From positions 1-45,860 of IMG/VR virus record IMGVR_UViG_3300033153_002571: 45,860 nucleotides of DNA; one strand, 5' to 3'. The notes below the pieces were generated by a model. It made no database searches and had not been told where the DNA came from. It saw only the letters and a program-made list of their open reading frames with translations. A program made the translations under genes and the position numbers. The DNA is from a virus. This document shows positions 1 through 45,860 of the stretch, in pieces (the first letter of the stretch is position 1; each line of letters begins with the position of its first letter).

Positions 1-72
1 CTACGGAATCAAAACGGCATACCGTCACCCCCGTCTCTACAGTACCTTTTTATTCTGTGAGATATAGCTTGA
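1..72. other. left window end, intergenic; half of a dyad that spans the joined ends
   Basis: No gene is visible here. GTCACCCC at 24-31, followed after two bases by TCTC at 34-37, is the inverse complement of GAGAGGGGTGAC at 45845-45856. If the two window ends are adjacent, as in a circularised or concatemeric phage genome, these arms form a 12-bp dyad with a two-base bulge around a 27-base spacer. It lies between the 73-795 gene and TerS, where lambda-type phages carry cos. There is no U-tract, so a terminator is unlikely. The role as a packaging site is inference. Confidence 0.4.
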
Positions 73-795
73 CTATCTGGTCATTCCTAGCCGCTTCAGT
101 TGGAACTTCAAAGCGTCCTCATAAATCTTTTGAGCGAACGGTTCAGTCCTCTTGACTGCCGGCTGCATCCATGGCGACTTTGGTACACGAACACTTGTCT
201 CAGAGAGATCCCAAATCATTTTGAGTTTTGCATTACCTGGCCATCCTCTCTTAACACTACGACCACCTACAACTTTATAGATACCTCTCTTCTTACCCTT
301 CCCAAAATTCAGGAAGATATGTCTCCTCCCAGTTCGTACCGCTTGACCGACTTTAATAATTAAATTCTGTTTCGATGTTCTTCTATTGAGCAGTTTAATA
401 TTCTTAAGCTTGTTACCTCTTGTAGGTAACTTAGTTCTAGGTCGTGCCTCTTCTCCCTCACCAGAGGAATATGATGTAGCTATCGGTACTCCGTGCTTGC
501 CCTTCTTACGCTTAGTGCCACCAAACTCCTGTAGCTCCATGTATGGGGCTATTGAACCCACAACAGACATCTGACGCTTTAGATTAAGCGTCTTGGTTGG
601 CTCAAAGAGAACACTCTTCTCTGTGTATTTATTACGGCTAATCATATCACGCTTGATTATACCTCTGGCGAAACCCATCGCCTTGAACGCTATGCCGTTG
701 AGTGTTGCCTTAGTAGCGAAAGGAAATGCTTTGAACTTAACATCTTTTAATGTCTGCTCTAATTGCTTTATATTTCTATCATCAATTTTTATCAT
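73..795 (-). CDS. putative minor tail protein (GPZ-like virion morphogenesis protein)
   Basis: A 240-residue, strongly basic protein. The N-terminal segment (residues 25-45, FPFATKATLNGIAFKA) resembles the start of prophage minor tail protein Z / virion morphogenesis proteins, where a run like 'LPFATAKALNDTA' is typical. The middle (90-190) is rich in Lys, Arg and Gly. It is transcribed leftward off the window edge and, if the genome is circular, would be the first gene of the late operon, just upstream of TerS. The first ATG has no Shine-Dalgarno sequence and sits about where transcription from the promoter at 802-830 should start, so the mRNA may be leaderless. Family assignment is tentative. 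Confidence 0.5.
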   Translation of the reverse strand: MIKIDDRNIKQLEQTLKDVKFKAFPFATKATLNGIAFKAMGFARGIIKRDMISRNKYTEKSVLFEPTKTLNLKRQMSVVGSIAPYMELQEFGGTKRKKGKHGVPIATSYSSGEGEEARPRTKLPTRGNKLKNIKLLNRRTSKQNLIIKVGQAVRTGRRHIFLNFGKGKKRGIYKVVGGRSVKRGWPGNAKLKMIWDLSETSVRVPKSPWMQPAVKRTEPFAQKIYEDALKFQLKRLGMTR

Positions 796-801
796 GTGTA
801 T

Positions 802-830
802 AAGATAAGCTAAATAAAGCTAAAAGTCAA
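802..830 (-). promoter_or_regulatory. leftward sigma70-type promoter (TTGACT-17-TATCTT)
   Basis: On the minus strand TTGACT (830-825) is followed by a 17-base spacer and TATCTT (807-802). The predicted start is about base 795, which is the A of the ATG of the 73-795 gene. The -35 box is preceded by CAC, matching the CACTTGAC context of other promoters in this window. Confidence 0.55.
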
Positions 831-985
831 GTGGACCGAAGGCACATTCGTTCGGGCAGGCACAAACCGTTTAAGATACGTATGCTACGGGTGTTTATAG
901 GGAATAACTCTATCTTATTACTATTACTTACTATATATATAATTATATATAAACATACATCATATTATATTGCTATGCTGAGTAT

Positions 986-1050
986 ATATCTACTGTACAC
1001 ATATATTGAACGTATAATATGAACGTACATTAGAGTTGTACAGTAGATAT
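986..1050. repeat. 14-bp perfect inverted repeat, 37-base spacer
   Basis: ATATCTACTGTACA at 986-999 is exactly inverted as TGTACAGTAGATAT at 1037-1050. The spacer carries two direct copies of GAACGTA (1008-1014 and 1021-1027). Arm length and AT-rich setting suggest a protein-binding or origin element; no function is proven. Confidence 0.7.
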
Positions 1051-1055
1051 TTTCA

Positions 1056-1079
1056 GTGTCTAGAATAGGGATTAGACAC
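1056..1079. repeat. 7-bp hairpin GTGTCTA/TAGACAC
   Basis: GTGTCTA (1056-1062) and TAGACAC (1073-1079) flank a 10-base loop, immediately followed by a smaller CCCT/AGGG dyad near 1079-1088 and a pyrimidine-rich stretch. It could be an operator or a weak terminator. Confidence 0.4.
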
Positions 1080-1276
1080 CCTCTAGGGAGCACCTTTTCC
1101 TTCCATACTATCAAATAGCTTATATTTAGCGGGTTTTCTGCACTGTGACCGTATTTTCAAGCAGCTACAAAAGCATATTCTCAGTATGCATTATGTTTAT
1201 TTTAAAGGTTTAAAGATTATAAGTTAGCAAATACACGTATGTATAAAGATGTTTCACCATTCTGTGGTTTTCTACA

Positions 1277-1332
1277 CCGTAGCGGCTTCGGTAGAACTGT
1301 AGCCGCCACTGAACCGCTACAACCCGCTACGG
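1277..1332. repeat. nested inverted repeat upstream of the rightward promoter
   Basis: The outer arms CCGTAGCGG (1277-1285) and CCGCTACGG (1324-1332) are perfect inverse complements. Inside, TGTAGC (1298-1303) pairs with GCTACA (1316-1321). The result is a roughly 56-base element that can fold on either strand, GC-rich in an AT-rich setting, 24 bases before the -35 box of the promoter at 1357. It may be a structured RNA or an operator. Confidence 0.55.
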
Positions 1333-1356
1333 ATAAAAAGATAATTAAAATAAAAC

Positions 1357-1385
1357 TTGACATTGGGTGGTGTATGTATTACATT
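1357..1385 (+). promoter_or_regulatory. rightward sigma70-type promoter (TTGACA-17-TACATT)
   Basis: TTGACA at 1357-1362, a 17-base spacer and TACATT at 1380-1385, with AC just before the -35 box as in other promoters here. The predicted start near 1392 lies 27 bases upstream of the ATG at 1419 and excludes any longer upstream reading frame as the true N-terminus of that gene. Confidence 0.65.
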
Positions 1386-1418
1386 TATTTTAAACACAAA
1401 CTAACGAAGGGGGTTGAT

Positions 1419-1772
1419 ATGGATTTGAGAAAACTAATGAAAGAGGCTGGTATCGGGCCGACCAGATTGGCTGAATTAACTGGACTATCAGTACCAACAG
1501 TGTACACAGTATTAAAAGATGAAAACGCAGTAGAATTAAGAACCATAAAGGTAATCGCTTTGTTCTTTGGTTATTCTTTTAGATTAGAAGGGCATGCGTT
1601 GAGTAGAACCGTTTACTCAATAGTTAAAGAGTCTGGAATGTCTAACAAAACGATAAAGGATGCTCTATCTTTAAAGGACGGTACTAAAATGTCCACAATA
1701 AAAGCTTTAATCGAAAGGGTCGCTGGGTTAGGTATAAAAATAATTAAAACTGGGGGTACTGATGTTAAGTAG
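1419..1772 (+). CDS. modular helix-turn-helix protein, module A
   Basis: A 117-residue protein. The ATG at 1419 is chosen because it follows GAAGGGGG at a good distance and lies just downstream of a promoter; the open frame extends further upstream but through that promoter. Residues 10-45 (TRLAELTGLSVPTVYTVL) form a Cro/XRE-like helix-turn-helix, and residues 70-95 (SGMSNKTIKDALSLKDGT) look like a second. This two-part module is repeated as the C-terminal half of the next gene (shared GTKM plus FFGY motifs). It is the first gene of the rightward operon and overlaps the next by 11 bases. DNA-binding is inferred; the target is unknown. Confidence 0.7.
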   Translation: MDLRKLMKEAGIGPTRLAELTGLSVPTVYTVLKDENAVELRTIKVIALFFGYSFRLEGHALSRTVYSIVKESGMSNKTIKDALSLKDGTKMSTIKALIERVAGLGIKIIKTGGTDVK

Positions 1773-2418
1773 GATAGTGACTGATGTGTCAAAAGTATCT
1801 GAACTTATAGGGCTTTCAAAAGAGGATATCGTAGGCATCGTAAATCAAAAGAATTATCGGGCGACAATCTTTATCGTAGAAAGAATTTTATTGATTTACG
1901 GGAAAAGATTGAGGATCGTTAATGAGTACGATGTGGTTCCTACGGATTCAGATACATTAGTAGGGAATACCCTTATATTTTCGGATTTGAGAAAAATTGT
2001 ACAAGATAAGGGTTGGACACTTGAAATAGTAGATTGTATAGCGTTTGCCGAAGAGCGTGTCGGAGTTTCTAAGTGTTTTCCTTCCATACAAAAAGGGCTT
2101 AGAAAGTATAAACGGGCATTCAAGGCTTCTATTTTTGAAATATCTGAGGAGATAGGTCTTCCCGAGGTAACTGTTACTAAGATACTTAATGAGGACTTAT
2201 CCTATATAAGTGTTGGACTTGTAGATAGAGTAGCTGATTTTTTTGGATATTATCTAAAATTAAATACTCTACAAGATTACTTACTTCCTAGGAGTATAGG
2301 GATGAAATCTTCAACTCTAGATAATGCTTTTAAATTATATGACGGAACTAAAATGAAAACATTGCATACTCTCGCTAAACATGGGATAGTTGAATTAAAA
2401 CTAATGGGACTGGACTAA
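1762..2418 (+). CDS. modular helix-turn-helix protein, modules B + A
   Basis: A 218-residue protein with SD GGGGG at 1752-1756 and an 11-base overlap with the preceding gene. The N-terminal half (residues 1-95: VSKVSELIGLSKEDI, GKRL, EYD, FSDLRKI) matches the whole of the next gene (module B). The C-terminal half (about 115-218: ISEEIGLPEVTVTKIL, FFGYYLKL, YDGTKMKTL) matches the preceding gene (module A). It is thus a natural fusion of its two neighbours' folds. Each half has a helix-turn-helix-like segment. It is probably a DNA-binding regulator; no closer family is recognised. Confidence 0.7.
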   Translation: MLSRIVTDVSKVSELIGLSKEDIVGIVNQKNYRATIFIVERILLIYGKRLRIVNEYDVVPTDSDTLVGNTLIFSDLRKIVQDKGWTLEIVDCIAFAEERVGVSKCFPSIQKGLRKYKRAFKASIFEISEEIGLPEVTVTKILNEDLSYISVGLVDRVADFFGYYLKLNTLQDYLLPRSIGMKSSTLDNAFKLYDGTKMKTLHTLAKHGIVELKLMGLD

Positions 2419-2759
2419 TGCTAAAAAACCTAATAACTAATGTAACGGAAGTTTCAAAAGCTACTGGATTATCAAGAGTTACTATCTACTCCGCAATAAA
2501 AGACGACCCAACTGTCACACTAAAAACCATACATAAGATACTATTGCACTTTGGAAAAAGGCTCGTTGCTAGAGATGAATATGATTTAACGCCAATAGTT
2601 GCTGATGTAATGCCAGACATGGAGAACGAAAAACTTAGGAAAGCCATTGACCTGGAAGGTAATCTGAAATTTTCAGAATTAAAAAAGATCGCAGACTTCC
2701 AAAAATGGGAGCTGATACTAGAAAACTGTGAGAGACCGCAGAAAGTGTATAAAAAGTAA
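2418..2759 (+). CDS. modular helix-turn-helix protein, module B
   Basis: A 113-residue protein starting at a TAATG overlap with the stop of the preceding gene, so it is translationally coupled. Residues 8-30 (VTEVSKATGLSRVTIYSAI) form a helix-turn-helix-like segment. The rest follows module B of the preceding protein (TLKTIHKILLHFGKRL, DEYDLTP, FSELKKIADFQKWEL). There is a single module only. It is probably a small DNA-binding protein acting with, or competing against, its two relatives; this is inference. Confidence 0.7.
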   Translation: MLKNLITNVTEVSKATGLSRVTIYSAIKDDPTVTLKTIHKILLHFGKRLVARDEYDLTPIVADVMPDMENEKLRKAIDLEGNLKFSELKKIADFQKWELILENCERPQKVYKK

Positions 2760-2772
2760 AGGAGATCACACC

Positions 2773-2955
2773 GTGACCAAAGCAACCATCAACACTAAAC
2801 TAATCAACAACCAACGCATCGAATGCTTAAAGCGTAATTTCAATGTGGTTACTATCGGCAACCATCAACTCGAGGTAACAGATACCGGTGAAGACCTAAA
2901 GGAACTAATAAACCGTTGGAAACTTCCAGCTGCTGCAGTAGTGTGGGAGGAGTAG
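2773..2955 (+). CDS. hypothetical small protein
   Basis: A 60-residue protein. The GTG at 2773 is preferred over an ATG at 2728 because AAAGGAG sits 8 bases upstream and the earlier start would run inside the preceding gene. The sequence is VTKATINTKLINNQRI... ending KLPAAAVVWEE. No motif is recognised. The stop adjoins the next ATG, so the gene sits inside the operon. Confidence 0.55.
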   Translation: MTKATINTKLINNQRIECLKRNFNVVTIGNHQLEVTDTGEDLKELINRWKLPAAAVVWEE

Positions 2956-3156
2956 ATGAACACTTGGAAAAAACATTGTGATAGAGAAGCATGTGGTAAC
3001 TGTGAGATGCTTAAATTCTGTAGACTGTATTTCGATTGCAATTATAGTCCGATATTGAAAAATTCAGTTGCTAACAAATACCTACAAACAGAACGGGCCG
3101 TAATTTTGGCAAACACTAAAAAACTTATAAAGCAATCAAGGAGATTGACACGATGA
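2956..3156 (+). CDS. cysteine-rich small protein (possible metal-binding)
   Basis: A 66-residue protein with a strong SD (GGAGGAG) just upstream. Five cysteines are packed in the first 28 residues with the spacing C-x4-C-x2-C-x5-C-x5-C, and a His precedes the first one. This is suited to binding zinc or an iron-sulphur cluster. The C-terminal half is basic and helical. It overlaps the next gene by an ATGA. The family is not recognised. Confidence 0.6.
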   Translation: MNTWKKHCDREACGNCEMLKFCRLYFDCNYSPILKNSVANKYLQTERAVILANTKKLIKQSRRLTR

Positions 3157-3368
3157 ATATAAAAGAGATGATGATAGGAGTGATTATGTCAGTAGTAGGT
3201 TTCTCGGTGATAATGATACTACCTTTTTCATTTTGGTTTAAGGGTGATACTAAGCCACCAACACCACGAACAACACAAGTAATAATGGTAACCGACAGCG
3301 TAACCACATCAAAGATTGATTCAACTTATGCACTACTGAAACGGATGGATAAATTTATCAGGGAGTAA
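3153..3368 (+). CDS. small single-pass membrane protein
   Basis: A 71-residue protein. One hydrophobic helix at residues 5-29 (MMIGVIMSVVGFSVIMILPF) is followed by a polar Pro/Thr-rich stretch and a charged C-terminus. The start overlaps the preceding stop (ATGA). Orientation and role are unknown. Small membrane proteins in early phage operons often act on the host envelope or in exclusion, but nothing here decides that. Confidence 0.6.
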   Translation: MNIKEMMIGVIMSVVGFSVIMILPFSFWFKGDTKPPTPRTTQVIMVTDSVTTSKIDSTYALLKRMDKFIRE

Positions 3369-3372
3369 TCGC

Positions 3373-3582
3373 ATGACACTAACACAAGCAATCGAAAAAT
3401 CAAAAATCAGTAAGTCTGCCATAGCAAAATACGCAGGGATAAGTAGAACCAGATTAGAAGCTATAATATTCAAACCGTACCGCTCGAAACTTGAAGAGTT
3501 GTGGAAAATAGCGGATGGTATCGGAATAGATTTTATTGTGGCCCAGGCTGGATTTGATTTTCACATTAAACGGAGGAGGTAA
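3373..3582 (+). CDS. small helix-turn-helix protein
   Basis: A 69-residue XRE-like protein. The helix-turn-helix segment is at residues 11-35 (ISKSAIAKYAGISRTRLEAI), followed by LEELWKIADGIGIDF, which fits the last helices of a Cro/cI-type domain. The C-terminus is basic (IKRRR). There is no second domain, so it is more like a Cro or an accessory regulator than a cI-type repressor. Confidence 0.65.
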   Translation: MTLTQAIEKSKISKSAIAKYAGISRTRLEAIIFKPYRSKLEELWKIADGIGIDFIVAQAGFDFHIKRRR

Positions 3583-3584
3583 AG

Positions 3585-3806
3585 ATGAACGATATATTAC
3601 TAAAAGCGATAGGTGAACACCTAGGGTACGATGTAGGAGAAATTAGTTCGATAGGAAAGGAGGTAGAAGGGGCGAATGCTTTCACCACTCATGTAACTAT
3701 TGATAAATTTGAATACTTAATTCACCCATTAACAGACGGGAATTTACTTATAAAGAAAAGAGAAGTATCACCTTGGATATCTATAGGAATTGTTGGGGCT
3801 AAATAG
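3585..3806 (+). CDS. hypothetical protein, end of operon
   Basis: A 73-residue protein with SD GGAGGAGG a few bases before the ATG. No motif is recognised. The stop codon lies inside the hairpin at 3793-3812, which marks the end of this rightward operon, and the next gene is convergent. Confidence 0.55.
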   Translation: MNDILLKAIGEHLGYDVGEISSIGKEVEGANAFTTHVTIDKFEYLIHPLTDGNLLIKKREVSPWISIGIVGAK

Positions 3807-3812
3807 CCCCAA
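3793..3812. terminator. bidirectional hairpin between convergent operons
   Basis: TTGGGGCT (3793-3800) and AGCCCCAA (3805-3812) form an 8-bp stem with a 4-base loop. It lies between two converging genes that end at 3806 and 3817. The U-tracts are weak on both strands (ACATTTAT on the plus side), so termination may be partial. Confidence 0.6.
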
Positions 3813-3816
3813 ACAT

Positions 3817-4371
3817 TTATCTTTGAATCCCGCCTAAACTCCATTTCCCTCTCAATCTAACCATCTTAGCAAAATCATCCGGCGTGAACTCATTGGATGG
3901 TTTGTTTTCTGTTAGAATATTCATTTCCTGGTAAGCTTCAGCAATTAACTCAGAGCAGAAAACAGTTGATAAGTCCTCTTTATTCTCTCCGCCCCACCCA
4001 TCCCAAGCACTTTTGAATAGCTCAACTTTACTAGTCTCATATTTACGACCCTTCATCGCCTTACGGAACGCACCAAGAGCGGATAATGTGGCTTTAGTCC
4101 TCCTCCCCTTTAAATGCCTGAAGGCTACATATCCGTCATATTCTTTAATCCGCTTACTTAAAACAGATATTTGTACACCATCCTTATCATCAACTAATGA
4201 TGTTGACTCCCAACAATAAACAATATCACTAATCGGATCCTTAACTACCATAGCCACATGAGACCATTCCGATCTCGAAAATAGCTTAATTGCCCCACTC
4301 ACCATACTGTTACCGGAGAACAGAATAATATCCCCGGTTTGCAAGTCATCTCTAATTTTTTCGTAATCCAT
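3817..4371 (-). CDS. YiiX/YaeF-like permuted papain-fold peptidase (C92 family)
   Basis: A 184-residue protein. It shows the marks of the permuted NlpC/P60 papain-like group: GDIILF near residue 13, the His of SEWSHVAMVV at residue 38, a following CWES segment (residues 53-56), and the nucleophile Cys of VFCSELIAEAYQ at residue 139. In this fold His precedes Cys, unlike normal papain. Such enzymes cut or transfer acyl or peptide groups, often in the envelope. No signal peptide is seen. It is the last gene of the leftward operon; a role in lysis or host-envelope modification is possible but not shown. Confidence 0.75.
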   Translation of the reverse strand: MDYEKIRDDLQTGDIILFSGNSMVSGAIKLFSRSEWSHVAMVVKDPISDIVYCWESTSLVDDKDGVQISVLSKRIKEYDGYVAFRHLKGRRTKATLSALGAFRKAMKGRKYETSKVELFKSAWDGWGGENKEDLSTVFCSELIAEAYQEMNILTENKPSNEFTPDDFAKMVRLRGKWSLGGIQR

Positions 4372-4374
4372 TTG

Positions 4375-4704
4375 TTACTCTCCTCCGTTAGGCTGCCAAA
4401 GACCTAAATCTTTCATCAGCTTTTTTTTATAATTTTTGTATTCTTTCCGTTTTTTAGCAGTCTCTTCTGTATACTTATAATTTTTAGCTGCTCGCTTCTG
4501 GTTATCTTCTTTGGTTTTGTCAGCAATACTCTTGTTACACAAGCGACAGATAAACATTTCAGAAACCCCAAAGGATTTCGCAAGTACTTTATACGGCGTC
4601 TTGAAGCTTGCTCTCGACCTTATTATTTCATTGATAGTATTTACTGGAAGATTATGTCTTCTACGATCATACCTCTCCGGAACTCTTATTTTATTTATAT
4701 TCAT
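4375..4704 (-). CDS. small helix-turn-helix-like basic protein
   Basis: A 109-residue, very basic protein. Residues 35-56 (TPYKVLAKSFGVSEMFICRL) fit a helix-turn-helix of the kind found in phage endonuclease-associated or regulatory proteins. The C-terminal half is Lys/Tyr-rich and probably helical. It overlaps the upstream M15 gene by 4 bases. No catalytic motif is seen. Confidence 0.55.
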   Translation of the reverse strand: MNINKIRVPERYDRRRHNLPVNTINEIIRSRASFKTPYKVLAKSFGVSEMFICRLCNKSIADKTKEDNQKRAAKNYKYTEETAKKRKEYKNYKKKLMKDLGLWQPNGGE

Positions 4705-5063
4705 AATTTAACTTTCATAACGAATTCATCTTTAATATCTGAAATTCCTAAATGAATAATCCCTTTCTTAGGATAAATAAATACCCTTGTAAATCCCGCC
4801 AGCATAGCCCCGTTCATGATAGCGTACAATTCAGTACTACTCTTAAACTCAACATCAAATCCGGTACCATAAACATGGTCACTAGCATCCACCCCGCCAA
4901 CCTTACAATTATGAGGAAGGCATCTTGTAGCTGAGGTAAGCCGGAAAGGAACTCCGGCAATATGTCTCGCTTTATTAAGTACCCACCATGCGACTGGGTC
5001 TCTGACTATAAGCCCGCAGCAAGGGCAAGCTAACTCTTTATCTGTGAAATATGTCTGTGCCAT
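4701..5063 (-). CDS. M15-type zinc peptidase, probable endolysin
   Basis: A 120-residue single-domain protein. The S-x-H-x2-G-x3-D signature is present at residues 61-70 (SDHVYGTGFD), with H63 and D70 as zinc ligands, and H104 (IIHLGI) fits the third ligand. The N-terminal CPCCG (13-17) is usual in phage M15_3 proteins. These are D-Ala-D-Ala-type carboxypeptidases or endopeptidases that cut peptidoglycan stem peptides. Oddly, the residue two after H104 is Gly, where family members commonly have Asp (HxD). No signal peptide, so a holin would be needed. It is the only clear lysis enzyme here. Confidence 0.75.
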   Translation of the reverse strand: MAQTYFTDKELACPCCGLIVRDPVAWWVLNKARHIAGVPFRLTSATRCLPHNCKVGGVDASDHVYGTGFDVEFKSSTELYAIMNGAMLAGFTRVFIYPKKGIIHLGISDIKDEFVMKVKL

Positions 5064-5368
5064 TATTTACTCTCCTGCCAATCTAATTTTTTTAGGGTTA
5101 AAACAAAGGTATTCTTGTACACTTTTTCCGTATAAAATTCAAGACTCTTTATATTACTTGCTGCTATTTTAGTAAACGGAAATTGATTTGAGTACTTATC
5201 TCCGATGTGTAAATAGGAGATATTTTTCCACCACATAATCCAGCATTTAATATATTTAGTTTTAAATTCAATTGTTCTTGAAAACCCGCTTATTTTATCT
5301 ATATCTATATACTTTGGATTACAATCACACTCTTCTAATAATTTAAATATTTCTTCAAGGTCTATCAT
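5063..5368 (-). CDS. hypothetical protein
   Basis: A 101-residue protein with SD TGGAGG before the ATG. The N-terminus is acidic with two close cysteines (ECDCN); the middle is aromatic (CWIMWWKNISYLHIG). It is tightly placed between the primase-helicase and the M15 peptidase. No family is recognised. Confidence 0.55.
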   Translation of the reverse strand: MIDLEEIFKLLEECDCNPKYIDIDKISGFSRTIEFKTKYIKCWIMWWKNISYLHIGDKYSNQFPFTKIAASNIKSLEFYTEKVYKNTFVLTLKKLDWQESK

Positions 5369-7668
5369 TATTTACCTCCATTAAGTATACTAACGGCTTT
5401 AGCATTACTTTCCGTTACTGTTCCTGATTGAGCGTTTACATAAGCATCTATAATCTCAGCTTGTTTTGTTAATGCATTATTAATATGCCCTGTTTTTATA
5501 AATAATCGGGGCTTCCCCCCATCTAATGCAATTGAATTATTAACCCTTCCTAATGGTAGGTTAGGATGCCAGTCATAGCCCAATGACTTTAATAAATCCC
5601 TGCGTTTATTTCTCGGTAACCTACCACCAACCTTTAAATCAGTACATAGTTTATCAAGAGCCATTGACGAAATCCAACCATTAGAGAAACCGAGGCGGCC
5701 CTCTTCAATAGCCTCCATAACCTCCTGCTCTACTGAACCTAAAGATGCTGTAATAGCTTCCTGAGTGCTGGAAGTTTCTGGAGACCTATGGCAACCAATA
5801 GCTGGGTTAAGTTCATCAGCTATTTTATAAGTAGATAAATAATCATTGACTATCGCGTAGCCACCATCTCGGAGCCAAGTGTATAAATTTGGAAAATAAT
5901 CCCCGTCCATCCCGTCACGCTTTAAGTCTTCAGCTTCCTGTTGAGCGGTGTAGAAAACAGCGTATCTTCTGTCATTTAAGGTCTTCTTAATGGCATCTTT
6001 GTGGTTACTATTGAGCATGAAATTTGCACAGACATAAGCCGTTACTTGGTCAATACCCTTAGAAGTCAAAGGCAAATAATCATTTGTTATCAACGGCTTT
6101 AGGGACTCAATAACTTCATTTTTATTGCTGGATAAATAAACATCTTCAACCCCAATAAATAATTTATCTTGAATCCACGCATTGAAATTATTATCCATAT
6201 CTGACGCTTTAGGTAGGTGTGTGTATTTCCTCCCAACCGCTTCTGAAACACAAGTAGTAAAGAGAGTTTTTCCGTTTCCTTCAACCCCTTGAATCAAAGG
6301 GGCCCATTGGAACTTCACACCTTTATGTTGGATACAGGCCGCCATATAAGATAATAATATTTCTGCATCTCTTTTAATAGGGAGTAATTTCTTAACATGA
6401 TTTAGGAATGGTGCGGCGTCTCCAGCCTTACGAGGGGTCTCTATAGGAATGTAAGAATTAACTAAATTTCTTCCCTCATACTTAACGAATTCGCCCGGTT
6501 TTAAATCTGGTTTGAATATAGTCCCCGCAGCTTGTGGGTAGCGTACCATCTGTGATTGAGTGAAAGCCTCCCAGGCGTCACGAGTATCTTTTTTACCATC
6601 AGAATCCAAGGGGAAAGTATATCCACCATAAGCAACTTTAAATTGTTCTGGCTTTAGAAAATCACCATCAGTTGTTAATATCTTATGTCTATCTCTCACG
6701 TACACGCAACCTTTAAAATGGTTCAATTGTTGGTCGGCACCTAAATACTGGAAACCTGAAATAATCTGTGTTCCGTTCCCCTCTGTTCTCTCAGTAACTC
6801 CGGAAGTATAAACCACCGTTTGCATGTTAACTGCTCTAGTAATTGTACGAGTGAGATAATCTTCTCGTTCCCATTTGTCTCTGACTAAAGCCGATTGCTT
6901 CATAAGTTCCAAGATGCGTTCGTGGTTATTACCCGTCCAAAATGCTAAGTGTTGAGCCAGAGCAGCATCCGCCGAACTACCATCATAGGAGCGTTCGCCG
7001 CTAGGGTCTGGGTAGCAAGTAGCCAGTGTGTCTTCATTAGCCGCCCATAAATCACTGAACGAAGCTTTAGCACCAAATACCCCAGCAGCTGACGAGGTTT
7101 TAAGAGCTTTGGAAATCAGAACACGGTCATCAGTCGAGCCGTTCCAATCCGGATGCGGCTCATTCGACCAATCTATACCATTGTCGACTTTAGATTTGAA
7201 ATGGGTATCAATAATATTATTAATGGCCAGCGTATGGTCCGTATTAGAATCACCAATAACATTTTTCTCAGTCAAAGCCACAAACCTGCTGTCTGTGTAA
7301 AGCTCAATCCCTTCGGCAATGTTCTTACAAGCGTGGTCTTTAGCCGATGCTTTCCCTATAATATGAATACCTGTGTTAGACTGGCTAAGCTCTGTGAAGG
7401 CCCCCGGCAACTGACCCATTAAATTATTAGCCAAAGGTGACCAAGTGCTATTCGGAAGTAAACATTTATCAATGTCAAGGAAAAAGAAAGGATCATTCTT
7501 AGTAAACACAAAGGCGACTCCATAATTTGGACGGAAAGCTGCCGCCGTCTCATAGTCTACCCATTGCGTCGGGTCGTGTGCATTACATTTACGGAGGGTA
7601 AACGGGCTGTATGGTAACTTCAACCCATTCACTACTTTCCATAAAATCCATTGTTTATATTGTTTCAT
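5368..7668 (-). CDS. primase-polymerase/helicase (PrimPol + D5/NrS-1-type ATPase)
   Basis: A 766-residue replication protein. The N-terminal part holds a PrimPol-like site: FFFLDIDKC with D65 and D67 as metal ligands, then a later His strand (STNTGIHIIG). The C-terminal part is an SF3-like helicase ATPase with Walker A GVEGNGKT near residue 460 and a Walker B-like LFIGVEDVY near 510. The segment LVRDKWEREDYLTRTI is typical of D5/NrS-1-type proteins. It probably makes primers and unwinds DNA at the fork for the family A polymerase encoded at 15929. It overlaps the upstream gene by 14 bases. Confidence 0.8.
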   Translation of the reverse strand: MKQYKQWILWKVVNGLKLPYSPFTLRKCNAHDPTQWVDYETAAAFRPNYGVAFVFTKNDPFFFLDIDKCLLPNSTWSPLANNLMGQLPGAFTELSQSNTGIHIIGKASAKDHACKNIAEGIELYTDSRFVALTEKNVIGDSNTDHTLAINNIIDTHFKSKVDNGIDWSNEPHPDWNGSTDDRVLISKALKTSSAAGVFGAKASFSDLWAANEDTLATCYPDPSGERSYDGSSADAALAQHLAFWTGNNHERILELMKQSALVRDKWEREDYLTRTITRAVNMQTVVYTSGVTERTEGNGTQIISGFQYLGADQQLNHFKGCVYVRDRHKILTTDGDFLKPEQFKVAYGGYTFPLDSDGKKDTRDAWEAFTQSQMVRYPQAAGTIFKPDLKPGEFVKYEGRNLVNSYIPIETPRKAGDAAPFLNHVKKLLPIKRDAEILLSYMAACIQHKGVKFQWAPLIQGVEGNGKTLFTTCVSEAVGRKYTHLPKASDMDNNFNAWIQDKLFIGVEDVYLSSNKNEVIESLKPLITNDYLPLTSKGIDQVTAYVCANFMLNSNHKDAIKKTLNDRRYAVFYTAQQEAEDLKRDGMDGDYFPNLYTWLRDGGYAIVNDYLSTYKIADELNPAIGCHRSPETSSTQEAITASLGSVEQEVMEAIEEGRLGFSNGWISSMALDKLCTDLKVGGRLPRNKRRDLLKSLGYDWHPNLPLGRVNNSIALDGGKPRLFIKTGHINNALTKQAEIIDAYVNAQSGTVTESNAKAVSILNGGK

Positions 7669-8335
7669 CTATATCCATCCAAGTAATCTCGTCGATATGA
7701 TAGGTATCCCCCAATTCATCGAAAATATAATTGTTATTATACTTTTCAAACCTATAAATTATGCCTGAGTACTTAAATCTCCAACCTTTAGGCGGTGGAT
7801 TCTCTGGGCTAAATTCTGGAATACGGAAATTGACATCTGTATAGATAGTATCGTTGAGTAAGACAAAAAATGTACCGTCTGACCTGATACCAAGGCACTC
7901 TACGCTAGTTGGTTTCTTTTTTGCTTGGTCTGGAATTTCACCTTTTATTTTTTCAACGGGTATTTTTGTTGGTCTATAGTATTTGATAGTTGGTTTAATT
8001 CGGTAATATTCGATATCTGATTTATCAAGGGCCACCCTTTGCACCAAGTCCTCCCAACCCGAGGGGGCTTTATACTGAATAACCGCACCTCCCGCACGTT
8101 TCTCCTTCAATTCATCAAGTGTCAAACCGTCAGCAGATAGTTTCTCTTCAACCCCTAAAGGATCGCCGTTGGGATGTGTGAATGTATTTCTTACCTCGGA
8201 ACTATCATAATAAATTTCACCTATAAACAGCTTAAAATTATCAGAAATCCCTAGTACCAACCAAGCACCCCCCGCAATCGCCAATACTTTCTTACCAACC
8301 AGAGCCACCATCTCCTCATTATTATAATTTCTCAT
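7655..8335 (-). CDS. hypothetical protein
   Basis: A 226-residue soluble protein with SD GGGGG upstream of the ATG. It appears beta-rich, with repeated aromatic strands and a Pro-rich linker (PENPPPKGWRF). No motif is recognised. It lies between the VRR-NUC nuclease and the primase-helicase with overlaps on both sides, so it probably serves DNA replication; that is inference from position only. Confidence 0.55.
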   Translation of the reverse strand: MRNYNNEEMVALVGKKVLAIAGGAWLVLGISDNFKLFIGEIYYDSSEVRNTFTHPNGDPLGVEEKLSADGLTLDELKEKRAGGAVIQYKAPSGWEDLVQRVALDKSDIEYYRIKPTIKYYRPTKIPVEKIKGEIPDQAKKKPTSVECLGIRSDGTFFVLLNDTIYTDVNFRIPEFSPENPPPKGWRFKYSGIIYRFEKYNNNYIFDELGDTYHIDEITWMDIDETI

Positions 8336-8807
8336 CTAAACCCCCAGTATTATTTATAAATTTACCGTAACCACCAAGCCCATTAATCAATTCCAAAAAT
8401 TTCAACTGAGCCAACTCATGTTTATTTCCTGTAAATTTCCATTGACTATGCTTAACTTCTAATCCTATAAATTGACCTATTGTGCGACCAATCATATCAG
8501 ATGTGATAACGAGCGGCCTTATGCCTATCAAATCAGGAGACTTAATCCGGTCATTCATAGCCTTAGAATCGTTAGCAAGCCCGAATCTTATAAACCCACC
8601 ATCAGCATCATATAGAGCACCAACATTATTACGCCAAACCCTCCAACCTTTCTTTGTGGCTTCGAGCCTAATTTTAGCTTGGATTGCCGCTTCCGATTCG
8701 CCAACTATTGGTTTCGGGTCAGTATTTAGCAAGCCCATTCGTAGCTTTAAATCCATAATGGCTATCAGAGGAATACCCCAACGTCTAGCCCAGTCATCGA
8801 TTAACAT
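8322..8807 (-). CDS. VRR-NUC domain nuclease
   Basis: A 161-residue protein. The ATG at 8807 is chosen over a GTG at 8816 because AAGGTGG lies about 6 bases upstream. The VRR-NUC pattern is visible: Glu in GESEAAIQAKI, the basic strand KKGWRVWRNN, Asp in SPDLIGI, Glu/Lys in LEVKH and a following Gln-containing helix (HELAQLKFLELI). This PD-(D/E)xK family cuts branched DNA such as Holliday or flap structures. Phages often carry it beside primase-helicase and polymerase genes, as here. Confidence 0.8.
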   Translation of the reverse strand: MLIDDWARRWGIPLIAIMDLKLRMGLLNTDPKPIVGESEAAIQAKIRLEATKKGWRVWRNNVGALYDADGGFIRFGLANDSKAMNDRIKSPDLIGIRPLVITSDMIGRTIGQFIGLEVKHSQWKFTGNKHELAQLKFLELINGLGGYGKFINNTGGLDEKL

Positions 8808-9097
8808 TCTTCCCACCTTGGAATCCCTAAAGCGGAAGCTATCCGCATTTCTAACATGGCTCCCCTGCTATCTTGTGCATTATCCATTATATAAATATAG
8901 TCGCAATCAACAAGAGCTTTAATATCCGCCCGCATGTGGTCATTCCAAGCGTGGTCTGGGTGAGGAGGTAGGACTTCGAAAGGGTTAACGGAGGTGTAAC
9001 CACATATTTCAAGAGCTTCAGCAGACGCTTTAAATCTGGCTTTAGTATCTTCAAGTGGTAATCCTGTAATCTTACCGCAAATATATATTTTTTTCAC
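8801..9097 (-). CDS. DUF4406-type, nucleoside deoxyribosyltransferase-like protein
   Basis: A 98-residue protein starting at a GTG (9097) with SD TAGGAGA. An ATG at 9151 is rejected because it falls within the hairpin leader. Residues 1-10 (KKIYICGKITG) and the later acidic strand CDYIYIMDN, followed by SRGAMLEMRIA, are the marks of the DUF4406/deoxyribosyltransferase-like fold: a nucleotide-binding first strand and a Ser-Gly-Glu helix. Substrate unknown, probably a nucleotide or nucleotide-sugar. It is the first gene after the internal promoter and leader at 9112-9257. Confidence 0.7.
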   Translation of the reverse strand: MKKIYICGKITGLPLEDTKARFKASAEALEICGYTSVNPFEVLPPHPDHAWNDHMRADIKALVDCDYIYIMDNAQDSRGAMLEMRIASALGIPRWEEC

Positions 9098-9111
9098 TGA
9101 TAATCTCCTAT

Positions 9112-9222
9112 AAATAAAAAAAAACATTTTAATAAGTCCCCAACCCCCCACGTAGTAGCGGGGAGCCCGAAGTAGGAACTCTTAAAATGTTTAATATTTT
9201 TTAATTGCTTCGGACAATTAGG
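9112..9222 (-). ncRNA. structured 5' leader with terminator-like hairpin (attenuator or riboswitch candidate)
   Basis: Leader of the transcript predicted from the promoter at 9229-9257. On the minus strand it starts with a small hairpin (TAATTG/CAATTA, 9220-9202). Then AAACATTTTAA (9192-9182) pairs perfectly with TTAAAATGTTT (9132-9122), extended inward by AGTTCC/GGGACT and an apical CTCCCC/GGGGGG stem. A run of nine U follows directly, then the RBS of the 9097 gene. A promoter, long hairpin, U-tract and gene in this order is the layout of transcription attenuation. No known riboswitch class is recognised. Confidence 0.55.
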
Positions 9223-9228
9223 TTGGCT

Positions 9229-9257
9229 AATATAATACTATTTTTTCGGTTTGTCAA
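9229..9257 (-). promoter_or_regulatory. leftward promoter (TTGACA-17-TATATT)
   Basis: TTGACA on the minus strand at 9257-9252, a 17-base spacer, TATATT at 9234-9229, preceded by TAC. It lies inside the 3' end of the operon from 11741 and should give a separate transcript for the genes from 9097 down to 3817. Confidence 0.65.
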
Positions 9258-9303
9258 GTAATGCGTTCACCTCATGCTCAGATATTTCATAGTATAGTTT
9301 CAT
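9238..9303 (-). CDS. candidate 21-residue small ORF
   Basis: The ATG overlaps the stop of the preceding gene (ATGA) and has SD GGAGGAG upstream. The product begins MKLYYEISEH and ends DKPKK. It ends inside the promoter spacer. The coupling and SD argue for translation; the small size leaves real doubt. Confidence 0.35.
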   Translation of the reverse strand: MKLYYEISEHEVNALLDKPKK

Positions 9304-9596
9304 TCCTGAATCTCCTCCGGAAACACTATTCCGATTCTATATCCTAAGTCTTTCAATGTGTATTTTTGTAATTTATTAAATAACGCTTCTTTCCCCACTT
9401 CTTCAGTATTAATTGGGTCTCTCGTAATACGCCAAGCGTTCCGCTCCCAATTTTTGGAAAAGGCAGGTTTCACTATGTATGCATCGATATCTTCGATGTT
9501 GAAGCCCCTTATTAAATAGTCTAATATTTCTTTCTCAACCTCTTTACTATTTAAGGATTTAAGTGTTTCGATAACATCTTTACTTGCATCTTTCAT
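9300..9596 (-). CDS. hypothetical protein, copy 2 of a tandem pair
   Basis: A 98-residue acidic, helical protein. It aligns end to end with the product of the gene just upstream (9598-9888): shared features include an E-x-E-I-L-D segment near residue 22, GF(N/D)IE, I-x-KPA, W-E-x-NAW, LFN(K/R)L(Q/R)KY, LKDL-x-YRIG and VFPEEI at the end. The pair is a local gene duplication with only one base between stop and start. Function not recognised; no catalytic motif is seen. Confidence 0.65.
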   Translation of the reverse strand: MKDASKDVIETLKSLNSKEVEKEILDYLIRGFNIEDIDAYIVKPAFSKNWERNAWRITRDPINTEEVGKEALFNKLQKYTLKDLGYRIGIVFPEEIQE

Positions 9597-9597
9597 T

Positions 9598-9888
9598 TTA
9601 AATCTCCTCCGGAAACACCATTCCTATTCTATACTCTAGGTCTTTAAGAGGGTATTTCCGTAATCTATTAAATAACTCCTCTTTCATTTCGTCCTCAACT
9701 GTAGCCGGTTTCTCCACTATATGCCAAGCGTTAGCTTCCCACTCTCCAGCCTTAGCGGGTTTAATTATTTTTTCTTCTATCATTTCTATATCGAACCCGT
9801 TAACTACCCAATCAAGAATCTCCTCCTCTATAGCACTATCTTCTAATTCTTTAAGTATTTCGATAATACCTTCGCCTATTTTACTCAT
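9598..9888 (-). CDS. hypothetical protein, copy 1 of a tandem pair
   Basis: A 96-residue protein. The ATG at 9888 is chosen since it overlaps the helicase stop (ATGA) and has GGAGG 10 bases upstream; a start at 9906 would lie deep inside the helicase gene. Same fold as the next gene (GFDIEMIEEKIIKPAK, WEANAW, LFNRLRKYPLKDLEYRIG). Its coupling to the SF2 helicase suggests a role in the same process, but no family is recognised. Confidence 0.65.
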   Translation of the reverse strand: MSKIGEGIIEILKELEDSAIEEEILDWVVNGFDIEMIEEKIIKPAKAGEWEANAWHIVEKPATVEDEMKEELFNRLRKYPLKDLEYRIGMVFPEEI

Positions 9889-11516
9889 ACAATTAAATCC
9901 TCCCATATTTTTTCAGTTAATCTAACAGCTTCTTTCGAGCCCAAAGTTTGAGCTGTTAGAACATCCGTTCCGAATTTAAAATAAAATTTCCTATAACTTT
10001 GACTGTCTTCATAGCCTGCTTTACGCTGGTATCCAGCCCACCAAGCAATAGCATCTTTAAGCCATTGTTGTTTCTCTTGACGTACTACGTGGCGTTTTAC
10101 ATGAGCCATTTGTCCAATCACAGGAACACGGCGGCGTATTAAATCAAGTCGGTACGCTTCCTTATCCATATTTATCTTGTCAATATCTCCTCGTAGTTGA
10201 GCTAGCAGAGCAGCATCCATTTCGAACAAATCCCCATCAACAAATTTTGGAGCGGAACGGCTGGAGGGCTCTGCATAGAACCCACAGAACGGACAATCTT
10301 TAAATACTCTCTCGTAAACGGCCGTACACTCCGGACAAGCTTTAACTGGTATGACATCAGGGTCTTGATTGCTTCTCCTCCGCTCTCTTCTATCAAGTGT
10401 CCAATTTCTAGCAGCATCAGGCAGTCCATGTCTTATTACGTTACCTACATGGTCGATTATAATAGCCCCTTTTTTACCTTCTAATATTCTCAAAGCTCTT
10501 CCGAATTGCTGGACGTAAAGACTAAATGATTGTGTAGGTCTCCCAAAACTAACCACAGTTACCGCTGGTAAATCAAAGCCTTCTCCAAATAAATCCACAT
10601 TAACAAGTTGTTTAAGCTCGCCCCGTTTGAATTTATTTAATAGCTCAACTCTCAATTTATCAGGAGTTTTTGCAGAAATAACCGCAGCCGGAACACCAGC
10701 TTCATTATACTGTTGGGCTGTAATTGTGGCTATCTCAACATCCGGAACGAAAGTTATCCCCAGTTTGCCATTAGCGATACGCTTATAATGCTGAACGATG
10801 TCACCGGTAATGTGGCTTTTTTTAACCGCTTTACGGAGCTTATCCTTATTATAGTCCCCCGTGGTTGCACTAATAGCTACTTGAGATAAATCTAAATCTG
10901 AAGGGGGTGCAAAGATTCTATAATCTGTTAGAAATTTTAGATTAATTAGCTCTCTCATAGTTGGACCGATGACCATATTATCAAACAATCCATCAGCGTG
11001 TCGTCCTAAACCTTTCCCATCTGCTCTTATTGGTGTAGCTGTTACGCCCAAACCTTTAGCATTTGGGAACATTGAAGCCGCAAGCCCCCACTTATTACCC
11101 TTTAATACATGATGAGCCTCATCTTGAACCCAAAGTGTAACTTTATTAAACCAAGAGTCTGTACGGCGTATCAAGGTATCTACACCTGCCACAGCTTTGT
11201 TGGAATTTGGGTCATAGAAAGAGTGTCCAAGCTCCGTCATATGTAACCCCACAACAAACTTAACAACTTTAACAGGACCTATAATCTTATGATAGATGCC
11301 ATTTTTCGCAAGGGCTATCGATATTTGCCCCACGAGTTCTTGACGATGTGCAATAGCACAAGCAGCTCCCTTATGGTCGGCTATTATCTTTGAAAAGATA
11401 AATGTTTTACCCGCTCCTGTAGGAAGTACACATAAGGTGTTAGAGTGTCCTGTTGCCCAACTTTTATAAATATTGTTTTCAGCTTCTGTTTGGTATTCTC
11501 TTGATTGTAATTTCAT
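9885..11516 (-). CDS. SF2 DEAD/DEAH-box helicase
   Basis: A 543-residue protein. Helicase motifs in order: Q-like SREYQTEAE (5-13), Walker A LPTGAGKT (31-38), motif II DEAHH (132-136), motif III TATPIR (about 158), then in the second RecA domain FGEGFDLPAV and the arginine-finger motif QQFGRALRI. A C-terminal CPEC...CPFCGF pair probably binds zinc. This arrangement is that of UvsW/RecG-like or type III restriction-like helicases in phage replication operons. The ATG follows directly on the stop of the upstream gene without its own SD, so it is probably coupled. Confidence 0.85.
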   Translation of the reverse strand: MKLQSREYQTEAENNIYKSWATGHSNTLCVLPTGAGKTFIFSKIIADHKGAACAIAHRQELVGQISIALAKNGIYHKIIGPVKVVKFVVGLHMTELGHSFYDPNSNKAVAGVDTLIRRTDSWFNKVTLWVQDEAHHVLKGNKWGLAASMFPNAKGLGVTATPIRADGKGLGRHADGLFDNMVIGPTMRELINLKFLTDYRIFAPPSDLDLSQVAISATTGDYNKDKLRKAVKKSHITGDIVQHYKRIANGKLGITFVPDVEIATITAQQYNEAGVPAAVISAKTPDKLRVELLNKFKRGELKQLVNVDLFGEGFDLPAVTVVSFGRPTQSFSLYVQQFGRALRILEGKKGAIIIDHVGNVIRHGLPDAARNWTLDRRERRRSNQDPDVIPVKACPECTAVYERVFKDCPFCGFYAEPSSRSAPKFVDGDLFEMDAALLAQLRGDIDKINMDKEAYRLDLIRRRVPVIGQMAHVKRHVVRQEKQQWLKDAIAWWAGYQRKAGYEDSQSYRKFYFKFGTDVLTAQTLGSKEAVRLTEKIWEDLIV

Positions 11517-11741
11517 CTAAAGCACATTCTTTACATATTCATCAGTATTATTTTCTATATAGTCAAAAGTCGCATTGACTACAGTATCAGCATTGGTATA
11601 GACAGAACCACCCAGTATCTCGCTACACCACCCGTTCAAAAAGATATACTTGTCAATAAGATGCCTATGTTTATTCGTTATAACCAAAGCGTCATGTCCT
11701 CCCTCTAGCAGTTCAATTGCTTTTTTCTTTAAGTTGCTCAT
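11517..11741 (-). CDS. hypothetical protein, first gene of the leftward operon
   Basis: A 74-residue protein with SD CGGAGGGT before the ATG at 11741. The N-terminus (LKKKAIELLEGGHDALVI) is helical. No family is recognised. Transcribed from the promoter at 11771-11799 with a short leader. Confidence 0.6.
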   Translation of the reverse strand: MSNLKKKAIELLEGGHDALVITNKHRHLIDKYIFLNGWCSEILGGSVYTNADTVVNATFDYIENNTDEYVKNVL

Positions 11742-11770
11742 CTCTACCCTCCGTTTATTTTCATGCTCCT

Positions 11771-11799
11771 AATTTACAACCTAAATTTTGGAATGTCAA
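11771..11799 (-). promoter_or_regulatory. leftward promoter (TTGACA-17-TAAATT)
   Basis: TTGACA at 11799-11794 on the minus strand, a 17-base spacer, TAAATT at 11776-11771. Drives the 11741 to 9300 genes. The -10 lies in the shared 16-bp element. Confidence 0.65.
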
Positions 11800-11841
11800 G
11801 TAAAAAATGTAAAATATTCGGCAAAAAAGTCAAAATAACAC

Positions 11842-11870
11842 TTGACAAAACGGTTTTTAGGTTGTAAATT
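11842..11870 (+). promoter_or_regulatory. rightward promoter (TTGACA-17-TAAATT)
   Basis: TTGACA at 11842-11847, a 17-base spacer, TAAATT at 11865-11870. Drives the replication operon from 11902. The -10 lies in the shared 16-bp element. Confidence 0.65.
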
Positions 11871-11901
11871 ACTCTCGTTAACTTAAAGCAATGGGGCGGA
11901 G

Positions 11902-12003
11902 ATGAAGCATGAAGATAGATTGGCAATAATCATTATATTAGTATGGGTATTCAGTTTAATAATACTCGGTTTGATAACTATAGTATTCCAAATATTTAAA
12001 TAA
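11902..12003 (+). CDS. 33-residue membrane peptide
   Basis: The ATG follows GGGGCGGAG. The product begins MKHEDRLA and continues as one hydrophobic helix (residues 7-32, rich in Ile, Leu, Val) ending FK. It is the first reading frame after the rightward promoter. The topology suits a small single-pass inner-membrane peptide; role unknown. Confidence 0.5.
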   Translation: MKHEDRLAIIIILVWVFSLIILGLITIVFQIFK

Positions 12004-12019
12004 ACAAGGAGAAAAACAG

Positions 12020-12373
12020 ATGTATCTAAAAAACAGAGTAACAGGTAAAGTAGTTAGAGGCAGAAATGAAACGGGGGATTGGAAAGAGTATAAGTTACCG
12101 ATACTCTCCAGGATTCTTAAATCGGCTTTTATAAGAGACAGAACGATAACCTTAGAAGAACAGTTAGCGAAACCAAAATCTCCGGAATTCAAAATGGGTA
12201 GGAGAGACGATAGAATACCAAAAAAAGAATGGCGTAAGTTAAGAAGTTTATTCGGTGAGATAGGAGTTTCAAGAGAAGACACCGAAGCATTAAGAGGTGC
12301 TGGGGTGGGATGGGATAGATATGTAAGACTTAGGGATCACAACTCACACGAAGAAATTATGAGGGAGTGTTAA
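12020..12373 (+). CDS. hypothetical basic protein
   Basis: A 117-residue protein rich in Arg and Lys with SD AAGGAG upstream. Includes KKEWRKLRSLFGEIGVSRED, possibly a helical nucleic-acid-binding segment. No family is recognised. Early position in the replication operon suggests a regulatory or host-takeover role, which is inference. Confidence 0.55.
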   Translation: MYLKNRVTGKVVRGRNETGDWKEYKLPILSRILKSAFIRDRTITLEEQLAKPKSPEFKMGRRDDRIPKKEWRKLRSLFGEIGVSREDTEALRGAGVGWDRYVRLRDHNSHEEIMREC

Positions 12374-12375
12374 AA

Positions 12376-12591
12376 ATGTTAGAAGAAACCTTAGAAGTCT
12401 TTATTAAAAAGAATATACCGAAAGCTAAGATGTATGAGATTTATAATGCTCTCGGTACAAGTGCAAGAACCTTCGATAGCTGGAGATTAGAGCCTTTAGC
12501 CAAAAGAAGTGCAGAGCAATTGGACGCTCTCGGTAAGTTAGCCGGAATAAAAATAGAAATCAAAATGGAGAAAAAAGATGCAAACAGTTAA
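12376..12591 (+). CDS. small helix-turn-helix-like protein
   Basis: A 71-residue protein. The ATG at 12376 is preferred to a GTG at 12367 because GGAG lies 8 bases upstream. Residues 20-40 (MYEIYNALGTSARTFDSWRL) fit a helix-turn-helix with a wing of mixed charge after it. The basic C-terminus overlaps the next gene by 14 bases. Confidence 0.5.
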   Translation: MLEETLEVFIKKNIPKAKMYEIYNALGTSARTFDSWRLEPLAKRSAEQLDALGKLAGIKIEIKMEKKDANS

Positions 12592-13327
12592 ACTAGAAGT
12601 ACCAATGGATTCGGAAGTATTAAAAGCTACTGCGGAGTACTTCACAACATTATCACAAATTGAGATGTTGATTGACAACGCCCCAAAATCTACTGAAATA
12701 TTCGGAACACTAGGCCATAAGACTCCAGTAGCTGAGATACTTGACTGCGGGGGCGTTGGTGAAACTAAAGAAACACCGGGATCTGAGATATTTCACAACC
12801 CTAATGAGGTTCCAGTGTCTGAGATATTTGATGCTCCAGAAGTGCCTACTGCACCAGAAGCTGCGAAGGTTATAAGTGTGGTTCCTACCGCACCACTACC
12901 CTCTGAGACAGACGGAGTTATTGAGTTAGATTCCGAAGGTCTCCCTTGGGACGCAAGGATTCACTCTTCAGGTGCTGGGAAATTAGCGAAAACAGGATGT
13001 TGGAAGAGAAAACGAAATATTGACCCAATTACAATCGCTAATGTGGAAGCTGAGCTAAGACAAAAATATGATTCGCCAGCCCCTGCGGCTCCTCTTGTAA
13101 ATCACCCAGCACTTCCACCAACCCCATCGACTACACACGTACCCCCCGCACCAGCGGCTCCAGAAGCAATCACACAATTACCGCAACTAATGAAATATAT
13201 TACAGGTAATGAAATACAACTTGATGTGATTATGCCGATACTAGCCAATCACGGTCTTAAAGGTATGCCAGAGCTTGCAATGAAACCGGAGTTAATACCA
13301 GTAATAGCAAAAGAATTAGGGGCGTAG
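12578..13327 (+). CDS. Pro/Ala-rich phage protein with PWDARIHS motif
   Basis: A 249-residue protein. Residues 45-110 carry loosely repeated SEIF and Pro-rich stretches. A conserved core follows (LPWDARIHSSGAGKLAKTG, then CWKRKR), a segment I associate with conserved phage proteins encoded near recombination or replication genes. A Pro/Ala/Thr linker and a helical C-terminal domain complete it. It adjoins the DUF2800 nuclease by one base. The likely role is as a DNA-metabolism accessory; no precise function is known to me. Confidence 0.55.
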   Translation: MQTVKLEVPMDSEVLKATAEYFTTLSQIEMLIDNAPKSTEIFGTLGHKTPVAEILDCGGVGETKETPGSEIFHNPNEVPVSEIFDAPEVPTAPEAAKVISVVPTAPLPSETDGVIELDSEGLPWDARIHSSGAGKLAKTGCWKRKRNIDPITIANVEAELRQKYDSPAPAAPLVNHPALPPTPSTTHVPPAPAAPEAITQLPQLMKYITGNEIQLDVIMPILANHGLKGMPELAMKPELIPVIAKELGA

Positions 13328-13328
13328 C

Positions 13329-14402
13329 ATGAGATTAAGACCGTCAGCAGCTGGAGTTTGGGTTAAATGCCCTGGCTCCGTTCAATTTCAAAAAGAATAC
13401 CCAGATACACGAGATAATCAAGCGGCTCAAGATGGCTCATTATCGCACGACATAGCAGCTAAAATAATTCTTTCATCGGCTAGGGGTGACATGAACGCTC
13501 CCTTAGTTGAGACAACAGAAATCTATGAAGCCGCTGAGATATATGCTCACAATGTGGCTACTGTAATGGCTGCTACTAGTAACTTAAGCCCGCAAGTTGA
13601 AAAATCAATTAAATTAGATATCGTTCATGATGGACAAACAGGTACTCCTGATTGCTATTTGGATAACGGAGAGACTCTTTATATTTGGGATTATAAGTTT
13701 GGTAGAAGGCCAGTTGAAGTTTATGAAAACTGGCAGTTAATTAACTATGCTATTGGTCTCATAAATTCAGACACTAGAGAGGTTGTATTTCGAATAGTTC
13801 AACCCAGAGCTAGCCACAGAGACGGGATTATCAGAGAGTGGAAAACCACACCTGCAGCACTCCAAGCATACTTTAAGAAATTAATGTTAGCGGCATCAGC
13901 TGCGACAGGAACAGACCCCCTTTGTGTAACAGGTAGACATTGCCGGTATTGTAAGGCTCTGCACGCTTGTAACGCCGCAACCAATTCCGCGTATAATGCT
14001 ATTGATTATATTGATAATATTGTACCGCACGAGTTAAATAATGATGAAATAGGTATTGAACTATCAATATTAGAAGATGCTGAAAGGGCTATCAATTTCA
14101 GAAAGAAAGCTATCGAAACTCAAGTTGAACATTTACTTAAGAGTGGGAAAGCAGTTCCTGGATATTTACTCAAAGACACTATCGGTTCTTTAAAATGGAA
14201 TGCTGACACCCAGCAAGTTATGGCTTTAGGTGATATGATGGGCGTGAACTTAAGGAAACCTAGAGATGTAATCACAGCTACACAAGCGATTAAAGCGGGC
14301 ATTGATAAGGAAATGATTGCTGCATATGCTTTCAGGCCTAATAATGGCTTAAAATTAACTAAAATAAATAATAGCGATGCCAGAAGAGTATTTGGCGGAT
14401 AA
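13329..14402 (+). CDS. DUF2800 Cas4/RecB-like nuclease, probable 4Fe-4S
   Basis: A 357-residue PD-(D/E)xK nuclease. Catalytic residues are visible as D108 (TGTPDCYL), D121 and K123 (IWDYKFG) and Q136 (NWQLINYAIG). A cysteine near the N-terminus (C14, VKCPGS) together with C205, C208 and C214 (HCRYCKALHAC) has the split pattern of the AddB/Cas4 iron-sulphur nucleases. DUF2800 genes often sit next to DUF2815 and a family A DNA polymerase in phages, as here. It probably trims DNA ends in recombination or replication. Confidence 0.8.
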   Translation: MRLRPSAAGVWVKCPGSVQFQKEYPDTRDNQAAQDGSLSHDIAAKIILSSARGDMNAPLVETTEIYEAAEIYAHNVATVMAATSNLSPQVEKSIKLDIVHDGQTGTPDCYLDNGETLYIWDYKFGRRPVEVYENWQLINYAIGLINSDTREVVFRIVQPRASHRDGIIREWKTTPAALQAYFKKLMLAASAATGTDPLCVTGRHCRYCKALHACNAATNSAYNAIDYIDNIVPHELNNDEIGIELSILEDAERAINFRKKAIETQVEHLLKSGKAVPGYLLKDTIGSLKWNADTQQVMALGDMMGVNLRKPRDVITATQAIKAGIDKEMIAAYAFRPNNGLKLTKINNSDARRVFGG

Positions 14403-14417
14403 ACAAGGAGCTACAAA

Positions 14418-15221
14418 ATGAGTAATGAAAATCAAATATTAACACCAGCTGCAAGATTAGTTCAAGGAAGTTGTTTCGAGGAGCAAACTAAAGATATGGA
14501 TGGAAACCCGTTATTAGTTAAAAGCGGCCCGAACATGGGGCAACCTAGAGTTTCATACTATATCGGTGTGGCTATCCCTAAAACTGACGCTGCTTGGCCG
14601 GCATTAGAAGCTAAAATTAAAGCAGCTGCAAAAGCTGGATTCCCTACATTATTTGACGCTGTTGGAAATCTAGTAAATCCACAGAAAGGTTTTGCTTTTA
14701 AAATAATTGATGGCGACGACCCATTGAATGCAGTTAAAGAAGGTTTCTCCGGTCATTGGATTCTTAAATTCTCAAATGGTTTCGCTCCTAAAGTATATAC
14801 TAAAGGTGGTGCTGAAATTATTGTTGATCCAGAAATGGTTAAAAGAGGTTATTATGTTCGTGTTGCTGGCTCTGTTAAAGCCAATGGTTCTATGCAACAA
14901 CCAGGAGTATTTTTAAACTTCTCAATGGTAGAACTAATTGCACATGGTGAAGAAATTATTTCCGGACCAAACGCTCAGGAAGTTTTCGGAGGAACACCTG
15001 CATCTGTACCAGCCGGAGCAACTGCCGCACCTGTAGCAAATACCGCACCAATAGCCACATCTGTTACACCAGCACCAGATTTTGCAACACCTCCACCACC
15101 AGTTATAGCAGCACCAGCTAAGAAAATGACTGCTAAAGCTAATGGTGCGACTTATGAATCTGTTACCTCCCAAGGATGGACTGATGAAATGTTAATCCAA
15201 CATGGTTATATGGAGGCTTAG
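14418..15221 (+). CDS. DUF2815 protein, probable ssDNA-binding
   Basis: A 267-residue protein with SD AAGGAG upstream. The main domain (1-190) matches what I know of DUF2815: ARLVQGSCFEEQTK, YYIGVAIPKTD, GHWILKFSNGF, RVAGSVKANG. A long Ala/Pro/Thr linker (about 195-240) leads to a short end domain (YESVTSQGWTDEMLIQHGYM), a tail also seen in phage single-strand binding proteins. Probably coats ssDNA for the polymerase and nuclease next to it. Confidence 0.75.
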   Translation: MSNENQILTPAARLVQGSCFEEQTKDMDGNPLLVKSGPNMGQPRVSYYIGVAIPKTDAAWPALEAKIKAAAKAGFPTLFDAVGNLVNPQKGFAFKIIDGDDPLNAVKEGFSGHWILKFSNGFAPKVYTKGGAEIIVDPEMVKRGYYVRVAGSVKANGSMQQPGVFLNFSMVELIAHGEEIISGPNAQEVFGGTPASVPAGATAAPVANTAPIATSVTPAPDFATPPPPVIAAPAKKMTAKANGATYESVTSQGWTDEMLIQHGYMEA

Positions 15222-15425
15222 ATGGTATACGAGCAAAAGAATGGTGAATACTTCATTATTAAAACATCTCGTACCGGTTTCAAGTATAAAATAACGATAC
15301 CAGAGAGGGTTTTCCGAAACCCTCGTTTATACAAGTACGATGATTGCTATAGTGTACTGGTAACGCATCCAGAAGCACAGGGGCTAATTAAGGATTCAAA
15401 GCCTACGGGGGTAGAAGTTGATTAA
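15222..15425 (+). CDS. hypothetical protein
   Basis: A 67-residue, beta-rich, basic protein that starts directly after the DUF2815 stop (SD TGGAGG inside that gene). No family is recognised. It contains an internal DNA hairpin (15305-15324). Confidence 0.55.
   Translation: MVYEQKNGEYFIIKTSRTGFKYKITIPERVFRNPRLYKYDDCYSVLVTHPEAQGLIKDSKPTGVEVD
15305..15324. repeat. 8-bp perfect hairpin with UCCG loop inside a gene
   Basis: GAGGGTTT (15305-15312), TCCG, AAACCCTC (15317-15324). The RNA would have a UNCG-type tetraloop, a very stable class. It is inside a coding region with no U-tract directly after it, so it could slow decay or translation rather than terminate. Confidence 0.5.
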
Positions 15426-15675
15426 ATACAGGACCTGCAGCTGGAAACGAGCAATAGAAAAAGTCGAGGTGATAAAAGAAACAGAAAAAAGCGTATGGTT
15501 GTCTGGAAAAAGCCATGAATCTAAAGTCAGTGGACACCGTTGCTATTTTGATACTTTTGAGGAAGCCAAAAAACACCTTATTACTAAGTATAAAAGAAGA
15601 GTGGTTGAGGCTAAAACAAGCCTAGAATGTAGCGAGATTGACTTAAAATTCGCGGAGGAGTTAACTGATGACTAA
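15418..15675 (+). CDS. hypothetical protein (TTG start)
   Basis: An 85-residue protein. No ATG fits; the TTG at 15418 overlaps the preceding stop and follows GGGGGTAG. Sequence: SWKRAIEKVEVIKETEKSVW at the start, then FDTFEEAKKHLITKYKRR, a helical segment. No family is recognised. Confidence 0.5.
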   Translation: MIKYRTCSWKRAIEKVEVIKETEKSVWLSGKSHESKVSGHRCYFDTFEEAKKHLITKYKRRVVEAKTSLECSEIDLKFAEELTDD

Positions 15676-15925
15676 TTGGAAAAAGGAATTATTATACGCT
15701 TTTAGGCAAACGGGGGATAACTTCGATACCATGGAAACAACATTATCAGAAGCTGAACTGATAAAAGAATTTGATAATGGGTACGGCGGCCACCAAGGAG
15801 CACCTTTCACAGCTTGGGGCGATAAATTTGTTTACTTCCCGATTACTTATGATGGATCGGAATGGGTTGGGCATGCTCCAAGAAACCCATGCGTTATAAA
15901 AACAGAACATCAAGGGGGAGAGTAA
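15668..15925 (+). CDS. conserved phage hypothetical protein
   Basis: An 85-residue protein with SD GGAGG upstream, overlapping the preceding gene by 8 bases. A recognisable core (YGGHQGAPFTAWGDKFVYFP, then YDGSEWVG) is like small proteins encoded before polymerase genes in other phages, as I recall them. Function unknown. Confidence 0.55.
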   Translation: MTNWKKELLYAFRQTGDNFDTMETTLSEAELIKEFDNGYGGHQGAPFTAWGDKFVYFPITYDGSEWVGHAPRNPCVIKTEHQGGE

Positions 15926-15928
15926 TAT

Positions 15929-18505
15929 ATGACTGACCTCCCTGAAATGGATTTTGAAACCTATAGCGAAGCCGGATATAACTACAGAGAAAATCGTTGG
16001 CGTTCAATTGTTAAGTCTGGAAGTCCTGGACTTTCTGCCGTAGGAGCTTCGGTTTATTCTGAACATCCATCCGCTGAGGCTCTGTGTTTAGCATATGATT
16101 TAAAAGATGGTCTAGGAGGTAGGTTGTGGGCTCCTGGGATGCACCCCCCTGAAGACCTAATTAAATACATACAATCAGGTGGTGCTATAGAAGCCCACAA
16201 TTCTAGCTTTGAGTATTATATTTGGTCTAATATTTGCGTTAAGAAATTAGGATGGCCAGAGCTTCCATTTTGGCAACTTAGAGATTCAAAAGCCAAAGCC
16301 AAAGCGTGGGGTTTACCTGGTGCTTTAGGTAAAATTGGTGAGATTCTACAAGTAGGAGACCAAAAGGATAAAGAAGGTACAAGGTTAATTAACAAATTTT
16401 GTAAGCCAAGGAACCCAACCCAAAAAGATAGCCGTTTACGAATAACTCCTTTTGATGACTCGGAGGATGGAACTAAATTATATAATTATTGTTTAACAGA
16501 TATCAAAGCAGAAGCGGCAATTTCAGCGAGAATGCCAGATTTAACACATAGTGAACTTGAAGTTTGGCTCGTTGACCAACAGATTAATTTTAGGGGCGTT
16601 TATATCGATGAGAAAGCGGTTGATGATTGTATTTTTATTATTGACCGCGCAACGGAAGCGTACACCCAAGAGCTGCAATTAATAACCAATGGAGCTGTTA
16701 AAAGTGCTGGTGAGATAGCAAAGATGAGAGAATGGCTCACTGTAGACCTTCCGGCTCTTGACGCTGATACAATTAAACAAACATTCAAACGTGATGATTT
16801 ATTACCACAGGATAGAAGGGTTTTAGAAATTAGGTCATCCCTAGCATCTTCAAGTGTTAAAAAATTATTCTCTATTAAAAGAAGACTTTCAGCTGACGGT
16901 AGATTGAGAGGGCTATTTGAATACTGTGGAGCGGAACGAACTGGACGCTTTGCTGGAAGAGGGCCACAACCTCAGAACTTACCAAATTCAGGGCCATTAC
17001 CGGTGTGGGGGATTGAACAGGTTGAGATGGCATTCATGGCGATATCCACAAGAGATTTTAACACTGTGGAAACTCTCTACGGTGATGCTATTGGGGCAGT
17101 AGCAGGGTGTTTAAGAGGTTTGTTTTCTGCAGCTCCTGGCCACGATTTAATTTGCTCGGATTATTCAGCTATTGAAGCTGTGGTTTTATCATACCTAGCC
17201 GGTGAACAATGGCGAATGAGTGTATTTGAAGACCATGGAAAAATATATGAGATGTCCGCAGCTAAAATAACAGGAATTCCATTTCCCGAATTCATGGAGC
17301 ATAAGAAGCGAACCGGAGACCACCATCCTATGCGTAAGAAAGTCGGTAAAGTTGCGGAGTTGGCTTGTTTCGGAGTTGACACACTAGTACTGACAAATAA
17401 CGGATGGAAATGTATTGTTGATATTAGTATGGAGGACTTGATTCATGACGGGGTTGAATTTGTTGAACACCATGGAGTAGAATACCAAGGGACTAGAGAA
17501 GTAATTAATCTTAGTGGGGTATTTGTTACCCCCGATCATAAAATTTATTACGGGAGTAATAACTGGGGTCAATGGGATTGGGAGACAGCAGCAGAACTTA
17601 AAAAAACACCATTTAAATTAGAATATGCACTGTCTAAAGTGGAATTTAGTGTTGGGCAAGATCCTAATGCGACTTATAAATGTGTAATCCCCGTAAATAA
17701 AGATTCAATGCCTCCGGCGTGTGCTTGGTGCTTGGATAGTAAATCCATGTATTCCTTGGATGGGATACTCTGGAAACGGCCTCCGCTAGATGATAATGGC
17801 CACACTCCAGTATACGACATTATAAATTGCGGTCCAAGAAGCAGATTCGTGATAATGACAAGTGAAGGGCCACTAATTGTGCACAATTCAGGCTATCAAG
17901 GAGGTTTGGGTGCTTGGAAAGCTTTTGGTGCGGATAAATTTATGTCAGACGCTGAAATACAAATTAATATTAAAAAATGGCGTGAAGAATCTCCCAACAT
18001 CGTTAATTTTTGGTACGGTCTGCAAAATGTGGCTATAGCGGCGGTTAAATTACCAGGAACTATTCAGGAGTTTAAGGGCATTGAGTATCAAGTGCTGGAA
18101 GATGTTTTATATTGTAAATTGCTATCAGGACGGCGTTTAGCTTATCACCAACCACGATTAACGCCAGATGTTACTCCTTGGGGCAAGCAAGTAGATAAAT
18201 TATCTTATATGGGTACTGGGTTGAATAAGAACTGGATTCGTTTAGATACTTACGGGGGAAAACTTTGTGAGAATGTAGTTCAGGCAACTGCAAGAGATAT
18301 TTTAACACATGCCATGGTTCAATTGGAAAAGAAAGGCTATCCAATAGTATTACATATCCACGATGAGGTTGTTTGTGAAGTTCCTGAAAATGTGGGTTCT
18401 GTTGAAGAGGTTGAAGCCATAATGGCAGATTTACCAGATTGGTGCAAAGACTGGCCTGTTAAAGCAGCGGGAGGTTGGCGTGGAAAACGATATAGAAAAG
18501 ATTGA
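15929..18505 (+). CDS. family A DNA polymerase with in-frame mini-intein
   Basis: An 858-residue precursor, about 684 residues after splicing. The 3'-5' exonuclease domain shows DFET (exo I, residues 8-11), AHNSSFEYYIW (exo II) and YCLTDIKAE (exo III). The polymerase domain shows ERTGRFAGRGPQPQNLPN, motif A (CSDYSAIEA), motif B (KKVGKVAELA, then SGYQGG after the intein) and motif C (HIHDEVVCEVPE). There is no 5'-3' exonuclease domain, as in many phage enzymes. It copies the genome with the primase-helicase and DUF2815 protein. The interruption falls within motif B, so unspliced protein should be inactive. Confidence 0.9.
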   Translation: MTDLPEMDFETYSEAGYNYRENRWRSIVKSGSPGLSAVGASVYSEHPSAEALCLAYDLKDGLGGRLWAPGMHPPEDLIKYIQSGGAIEAHNSSFEYYIWSNICVKKLGWPELPFWQLRDSKAKAKAWGLPGALGKIGEILQVGDQKDKEGTRLINKFCKPRNPTQKDSRLRITPFDDSEDGTKLYNYCLTDIKAEAAISARMPDLTHSELEVWLVDQQINFRGVYIDEKAVDDCIFIIDRATEAYTQELQLITNGAVKSAGEIAKMREWLTVDLPALDADTIKQTFKRDDLLPQDRRVLEIRSSLASSSVKKLFSIKRRLSADGRLRGLFEYCGAERTGRFAGRGPQPQNLPNSGPLPVWGIEQVEMAFMAISTRDFNTVETLYGDAIGAVAGCLRGLFSAAPGHDLICSDYSAIEAVVLSYLAGEQWRMSVFEDHGKIYEMSAAKITGIPFPEFMEHKKRTGDHHPMRKKVGKVAELACFGVDTLVLTNNGWKCIVDISMEDLIHDGVEFVEHHGVEYQGTREVINLSGVFVTPDHKIYYGSNNWGQWDWETAAELKKTPFKLEYALSKVEFSVGQDPNATYKCVIPVNKDSMPPACAWCLDSKSMYSLDGILWKRPPLDDNGHTPVYDIINCGPRSRFVIMTSEGPLIVHNSGYQGGLGAWKAFGADKFMSDAEIQINIKKWREESPNIVNFWYGLQNVAIAAVKLPGTIQEFKGIEYQVLEDVLYCKLLSGRRLAYHQPRLTPDVTPWGKQVDKLSYMGTGLNKNWIRLDTYGGKLCENVVQATARDILTHAMVQLEKKGYPIVLHIHDEVVCEVPENVGSVEEVEAIMADLPDWCKDWPVKAAGGWRGKRYRKD
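17366..17887 (+). other. mini-intein (174 residues) in polymerase motif B
   Basis: Residues 480-653 of the polymerase. It begins with Cys1 (CFGVDTLVLTNNGWKCIVDI, block A), has a block B with Thr and His (VFVTPDHKIY), and ends with block F/G (PVYDIINC ... GPLIVHN) followed by Ser as the +1 residue. The flanking host sequence VAELA + SGYQGG joins to a normal motif B. At 174 residues it has no room for a homing endonuclease, so it is a minimal splicing domain. All four expected splicing positions (Cys1, Thr/His of block B, penultimate His, terminal Asn) are present. Confidence 0.92.
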
Positions 18506-18698
18506 TACAATGAGATTGAATAAACTCATGACTGGGATTGGAGGAGATTTTAAAGCGGAAAGATTAGATAGTTTATTCAGGGTGATCAAAGGGTATGAGG
18601 CGTATGGACTAAAAGTTCCAGAGTATCTTACTATTGAATATAATGAATTATTTGAAAGAATGATGGGGGAGAGAAGTATTAATTTTGCATCGATATAA
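18480..18698 (+). CDS. hypothetical protein, last gene of replication operon
   Basis: A 72-residue protein. The GTG start at 18480 has GGGAGG upstream and overlaps the polymerase end by 26 bases in another frame. Helical, mixed charge (DSLFRVIKGYEAYGLKVPEY). No family is recognised. Confidence 0.5.
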   Translation: MENDIEKIDTMRLNKLMTGIGGDFKAERLDSLFRVIKGYEAYGLKVPEYLTIEYNELFERMMGERSINFASI

Positions 18699-18739
18699 AA
18701 GTAATTAGAATGTTATTTCTTCATAGATTCCTCCTGTGA

Positions 18740-18799
18740 TAAATAAAAAAGCTCCCTCATGGGAGCTAACATAAACACAACACAGCTTCATCGGAAGCA
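18740..18799 (-). ncRNA. candidate small RNA of about 60 nt
   Basis: On the minus strand a promoter (18806-18834) is followed, only about 55 bases on, by an intrinsic terminator (18744-18767), with no reading frame between. The predicted RNA folds into a 5' hairpin GCTTC-CGAT-GAAGC (18798-18785) and the terminator hairpin. It starts right after the late operon's last gene. Alternatively the promoter is fortuitous and only the terminator is real. Confidence 0.45.
18744..18767 (-). terminator. intrinsic terminator of the leftward late operon
   Basis: On the minus strand AGCTCCC-ATGA-GGGAGCT (18767-18750) is followed by TTTTTTATTT. It has a textbook stem and U-tract, 64 bases after the stop of the last fibre gene. 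On the plus strand the hairpin lacks a U-tract. Confidence 0.85.
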
Positions 18800-18805
18800 A
18801 TAAGT

Positions 18806-18834
18806 AACATACTAAATTATTTTATATTTGTCAA
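18806..18834 (-). promoter_or_regulatory. leftward promoter (TTGACA-17-TATGTT) ahead of the terminator
   Basis: TTGACA at 18834-18829 overlaps the stop codon of the fibre gene; a 17-base spacer; TATGTT at 18811-18806. Same -35 and spacing as the other promoters of this phage, preceded by ACC. Confidence 0.5.
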
Positions 18835-20036
18835 GGTAAATAACCGGAGCTCATCACTTTACCCTCAGACCCAGTGTTTGAAACTGCCGCCACTTTCCCA
18901 TCCCCATACGCAAGGTCCGTCCATGAATTACTGCCAACCCCCTCATTTTCCGTCCAAGTAATACCGTCCTTAGAAGTCATAACCTCCCCACTTGTGGATA
19001 CTGCAATGAGCCTGTTTCTAGCCCAAATAACACTAACCCAAACTTGGGATGGTGCAGTCCTAATTGTCCAGGATACGCCTCCGTTATCACTAGTCATTAC
19101 TCCAACGCTTGATACCGCAGCGAACCTATTATATGTAGGATTGTACGCAACTGACCGCCATAAATTATCAGCAGCACTAAATCTCAGCGTCCAAGTAATA
19201 GCATCACTACTTTCCATAACTCTAGTCCCCGCTCCACTTGCAGCTACAGCCACATACTTACCACCACCATAAGCCACGGATTGCCAATCATGATCTGCCG
19301 CACTTGTACGGATCGTCCATGCTGCCCCGTCCGCAGAGGTCATAACTCTATTTCCCGTCCCTGCTACCCCTGTAGATACCGCAACAAATAATCCATCGCC
19401 CCAACAAACATCCCACCACTCATTATTTGCGGGTGTCCCCCAGACAGTCCAATTTAAACCACCGTCATCACTTGTCATTGCCCTATTTCCCGCACCGCTC
19501 GAAGCTACTGCAACGAATCTATCAAGAGTTGGGCTGTACGCAACCTTACGCCAATCATTAGCAGTAATTAAATTACCCGTGAACCAATTCAAGCCACCAT
19601 CTGGGGAGTACATAACCCGGTCGGCCCCCCCTGTTATCGCTACAGCTACGAATCTTCCATCTTTACCGTAAGCAACACCATTCCACTGTTTACTGCCGGT
19701 AGGACTGTGATTGGTATTAAGTGTCCACAAAATCCCTCTTACAGGATCGCCGATTTCTATAGTAGACGGCAGGGGAACGTTTGCGTCTATTGCATTTATT
19801 AAAGCATCCCAATAATTACTAGCTAATATCGTTTCAGGGTTACCACTTGGTGAAATACCTGCTTCAGTTAATAATTTTTGTTGAAAACCGAATATATCAT
19901 TTAAAACTGCTGCTACCCAAGGTGAACCTGTACCATCACCTGGGACAACTATATTCCTAGCTTTACCATAAGGGTAATTACCTAGGTCAGTTCCGTCCAT
20001 CTGTGTCGGGAACTGTGTTAATAAATTATTTGCCAT
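18831..20036 (-). CDS. tail fibre / receptor-binding protein, seven-bladed propeller (copy 2)
   Basis: A 401-residue protein. Residues 1-100 form a phage-attachment domain shared with the upstream copy (YPYGKARN, VPGDGTG, GFQQKLLTEAGISPSGNP, ASNYWDAL). The rest holds seven repeats of a W-x2-VAY-xn-FVAV strand pair with Asp-box-like turns (SPDGGLNWF, SDDGGLNWT, SADGAAWTI, SSDAITWTL, SDNGGVSWTI, SKDGITWTE), consistent with a seven-bladed BNR-type beta-propeller. Probably binds a host surface glycan. No sialidase active-site set is evident. Last gene of the late operon. Confidence 0.75.
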   Translation of the reverse strand: MANNLLTQFPTQMDGTDLGNYPYGKARNIVVPGDGTGSPWVAAVLNDIFGFQQKLLTEAGISPSGNPETILASNYWDALINAIDANVPLPSTIEIGDPVRGILWTLNTNHSPTGSKQWNGVAYGKDGRFVAVAITGGADRVMYSPDGGLNWFTGNLITANDWRKVAYSPTLDRFVAVASSGAGNRAMTSDDGGLNWTVWGTPANNEWWDVCWGDGLFVAVSTGVAGTGNRVMTSADGAAWTIRTSAADHDWQSVAYGGGKYVAVAASGAGTRVMESSDAITWTLRFSAADNLWRSVAYNPTYNRFAAVSSVGVMTSDNGGVSWTIRTAPSQVWVSVIWARNRLIAVSTSGEVMTSKDGITWTENEGVGSNSWTDLAYGDGKVAAVSNTGSEGKVMSSGYLP

Positions 20037-21089
20037 AAGTTTATCCTTTTAAGTAGTTGCTAAAAATCCAGAAATTATAGGGTCAACTTCAACGCCAACA
20101 ACAAGACCGTTTCCATAAGCAGCTCCTGCAGCCCCTAATGTTGTGCTTATAAGCGTCCAAGTTATCCCATCTTCGGAAGTCATAATCTCAAGACCAGCAA
20201 ATGCGATAAATCTATTTCTAGCCCAAATAACATGACCCCAACTATGATCCGCAGCACTTACCCTGCTTGTCCAAGTATCCCCGTTATTATCACTAGTCAT
20301 TACTCTATTACCGGTACCAGTGTTTGCAACGGCAACTAATCTGGTTAACTCAGGGCTATAGCAAACAGATTGCCAGTCCTCAAGTACCGCCGCTTTATCC
20401 ACCCACGAAGTACCGTTGTCGCTAACCATAACATTACTTCCTGTGGATGCCACTGCAACGTACCTAGTACCTGTATAGCAAACAGATTTCCAACTTGCAT
20501 CTGAAGAGGAAGACCTGATCGTCCATGTAGTACCATCTGGTGAACTCATTGCTCTGTTTCCTGTTCCTGAGTCCGCTACAGCCACAAATAAACCATCACT
20601 CTCACCCCAAACAACAGAGCTCCACGAGTTATCAACTGGTGTAGTCCTAATTGTCCAATTTACCCCACCGTCATCACTTGACATTGCTCGGTTTCCTGAA
20701 CCGCTCGAAGCTACTGCCACAAGTTTGTCGGAGTCCCCAAAGCATATTGATTTCCACGCATTGTCTGCCGGTGTAGGTCTCAAAAACCACTCAACGCCTT
20801 CAACGGATCGCATTACTCTAAAACCAGAGCCGCCACTATCAGCAACTGCAACAAATGATTCAATATCAGGGTCGTAAGCAACCGAACTCCAACTCGCACC
20901 TGATGCAGGTGTCCCTTGCTCCCAAACTAAACCTCTCGAAGGGTCACCAATATTAATATTTGATGGTGGTGTCGGTGGGTTACTTGCGATCGCATCTAAA
21001 AGAGCGTCCCAGTAATTACTAGCTACTATAGTATCAGGGTTTCCGCTGGGGGATATCCCCGCTTCAGTTAATAATTTTTGTTGAAAACC
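19861..21089. repeat. 29-bp direct repeat in the two fibre genes
   Basis: The same 29 bases (beginning GCTTCAGTTAATAATTTTTG) occur at 19861-19889 and 21061-21089, exactly 1200 bases apart. They encode the conserved QQKLLTEAG segment. Recombination between them would give a single hybrid fibre gene. Confidence 0.85.
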
Positions 21090-21233
21090 TAATATATCGT
21101 TAACTAGGTCTTGCTCCCACGGTGTCCCTGTGCCATCACCTGGAACTGTAATATTTCTAGCCTTACCATAAGGGTAATTTGTGGGGTCTGACGCTATTTT
21201 CCCCGGATAATTTGCAGAAGGTACTATCGCCAT
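20049..21233 (-). CDS. tail fibre / receptor-binding protein, seven-bladed propeller (copy 1)
   Basis: A 394-residue paralogue of the next gene, with SD TAGGAGA upstream. The same N-terminal attachment domain is followed by seven propeller repeats (VAYDPDIESFVAVA through AAYGNGLVVGV). Turn sequences and surface loops differ between the copies while the strand core is kept, as expected for proteins that bind different targets. A 29-base DNA identity is shared with the other copy (see the repeat entry). Probably attaches to the gp48-side baseplate. Confidence 0.75.
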   Translation of the reverse strand: MAIVPSANYPGKIASDPTNYPYGKARNITVPGDGTGTPWEQDLVNDILGFQQKLLTEAGISPSGNPDTIVASNYWDALLDAIASNPPTPPSNINIGDPSRGLVWEQGTPASGASWSSVAYDPDIESFVAVADSGGSGFRVMRSVEGVEWFLRPTPADNAWKSICFGDSDKLVAVASSGSGNRAMSSDDGGVNWTIRTTPVDNSWSSVVWGESDGLFVAVADSGTGNRAMSSPDGTTWTIRSSSSDASWKSVCYTGTRYVAVASTGSNVMVSDNGTSWVDKAAVLEDWQSVCYSPELTRLVAVANTGTGNRVMTSDNNGDTWTSRVSAADHSWGHVIWARNRFIAFAGLEIMTSEDGITWTLISTTLGAAGAAYGNGLVVGVEVDPIISGFLATT

Positions 21234-21251
21234 AATTTTTAATCTCCTATT

Positions 21252-22295
21252 TTACTCACCACATTCCGCTAAAGGTTCACCACATTCCATTAGTGGCTCC
21301 CCACATAAAGCTTCGGGAATTATAATTTCAGGTGTTATTTCAAAAGTATTTGTATCTGTATGAGCCGTAAGGTTACTTGTGACTCTAAATTTCTTACCTG
21401 CTCCCACTGAATTAGGAACAGTCCATGGATACGTATAATCTTCAATAGGTACTCCAGTAGCCAAAACAACCCATCCCGCACCGATATCGTAATCTAGAGT
21501 TAAAGTCTCCCCTTCAAGCCCGAAAAAATTCCAGTCTATTGTGAGCGGCGTGGTAGCTTCATAAGAACCACTTTCAGCCGGAACAGTTAACTCCACAAAA
21601 GGAACAGTATAAGTTATTAACATCCCTATCCATTGCTGGGAAGGGCATATCTTTAATAATAGCGCTTCTAATTCATCTTTTCTAGACAGTGGTACTTGTG
21701 CATTATTTGGGTAAGTCTCGCCCCCGATATAAATAATATAAGGGTACTGGGCGGGGTAGCCGGGAACCGGATACTTTTTACGACCAAAAACGCTCGGATT
21801 GTATTCACCACATTCTGCCAACGGTTCGCCACATTCCATACTAGATTCACCACAAAGTGAGGTTATTTCAGAAGTCTGTTCGATAATTATATTAACCAAC
21901 ATATAGTTATTACCAATAACTGAACCATGCGGGTTCCTTGCAACAGGAGGCGGTCCGGGGCTGCTCCACCATTCGTGGACATACACATCAAAACCAGCGT
22001 CCCTAAGTGTACCTTGTATATATTTTATATCTTGCCCGCCTAAAACTTTCCAAGCAGCAGATAAACGCTCTCTTCTCACACTCTCTGTTAATGAGGTGTT
22101 TTCAGGTAAAACAAATTGGTCTTCCCAAGCGTCTAACTCTCTTGTAGTTTCTGGAAAAACATCAAGTATCACGTCATCAGCAAACTCTTTAAAATCGGGT
22201 TCAATTCCTGATAAACCTACAAAAAATTCTCTTAATCTTTTAGTTTGTGTTATGCTCCATGCTTTCGCTTTCGGCAATAAATGTTTGAACAACAT
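21252..22295 (-). CDS. Mu gp48-like baseplate protein (DUF2313) with extra Ig-like domain
   Basis: A 347-residue protein. The N-terminal part (1-235) fits DUF2313/Mu gp48 (LPKAKAWSITQTKRLREFF, LDAWEDQFVLP, RRERLSAAWKVLGGQD). Residues about 240-325 look like an added Ig-like beta domain (VPFVELTVPAESGSYEATTP and following strands). A Cys-rich repeat, C-x6-C-x6-C with CGE(P/S)xxE spacing, occurs at 148-164 and again as the final 17 residues (331-347). In Mu, gp48 closes the baseplate next to gp47 and carries the fibres. Confidence 0.75.
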   Translation of the reverse strand: MLFKHLLPKAKAWSITQTKRLREFFVGLSGIEPDFKEFADDVILDVFPETTRELDAWEDQFVLPENTSLTESVRRERLSAAWKVLGGQDIKYIQGTLRDAGFDVYVHEWWSSPGPPPVARNPHGSVIGNNYMLVNIIIEQTSEITSLCGESSMECGEPLAECGEYNPSVFGRKKYPVPGYPAQYPYIIYIGGETYPNNAQVPLSRKDELEALLLKICPSQQWIGMLITYTVPFVELTVPAESGSYEATTPLTIDWNFFGLEGETLTLDYDIGAGWVVLATGVPIEDYTYPWTVPNSVGAGKKFRVTSNLTAHTDTNTFEITPEIIIPEALCGEPLMECGEPLAECGE

Positions 22296-22304
22296 TAAAA
22301 ACCT

Positions 22305-23501
22305 CTATGTAAATGTTATTGAAGATACTTTCGCTTTCTCACCTTCACCTAATATATAAAGTGGGGTAGGAATAGCACTTTTTGTTAAGGTAGCAGTACT
22401 AAATATGCCCCCAGCAGATGAAACCACACCACTAATAACCCCTAAAATTTCGGCTAGTTGGACATTATCTCGTCTTGGCGGAACCGTTAACCCTGCGATA
22501 TACGGCTCTCTTCCTACAAAATATTCTTCAATCGCTGTTTCAACTGAAGCCTCGACAGCTGCTAAGTCTTCAACTTGTGTTATGCCATTCACAACAACTT
22601 CAAAAGATGCCCTCGTAATAGGCAAAGAATTAACATAGGCGTTAACCGGTCTTCTGGTAGCCAAACCACCTTCATCAAGTTCAATAGAATCCAAAACAGC
22701 TTGCAATTGTGGAGCTGTTGGTATTCCATCAGGATTTCCCGAGCTTGCAACCGTGGCTTCTGAATAAACATCAACCTCGCCGGGGTCTCCTGTATAAGGG
22801 TAGACGTTAATTATACCCACAACCTCTTCACCCCACGCTTCATAATCAGCATACGCCCCGCCTTGGGGTCTTTTTTGAAATCTATCTAAAACTCTTTGTC
22901 TATACGCTTCTGTGGATTCTCCATCAGCTGCTGTGACTACTTGGGAGTCTACAACTGCGTCCCTGGCAACATTAGAAAGCGGGTTAGCAAATGAAACCAC
23001 AGCTAATGGGTCTAAATTACCGATAACTCCAGCACCTCCACCACCTGACTGGTCGGAAACCGCTACGATATTAACTTGTACTACAGGAGCGGATAATGGG
23101 ACAGTTGTTAACGTAAGATAAGTAACGCCATTCGTAGCCCCTAATAATTGAGAACCAGCAAGCAATGAGCCAACTTGGTTCTCAACAGTTATGTCGATTT
23201 TTAATTCAGCTTGTGTGGCTGCAACTGGGTCTCCAACGCCAATTAAACGGCCCCACTGAGTTAATGGTACAACAGATTTTCCATTAATTACTGTAGCTTT
23301 ATCTGATGCGGTACTAACAAACATTTGAAGAAAAATAAAACCACCGTACTTATAAAGGATTATAAAAACCCCTGCTAATATTTTCGCTAGTACTCTTAAA
23401 AATGATTTAGGTAATAATGGTATTGTTTGACTTAGAGATGCTTCAAGTTGTGCTATTATATTATCATTAAGTTCTTGCGTTGTCGGGGTTGTTAAGCTCA
23501 T
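22305..23501 (-). CDS. Mu gp47-like baseplate protein (baseplate J-like)
   Basis: A 398-residue protein typical of baseplate wedge J / Mu gp47: TPTTQELNDNIIAQLEASLS at the start, RLIGVGDPVAATQAE, DGESTEAYRQRVLDRFQKRP (the family signature) and GGAYADYEAWGEEV. Starts at a TAATG overlap with the gp46 stop. It forms wedges around the central spike. Confidence 0.88.
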   Translation of the reverse strand: MSLTTPTTQELNDNIIAQLEASLSQTIPLLPKSFLRVLAKILAGVFIILYKYGGFIFLQMFVSTASDKATVINGKSVVPLTQWGRLIGVGDPVAATQAELKIDITVENQVGSLLAGSQLLGATNGVTYLTLTTVPLSAPVVQVNIVAVSDQSGGGGAGVIGNLDPLAVVSFANPLSNVARDAVVDSQVVTAADGESTEAYRQRVLDRFQKRPQGGAYADYEAWGEEVVGIINVYPYTGDPGEVDVYSEATVASSGNPDGIPTAPQLQAVLDSIELDEGGLATRRPVNAYVNSLPITRASFEVVVNGITQVEDLAAVEASVETAIEEYFVGREPYIAGLTVPPRRDNVQLAEILGVISGVVSSAGGIFSTATLTKSAIPTPLYILGEGEKAKVSSITFT

Positions 23502-23911
23502 TATTTAGCTCTCCAATTTTCGATAAATTCAAAAGTTGTCTGGTCTATATCAATTATTATTTTAATAGTATTTAACGCTATAATAGAAACTGACGCAGTA
23601 ATAGAAGTAGCTAGTTTTTTCTCCAAAAACCAAGCAAGGTCCCTATTAACCGAGTCTTCAATTCTTTTTAAATTCCCGCTTGTGGCAGGTATTGATAATA
23701 ATAAATTTTGGGTTTCGCTATTGTACTTTTTAGATGGCTCATTTTCTGATAGATTGCCCCACCATTCAGAACCGTCCTCATTACCACCAAATAGTGATAA
23801 GTAAGCCGTAGTTTCCAAACCCCCAGACATTTCCACAATGCCGTCATTTACATTGATTTCGCCGTCATCGTCCGTCTGAAATAGTAGTATATCGCCTTGT
23901 TGATTATCCAT
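23501..23911 (-). CDS. Mu gp46-like baseplate protein
   Basis: A 136-residue protein of the GP46 family: acidic start (DILLFQTDDDGEINVNDG), then GGLETTAYLSLFGG and W-x3-L near residue 55. The ATG at 23911 is chosen because it fits the family start; a TTG six codons earlier is possible. No SD precedes either start, unlike other late genes. The rightward cassette inserted upstream has removed the usual coupling to gp45. Confidence 0.78.
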   Translation of the reverse strand: MDNQQGDILLFQTDDDGEINVNDGIVEMSGGLETTAYLSLFGGNEDGSEWWGNLSENEPSKKYNSETQNLLLSIPATSGNLKRIEDSVNRDLAWFLEKKLATSITASVSIIALNTIKIIIDIDQTTFEFIENWRAK

Positions 23912-24009
23912 GGTTGCAAGGTACGACAATAATCAGGCGTTAGCAAACTAAAAATATTATTTATTTCGTGCCTAGTAAACATAAATGTTAAAAATAGTTA
24001 ACAAAAAGG

Positions 24010-24038
24010 TTGACAAGGACTGATTTATTCCGTATCTT
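24010..24038 (+). promoter_or_regulatory. promoter of the inserted cassette (TTGACA-17-TATCTT)
   Basis: TTGACA at 24010-24015, a 17-base spacer, TATCTT at 24033-24038. Gives a rightward transcript inside an otherwise leftward operon, about 45 bases before the first cassette gene. Confidence 0.6.
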
Positions 24039-24056
24039 GTAATTATAAGCTTACGG
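24030..24056. promoter_or_regulatory. imperfect dyad over the cassette -10 and start (operator candidate)
   Basis: CCGTA (24030-24034) and TACGG (24052-24056) flank a nearly symmetrical core CTTGTAATTATAAG. The dyad covers the -10 box and start point, where an autorepressor such as an Aca-type HTH protein would bind. Confidence 0.5.
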
Positions 24057-24091
24057 TGAGCTAATAAAAACTAAAGAATACGGAGTTAAAA

Positions 24092-24373
24092 ATGGAAAAA
24101 TTAAATTTAAAACCTCAACACGAAGATACTGTAATAGGAAAACTTATAAACCTTAAATCTTTATTAGATGAACATAAAAATAATGTTAAACCTCTACTAT
24201 CTAAAATGGAAAATTGGGAGAAAAAAGAGAGTTTACAAATTTATAATGATATTAAAAATGAAATTTCAGAATTAAAAAATGTTATAACGGAGAATGAGTC
24301 AGTATTTAATAGTATCTTAGGGGATTATAATCTAACTGTTACTATGTTTTTATATAAACATATAATAAATTAA
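24092..24373 (+). CDS. small cassette protein (anti-CRISPR-like position)
   Basis: A 93-residue, Lys/Asn-rich, mostly helical protein with SD GGAG before the ATG. Residues 20-75 contain heptad-like Leu/Ile spacing. No family is recognised. It is the first gene of a three-gene rightward insert in the tail operon, followed by a helix-turn-helix gene; this is the classic layout of anti-CRISPR genes in Mu-type phages. Base composition is more AT-rich than its neighbours. Function is inferred from context only. Confidence 0.55.
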   Translation: MEKLNLKPQHEDTVIGKLINLKSLLDEHKNNVKPLLSKMENWEKKESLQIYNDIKNEISELKNVITENESVFNSILGDYNLTVTMFLYKHIIN

Positions 24374-24383
24374 ATAACCAACC

Positions 24384-24401
24384 GCCCTCTTAACGGAGGG
24401 C
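24384..24401. repeat. 6-bp hairpin between cassette genes
   Basis: GCCCTC (24384-24389), TTAACG, GAGGGC (24396-24401), followed by TAAAAGGAG, the SD of the next gene. No U-tract. It could modulate expression of the HTH gene relative to the first gene. Confidence 0.45.
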
Positions 24402-24417
24402 TAAAAGGAGACCAAAA

Positions 24418-24621
24418 ATGAAACTAGGAGAACTATTGAACCGCCAAGATTTCGGGGATTATCAGCAAATCGCTAAGAAACTTGGAACTACGCCTAAAAC
24501 TTTGAAAATCTGGAGAGACGAGGAAATTTCGAATAGAAAAGGTCGCATTATCTTAATACTATCGGTGCTGTATGGTGTTCCGATTAGTGAACTGATGGAG
24601 GTTAAAGATGGAAGCCTATAA
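24418..24621 (+). CDS. small helix-turn-helix protein (Aca-like candidate)
   Basis: A 67-residue single-domain protein with SD AAAGGAG. The helix-turn-helix is at residues 15-37 (YQQIAKKLGTTPKTLKIWRD), followed by ILILSVLYGVPISELMEV, as in Cro/XRE or MerR-like small regulators. Size and position second in a small rightward insert are what anti-CRISPR-associated (Aca) repressors show. The likely operator is the dyad at 24030-24056. Overlaps the next gene by 14 bases. Confidence 0.65.
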   Translation: MKLGELLNRQDFGDYQQIAKKLGTTPKTLKIWRDEEISNRKGRIILILSVLYGVPISELMEVKDGSL

Positions 24622-24889
24622 AACACATTTCGAGAGTCATAAAAAAGAAGGTTATCTTTGTTCATCTTATTCTGGTGGGTCAACTTATAGGATTGAAGAT
24701 GTTACTTGTAAAAATTGCATAAAAAAATATAATAAATTATTTTCAAATTTTAAAAAGTCTAAAGCATACCGCGAAAGGCTGAAAGAAGATATTAAACAAC
24801 TTAAAATTGAAAGTAAAGAACTGGAGAAAAGATACTCTGACAAATTAGGCGAGTTGAAAATTAGAACAGATGAACTAATGGTGCTTTAA
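24608..24889 (+). CDS. small zinc-finger-like coiled-coil protein
   Basis: A 93-residue protein with SD ATGGAGG. The N-terminal part has H...C...C-x2-C (HFESHKKEGYLC and VTCKNCIKK), a pattern used by small phage zinc-binding proteins. The rest (45-90) is a Lys/Glu-rich coiled coil. Its stop codon TAA interlocks with the gp45 stop on the other strand (shared TTAA at 24886-24889), so there is no space for a terminator. Confidence 0.55.
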   Translation: MEAYKTHFESHKKEGYLCSSYSGGSTYRIEDVTCKNCIKKYNKLFSNFKKSKAYRERLKEDIKQLKIESKELEKRYSDKLGELKIRTDELMVL

Positions 24890-25335
24890 CTTCCCGGTGT
24901 AGGCGGTGCTCCGACCGATGCGTGGACATGGGTGTGAAGTGTAACATTTGTAACTGTGTCCGTTACTCCAAAAGCTGAAAGTGTATTAATCAATAGGGTG
25001 ACATTCCCAGTAACTTCTATAGAGCCGTCATTCTTTAATAAGATAGCGGCTTTTATAGCCCCTAACGAATCTCTACTATAAATTCTTTTTTCACCTTCTT
25101 CCGCGACTGGTTCATTTATCGGGTCGATGTAACCAACTGCTGCTTGCCCACCACTTTTTTGTATCCCGGTAGTAACCACATAATCGGTCTTTAGCGGATA
25201 CGAATCATCTCCCGGACTTGAGAAATGCTCAACGGTTTTATTAGCTCCGCCGCCAGTATCTATTTTAACATCTGATATCTCGGCATCATTTCGGGTAACT
25301 CTCAAAAACGATAGTACTCTAGCTATAAACCCCAT
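24886..25335 (-). CDS. Mu gp45-like baseplate spike
   Basis: A 149-residue membrane-piercing spike. An N-terminal OB-like region leads to a triple beta-helix. The tip carries HTHVH (134-138); in Mu gp45 and P2 gpV such H-x-H residues bind an iron ion at the apex. Overlaps the gpP-like gene by 13 bases. The downstream gp46 partner is separated from it by the cassette at 24010-24889. Confidence 0.85.
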   Translation of the reverse strand: MGFIARVLSFLRVTRNDAEISDVKIDTGGGANKTVEHFSSPGDDSYPLKTDYVVTTGIQKSGGQAAVGYIDPINEPVAEEGEKRIYSRDSLGAIKAAILLKNDGSIEVTGNVTLLINTLSAFGVTDTVTNVTLHTHVHASVGAPPTPGS

Positions 25336-26549
25336 GGTAAAGCCTCCGGTATCTCGCCGCTATATGCCCCCGGCAACACTACTGTTAAAACAGCTGTTTT
25401 AGTTTTTGAAGTTTTCCCAAAAGAAACATTTTTTATAATGAAATTATGCCACCCTTGAATCAATGCAGAATCCGCACTAACCCTAATTATGCTATTATTT
25501 TTCCACAATACACCCTTCGAATCTCTCCAAGTATCAACAACTATACTGTATGAAACCATATCGCCAAACATGCGTCCAATTTTAGCATTAACAGCGGTTT
25601 GAGCGTCTGCCTGTAGCGTATCAGGAACATTAAAATTTAACGGTCTAATAACTCCAGATAGCATATTATTTTTAACAGTAAATTGAGAACCACCTAACCC
25701 CACAACTACCGGCTCGATACCTGTAATGTGGCTATAGTAAGCTTGTGGGCTGAAAGTTGGAGTTATAGAAATCAAAGGAGAGACCCCCTCTTCTAACTGT
25801 GCAACCGGTTCCCCACCACGAACTGATTGTCTAAATAGAAGTTCGCCCCCATCAGTACTTGAAATAATCAAGCCTCTTTGAGTTGCTAAATCCGTTAAAA
25901 ACGCTAATACTTTTTTATTTGGTTCACAAGATACCCTATCAAAAACCGCTCCCTCGTCAGCATCAAATTGAGATGTTAAGCCAAAAGGTGCTATTATGGT
26001 ATCTGTTATAGTCTTTAATTTTTGATTATTATATTCTAAAGGAAACGAGCTAGCCGGTGCGTTACAATCATTTAAAACACCTGGTTTTGAATATGCTGAG
26101 GCAACTAAAGATTGCCTATTTGGAGTTACTGACGGATTAACACCCATCAAAGTTCCAGTAAATACATATTCATCACCGATAGTTACTTCGATTCTTTTAT
26201 AGCTGAATGGTTTTATTATTTGTGTAAAATCAGTGCTAAAAGGTGATGAAAAACTTACAGTGTCCATACTGTCAATCGGTCTATTTATTTGTACGCTTTC
26301 CCAATACCTAAATCGTTCGCCGTCGACTAAAATTCCCACTTCGTCAATATCACTTGCATTTGTATTCTGCTTTAAATTTTCAGGAGTGCTGGGGTTATCA
26401 GGAATTAAAACATCTGTTCCAGTCGAAATTGGTTCAAAAATCCCCGGATTCGATTGGATAATTAACGCCGTACCTGATTCGCTCCCGTAGACTTTACGAG
26501 ATATTATATCAAAGGTATCACCTGATATTGTTTTATACGTAGTAGACAA
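25323..26549 (-). CDS. Mu gpP-like baseplate hub protein
   Basis: A 408-residue hub (gpD/gp27-type fold). The N-terminus has a LysM-like segment (YKTISGDTFDIISRKVYGS ... PGIFEPISTGTDVLIPD), followed by a hub domain (VDGERFRYWESVQINRPIDS, FSTDFTQIIKPF). The TTG start at 26549 has AAAGGACG 8 bases upstream and overlaps gpN by 17 bases. It connects the tail tube to the spike. Confidence 0.82.
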   Translation of the reverse strand: MSTTYKTISGDTFDIISRKVYGSESGTALIIQSNPGIFEPISTGTDVLIPDNPSTPENLKQNTNASDIDEVGILVDGERFRYWESVQINRPIDSMDTVSFSSPFSTDFTQIIKPFSYKRIEVTIGDEYVFTGTLMGVNPSVTPNRQSLVASAYSKPGVLNDCNAPASSFPLEYNNQKLKTITDTIIAPFGLTSQFDADEGAVFDRVSCEPNKKVLAFLTDLATQRGLIISSTDGGELLFRQSVRGGEPVAQLEEGVSPLISITPTFSPQAYYSHITGIEPVVVGLGGSQFTVKNNMLSGVIRPLNFNVPDTLQADAQTAVNAKIGRMFGDMVSYSIVVDTWRDSKGVLWKNNSIIRVSADSALIQGWHNFIIKNVSFGKTSKTKTAVLTVVLPGAYSGEIPEALPWGL

Positions 26550-27753
26550 TTGAGCGTCCTTTTGGTAGTTCTAATATTTCACTCCCAGTAAGATCGTTAG
26601 AATTTATGAAAAAGTCAAGATAATTATCAACATCTCCATAAAGTTCTGCAACTGTATCTATGATAGACCTATTGCGATCCAAGACTACAATTCGTTCTTG
26701 CTTAAGGGTAAAAGATATCTGTACAAGAAAACCTGCCGCTATAGCCACAGAACCTTGTAACTTTTGGTATGCCTCACCTTGGTCTATCTGTTCAAGAGCT
26801 GCGAAGTTATCATCTCTCCACACTACTAAGCTATCGAAAAGTGATATGATACTTTCAGCTGCTGCAATAGCTTCCGTTTTAGTATCAAACTCGTTATTTA
26901 TAACACTAAGTATTTGACCAGTTACGTGCGTAGAAGCGTACATGTCGTTAACATGAAAATCATTAGAGTCTGCCGCTGTTCCAGTAGCTATTAAATTCTC
27001 AGCAAGATTTTTATATGCTTCAAGTCTCGCCTGAATACTGGTTAACGCCCTCGCCGGTGCTTGTACCAATTGCACTGTTTGAGCTGCAAGAGTTAGCGGC
27101 TGACCTATAAGAGTATCAATCCCTGTGTTTATTGAGTTATAGATAGTATTAAACTGTCGGGTTACGTCTGCCTGTGTATCAGCTACTTTCTGCAAACCAC
27201 CTTTCACTGAATCTAATGCTCTTGTAAAGTTACCTTTAGCTTTTGCCTGATTCACCGCCCCAGTTAAATCTGTGGAATTCTCTAATTGATTCCCAGCTGC
27301 TACATTATATTCATCTACTGAAGTTTCAACGGAACTCGCTGGATCATCTTGCTCTTCTGGGAATATAAGTTCTATAGTTTCCCAAAAAGTTATATCAAAA
27401 AATGCTTGATTAGCTGCGGTTTTTAAATCGTCTCGTCTGCTTATAGCTCCGAAAGGTATTACATCTTTAACACCATATACCGGGTGCTCCAGCTTTCCGA
27501 TACCGCGCTCTAATAATGTTTCTTCAAAAGCTTTAGCTTCCAAGTCATAATCGTCCCCACTAAAAATTATCCTAAGTGGAAAACGCCTCCCTGTATTCCC
27601 TGACTCCTGGACATAAGTTCCGTTAAAATTAGGGAATTCGAAACCGGTAGTTTTTTTATCAAAACTATAGCTTACATTCTCGAATTGAAAAACTGTTCGT
27701 GTTCCCAAAGGAGAGGTATAAGCTCCTTGTCTGATTCGATCTTGCCACGACAT
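26533..27753 (-). CDS. Mu gpN-like tail/DNA circularisation protein
   Basis: A 406-residue protein. The N-terminal 140 residues fit the DNA_circ_N domain (WQDRIRQGAYTSPLGTRTVF, GRRFPLRIIFSGDDYDLEA, GKLEHPVYG). The ATG at 27753 is chosen with SD GGGAGG 6 bases upstream. It overlaps the tape-measure stop. In Mu this is the tail protein N (gp43), a hub-proximal component. Confidence 0.85.
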   Translation of the reverse strand: MSWQDRIRQGAYTSPLGTRTVFQFENVSYSFDKKTTGFEFPNFNGTYVQESGNTGRRFPLRIIFSGDDYDLEAKAFEETLLERGIGKLEHPVYGVKDVIPFGAISRRDDLKTAANQAFFDITFWETIELIFPEEQDDPASSVETSVDEYNVAAGNQLENSTDLTGAVNQAKAKGNFTRALDSVKGGLQKVADTQADVTRQFNTIYNSINTGIDTLIGQPLTLAAQTVQLVQAPARALTSIQARLEAYKNLAENLIATGTAADSNDFHVNDMYASTHVTGQILSVINNEFDTKTEAIAAAESIISLFDSLVVWRDDNFAALEQIDQGEAYQKLQGSVAIAAGFLVQISFTLKQERIVVLDRNRSIIDTVAELYGDVDNYLDFFINSNDLTGSEILELPKGRSIVYYV

Positions 27754-29444
27754 CAAAAGCCTCCCGAAGGTTGTAATGTTAAACCACTGCCTTTTAATGA
27801 GCCTTCTGTTAATTCAGCTCTTCCAGTTTCATCTTTTATAGTTACTGTACTTCTGGAATTCTTTTCTTCTATACTTCTACTTATTTGCTGCGAAGGGTTA
27901 ACCAAAGCTGGTTGCTTAACATTAGAATCGCTGGTTATATCAAAAATAAATTTACCTAAATCTTTTCCTATCTCATCGAAAGGATTAAAATCTGTCATTA
28001 ATTGTAATACTTTATCAACGCCGTTATCGAACGCTATAACTATAGCGTCCCACAGCGTAACAAAAAATTGTTTTAAGCCACTCCAAGCGTTCTTAATATC
28101 TTTAACTACAAAAAATAAGCTCTTTCCTAGTTTCTCCCCAAAAACCATTAGCAGCTTAAAAGCTGACATGACACCCAGGGCTATAAATCTTAAAAATTTG
28201 AAAGTTTCTATTAGTGATATTATAAACACTTCTATATTGGAAGTTATTAAATCTTCATTTACTCGTACCCATTCTGTTGTGCTCTCAATTAAGCCCCCAA
28301 GAGGACCTTTTACCAAATCAAATATATTAAGTCCAACGCCTTCTACCGTAGATTGAAGTTCTTTCATACTACCGCTAAAAGTATCACGCATAACCGCAGC
28401 CATTGTTTTAGAACTTCCGGCGGCCCTATCTAATTCTTTTCTAAAAGCATTAAGTTTCTTTTCGCCTGCTGTTAATAAAACATTGACACCTGCAATTGGT
28501 ATTTTACCAAAAATCTCTTTCAGAACACCCGCCCTTTGAGCAGTTCCTAGTTTAGCCATTGATTTATTAAGGGTTCCGAGTATTCCGTTTATGTCCTTTA
28601 AATTGCCCTCAGAGTCAACTGTGCTAACACCTAATCCTTTTAAGGTTTTGCTTGCTGCAGCTGTTGGAGCTGATAAAGATAAAAACATATTTTTTAAGGT
28701 AGTACCTGCTCTTGTTCCTTTTATACCAGCATTAGCCAGCTCTCCAGTAAGAGAAAGGAAAGTTTCAACGGACGCCCCGGCTTTTACTGCGACGGGTGCA
28801 CCCTCCTTAATCGCTTCAAACATAGTTTCAATATTTGTATTAGCTCTAACTGAAGTAAGTGCAATAGCGTCGTTAACTCTAGCTAGATTTTTACCTAATT
28901 GAGTGGCGTCTTTAGTAGCTAAACCAAAAGCACCCAACGAATCAGTTGCGATGTCGGTCGCAGTCTGCAAGTCGGTTTGTGCAACGGTTGCTAAATCCAC
29001 AACACCGGGTAATGCAGCTATCGATTGCTCAGCGTTAAACCCTGCCATTGCTAAGAAATTCAAAGCTTTAGCCGAGGCGACGGCGGTAAATTCTGTTGTT
29101 TTACCTGTTATTCTGGCGGCGTTTTCAAGTTCTTTAAATGCCGCCGTTCCCTTCCGGATTTCTCCAGGGAATTTAGCAGCAGCATTGACCAGCGTTTGTT
29201 CGAATTCAGCACCGACATTAACTACAGCAACAAGTGCAGCTGTTAGTAATGCAGCACCTATGGCAGCCCCTTTTGCGAGCTTCATAAAGCCTTTACGAAC
29301 GTCTCTAGTCTTGCGTTCAATATTATTTAAACCTTTTCGAACGGAACGGGTAAATCTACCGATTTTATTTTGCATACGGGTAACTGGAGCGGTCATTTTA
29401 TCGACCGCTTTAAACACTGTTTCCACACTGAATCGACCAGCCAT
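27753..29444 (-). CDS. tape measure protein (TP901-type)
   Basis: A 563-residue protein. The N-terminal helical part (KAVDKMTAPVTRMQNKIGRF) is followed by the tape-measure core (NFLAMAGFNAEQSIAALPG, VDLATVAQTDLQTATDIATD, IKGTRAGTTLKNMFL) and hydrophobic helices near residues 70-95 and 400-450. It is short for the class; at about 1.5 angstrom per residue it predicts a tail of roughly 85 nm. Sets tail length and enters the host membrane. Confidence 0.88.
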   Translation of the reverse strand: MAGRFSVETVFKAVDKMTAPVTRMQNKIGRFTRSVRKGLNNIERKTRDVRKGFMKLAKGAAIGAALLTAALVAVVNVGAEFEQTLVNAAAKFPGEIRKGTAAFKELENAARITGKTTEFTAVASAKALNFLAMAGFNAEQSIAALPGVVDLATVAQTDLQTATDIATDSLGAFGLATKDATQLGKNLARVNDAIALTSVRANTNIETMFEAIKEGAPVAVKAGASVETFLSLTGELANAGIKGTRAGTTLKNMFLSLSAPTAAASKTLKGLGVSTVDSEGNLKDINGILGTLNKSMAKLGTAQRAGVLKEIFGKIPIAGVNVLLTAGEKKLNAFRKELDRAAGSSKTMAAVMRDTFSGSMKELQSTVEGVGLNIFDLVKGPLGGLIESTTEWVRVNEDLITSNIEVFIISLIETFKFLRFIALGVMSAFKLLMVFGEKLGKSLFFVVKDIKNAWSGLKQFFVTLWDAIVIAFDNGVDKVLQLMTDFNPFDEIGKDLGKFIFDITSDSNVKQPALVNPSQQISRSIEEKNSRSTVTIKDETGRAELTEGSLKGSGLTLQPSGGF

Positions 29445-29448
29445 AAAT

Positions 29449-29652
29449 TTATTTCCTAGGTTTTGTATTCTCTTTTAATTCGCTTCTTATACCCTCGTAA
29501 TAAAATCTTATCTCTGTGGAACTTAAAGTTCTTGGATCAGGTAAGCTTGGATATAATCTACATATTTGAAGGAACATTTCAGCATACACATTAAAAAACC
29601 CTTTTTGTTTTTGGTCCTCTCCATGCCTAACTACTGGCGTACGGATTAACCC
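29449..29652 (-). CDS. tail assembly chaperone extension (after -1 frameshift)
   Basis: This is the 67-residue region read in the -1 frame after the slippery site at 29652-29658. It continues the upstream chaperone to a 199-residue fusion (Mu gp41/gp42-like, lambda G-GT-like). The segment FFNVYAEMFLQICRLYPSLP and SSTEIRFYYEGIRSEL is typical of these C-terminal parts. An ATG at 29679 in the same frame has no SD, supporting frameshifting over separate initiation. Confidence 0.8.
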   Translation of the reverse strand, partial: GLIRTPVVRHGEDQKQKGFFNVYAEMFLQICRLYPSLPDPRTLSSTEIRFYYEGIRSELKENTKPRK

Positions 29653-30047
29653 AAAAAAAGCGTAAAAATCACCATACAAAGCTTAACATCTTTAATAGCC
29701 ATTTTACTGAAAGTACTAGCACTTGTATGCGTCATATCTGCCATAGCTGCATATGTTTTGCTAACATCTTCATCTTTCTTTCTAGTGTCCATAGCTGATA
29801 ATGTCGCGCCGGTTGGCTCATAAAACCTAATAGGGTCTTTATCTTTTGACCTTTGAGGTGTGAAAGTCATCTCGCCGTTTTCTTCAACGACTAGCGAACC
29901 CTGCTGAATTGCTTTTACTATTTTATCTTTTTGCTCATCAAACGACTTTTTATCTTCATCTGACATTTCTATATCAATATCCATTTTTTCGATAAATGAA
30001 TCAAAATCTCTTTCCGCTGTTTCCTTATCTACTACTGTCTTTGACAT
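29646..30047 (-). CDS. tail assembly chaperone (Mu gp41-like)
   Basis: A 133-residue protein. The signature FYEPTGATLSAMD and DVSKTYAAMADMTHTSASTF ... KDVKLCMVIFTLFLG is that of Mu-like tail chaperones. Near its end lies T-TTT-TTG in frame (29658-29652), a standard -1 slippery heptamer inside C followed by seven T. Shifting there yields the longer form ending at 29449. Chaperones load the tape measure before tube assembly; the ratio of the two forms matters in lambda. Confidence 0.88.
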   Translation of the reverse strand: MSKTVVDKETAERDFDSFIEKMDIDIEMSDEDKKSFDEQKDKIVKAIQQGSLVVEENGEMTFTPQRSKDKDPIRFYEPTGATLSAMDTRKKDEDVSKTYAAMADMTHTSASTFSKMAIKDVKLCMVIFTLFLG

Positions 30048-30068
30048 CTTATATCTCCCTATTTTAAA

Positions 30069-30122
30069 AATCTCACGCTACCAAGATTAGGCTGAAGGCA
30101 TAGGGATAGCCAGCGTGAGATT
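30069..30122 (-). terminator. hairpin with U-run after the tube gene (partial terminator)
   Basis: On the minus strand AATCTCACGCT (30122-30112) pairs perfectly with AGCGTGAGATT (30079-30069), followed by TTTAAAATA. An inner GGCT/AGCC dyad adds to the fold. It sits between the tube gene and the chaperone, where many phages lower transcription or protect the highly expressed sheath and tube mRNA. Confidence 0.6.
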
Positions 30123-30130
30123 AATATATT

Positions 30131-30514
30131 TTATTGTTTTGTAAGTTGACCAGGCCCCATTAAAGCAACTGAAGCAGTCGCATTCTGGCTACTTGTTTGC
30201 ATCTCACCAACCATTTGTCCTGTGGCCTGGTAAACATTACCTGAGGCATAGGTTACGGCTATAGTAAAATCAATATTACCATTTGATAAATCTTGTAGAA
30301 ATTCGTGATCTCCTCTATCATCATCGATACTTACCGACAATCCATCAAGAGACCATGGAACTCTAGTTTTTATAGTTCTAGCACTTCCGTCTCCATTTGC
30401 CTGAACTTCATTCTCAAAACCGCCTAATTTTCTTTGACTATCTGCATCAGCCGCAATGGGAAATATTCTCCCAGCTAATGAGATTGATTCTATTGGTCCG
30501 CCTATACTTGACAT
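30131..30514 (-). CDS. tail tube protein (Mu gpM-like)
   Basis: A 127-residue protein in the Mu gpM size range: SLAGRIFPIAADADSQRKLG, a turn with NGDGSARTIKTRVPW and DDRGDHEFLQDLSNG. Start adjoins the sheath stop. It stacks as hexamers to form the inner tube. Confidence 0.85.
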   Translation of the reverse strand: MSSIGGPIESISLAGRIFPIAADADSQRKLGGFENEVQANGDGSARTIKTRVPWSLDGLSVSIDDDRGDHEFLQDLSNGNIDFTIAVTYASGNVYQATGQMVGEMQTSSQNATASVALMGPGQLTKQ

Positions 30515-31986
30515 TATGCACCTCCAAAATAAAAGCCGAAGTTTAAGTCAACGGAAATTATATTTGCATTTCCCGATAATTGAACAGTTAGTTCAACATC
30601 AAGTCTTTTTGGATTAGACCCATTTATAGCAGCAACAATACTATCCTTAGCTGTTTTCGGATCACTAATAATAGCATTATCAGCTAAACTGTCAATCATG
30701 GAAGCCATCTCAGCTTTTGCCATTTTAGGCTTCTTAGCTGCGCTATTAGTAGTTGGCTGGTCGTCCGGTATCAATGGTGCACCATCCCACTCCACAGAAT
30801 CAAAAATCAAATCGATATTATAGATAATTTGTTGTAATTTAATAACATCAACTACATATTGATAAGCCGGTGTTGGGTCCCCCTCAGGGTGATAGAAAGT
30901 AACTGTATCAGCTAAATTTATAACGCCATCTTTAACTTTAATTGAAGAAGAACCCCCTTTAATAGCCTCATCACGCTGAATGTAGGTCCATTGTTCTGCA
31001 TCCGTTCCAGGTGTTAGCCCTGTGGCTTGCAAACTTCCATAATCATAAGCAGGATTTTCATTTGCCCTAACTGCTATTCTGGCAAGCTGTCTAGCTGCAA
31101 CTGTGAGAGGTAGGTCTTTTGAACCGGGTGCGACTAATTGAGAGTTGACTCTGTCTGTTTTTCCTAACCCAGGAGCAAGTATGGAATTAGTTACATCCGC
31201 AAAAGTAGATCCTGTGAACACCATAAGAGGCTTTTTAACCAGCTCACCCCAGCGACCCTCTCCAAAAGTTTGATACTTTCCTAGCGTGTCAATATCGAGT
31301 GTTTCCATGCAGTTAAGAACCAAAGTTTCCCAAATACCACCAATTTGATTCAAAGCGGCATCTACATCTGGATTAGTTGCTCCAGAAGTGGGCTGTGTGA
31401 TTGCAAAAGTTACACCTTCAGTATTCGATGCAACTACCTCAATATTTAAATCGTTCCCGCTCTCCCCCTTCCATTTTGACGTTATCGAAACGGGGACTGC
31501 TATAGTATAAGCAGCTAAAACAGGCATATTTATATTCGAGTTTATTGCTCCCGTTATGGCCTGCCTTACCTCATCCAAAGTATCTTCGGTATCAACCGCA
31601 AAAGGTTCGGAGTCAATATTATTTATTCTTATTATGTATGTCGCCGGAGCAGGCGTACCTGACGGGTCAATCCCCCCCACAGCAGCAACACCCGCACCGT
31701 CATCTTCTAATGGGTATATAGTAAGCGGAATAGTCCCGATACCATCTCCATTTGAAGGAAGTAATTGTAAAGCAGCTAAGTGAACAGGCGAACCGAAACC
31801 GTAAGTTTGTCCGACTTCTAAGGCACTTGTTACTTGTCTTTTATCTGTACTGTATGTTGTGGCGGATGAACCTTGACCAACAACAGCTACTCTTTGTGGT
31901 AAGAATCTAATAGCTCCGCCACTAAGGTTTTTGAATACGGTATCTATACCGACAATCCTAGCTCTAGCAGAAGGTGCAATTCCCAT
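30514..31986 (-). CDS. contractile tail sheath protein (Mu gpL-like)
   Basis: A 490-residue protein with the Mu-type sheath start (IAPSARARIVGIDTVFKNLS, then FLPQRVAVVGQGSS), a Pro-rich middle, and a C-terminal domain ending VDLNFGFYFGG. SD TAGGAGAT. It is the main evidence that the phage has a contractile tail. Confidence 0.9.
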   Translation of the reverse strand: MGIAPSARARIVGIDTVFKNLSGGAIRFLPQRVAVVGQGSSATTYSTDKRQVTSALEVGQTYGFGSPVHLAALQLLPSNGDGIGTIPLTIYPLEDDGAGVAAVGGIDPSGTPAPATYIIRINNIDSEPFAVDTEDTLDEVRQAITGAINSNINMPVLAAYTIAVPVSITSKWKGESGNDLNIEVVASNTEGVTFAITQPTSGATNPDVDAALNQIGGIWETLVLNCMETLDIDTLGKYQTFGEGRWGELVKKPLMVFTGSTFADVTNSILAPGLGKTDRVNSQLVAPGSKDLPLTVAARQLARIAVRANENPAYDYGSLQATGLTPGTDAEQWTYIQRDEAIKGGSSSIKVKDGVINLADTVTFYHPEGDPTPAYQYVVDVIKLQQIIYNIDLIFDSVEWDGAPLIPDDQPTTNSAAKKPKMAKAEMASMIDSLADNAIISDPKTAKDSIVAAINGSNPKRLDVELTVQLSGNANIISVDLNFGFYFGGA

Positions 31987-31995
31987 ATTTATCTC

Positions 31996-32658
31996 CTATA
32001 CAAAATTTGCTTTAATTAAAATTTCGCCCGTTTCTGCTCTGAAAGTTGTAGTTGTTATTAACTCTAAAATTTCAGGAACATACTGTGGTGAAAATTCGTT
32101 GAAATTCACATTGAAAGCAATTCTAGCCGCCCCAATATGTTGTATTGTTCTATTATCTAAACTAGGTTGAAAAACATTTATTGATTGTGGCCATCGTCTA
32201 CCAACTGTTTTTTGTAATTTAAGATATGTATTCTCTGAAGCCATAAGAATATTACGAACTAGTCGTAAAGCTCTTTGTACTTCGAAAGCTGCCAACTCAT
32301 CACCAGCGGTGTGCCCTCCAGCGACATTATTAGCACCTACTCCAAACCCGTAACAATCAATATTAAAAATACCTGATGTAGCCTGACGTTCTGAAATATT
32401 AGAGGCTGACGGTTCAAAATTTGAATTATCATACCAAATATTAATAATCGGCGATTTATCCGTAGTATCAGTTGGATTTAACCACTCTTCCCAAGGATTC
32501 GACCTTTCTGTAAATATTCGTAATTTCCACAATTCCGGGTCTTTACCTGCTGTGACTGCTAAACTCATTTGATTAGCAACTTCAAGCGTTAGGATGGAAG
32601 CAATTTGGTCCCTTACAATTTCAAAGGTATCTTTTTTATCAATCAAGCTTTGAATCAT
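31996..32658 (-). CDS. tail completion/terminator protein (Mu gp37-region)
   Basis: A 220-residue protein. The ATG at 32658 is chosen because it overlaps the upstream stop (ATGA); an ATG at 32679 would lie inside that gene. A central segment (INIWYDNSNFEPSASNISER, YGFGVGANNVAGGHTAGDE, LAAFEVQRALRLVRNI) and position just before the sheath fit the tail-terminator class. Confidence 0.6.
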   Translation of the reverse strand: MIQSLIDKKDTFEIVRDQIASILTLEVANQMSLAVTAGKDPELWKLRIFTERSNPWEEWLNPTDTTDKSPIINIWYDNSNFEPSASNISERQATSGIFNIDCYGFGVGANNVAGGHTAGDELAAFEVQRALRLVRNILMASENTYLKLQKTVGRRWPQSINVFQPSLDNRTIQHIGAARIAFNVNFNEFSPQYVPEILELITTTTFRAETGEILIKANFV

Positions 32659-33020
32659 TCGTAAAACTCCAAAAGGCACGTAACCACTCCCAAAGCCCTG
32701 TCTGGGTTTGATTCAATTACTTTGAAAGTGAAGTTATTGCCGTTAATATCATTAAATTTTACAATCCATGGTTTACTAGCAGTATTAGCAATAGCAACAG
32801 GTAATTCCGGTAAATCTGAAATCCTTATCGCTACTGACGCCCGACGGCCGCTTACCGCTTGTCCTGTATCAGGGTCTATAACTTGACTTATGTCATTACT
32901 AAAACCTGTACGAGAATAACTAACCTCGGAAGGGTCTATAATTACTATAGCCCACCCGAAGCCGTTAGTATCACCTAGTATCATTCCTAGGTCATTCTCT
33001 GCAATTTCTCGCAAACCCAT
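32655..33020 (-). CDS. head-tail joining protein (stopper-like)
   Basis: A 121-residue protein: MGLREIAENDLGMIL and FGWAIVIIDP at the start, RASVAIRISDLPELP in the middle, ending GVVTCLLEFYE. These features and its place between capsid and tail-terminator genes match phage head-tail joining / FII-like proteins. Family call is moderate. Confidence 0.6.
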   Translation of the reverse strand: MGLREIAENDLGMILGDTNGFGWAIVIIDPSEVSYSRTGFSNDISQVIDPDTGQAVSGRRASVAIRISDLPELPVAIANTASKPWIVKFNDINGNNFTFKVIESNPDRALGVVTCLLEFYE

Positions 33021-33349
33021 TATTCAATATATCCTTTTTTATGAAGGTTATTAAATACTTCTTCTTCATAGTCAGATAGTTTAACCTCGTCACCTTCGGA
33101 AAGTATGCCTCTTGGAGAAGTTACAGATTTACCTTTGACTATGCGGTAAACCTTAGGCCCTTCCTCAACTTCTGGCAGAGTTTCCTCCGACGCATCTTCA
33201 GCCTCAGTTGTCTCCTCCGGCACAATTGGCGCCTCTTTCAGCTCTTTAAGTTTTGCCACTAATTCTTTATTAGTTAGCCCCTCTGTATCGACATTAAGCT
33301 CTAAAGCGTTAATCTCTTCAATAAGTTTTGCATTTGATTTTGTTGCCAT
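33020..33349 (-). CDS. acidic structural protein with HeH/SAP-like start
   Basis: A 109-residue, very acidic protein. The N-terminal 40 residues (LELNVDTEGLTNKELVAKLK) fit a HeH/SAP-type helix-extended loop-helix. A Glu/Pro/Thr linker leads to a short beta-rich end (VYRIVKGKSVTSPRGI). It lies directly after the capsid gene in the transcript; connector or head-associated role is inferred from position. Confidence 0.5.
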   Translation of the reverse strand: MATKSNAKLIEEINALELNVDTEGLTNKELVAKLKELKEAPIVPEETTEAEDASEETLPEVEEGPKVYRIVKGKSVTSPRGILSEGDEVKLSDYEEEVFNNLHKKGYIE

Positions 33350-33365
33350 TCGTCCATCTCCCTAT

Positions 33366-34454
33366 TTATGGTTGAACCGTATTTAAACAACCGAAACTAT
33401 CAATCTGAACAGGTACACATAAAGGTCTTGTTTCCAATTCACCTTTAATCTGCTTACCATTTTCAGAAAGGTAAACATTTGGCATTAAATCGTAACCAGC
33501 TGCTCTGTCAGTTAGTCTCCCTGGCATTATGTCTGCAACCCTTGGGTCTGTAGCATACGCAGGTGGTACTTCAGCTGAAACTAAATCCAAACGTCCCGTA
33601 CTTGACATCATAACTACTTTATTGTCATCAATAAATCTAGTTACTGTACCAGTTTCAGGGTGTTTATAAGTTCCGTTATACGCCCATAATTCAAAGAAGT
33701 AAGTTCCTATTTTATAAGTACCATAGAAAACCGCTCCTGAATTTCTCAATTGTGGGTTTATAGTCCCCATCTCCATTCTTCTATTATCAAGTTTAGCCTG
33801 AATTGCTGAATCATCCATAAAATGCACTAAAGCAGTTTGACCCATGATCAGGATATCAGGTTGCGCTTGCCCATCCGCACTAATAACATTTGCAAGAGAT
33901 AATAAATCAGCTTCTTTAACCGAACTTGAACTTGACCAACTAATAGCAGTTTGCGGGAAATGTGTTACCTTAGGTTTAAAATCTAATTCATACCTTGTCT
34001 CCCCATCAGCATCTGTTAAATCCAATTTACCAGTTTGAAGAACTTGTGCTGCTTGTAATTCAACTGCTCTTTGAATCTTATCATCAAGCTTTGCGAAACT
34101 CTTAATCATATACGCTGTAGCCTCGCCAGCCCAATTCATATATGCTGCTGTATACGGGTCCGTTCCAGCAGGTCTATTTATTAAATCTTCCATATTGAAA
34201 CGAGTTCCCTCGTTATATGCAGTAGGTGTAAACTCTTTAGTTGTGTACACATCCGCATCATTCCAATTTGGCCCAGTACCAGCTTTGACAGCGATAGCCA
34301 CATCTTCGCCGTATCTTTGTATATCAAGAATTACTTTATTACCTTTAAAATTCCCGCCGGGTTTCATTGTAAAAAATCTCTGTAAGAATCCGCTAGGTCT
34401 TCTTTGTTGCGTGAAGAGCCCTAACCATCCTACTCTAAACTGATCTACAGCCAT
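33366..34454 (-). CDS. major capsid protein (lambda gpE-type)
   Basis: A 362-residue protein of the Phage_cap_E type: FLQRFFTMKPGGNFKGNKV, RYGEDVAIAVKAGTGPNW, FNMEDLINRPAGTDPYTA, and the C-terminal DNKVVMMSSTGRLDLV and SENGKQIKGELETRPLC. HK97-fold shell protein; SD GAGG. Lies between decoration and connector genes as in lambda-like heads. Confidence 0.88.
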   Translation of the reverse strand: MAVDQFRVGWLGLFTQQRRPSGFLQRFFTMKPGGNFKGNKVILDIQRYGEDVAIAVKAGTGPNWNDADVYTTKEFTPTAYNEGTRFNMEDLINRPAGTDPYTAAYMNWAGEATAYMIKSFAKLDDKIQRAVELQAAQVLQTGKLDLTDADGETRYELDFKPKVTHFPQTAISWSSSSSVKEADLLSLANVISADGQAQPDILIMGQTALVHFMDDSAIQAKLDNRRMEMGTINPQLRNSGAVFYGTYKIGTYFFELWAYNGTYKHPETGTVTRFIDDNKVVMMSSTGRLDLVSAEVPPAYATDPRVADIMPGRLTDRAAGYDLMPNVYLSENGKQIKGELETRPLCVPVQIDSFGCLNTVQP

Positions 34455-34468
34455 TTTTAACTCCTCAT

Positions 34469-35152
34469 TTATTGATTATCTAATTCGCCTAATTGCGTTG
34501 CTGTTGATGCAATCATTGTGAAGTCTCTCAACTCATCAATAATAGCGTCAGTAATATTACTACCATCGCCATCAGCATCTATAATTAAATCTTCTCTTCT
34601 AACTTCACCACTGATTAATGGTCTAATAGGGAAATCCCCACCAGCAGCAGAAACATACTCTTGTGATAGAATAAATTTAGGTGCTTGAGCACCACCAACA
34701 CCATCAGTTGCAAAAAGAACTAAGTTACCATTTGCAGCAACTGTTAAACTGAAACTATCTCCAGCAATAAAAGGTGTACCCCCATCAGTAACAGTGAATT
34801 GGAAACCTGCTATATTAAGAACGATAGCCACACCGTCAGCTATTGCAATATTACTAGCAACAATCCTTCCTGAAGGGTCTTCTAGTTTAGCAACTAAAGC
34901 AGCCGTCATTTCAAAGTTCCAAGCTCCAGCAGCTGGTATATCTGCACCCGCTACAGTTGCGAGTGTTACGGTTCCGTTTCCGGTATTAGTACCCGCTGCA
35001 ACAACTACAGCATCATCAACTAGTTTTCTAGCTAAAAGCGTACCTGCGGCGATTGTGTCAGCAGCTGCAAGAGTAAGTGTTTCGTCATCGAAAATAGGAT
35101 TCCATACAATAATCCCAAAAGGATATGTGTTAGAAATTTCTAGGTTAGGCAT
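34469..35152 (-). CDS. head decoration protein (lambda gpD-like, HDPD)
   Basis: A 227-residue protein. The ATG at 35152 is chosen for its GGAGG; an ATG at 35179 lies inside the upstream gene. Features: LTLAAADTIAAGTLLARK, a Thr/Gly-rich insert (GNGTVTLATVAG) and the C-terminal IRPLISGEVRREDLIID, the mark of decoration proteins. Longer than lambda gpD (110), as in many relatives with the inserted domain. Stabilises the filled head. Confidence 0.8.
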   Translation of the reverse strand: MPNLEISNTYPFGIIVWNPIFDDETLTLAAADTIAAGTLLARKLVDDAVVVAAGTNTGNGTVTLATVAGADIPAAGAWNFEMTAALVAKLEDPSGRIVASNIAIADGVAIVLNIAGFQFTVTDGGTPFIAGDSFSLTVAANGNLVLFATDGVGGAQAPKFILSQEYVSAAGGDFPIRPLISGEVRREDLIIDADGDGSNITDAIIDELRDFTMIASTATQLGELDNQ

Positions 35153-36233
35153 TCGCAACCTCCAATCCCATATTCTCACCAGCTATTTTCATTATTTCAG
35201 CAGTTGAAAGCTTTTTGTCCTCAACTGGAGCAGCCGGGGTTTCAATATCAGCATTGTCGCCCTCTCTAGCACTTAACTCATTTTTTTTCATGCTAGCCGC
35301 CATGTGTTTAGCCGTTACTGTAGCTGTTAAACCTTCGCCATTCTCAATTGATGCTAAAGATGTTTCCATGTCTCCGGAGCCTTTAGCTAATTGAAGATGT
35401 GCGTTTACTCTGTCCCTCTCATCTTTTACTCCAAGCTGTTTAGCTTCTTCAAAGATTGAAGGGTGTTCAGTTCTGAATTTAATTAAATCCATTCCGTCCT
35501 CCGTTTTATCAGGTTTACCACCTGTATCGACGGTGGCGTTATTATTATTATATTTACTCATAAAATTATTTACTATTTCAGGTTGCTTTTTTAGCAACTC
35601 ATATATTTGTGGGTTTTCTTCTAGGAAATTTGTTACTATCCCGGCAAATGTGGTCTCTGAAAATAAGCCGCTTTCATTTGCTGCCGGGTCGTCCACAACA
35701 TCACAAGCGGTTAACTTTATTATCTCTGTGAATGGGTCTCCCTCGAGGTCCTCAAATTCTTGCGTTCCTGAGACTACTCTATTCCCGTCTTTATCTATTT
35801 TATATTCTCTACCTGGCGTAAATACGATTGACATTCCGAACTGGTCGGGATTGCTGTTTGCCAACTCTAAAACATAAGTATATAAATCCCCACCTGGTGC
35901 TTTTTTTGCCACTTCGTCGAGATGCAAGTCTGCGAATGAAATTAATTTCCCATCTCGTTCTTCAGTTTCGAAATTTTTCAAACGACCAACATAAGTACCT
36001 AAAGCAGTACTGCTCATATTAGGGTGGCCGAATCTAGCTTTTAAACCATGTCTCCATGTATTCCCTAATCTGGTGACATCTTTAACGAAATCAGCGTCTA
36101 AATTAACGCCATGTCCTTTAGCTTCACCCTCAGTATTAACAGCTACTTTTGATATTATGCCCGTTTTAAAATCTACTTTTGGCTTATCCGATGCTATCGT
36201 GTATATTGGGGTTGATCTAAACCATTTTGACAT
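35145..36233 (-). CDS. prohead protease / scaffold fusion
   Basis: A 362-residue protein. The N-terminal 200 residues look like a phage capsid maturation serine protease: H70 in KARFGHPN, the conserved GTYVGRLKNF and SFADLHL strands, S135 in FGMSIVF and CDVVDDPAANESG. The C-terminal part (about 230-362) is hydrophilic with predicted helices (DRVNAHLQLAKG), as expected of an internal scaffold released by cleavage. Protease and scaffold in one gene are common in lambda-like heads. Confidence 0.72.
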   Translation of the reverse strand: MSKWFRSTPIYTIASDKPKVDFKTGIISKVAVNTEGEAKGHGVNLDADFVKDVTRLGNTWRHGLKARFGHPNMSSTALGTYVGRLKNFETEERDGKLISFADLHLDEVAKKAPGGDLYTYVLELANSNPDQFGMSIVFTPGREYKIDKDGNRVVSGTQEFEDLEGDPFTEIIKLTACDVVDDPAANESGLFSETTFAGIVTNFLEENPQIYELLKKQPEIVNNFMSKYNNNNATVDTGGKPDKTEDGMDLIKFRTEHPSIFEEAKQLGVKDERDRVNAHLQLAKGSGDMETSLASIENGEGLTATVTAKHMAASMKKNELSAREGDNADIETPAAPVEDKKLSTAEIMKIAGENMGLEVANA

Positions 36234-36251
36234 ACTTTCCTCGTTTATTTG

Positions 36252-36443
36252 TTAATATATGATATTACTTTGTTTTGCACAAGTATTTTTTTTCCTAATT
36301 TGCTTCCAGATATCCCAGCGGGCAAAATCCACATTATGCTTTTCCAGTTCATGTTCTGGGCACAATATTATTCCTTCTTCTAACTGCTTATCTAGCTGAA
36401 CGTCTATCCTGTTTAGCTCGCTGAGTGTTTCGGTAGTAGTCAT
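36252..36443 (-). CDS. hypothetical protein
   Basis: A 63-residue protein with a helical N-terminal half and a C-P-E-H segment near residue 28 (ILCPEHELEKHNVDF). It adjoins the upstream gene. No family is recognised. Confidence 0.5.
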   Translation of the reverse strand: MTTTETLSELNRIDVQLDKQLEEGIILCPEHELEKHNVDFARWDIWKQIRKKNTCAKQSNIIY

Positions 36444-36712
36444 TACGCAAATACCAAATCCTTTTCTTCTTCAACTTCATAATCTTCTGTTCGGAAACTA
36501 TCTGACCCTATTATGCCAAACTTTAGGCCCTTTGAGGAAACTACAATAAACTTAGCTTGTTTTGATTTATTACCGAACTCGTCTCTTTCTGTTATTTGCA
36601 TCCTTCTTTTAACTATAAAAATATAATTAGAAGGGACCCTAAACTTCCCTAGGATTTTAACTTCTGAATAATCACTCTCAAGTATTAAAGCAATTCTGTT
36701 AATCTCCCCCAC
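36443..36712 (-). CDS. hypothetical protein (GTG start)
   Basis: An 89-residue, beta-rich protein. The GTG at 36712 overlaps the preceding small ORF by 14 bases. No motif is recognised. Part of the non-canonical block between portal and protease genes. Confidence 0.5.
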   Translation of the reverse strand: MGEINRIALILESDYSEVKILGKFRVPSNYIFIVKRRMQITERDEFGNKSKQAKFIVVSSKGLKFGIIGSDSFRTEDYEVEEEKDLVFA

Positions 36713-36842
36713 CTACTGTGGCTATAATTGCGTCTTCTAAATCGTCTAATAAAATTTTAATTTTTCTTCTGTCTTCCTCTGTATAATCCACATCTGCTAA
36801 TTGTGCTATTAGGGCAGAGCTTTTGGGTGCTATTATTGCCAT
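36699..36842 (-). CDS. 47-residue small protein
   Basis: Starts at ATG 36842 after GAGGTAAAT and ends overlapping the next gene. The product begins MAIIAPKSSALIAQ and is acidic in the middle (YTEEDRRKIKILLDDLEDAI). It probably forms two short helices. Spacing and SD fit the operon. Confidence 0.5.
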   Translation of the reverse strand: MAIIAPKSSALIAQLADVDYTEEDRRKIKILLDDLEDAIIATVGGGD

Positions 36843-36844
36843 AT

Positions 36845-37339
36845 TTACCTCTTATTTTTGTTGTTTAGTATTATATCAAGAGAATCTTTGAATCTTTTAA
36901 ATCTCTCTAATATTATATTATTTTTATGGTCATAACCAATGGAACTTATTTTATTCTCGTTTATATCTTTTTTCATCATCTCTATATTGGTCTCTAATTT
37001 AACAATGAAGGACTTCATTAAATCTTTTAACTCTCCAACATTATCATTTTGTTTCTTTTCTAAAACCGCTATGATTTTAAGAGTTCTAGTCTCCTGGGCC
37101 ACGAGTTCCGTTTTAGTCGAGTAGTTAAAAAAGAGATGCGCCCCTAATAGTATTAACCCTGTAGCTACCGTATAAAGAATTTTCCAATGTAATTTATTTC
37201 CTTTTTCGGTTTCATCTTTTATCTCTTTTTTAATCTTATCTTTAAATTTAAGAATCTTATTATCGACAAAACGATTGCAGTCTTCGTTTGGGGTTTTGAG
37301 TAAATCTATTAACTCCTTACTGTTCTCGAATTCCAACAT
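36845..37339 (-). CDS. coiled-coil protein with one membrane helix
   Basis: A 164-residue protein. A charged N-terminal part (25-48, Lys-rich) is followed by one membrane helix at 52-72 (WKILYTVATGLILLGAHLFF) and a long coiled coil outside it (80-160). This topology is like an inner-membrane spanin or a membrane-anchored phage accessory. It is next to the candidate holin. Role not proven. Confidence 0.5.
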   Translation of the reverse strand: MLEFENSKELIDLLKTPNEDCNRFVDNKILKFKDKIKKEIKDETEKGNKLHWKILYTVATGLILLGAHLFFNYSTKTELVAQETRTLKIIAVLEKKQNDNVGELKDLMKSFIVKLETNIEMMKKDINENKISSIGYDHKNNIILERFKRFKDSLDIILNNKNKR

Positions 37340-37340
37340 A

Positions 37341-37565
37341 TCATTTCCCTTTCTTCCCTAACCATAATTCTAAAATCGGTAATATATTTTTAATACTTTT
37401 ATTACCATACAGGTAAACGGATACTAATAAAAAATTATAAGATACCATATCGGTGAAATTTTTATTCTCAGGGAATTTAAAATACCCTTTAAGAATACAG
37501 AACGCTATTACTAATGTTGATAGCGTCCATATATTCCTAACATATTTCGATATTGTACTATCCAT
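37341..37565 (-). CDS. small membrane protein, candidate holin
   Basis: A 74-residue protein with hydrophobic stretches at 11-29 (NIWTLSTLVIAFCILKGYF) and 40-54 (VSYNFLLVSVYLYG) and a Lys-rich C-terminus (LGKKGK). Size, two helices and charged tail are holin-like, and the next gene also has a membrane helix. The endolysin candidate is far away at 4701. Confidence 0.45.
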   Translation of the reverse strand: MDSTISKYVRNIWTLSTLVIAFCILKGYFKFPENKNFTDMVSYNFLLVSVYLYGNKSIKNILPILELWLGKKGK

Positions 37566-37824
37566 TTTCTTTTATGCCCTCTAATAGAGTAAGTCTGTTT
37601 GCTAACTCATTAATCATTTTTAACAATTCGGTGTTTGGATTAACCCGCTTCGTTCCGTCTTCTGAAACTACGCTGATATTACCGTCTTCAGCAATAATTA
37701 ATTTAGTTTTCCAATCGTCGTACACTTTCTTTTGGAGCTCAATTCCGCCCTCTTCATTATCTTGGAATCTCCAACTGTCTGTTGTATTAGTCCTGTACTT
37801 ATCTGATAATTTTTTTCCAGTCAT
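37558..37824 (-). CDS. hypothetical coiled-coil protein
   Basis: An 88-residue protein. The ATG at 37824 follows AGGAGAT; a start at 37893 would lie in the upstream gene. The C-terminal part (NTELLKMINELANRLTLLEG) is a probable coiled coil. It sits between the fibre-like gene and the membrane genes, and could be a fibre-associated or chaperone protein. Confidence 0.5.
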   Translation of the reverse strand: MTGKKLSDKYRTNTTDSWRFQDNEEGGIELQKKVYDDWKTKLIIAEDGNISVVSEDGTKRVNPNTELLKMINELANRLTLLEGIKENG

Positions 37825-37834
37825 TTTTAATCTC

Positions 37835-40666
37835 CTATAAAGTAAACCAATTTGAACCATTGGAGTACAGCGTAACTGCTCCGTACCCGACATCTATAGT
37901 AAAAGTACTTTGCCCGTCTATTGTTTGCGAGTCCTGTGTTCCGATTACGATATTACGAACCGCTGCAAAAGCACTTATATCTTTTATTTTTATTATTCTA
38001 CCCCTAACTATTTGAGCAGTTGGAAGCGTAATTGTTGAAGTACTTGAAAAAGCTATTGTACTTTCAATTATATAATCCGTAACTAACACATTGTATGTTG
38101 TAGTACCAACAGTTGTGACGTTTACGGTTTGCCCCCCTTGAACATCAAGAGTTGTATTTGGGGACGCCGTATTCAAACCCACATATCCCGTTACATTATC
38201 TACTGTTATCCGTATATTTGGGGTTGCTGCTGTTCCACCTGTTCCAGTGTCAGAAGTCCACAATTGGAGCAGTCCTGTTCCGTCTTGCCTCCACAGTGAA
38301 CCATATCCAGTTTGCATATACTCCCACCCAGAACCATTCCACACTATATTATTTCCTGAGTACCCAAGGTGTGCAAACTCTCCAGAAACTTGAAGTTTTG
38401 CGTCAGGAGTAGCTATTCCTATACCCACCTTGCCTACAAAAGTATTATCCCCTGCATTTGTAAATGTATTAGCTTGGTCTAAATAAGCAATATTAGATAA
38501 CGCCCCACCTGTGTTTATATCGATAAATTCCAATGCAGTTTCACCAGAAGCAACCCGTAAATAATTTAATGCCTGACTAGAATATGCGTTGGGGGTATCA
38601 GACAACCCGGTAAAAGAAGTAACACCAGCACCACCAGCACCACCCCCTGCGGTAGTATTAGGGATTGCTCCCCTCAAATCTTCTGTGTCATAAAGAGACC
38701 ATACCCCAGCATTGTCTACAAATGTAAACCTTGCAATCAAAAACCCAACACCTTGAAATTGCTTAGGTATTGAATATACAGAGGAATTAATTGCATCTGA
38801 TACAGCTTGTTCTGGAAAGTTCTTATTGTATGTGCTTGTTGGCATATTAGCCATTATATGAGATGGTTCATTAGTCTTATTATTAACCCCCCATACAACG
38901 ACGCTAAAACTAGTATTCAATAACGCATCTCCTGTTGCGTCAGTAGTCACACTACCTAAGTCAATCGTCTCCGTATATGCACCTGCAAAATCATTAACAA
39001 TATAAATATTGTCGCCAATCGTACCGTCAGCAACAGCACTAGGAATTACTTCAGAAACAATTATATCAAAATCAGGAGCATTATAATTAGTACTTACGAT
39101 TGTATATAGCCCATCATTCCCCGTTGAATTATTAACACTTAATAACTTGTTATCCGGAAAAATTGAAGTTAAATCCCCGTCATCAGAGAGTATAAATGTT
39201 TCGGTTACTTGATCGACCGAGTCTATACTATATTGAGTCATATCAATAATAGGAAATATTTGTTTGTGCATCTGATAAACAACACCAGAAGTGGCTTTTA
39301 CGTAAACAGCACCGGCGTCGATAGCAACCGAACCTTGAGCACCGCTATCCCACTTGGCGTTATCTTGCCTAATCCGTTCAGTTATATGAGATAGATGTCC
39401 CTGCCCTGTGCCAGTGGCCTCAATAGCGTCATTAATGTTTTGATTCCGTAAAGCCCCTTTCTCTTGTACTGTTGCAGCGGTTTGGATAGATACTTGAGCA
39501 ACTTTAATATGCTCTTCTTCTGGAAAACTTGCAGTACTTACTGTAAGTACTTTTGTAGCGTTAGGTACATAAACATAATTAGTTTGTGGGTTTGAATCAG
39601 TACCCGCAGTTAAACTAATAGTCGCTGGCGGAGTTGTGGCCAGCGTAGTAAACCCGTCAGAAAACAACATAGTCATATTGGGGTGACTATCTGCAGGGGT
39701 TAAACTTCCAGTAATAATCGACCCATTGCTGGATACCATAAAATCAAAAGACTCTCTAAACACACCATTCCAAAAATTTATAACAGTATCATCTGCTTTT
39801 CCAACAGGGCTAATAAGTATCTCACCATTTGTTGCGTCAACCGTTGAAACACCACCTACTAATACCACGTAGTTGGGGAATGCTGGCGGAATATTAGTAA
39901 GTCCACCCGGTATAGTAGCGGATACAAATACCGCTCCTTGAAAAAGTGCTGATGTATTGATTCCAGAAACTGGGCCTCGAACTGTAGCAAAGCCGCTACT
40001 GTCAGGTAAAAGTGTTTGCGAAAGCATACCAATCCCTATTGATATGTTCTCATGACTATTAGACATAGCATATTCTACATCCGATATGTCACCAGCAAAT
40101 GAGCCAACCGGCTTTATAACTTTGCCTTTCAATAAAGTATCTAGCGTATTATTATGTACTCGAATTATATCGTTCTGTACAACTTTTGTAGTATCCCCAA
40201 ATCCAGTCGGGTAACTTAAAGTTGAAAAACCAGTGTCCCAAGTTACTTCTTGCCCATCTTTAAAACCGATACCTTTAATATCAATAATATTATTATCATT
40301 AAAATCTACATTCTGTACACTTGTAGTGTCACTTAATATCGCTTTAACCAACGTTTTATTAGTTAACTCCTGTGTTGCAGTTAAACCTACGAGTTGTTCA
40401 TTGACGGATGCAGCATCATAAGTGGCTTTCTCCATCCCTCCAGCTCCGGCAACACCTTTTTTAGTAGCTGTTTCTAAAGTACTTGTTGATAACGCAGAAG
40501 TTGTTAATTGCCAAAAATTACCGCTTTCTTCATCAAAAATAACAGTATTGATGGCTTTTGCTTTGCCAAATGTCGTGGTCGAATCTGGGATATGAAAAAC
40601 CCCTTCGACTTGTGAATAAACGAAAGTACTCATAAATAGTATAAGTAATATCAAATATTTTTTCAT
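37835..40666 (-). CDS. large fibre-like structural protein with signal peptide
   Basis: A 943-residue protein. The ATG at 40666 (SD AGAGG) is chosen over 40708. The N-terminus is a typical signal peptide (MKKYLILLILFMSTFVYSQ). The body is Thr/Ser/Gly-rich and beta-rich. It includes a segment common in aquatic phage fibres (SFTGLSDTPNAYSSQALNYL, then ETALEFI), short repeats of the GIGIATPDAKLQVSG / GLNTASPNTTLDVQGG kind found before trimeric fibre ends, and a C-terminal end YGAVTLYSNGSNWFTL. A signal peptide is unusual on a virion protein. Confidence 0.65.
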   Translation of the reverse strand: MKKYLILLILFMSTFVYSQVEGVFHIPDSTTTFGKAKAINTVIFDEESGNFWQLTTSALSTSTLETATKKGVAGAGGMEKATYDAASVNEQLVGLTATQELTNKTLVKAILSDTTSVQNVDFNDNNIIDIKGIGFKDGQEVTWDTGFSTLSYPTGFGDTTKVVQNDIIRVHNNTLDTLLKGKVIKPVGSFAGDISDVEYAMSNSHENISIGIGMLSQTLLPDSSGFATVRGPVSGINTSALFQGAVFVSATIPGGLTNIPPAFPNYVVLVGGVSTVDATNGEILISPVGKADDTVINFWNGVFRESFDFMVSSNGSIITGSLTPADSHPNMTMLFSDGFTTLATTPPATISLTAGTDSNPQTNYVYVPNATKVLTVSTASFPEEEHIKVAQVSIQTAATVQEKGALRNQNINDAIEATGTGQGHLSHITERIRQDNAKWDSGAQGSVAIDAGAVYVKATSGVVYQMHKQIFPIIDMTQYSIDSVDQVTETFILSDDGDLTSIFPDNKLLSVNNSTGNDGLYTIVSTNYNAPDFDIIVSEVIPSAVADGTIGDNIYIVNDFAGAYTETIDLGSVTTDATGDALLNTSFSVVVWGVNNKTNEPSHIMANMPTSTYNKNFPEQAVSDAINSSVYSIPKQFQGVGFLIARFTFVDNAGVWSLYDTEDLRGAIPNTTAGGGAGGAGVTSFTGLSDTPNAYSSQALNYLRVASGETALEFIDINTGGALSNIAYLDQANTFTNAGDNTFVGKVGIGIATPDAKLQVSGEFAHLGYSGNNIVWNGSGWEYMQTGYGSLWRQDGTGLLQLWTSDTGTGGTAATPNIRITVDNVTGYVGLNTASPNTTLDVQGGQTVNVTTVGTTTYNVLVTDYIIESTIAFSSTSTITLPTAQIVRGRIIKIKDISAFAAVRNIVIGTQDSQTIDGQSTFTIDVGYGAVTLYSNGSNWFTL

Positions 40667-40682
40667 CTTAACCTCTAAAAAT

Positions 40683-41354
40683 TTATGTTGATAGGAATAC
40701 TTCTTCACTTCCAGATAACGCAGGACTAAAAACTATTGAAGTCGTCCCTCTTCCTGAAATATTTGTTGTTTGAAATACATTGTCTACATAAACATTATTT
40801 ATGCTAAATGTTTCATTAAAATTAGTTTGTCCGGGGGTTGCAGTAGATATATTAAATTCATACGCCCCGCTCCCCGAACCGTTTTCAACTATTTTTTTTT
40901 TTACTATCAAATTTGCTTTGACATTATAAACACCGGTACTTCTATTGAATTTATATTCTATGGTAAACCAATCGGCGAGACCTATCGCCGCATCATCAGA
41001 GGTAATTATCTCATTATTCCCGGCCGTTACCTCTCCGAATTCTTGTGTTATCGTGGTTAGAAAACCATCAATACGATTATATAAACTAATTACTATATCT
41101 GTTCCCGCTTCCATAGTATTCCCAGTTACAGAGACCACATTGGTTATCTCATCTCGTTGGTCCAAGATAACTTTATTAACCAAATAGTATTGCTCTTGGG
41201 TATCAGGGAGACTCAAAGCGTCAAATTCAACTTGTGTTAAATCCAATCTTTGAAAATCTATGGACCCACTACCACTGTTAATTGATTCGCCATCAATTAT
41301 ATGCCCTGTGAAAAAGAGTTTTCTATCCCCTAACGAAACTATATCGTTATCCAT
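40683..41354 (-). CDS. hypothetical structural protein
   Basis: A 223-residue, beta-rich acidic protein (Thr/Asn/Ser-rich C-terminal half, FNISTATPGQTNFNE). It starts just after the portal stop, with SD GAGG, and precedes the fibre-like gene. It may be the base or partner of that fibre. No family is recognised. Confidence 0.5.
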   Translation of the reverse strand: MDNDIVSLGDRKLFFTGHIIDGESINSGSGSIDFQRLDLTQVEFDALSLPDTQEQYYLVNKVILDQRDEITNVVSVTGNTMEAGTDIVISLYNRIDGFLTTITQEFGEVTAGNNEIITSDDAAIGLADWFTIEYKFNRSTGVYNVKANLIVKKKIVENGSGSGAYEFNISTATPGQTNFNETFSINNVYVDNVFQTTNISGRGTTSIVFSPALSGSEEVFLST

Positions 41355-41356
41355 GG

Positions 41357-42925
41357 TTAAACCTCATTTAAATTATTTACTGCCTCTTCACCGAATTCAG
41401 CTTGTAGCACCAATAGTGGCCTCATAGCTTCGGCTTTCATTTCATTTTCTCTTTTTAATTTTGTTGTATTTTTTCTAAAATTAGTATTTGATAATTCTCT
41501 TGCAACTTTTGTATTTGTTGTCCAAGCTTCATCGACCATTAACTTCTGTCCTTGTGCTTGCTTTTTAATATCTGTGGAGGGTTTGATAGCCCCCATCCAA
41601 TCTGCATTTACCCAAGCTACAACGGTATAGAATTGTTGTGGGTCCTTCCACGCTTCTAATAACCCCTTAGCTGTAATACGACCAGCTAAAACTTCATTAA
41701 CTAACCATTCTTCGTATACTGGCTGACATAAAGCTTCTGCAAATCTTTTTCTAGTAGGGTCAAGGTACATTTTGAATTCATTTATGGCTGCTTGAGATGC
41801 ACTATAATTAGAATTGAACGATAATGTTAATATCTCAGGTGGAATTTGGTTAGCCCACGCAACTGCTTGGATTATAGACCTTTCAAACTCACCAAAAGCT
41901 TGGTCTGTTCCTTGATTATTAAATCCTATAGGTTCTTCACCTTGTTGTAAAGTCTCCATTACTAGTCCTGGCATCTGACTTTGAATATCATATGTTCTTG
42001 AGCTGCCATCACCATCTGTTACCTCGGCAGTATCTTTTCTAACCGCCCCGCCAGATAGTGGTTTTGTTCCCATCTTATCTTCTGTTTTTTTAATAAACAT
42101 AGCTAAAATAGAATTTATTACAGCTTTTCTTTGAACTGCATCCCTGTATCTATCAATCTCTTTTAAAGACTGTAATACAAGAGCCAACATCGGTTGCCCT
42201 CGAACTGCATCGATTCGCCTATCAGTACCATAAACCATCCAAGATAAACGCCTTCCTGACCTTTCACCAAAGGCCGGTACTCTTTTACTTTCAAGAAATC
42301 CAGTAGTGACATGGAATGCGACTTGTCTTCCTTTAGAATCAAGTTCTACCCCGTGTTTAATCTTATGTCCCTTTCGGGGTTCATAACCTAAGGGTGTACG
42401 GATTGAACCTCCCGGAATCAATTGTATATTAGGTGTTTTTGTATTTGTTGAAAAATTTAAAATAACTAAAACATCTCCTGCGGCTAAAGATTCCATTCTA
42501 ACAAGTTCTTGGATCGCCCCAAAAGTCTTAAGTTGTTTATGGTCACAGGCTTTCGAATACTTACCCCACAAGTGAAATCTATCTTCTACATCGTCAGTCC
42601 AATCAACAAGAGAATCTTCATTTAGACCTAAAATCTTTTCATATGGTGTGGCTTCTAAAGATAAACCGATATTTATCTCGTTGGTCACGAGTCGTCTTAT
42701 TATTCCTCTAGCATATAAATTTTCGGTAAATAACTGATCTGATCTTTTTCGTAATTCCCAATAGTCTGGGGTGAAAACTTTAGTATCCCCAAAACCACCA
42801 TAGAATTTATCCCCATTAAAGTCCACATTAGTTGCTGTCGATCTTGAGAACCGTTCTAGGTCATCGAGGGAGATCATTCTTTTATCTTTTGGTTTTGAAA
42901 ATAGCCATTTGAAAGGGTTTACCAT
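41357..42925 (-). CDS. portal protein (lambda gpB-type)
   Basis: A 522-residue protein of the Phage_portal_2 kind: RSTATNVDFNGDKFYGGFGD, RGIIRRLVTNEINIGLSLEA, SLAAGDVLVIL, and PPEILTLSFNSNYSASQAA in the C-terminal part. Overlaps the gpW-like gene by 7 bases. Forms the dodecameric DNA gate. Confidence 0.9.
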   Translation of the reverse strand: MVNPFKWLFSKPKDKRMISLDDLERFSRSTATNVDFNGDKFYGGFGDTKVFTPDYWELRKRSDQLFTENLYARGIIRRLVTNEINIGLSLEATPYEKILGLNEDSLVDWTDDVEDRFHLWGKYSKACDHKQLKTFGAIQELVRMESLAAGDVLVILNFSTNTKTPNIQLIPGGSIRTPLGYEPRKGHKIKHGVELDSKGRQVAFHVTTGFLESKRVPAFGERSGRRLSWMVYGTDRRIDAVRGQPMLALVLQSLKEIDRYRDAVQRKAVINSILAMFIKKTEDKMGTKPLSGGAVRKDTAEVTDGDGSSRTYDIQSQMPGLVMETLQQGEEPIGFNNQGTDQAFGEFERSIIQAVAWANQIPPEILTLSFNSNYSASQAAINEFKMYLDPTRKRFAEALCQPVYEEWLVNEVLAGRITAKGLLEAWKDPQQFYTVVAWVNADWMGAIKPSTDIKKQAQGQKLMVDEAWTTNTKVARELSNTNFRKNTTKLKRENEMKAEAMRPLLVLQAEFGEEAVNNLNEV

Positions 42926-43173
42926 TGTGGCCTCACTGTAACCGAACCGTTACCATTTAATCGCTGTTGGAAAACATCTAATTGATTATAAAGCCCGTCG
43001 AGTACTTTTTGAAGACTCGCTACATTTAGCTTAGTAACTTTTTGTATCGATTGCCCAGTGTCCAAAGAATAACTCTCAGCACCGCCGATTATAATAGCGT
43101 TAATAGCTGTATTATATAGTTCAATCTGAGCTTTAATTTTGGTTATCTGAGCTTGTAAATAAGCGTTGTCCAT
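42919..43173 (-). CDS. gpW-like head-tail joining protein
   Basis: An 84-residue protein. A long N-terminal helix (QAQITKIKAQIELYNTAINA), a beta-turn (SYSLDTGQSIQKVTKLNVAS) and a second helix are typical of lambda gpW. Placed between terminase and portal, as in lambda. SD TGAGG. Confidence 0.75.
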   Translation of the reverse strand: MDNAYLQAQITKIKAQIELYNTAINAIIIGGAESYSLDTGQSIQKVTKLNVASLQKVLDGLYNQLDVFQQRLNGNGSVTVRPQW

Positions 43174-43197
43174 TTGGGCCTCATAATTTAACTATCA

Positions 43198-43226
43198 AAT
43201 ATAACCGCTACCTGTATAAATGTCAA
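43198..43226 (-). promoter_or_regulatory. leftward late promoter (TTGACA-17-TATATT)
   Basis: TTGACA at 43226-43221 overlaps the end of TerL; a 17-base spacer; TATATT at 43203-43198; AC before the -35. Start near 43191, 18 bases before the gpW-like ATG. Gives the portal and capsid genes their own transcript. Confidence 0.65.
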
Positions 43227-45190
43227 GTGTAAAATAAAGAATTATTTTCACAAAGCTCCCAAAAAGCGGTCCAGTTAACCGACTCTTCTTCCAACTGGTT
43301 TAAACATACATCCCAGGCGATTAACTCAAGGGCTGCATTATTATAAACCAGTAAATCCCAAAGTTCATTTTTTGCACCGTTTGGTCTATGCCATTCGAAA
43401 CCGAGACGCTTTCCAGTTTTCTTTTCAATTTTTTCCCTTTTCTGCTCAACTGTAAGCTCCTTTAATTGTTTATCAGTTGCATCTACTGGAGCGTTAAAAT
43501 GGCCCCTTGGTTGTTCTCCTTCGCCATCCCAGTTTCTACGGAGTGCAGCTGCCCATCTATCCTTGTAGATATCCACAGTGATTCCGTAAGCGGTTGTTCC
43601 TAGTTTTGTCGTGAAAGGGCTAAATTCTCTGAAAGTTGCATTCTTAGGTGGAAGCTCTCGACCTTTAATTGGGTACACCCCCCTGTCGTACATACCGCAG
43701 AAACTGTAAACTTGTTCGGGTCTATATCCAGAATCCACAAGGGTTATTTCAAGTTTATAAATCCTCCCATCATCAGCAATATACTCTTTCGCTTCAACTA
43801 GTTTAGATAATTCACCCCAAGTTCCAGGATCGTCTAATTGTTCTGTGTCTCCTTCGAATGTAAAATAATCAATCAGAAATGAACGATTCTCAACAGTCCA
43901 TCCGAAAACAGCAACTTTTAAATTATCTTTGTGGACATCTACCGCACAGGTTAATAACATAATATGCTTTTTAGCGTGTTTAACGGCGAAACTGTTCGGG
44001 ATGTTACCATAAGCGTATTCTTGTCTTCTATGGGCCGAGACAATAGCGAAACGAAGTCTGTCTCCCCTAATTTCGAAAGTTTCCCCCAAAATATTATTAT
44101 AAAATTCCTGTAATAACCCTAAATCTTTTGGTCTCGAAGCTTTGGTGTCCCACGCTGACAGATAATCTAGTACCGCCGCTTCCCATGTGAACATAGAAGC
44201 CGGTGAATATAAACCGTTTAGGTGGTACGAGCGAACACCTGGACTTTTTGGTTTAGCTGTTGGGACCCATTTACCCCTGTTAAACATCCAAGTTTTATCA
44301 GAATTGATATGTTTGTGTCCACAAAACTTACATACATATCGGACACTGTCGGGTTTTAGCGTTACCCCGTCGTCCATATAGTTCCAAATCAAACCCCACA
44401 GATCTCCTGTGTCTTCATGCACTCCAGTAAATCGTAATTTTTGATGTTTTCCACACGCTTTACAGGGGACCTCATAGTATCTTTGGTCGCCTTCTTTGAA
44501 ATGCCTCTCGATTCTGGATTGTCCTTTAATCAGCGGCGTTGATAGCCTGAGTACCTTCCTCGTTTGGTGGTATGCTTTAGTTCTTGCTTCGGCAAGCTTT
44601 CCGGGGTCTCCATCCCTACCAACATTGTCGGGATATCCGTCTGGTTCATCTTGCAACAAGTATTGAATTGATATGGATCGTAATTTAGCGGCATTTTTTG
44701 CCCCTAGGGGAATTAAAAACCCCCCTCCGAGCCATTCGATTTTTGAATTAGTTTTTCCGGTCTTTCGATTATTATTTTCATCAGATGAACGGATTAACTC
44801 ACTTAGTCCTGATTGTTGAATCATTGGGGTAATATAGGATTCCATTCTCAACTTGGCTAACTCGGCATCTGCTGTCATCATCATCATTGGTGCTGATTTT
44901 ACATGGGCCATTACATAACCGATGGTGTTCTCTAACACCCCCACAGTCGCCCCGATTTGGGCCCCTTTTTGCAAAGTTACTTCTCTGACTGATGAGCGTA
45001 TATCCATGCAATCGGCAATCTCTCTCAGAGCCGGTGCAACTTCGTAATTATAATAACCTGGTAATGGAGTAACACTTGCCGGCAAATATCTATTTTCCTC
45101 CGCCCAAGAACTCGGGGTTACAGAAACCACATGATCGGTTAAAGCATCAAATTTTTCACCAAGCCATTTTAAACATTCTTTTTCAAACAT
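43223..45190 (-). CDS. terminase large subunit (GpA-type)
   Basis: A 655-residue packaging motor-nuclease of the lambda gpA family: ENRYLPASVTPLPGYYNYEV, the P-loop region LQKGAQIGATVGVLENTIGY, LQDEPDGYPDNV (Walker B-like) and CKACGKHQ...CKFCGHKH zinc pair (about 240-300), then nuclease strands LLTCAVDVHKDNL and LVDSGYRPEQVY. The P-loop has no GKT; as in lambda gpA, the Lys lies at its start (QKGAQIGAT). GpA enzymes usually cut cos sites. Confidence 0.9.
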   Translation of the reverse strand: MFEKECLKWLGEKFDALTDHVVSVTPSSWAEENRYLPASVTPLPGYYNYEVAPALREIADCMDIRSSVREVTLQKGAQIGATVGVLENTIGYVMAHVKSAPMMMMTADAELAKLRMESYITPMIQQSGLSELIRSSDENNNRKTGKTNSKIEWLGGGFLIPLGAKNAAKLRSISIQYLLQDEPDGYPDNVGRDGDPGKLAEARTKAYHQTRKVLRLSTPLIKGQSRIERHFKEGDQRYYEVPCKACGKHQKLRFTGVHEDTGDLWGLIWNYMDDGVTLKPDSVRYVCKFCGHKHINSDKTWMFNRGKWVPTAKPKSPGVRSYHLNGLYSPASMFTWEAAVLDYLSAWDTKASRPKDLGLLQEFYNNILGETFEIRGDRLRFAIVSAHRRQEYAYGNIPNSFAVKHAKKHIMLLTCAVDVHKDNLKVAVFGWTVENRSFLIDYFTFEGDTEQLDDPGTWGELSKLVEAKEYIADDGRIYKLEITLVDSGYRPEQVYSFCGMYDRGVYPIKGRELPPKNATFREFSPFTTKLGTTAYGITVDIYKDRWAAALRRNWDGEGEQPRGHFNAPVDATDKQLKELTVEQKREKIEKKTGKRLGFEWHRPNGAKNELWDLLVYNNAALELIAWDVCLNQLEEESVNWTAFWELCENNSLFYT

Positions 45191-45791
45191 TTTTTAACGC
45201 CTTCTTTGATTTTTCTTTAATACTTTTTATTTGATTGGAAATTATCTGCTGAACCATTAATTCAATTTCTTCTTTAGTCTCACCGGCTTCAACCGCTTCA
45301 ATAACTCTGGCCGCTATAGTTCTCGGGGAGTCATTTAACAATCTTATATTTGATGTTTCGATATACCCGAACACATGAGTTTCTACAAATTTTCTAGGAA
45401 TTAAATCTTTTTGTGTAGCGGCATTCTTCAATCGCTTTTCGTGGATATCTTCAATTGCTTTAACCGCTTTGAGCCAATCCACGAAGCGGGTATCTGTTCC
45501 AAATTTTTTAATAAGTTCGGAAAGTGTCATTTTGTCCGCTAGGTCTCGAATATCGTCGGGCAAGTTGGACAAATCCACAGAATTAGTTTCTACCGGCTTC
45601 GTAGCAGCTTCGGGTTTCTTCTCTAGTTCTTGGAGGGCTTTGTGCTTCGCTAAAAATGCGACAGCGGCTTCGTGGGTGGATTCTATTTTTTTTCCAATCA
45701 TTGCCGGCTTGAGATGTTTCTTGCAAGCACTCTGCACGGTGGAAGTGGCTACGTTTCCGAGGCGGCTAAAGGCCGCTTTAGTAATTATCAT
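45183..45791 (-). CDS. terminase small subunit (Nu1-like)
   Basis: A 202-residue protein. The N-terminal helix-turn-helix (AAFSRLGNVATSTVQSACKK) is used to read the packaging site; the middle is helical and charged, the C-terminus (AGETKEEIELMVQQI) is a probable TerL-binding tail. Overlaps TerL by 8 bases. The cos or pac site should lie just upstream, toward the window ends. Confidence 0.75.
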   Translation of the reverse strand: MIITKAAFSRLGNVATSTVQSACKKHLKPAMIGKKIESTHEAAVAFLAKHKALQELEKKPEAATKPVETNSVDLSNLPDDIRDLADKMTLSELIKKFGTDTRFVDWLKAVKAIEDIHEKRLKNAATQKDLIPRKFVETHVFGYIETSNIRLLNDSPRTIAARVIEAVEAGETKEEIELMVQQIISNQIKSIKEKSKKALKNV

Positions 45792-45860
45792 TATTTTCCC
45801 TATTTATGTCTCAATCGCATTCGTGCCTAGAGCTCAGATTTTGCGAGAGGGGTGACCTAC
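45792..45860. other. TerS leader and right window end
   Basis: Holds the SD AGGGAAA of TerS and the right arm GAGAGGGGTGAC (45845-45856) of the dyad spanning the joined ends. CTAC at the very end is repeated as the first four bases of the window. No gene or promoter was seen. Confidence 0.4.

Follow-up and report, generated by a model that had tools for sequence, protein, structure and literature searches.

A rightward three-gene cassette with an HTH gene between the gp45 and gp46 baseplate genes of a Mu-tailed myovirus, probably a moron-like accessory operon

Phage morons are independently promoted small genes of deviant base composition at positions where relatives have two neighbouring genes, and textbook morons carry their own terminator. 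The acr-aca operons are a second described kind of small-gene cassette. Their criteria are genes of <200 aa on one strand, gaps of <250 bp and an HTH protein of <150 aa (PMC9765179), and they have inverted repeats within the core promoter (PMC9410906). Among described phages, the closest for comparison are the Shewanella phages SppYZU01 and SFCi1 and the Oceanospirillum phage vB_OsaM_PD0307, the last being a myovirus whose genome is linear (PMC10132091). All three have a tail module with the gp44-gp48 order, and their gp47 proteins are 58–66% identical to that of the phage studied here (66% for SppYZU01 and 58.5% for PD0307).

The window, that is, the whole stretch of DNA analysed, is a virus record of 45,860 bases which encodes a primase, a helicase, a DNA polymerase A, a ssDNA-binding protein, a terminase, a portal protein and a sheath protein. 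DNA polymerase, helicase and terminase are likewise present in SppYZU01 and PD0307, and the phage is near Shewanella phage SppYZU01. It had been described from the sequence alone as Mu-like. This holds for its tail module, which is of Mu type, but the phage carries a replication module of its own, and a scan of a subset of its ORFs revealed no transposase; on present evidence it is therefore Mu-like in its tail only. The DNA polymerase A gene (15929-18505) contains an intein-like insertion in its middle, with splice-like ends read by eye.

Inside the leftward tail operon, three rightward ORFs (ORF A, an HTH gene and ORF C; Table 1) are placed between gp46 (minus strand, ATG start codon at 23912) and gp45 (24886-25335, minus strand). 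Each is preceded by a Shine-Dalgarno-like site. ORF A and the HTH gene are separated by 44 bp, whereas the HTH gene and ORF C overlap, the start of ORF C falling within the 3' end of the HTH gene. The stop codon of ORF C overlaps that of gp45 on the opposite strand, so that there is zero spacer on the gp45 side. When the cassette region was shuffled preserving dinucleotides, only 1 of 1000 shuffles had three or more ORFs that were ≥60 aa long, lay on the same strand and did not overlap, and chance ORFs were thus ruled out as the source of the trio. The opposite-strand gene trio reported by the sequence-only reading is accordingly upheld by the coordinates, the Shine-Dalgarno sites and the shuffle test.

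Table 1. Features of the cassette, its control region and the homologous HTH gene (positions in the window).
Feature	Position	Strand	Remarks
Homologous HTH gene	12367..12591	+	74 aa; second gene of rightward replication operon
Control region	23913..24091	.	gp46-ORF A interval; four copies of 15-nt element
15-nt element copies	near 23918-23933; 23959-23974; 24023-24038; 24075-24089	-; +; +; -	third copy over the -10
Sigma-70-type promoter, TTGACA-N17-TATCTT	24010..24038	+	strict-consensus match; predicted leader ~47 nt
ORF A	24092..24373	+	93 aa; pI 5.9; orphan; 21.6% GC
GC-rich hairpin	24384..24401	+	between ORF A and HTH Shine-Dalgarno site; -12.5 kcal/mol, z -2.9
HTH gene	24418..24621	+	67 aa; five-helix Cro/C1-like; pI 9.1; 39% GC
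ORF C	24608..24889	+	93 aa; pI 9.3; Cys-containing N-terminus, long C-terminal helix

The junction itself was analysed in 88 distinct kin loci containing both baseplate genes. gp45 and gp46 were adjacent in 74 of them, their stop and start codons frequently overlapping, and same-strand genes were found between them in the other 14; the two genes are therefore normally neighbours, as had been noted for Mu. An opposite-strand cassette was present in none of the 88. Antisense ORFs seen at the junction in L034 and L035 were rejected as shadows of a 144-aa same-strand ORF. Other parts of the tail region were also searched for opposite-strand cassettes in AT-rich kin, with no convincing result. Two distant kin have opposite-strand ORFs in the gp47-gp48 interval (L025, 4157-5130; L031, 10895-11248), signal-peptide-like by eye. 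SppYZU01, SFCi1 and PD0307 differ from our phage in that their gp45 and gp46 genes abut, the cassette is absent, and the HTH protein and ORF C have no match in them. The gp45 gene of the window appears complete at its end (residues HTHVHASVGAPPTPGS) and gp46 is devoid of a Shine-Dalgarno site, as would be expected if the insertion had disrupted translational coupling.

Base composition divides the cassette. Against 39.2% G+C for both the whole window and the HTH gene, which is thus at the level of the phage itself, ORF C has 28.7%, and the value of ORF A is the minimum among the 56 listed genes. This split suggests that ORF A and ORF C are foreign cargo flanking a regulator of a type native to the phage.

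The cassette is preceded by a predicted promoter, as had been noted, which belongs to a strict consensus class (TTGACA-N16-18-TAnnnT). Eight sites of this class are present in the window and seven of them are intergenic, although intergenic DNA makes up 7.8% of it; six are both intergenic and have their predicted start 18–143 bases 5' of a same-strand gene. A looser promoter scan was not above chance (21 sites vs 22.1 expected). One minus-strand consensus promoter, at 18834, reads leftward into ~7 kb without a listed gene on that strand and is a possible start of an antisense or small RNA. The 27-bp dyad over the -10 of the cassette promoter (24030-24056, CCGTA-N17-TACGG), which had been proposed as an operator, was equalled or bettered in 174 of 300 shuffles, that is, in more than half, and was dropped. 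What the control region does contain is a 15-nt element of TTYCGTRYCTWG type, related to that dyad and present in four copies. Its motif statistic was 51.7, compared with 41.9 ± 2.9 in shuffled sequences, none of 200 reaching 51.7; however, the score was attained by 4 of 150 random 179-bp windows of the same genome and the element was discovered post hoc, so that the repeats are only modestly supported. The four copies are regarded as a candidate operator set. Two of them could form a stem-loop 5' of gp46. At 11741-12020, the window has divergent early promoters whose -10 sequences are each covered by a copy of the same 16-nt element, TTTAGGTTGTAAATTA; these copies are perhaps operators of an early regulator.

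No plus-strand terminator-like site was found 3' of ORF C, from 24889 to 28000. The GC-rich hairpin that follows ORF A is not a classical terminator, since the rightward RNA has no U-tract there. Without a terminator, the cassette RNA would continue antisense into gp45. The lack of a terminator-like site, the overlap of the convergent stop codons and the presence of a homologous HTH gene close to the start of the replication operon would fit a regulatory switch, in which terminator-less rightward transcription disturbs the late tail operon, with the HTH protein as its link to the early operon of the homologue. However, the kin regulate the same operon without the cassette, and TTTAGGTTGTAAATTA is absent from the cassette promoter. 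We consider such a switch very improbable.

The HTH protein has a weak similarity to HTH_26 of Pfam that spans its full length, and its structure model, of low confidence (pLDDT 65), has five helices. It has a homologue within the phage: compared with the product of the homologous gene, the local score was 71, against 23.6 ± 4.5 for shuffled sequences, and none of 1000 shuffles reached 71. A match in an Ignavibacteriales contig was discounted, 32 residues being too short. No significant match was found among PDB sequences, and the model gave no significant relatives in Foldseek and VIA; Aca proteins were also missing from these matches, an absence which excludes nothing. Other HTH genes of the window are three overlapping rightward ones of Cro/C1 type at 1239-2759, mutually related (E 1e-10 to 1e-12) and placed behind a TTGACA promoter at 1357, and a small gene at 3373-3582 that is HTH-like by eye.

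When the fold of the HTH protein was compared, the matches were few and weak, and included HigA, HipB and YdaS. They would agree with a toxin-antitoxin or superinfection-exclusion pair, with ORF A as toxin and the HTH protein as antitoxin and autorepressor in the reverse order, as in HigBA, and so would the gene order, a small protein followed by an HTH protein. Nevertheless, the matches are non-significant (Foldseek E >1, Z up to 2.6) and ORF A has no match to toxin families, which makes this pair a quite unlikely explanation.

The sequence-only reading had called the cassette an anti-CRISPR/Aca-like locus. The layout part of this claim stands, because the cassette is an independently promoted opposite-strand operon of small genes with an HTH gene, and its proteins of 93, 67 and 93 aa, encoded with one 44-bp gap and one overlap, fall within the acr-aca size and spacing limits. 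Like acr-aca operons it combines short genes, a small HTH gene, a strong promoter and repeats near that promoter (PMC9765179, PMC9410906). Unlike them, it has the HTH gene between two orphan genes, the dyad proposed for its core promoter is at chance level, and Acr or Aca similarity was not found. Indeed, the Acr or Aca identity was unsupported: the cassette proteins gave no above-cut-off match in Pfam, PHROGs, NCBIfam or PADLOC, nothing significant among PDB sequences, and phages, plasmids and kin yielded no relatives. A true acr-aca locus, where ORF A and/or ORF C block CRISPR-Cas and the HTH protein is a new Aca family repressing them, would agree with the recurrence of the HTH family at a second locus beside a different small gene (12020-12373). 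The HTH profile also aligns, weakly and non-significantly, to 5y69/5y6a, which we take to be AcrIIA1. The 5y69 match, however, had an E value of 0.075 (best domain 0.15) and came alongside ordinary regulators such as a LexA-like HTH protein. In addition, the phage has a homologous HTH protein in its replication operon, so that the one in the cassette is not necessarily a sign of an anti-CRISPR locus. The acr-aca analogy is a reasonable one for the cassette, but we regard a true acr-aca locus as unlikely. It is similarly doubtful that the HTH proteins at 12367-12591 and 24418-24621 represent a phage regulator family, so far undescribed, which pairs with differing orphan genes and is an Aca-like marker of anti-defence genes in Mu-tailed myoviruses.

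For ORF A and ORF C no credible relatives were found in viral contigs, phages, plasmids or kin records, and a distant DNA search with the cassette gave just one 34-base match (E 0.08). The similarity of ORF A to Tenacibaculum phage Larrie (E 5e-4) was discarded, as it spans two separate annotated genes, is 30% identical and is AT-rich. The N-terminus of ORF C contains C18, C34 and C37 plus an upstream H. These residues make the zinc-finger-like label given to it plausible, although all Pfam models were below cut-off, and a regex search of kin for the CHCC-like pattern gave no counterpart. The long C-terminal helix of ORF C is confident in the predicted structure and probably forms a coiled coil.

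The explanation that we favour, with fair confidence, is that the cassette is an accessory operon of moron-like type, which would be expressed early, is probably repressed by its own HTH protein and carries cargo that acts on the host. It shares with morons its insertion between genes that are neighbours in relatives, its own promoter, as predicted from the consensus class, and a base composition unlike that of its neighbours in ORF A and ORF C. It departs from them in that its HTH protein is homologous to one of the phage's own, in that it is antisense to the late operon and in that a terminator after ORF C is missing, for which reason it is called only moron-like. According to this explanation, a Mu-tailed myovirus would have received the operon exactly at its gp45-gp46 junction, antisense to the late operon, and host RNA polymerase would transcribe the cassette from the promoter at 24010 early in infection. 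The HTH protein may then bind the copies of the 15-nt element that surround the promoter and cover its -10; such autorepression would silence the operon before antisense late transcription crosses the cassette. The host would be the target of the ORF A and ORF C products, for which host takeover or anti-defence is the most likely role.

The cassette is unusual in its position within its phage group, a described relative of which reportedly occurs widely in the ocean (PMC10132091), but it is of a known kind. If neither ORF A nor ORF C has an anti-defence role, it would be just another accessory cassette carrying orphan genes. If one of them has, the gp45-gp46 junction, together with the HTH family, would be a handle for finding more such genes in this group.
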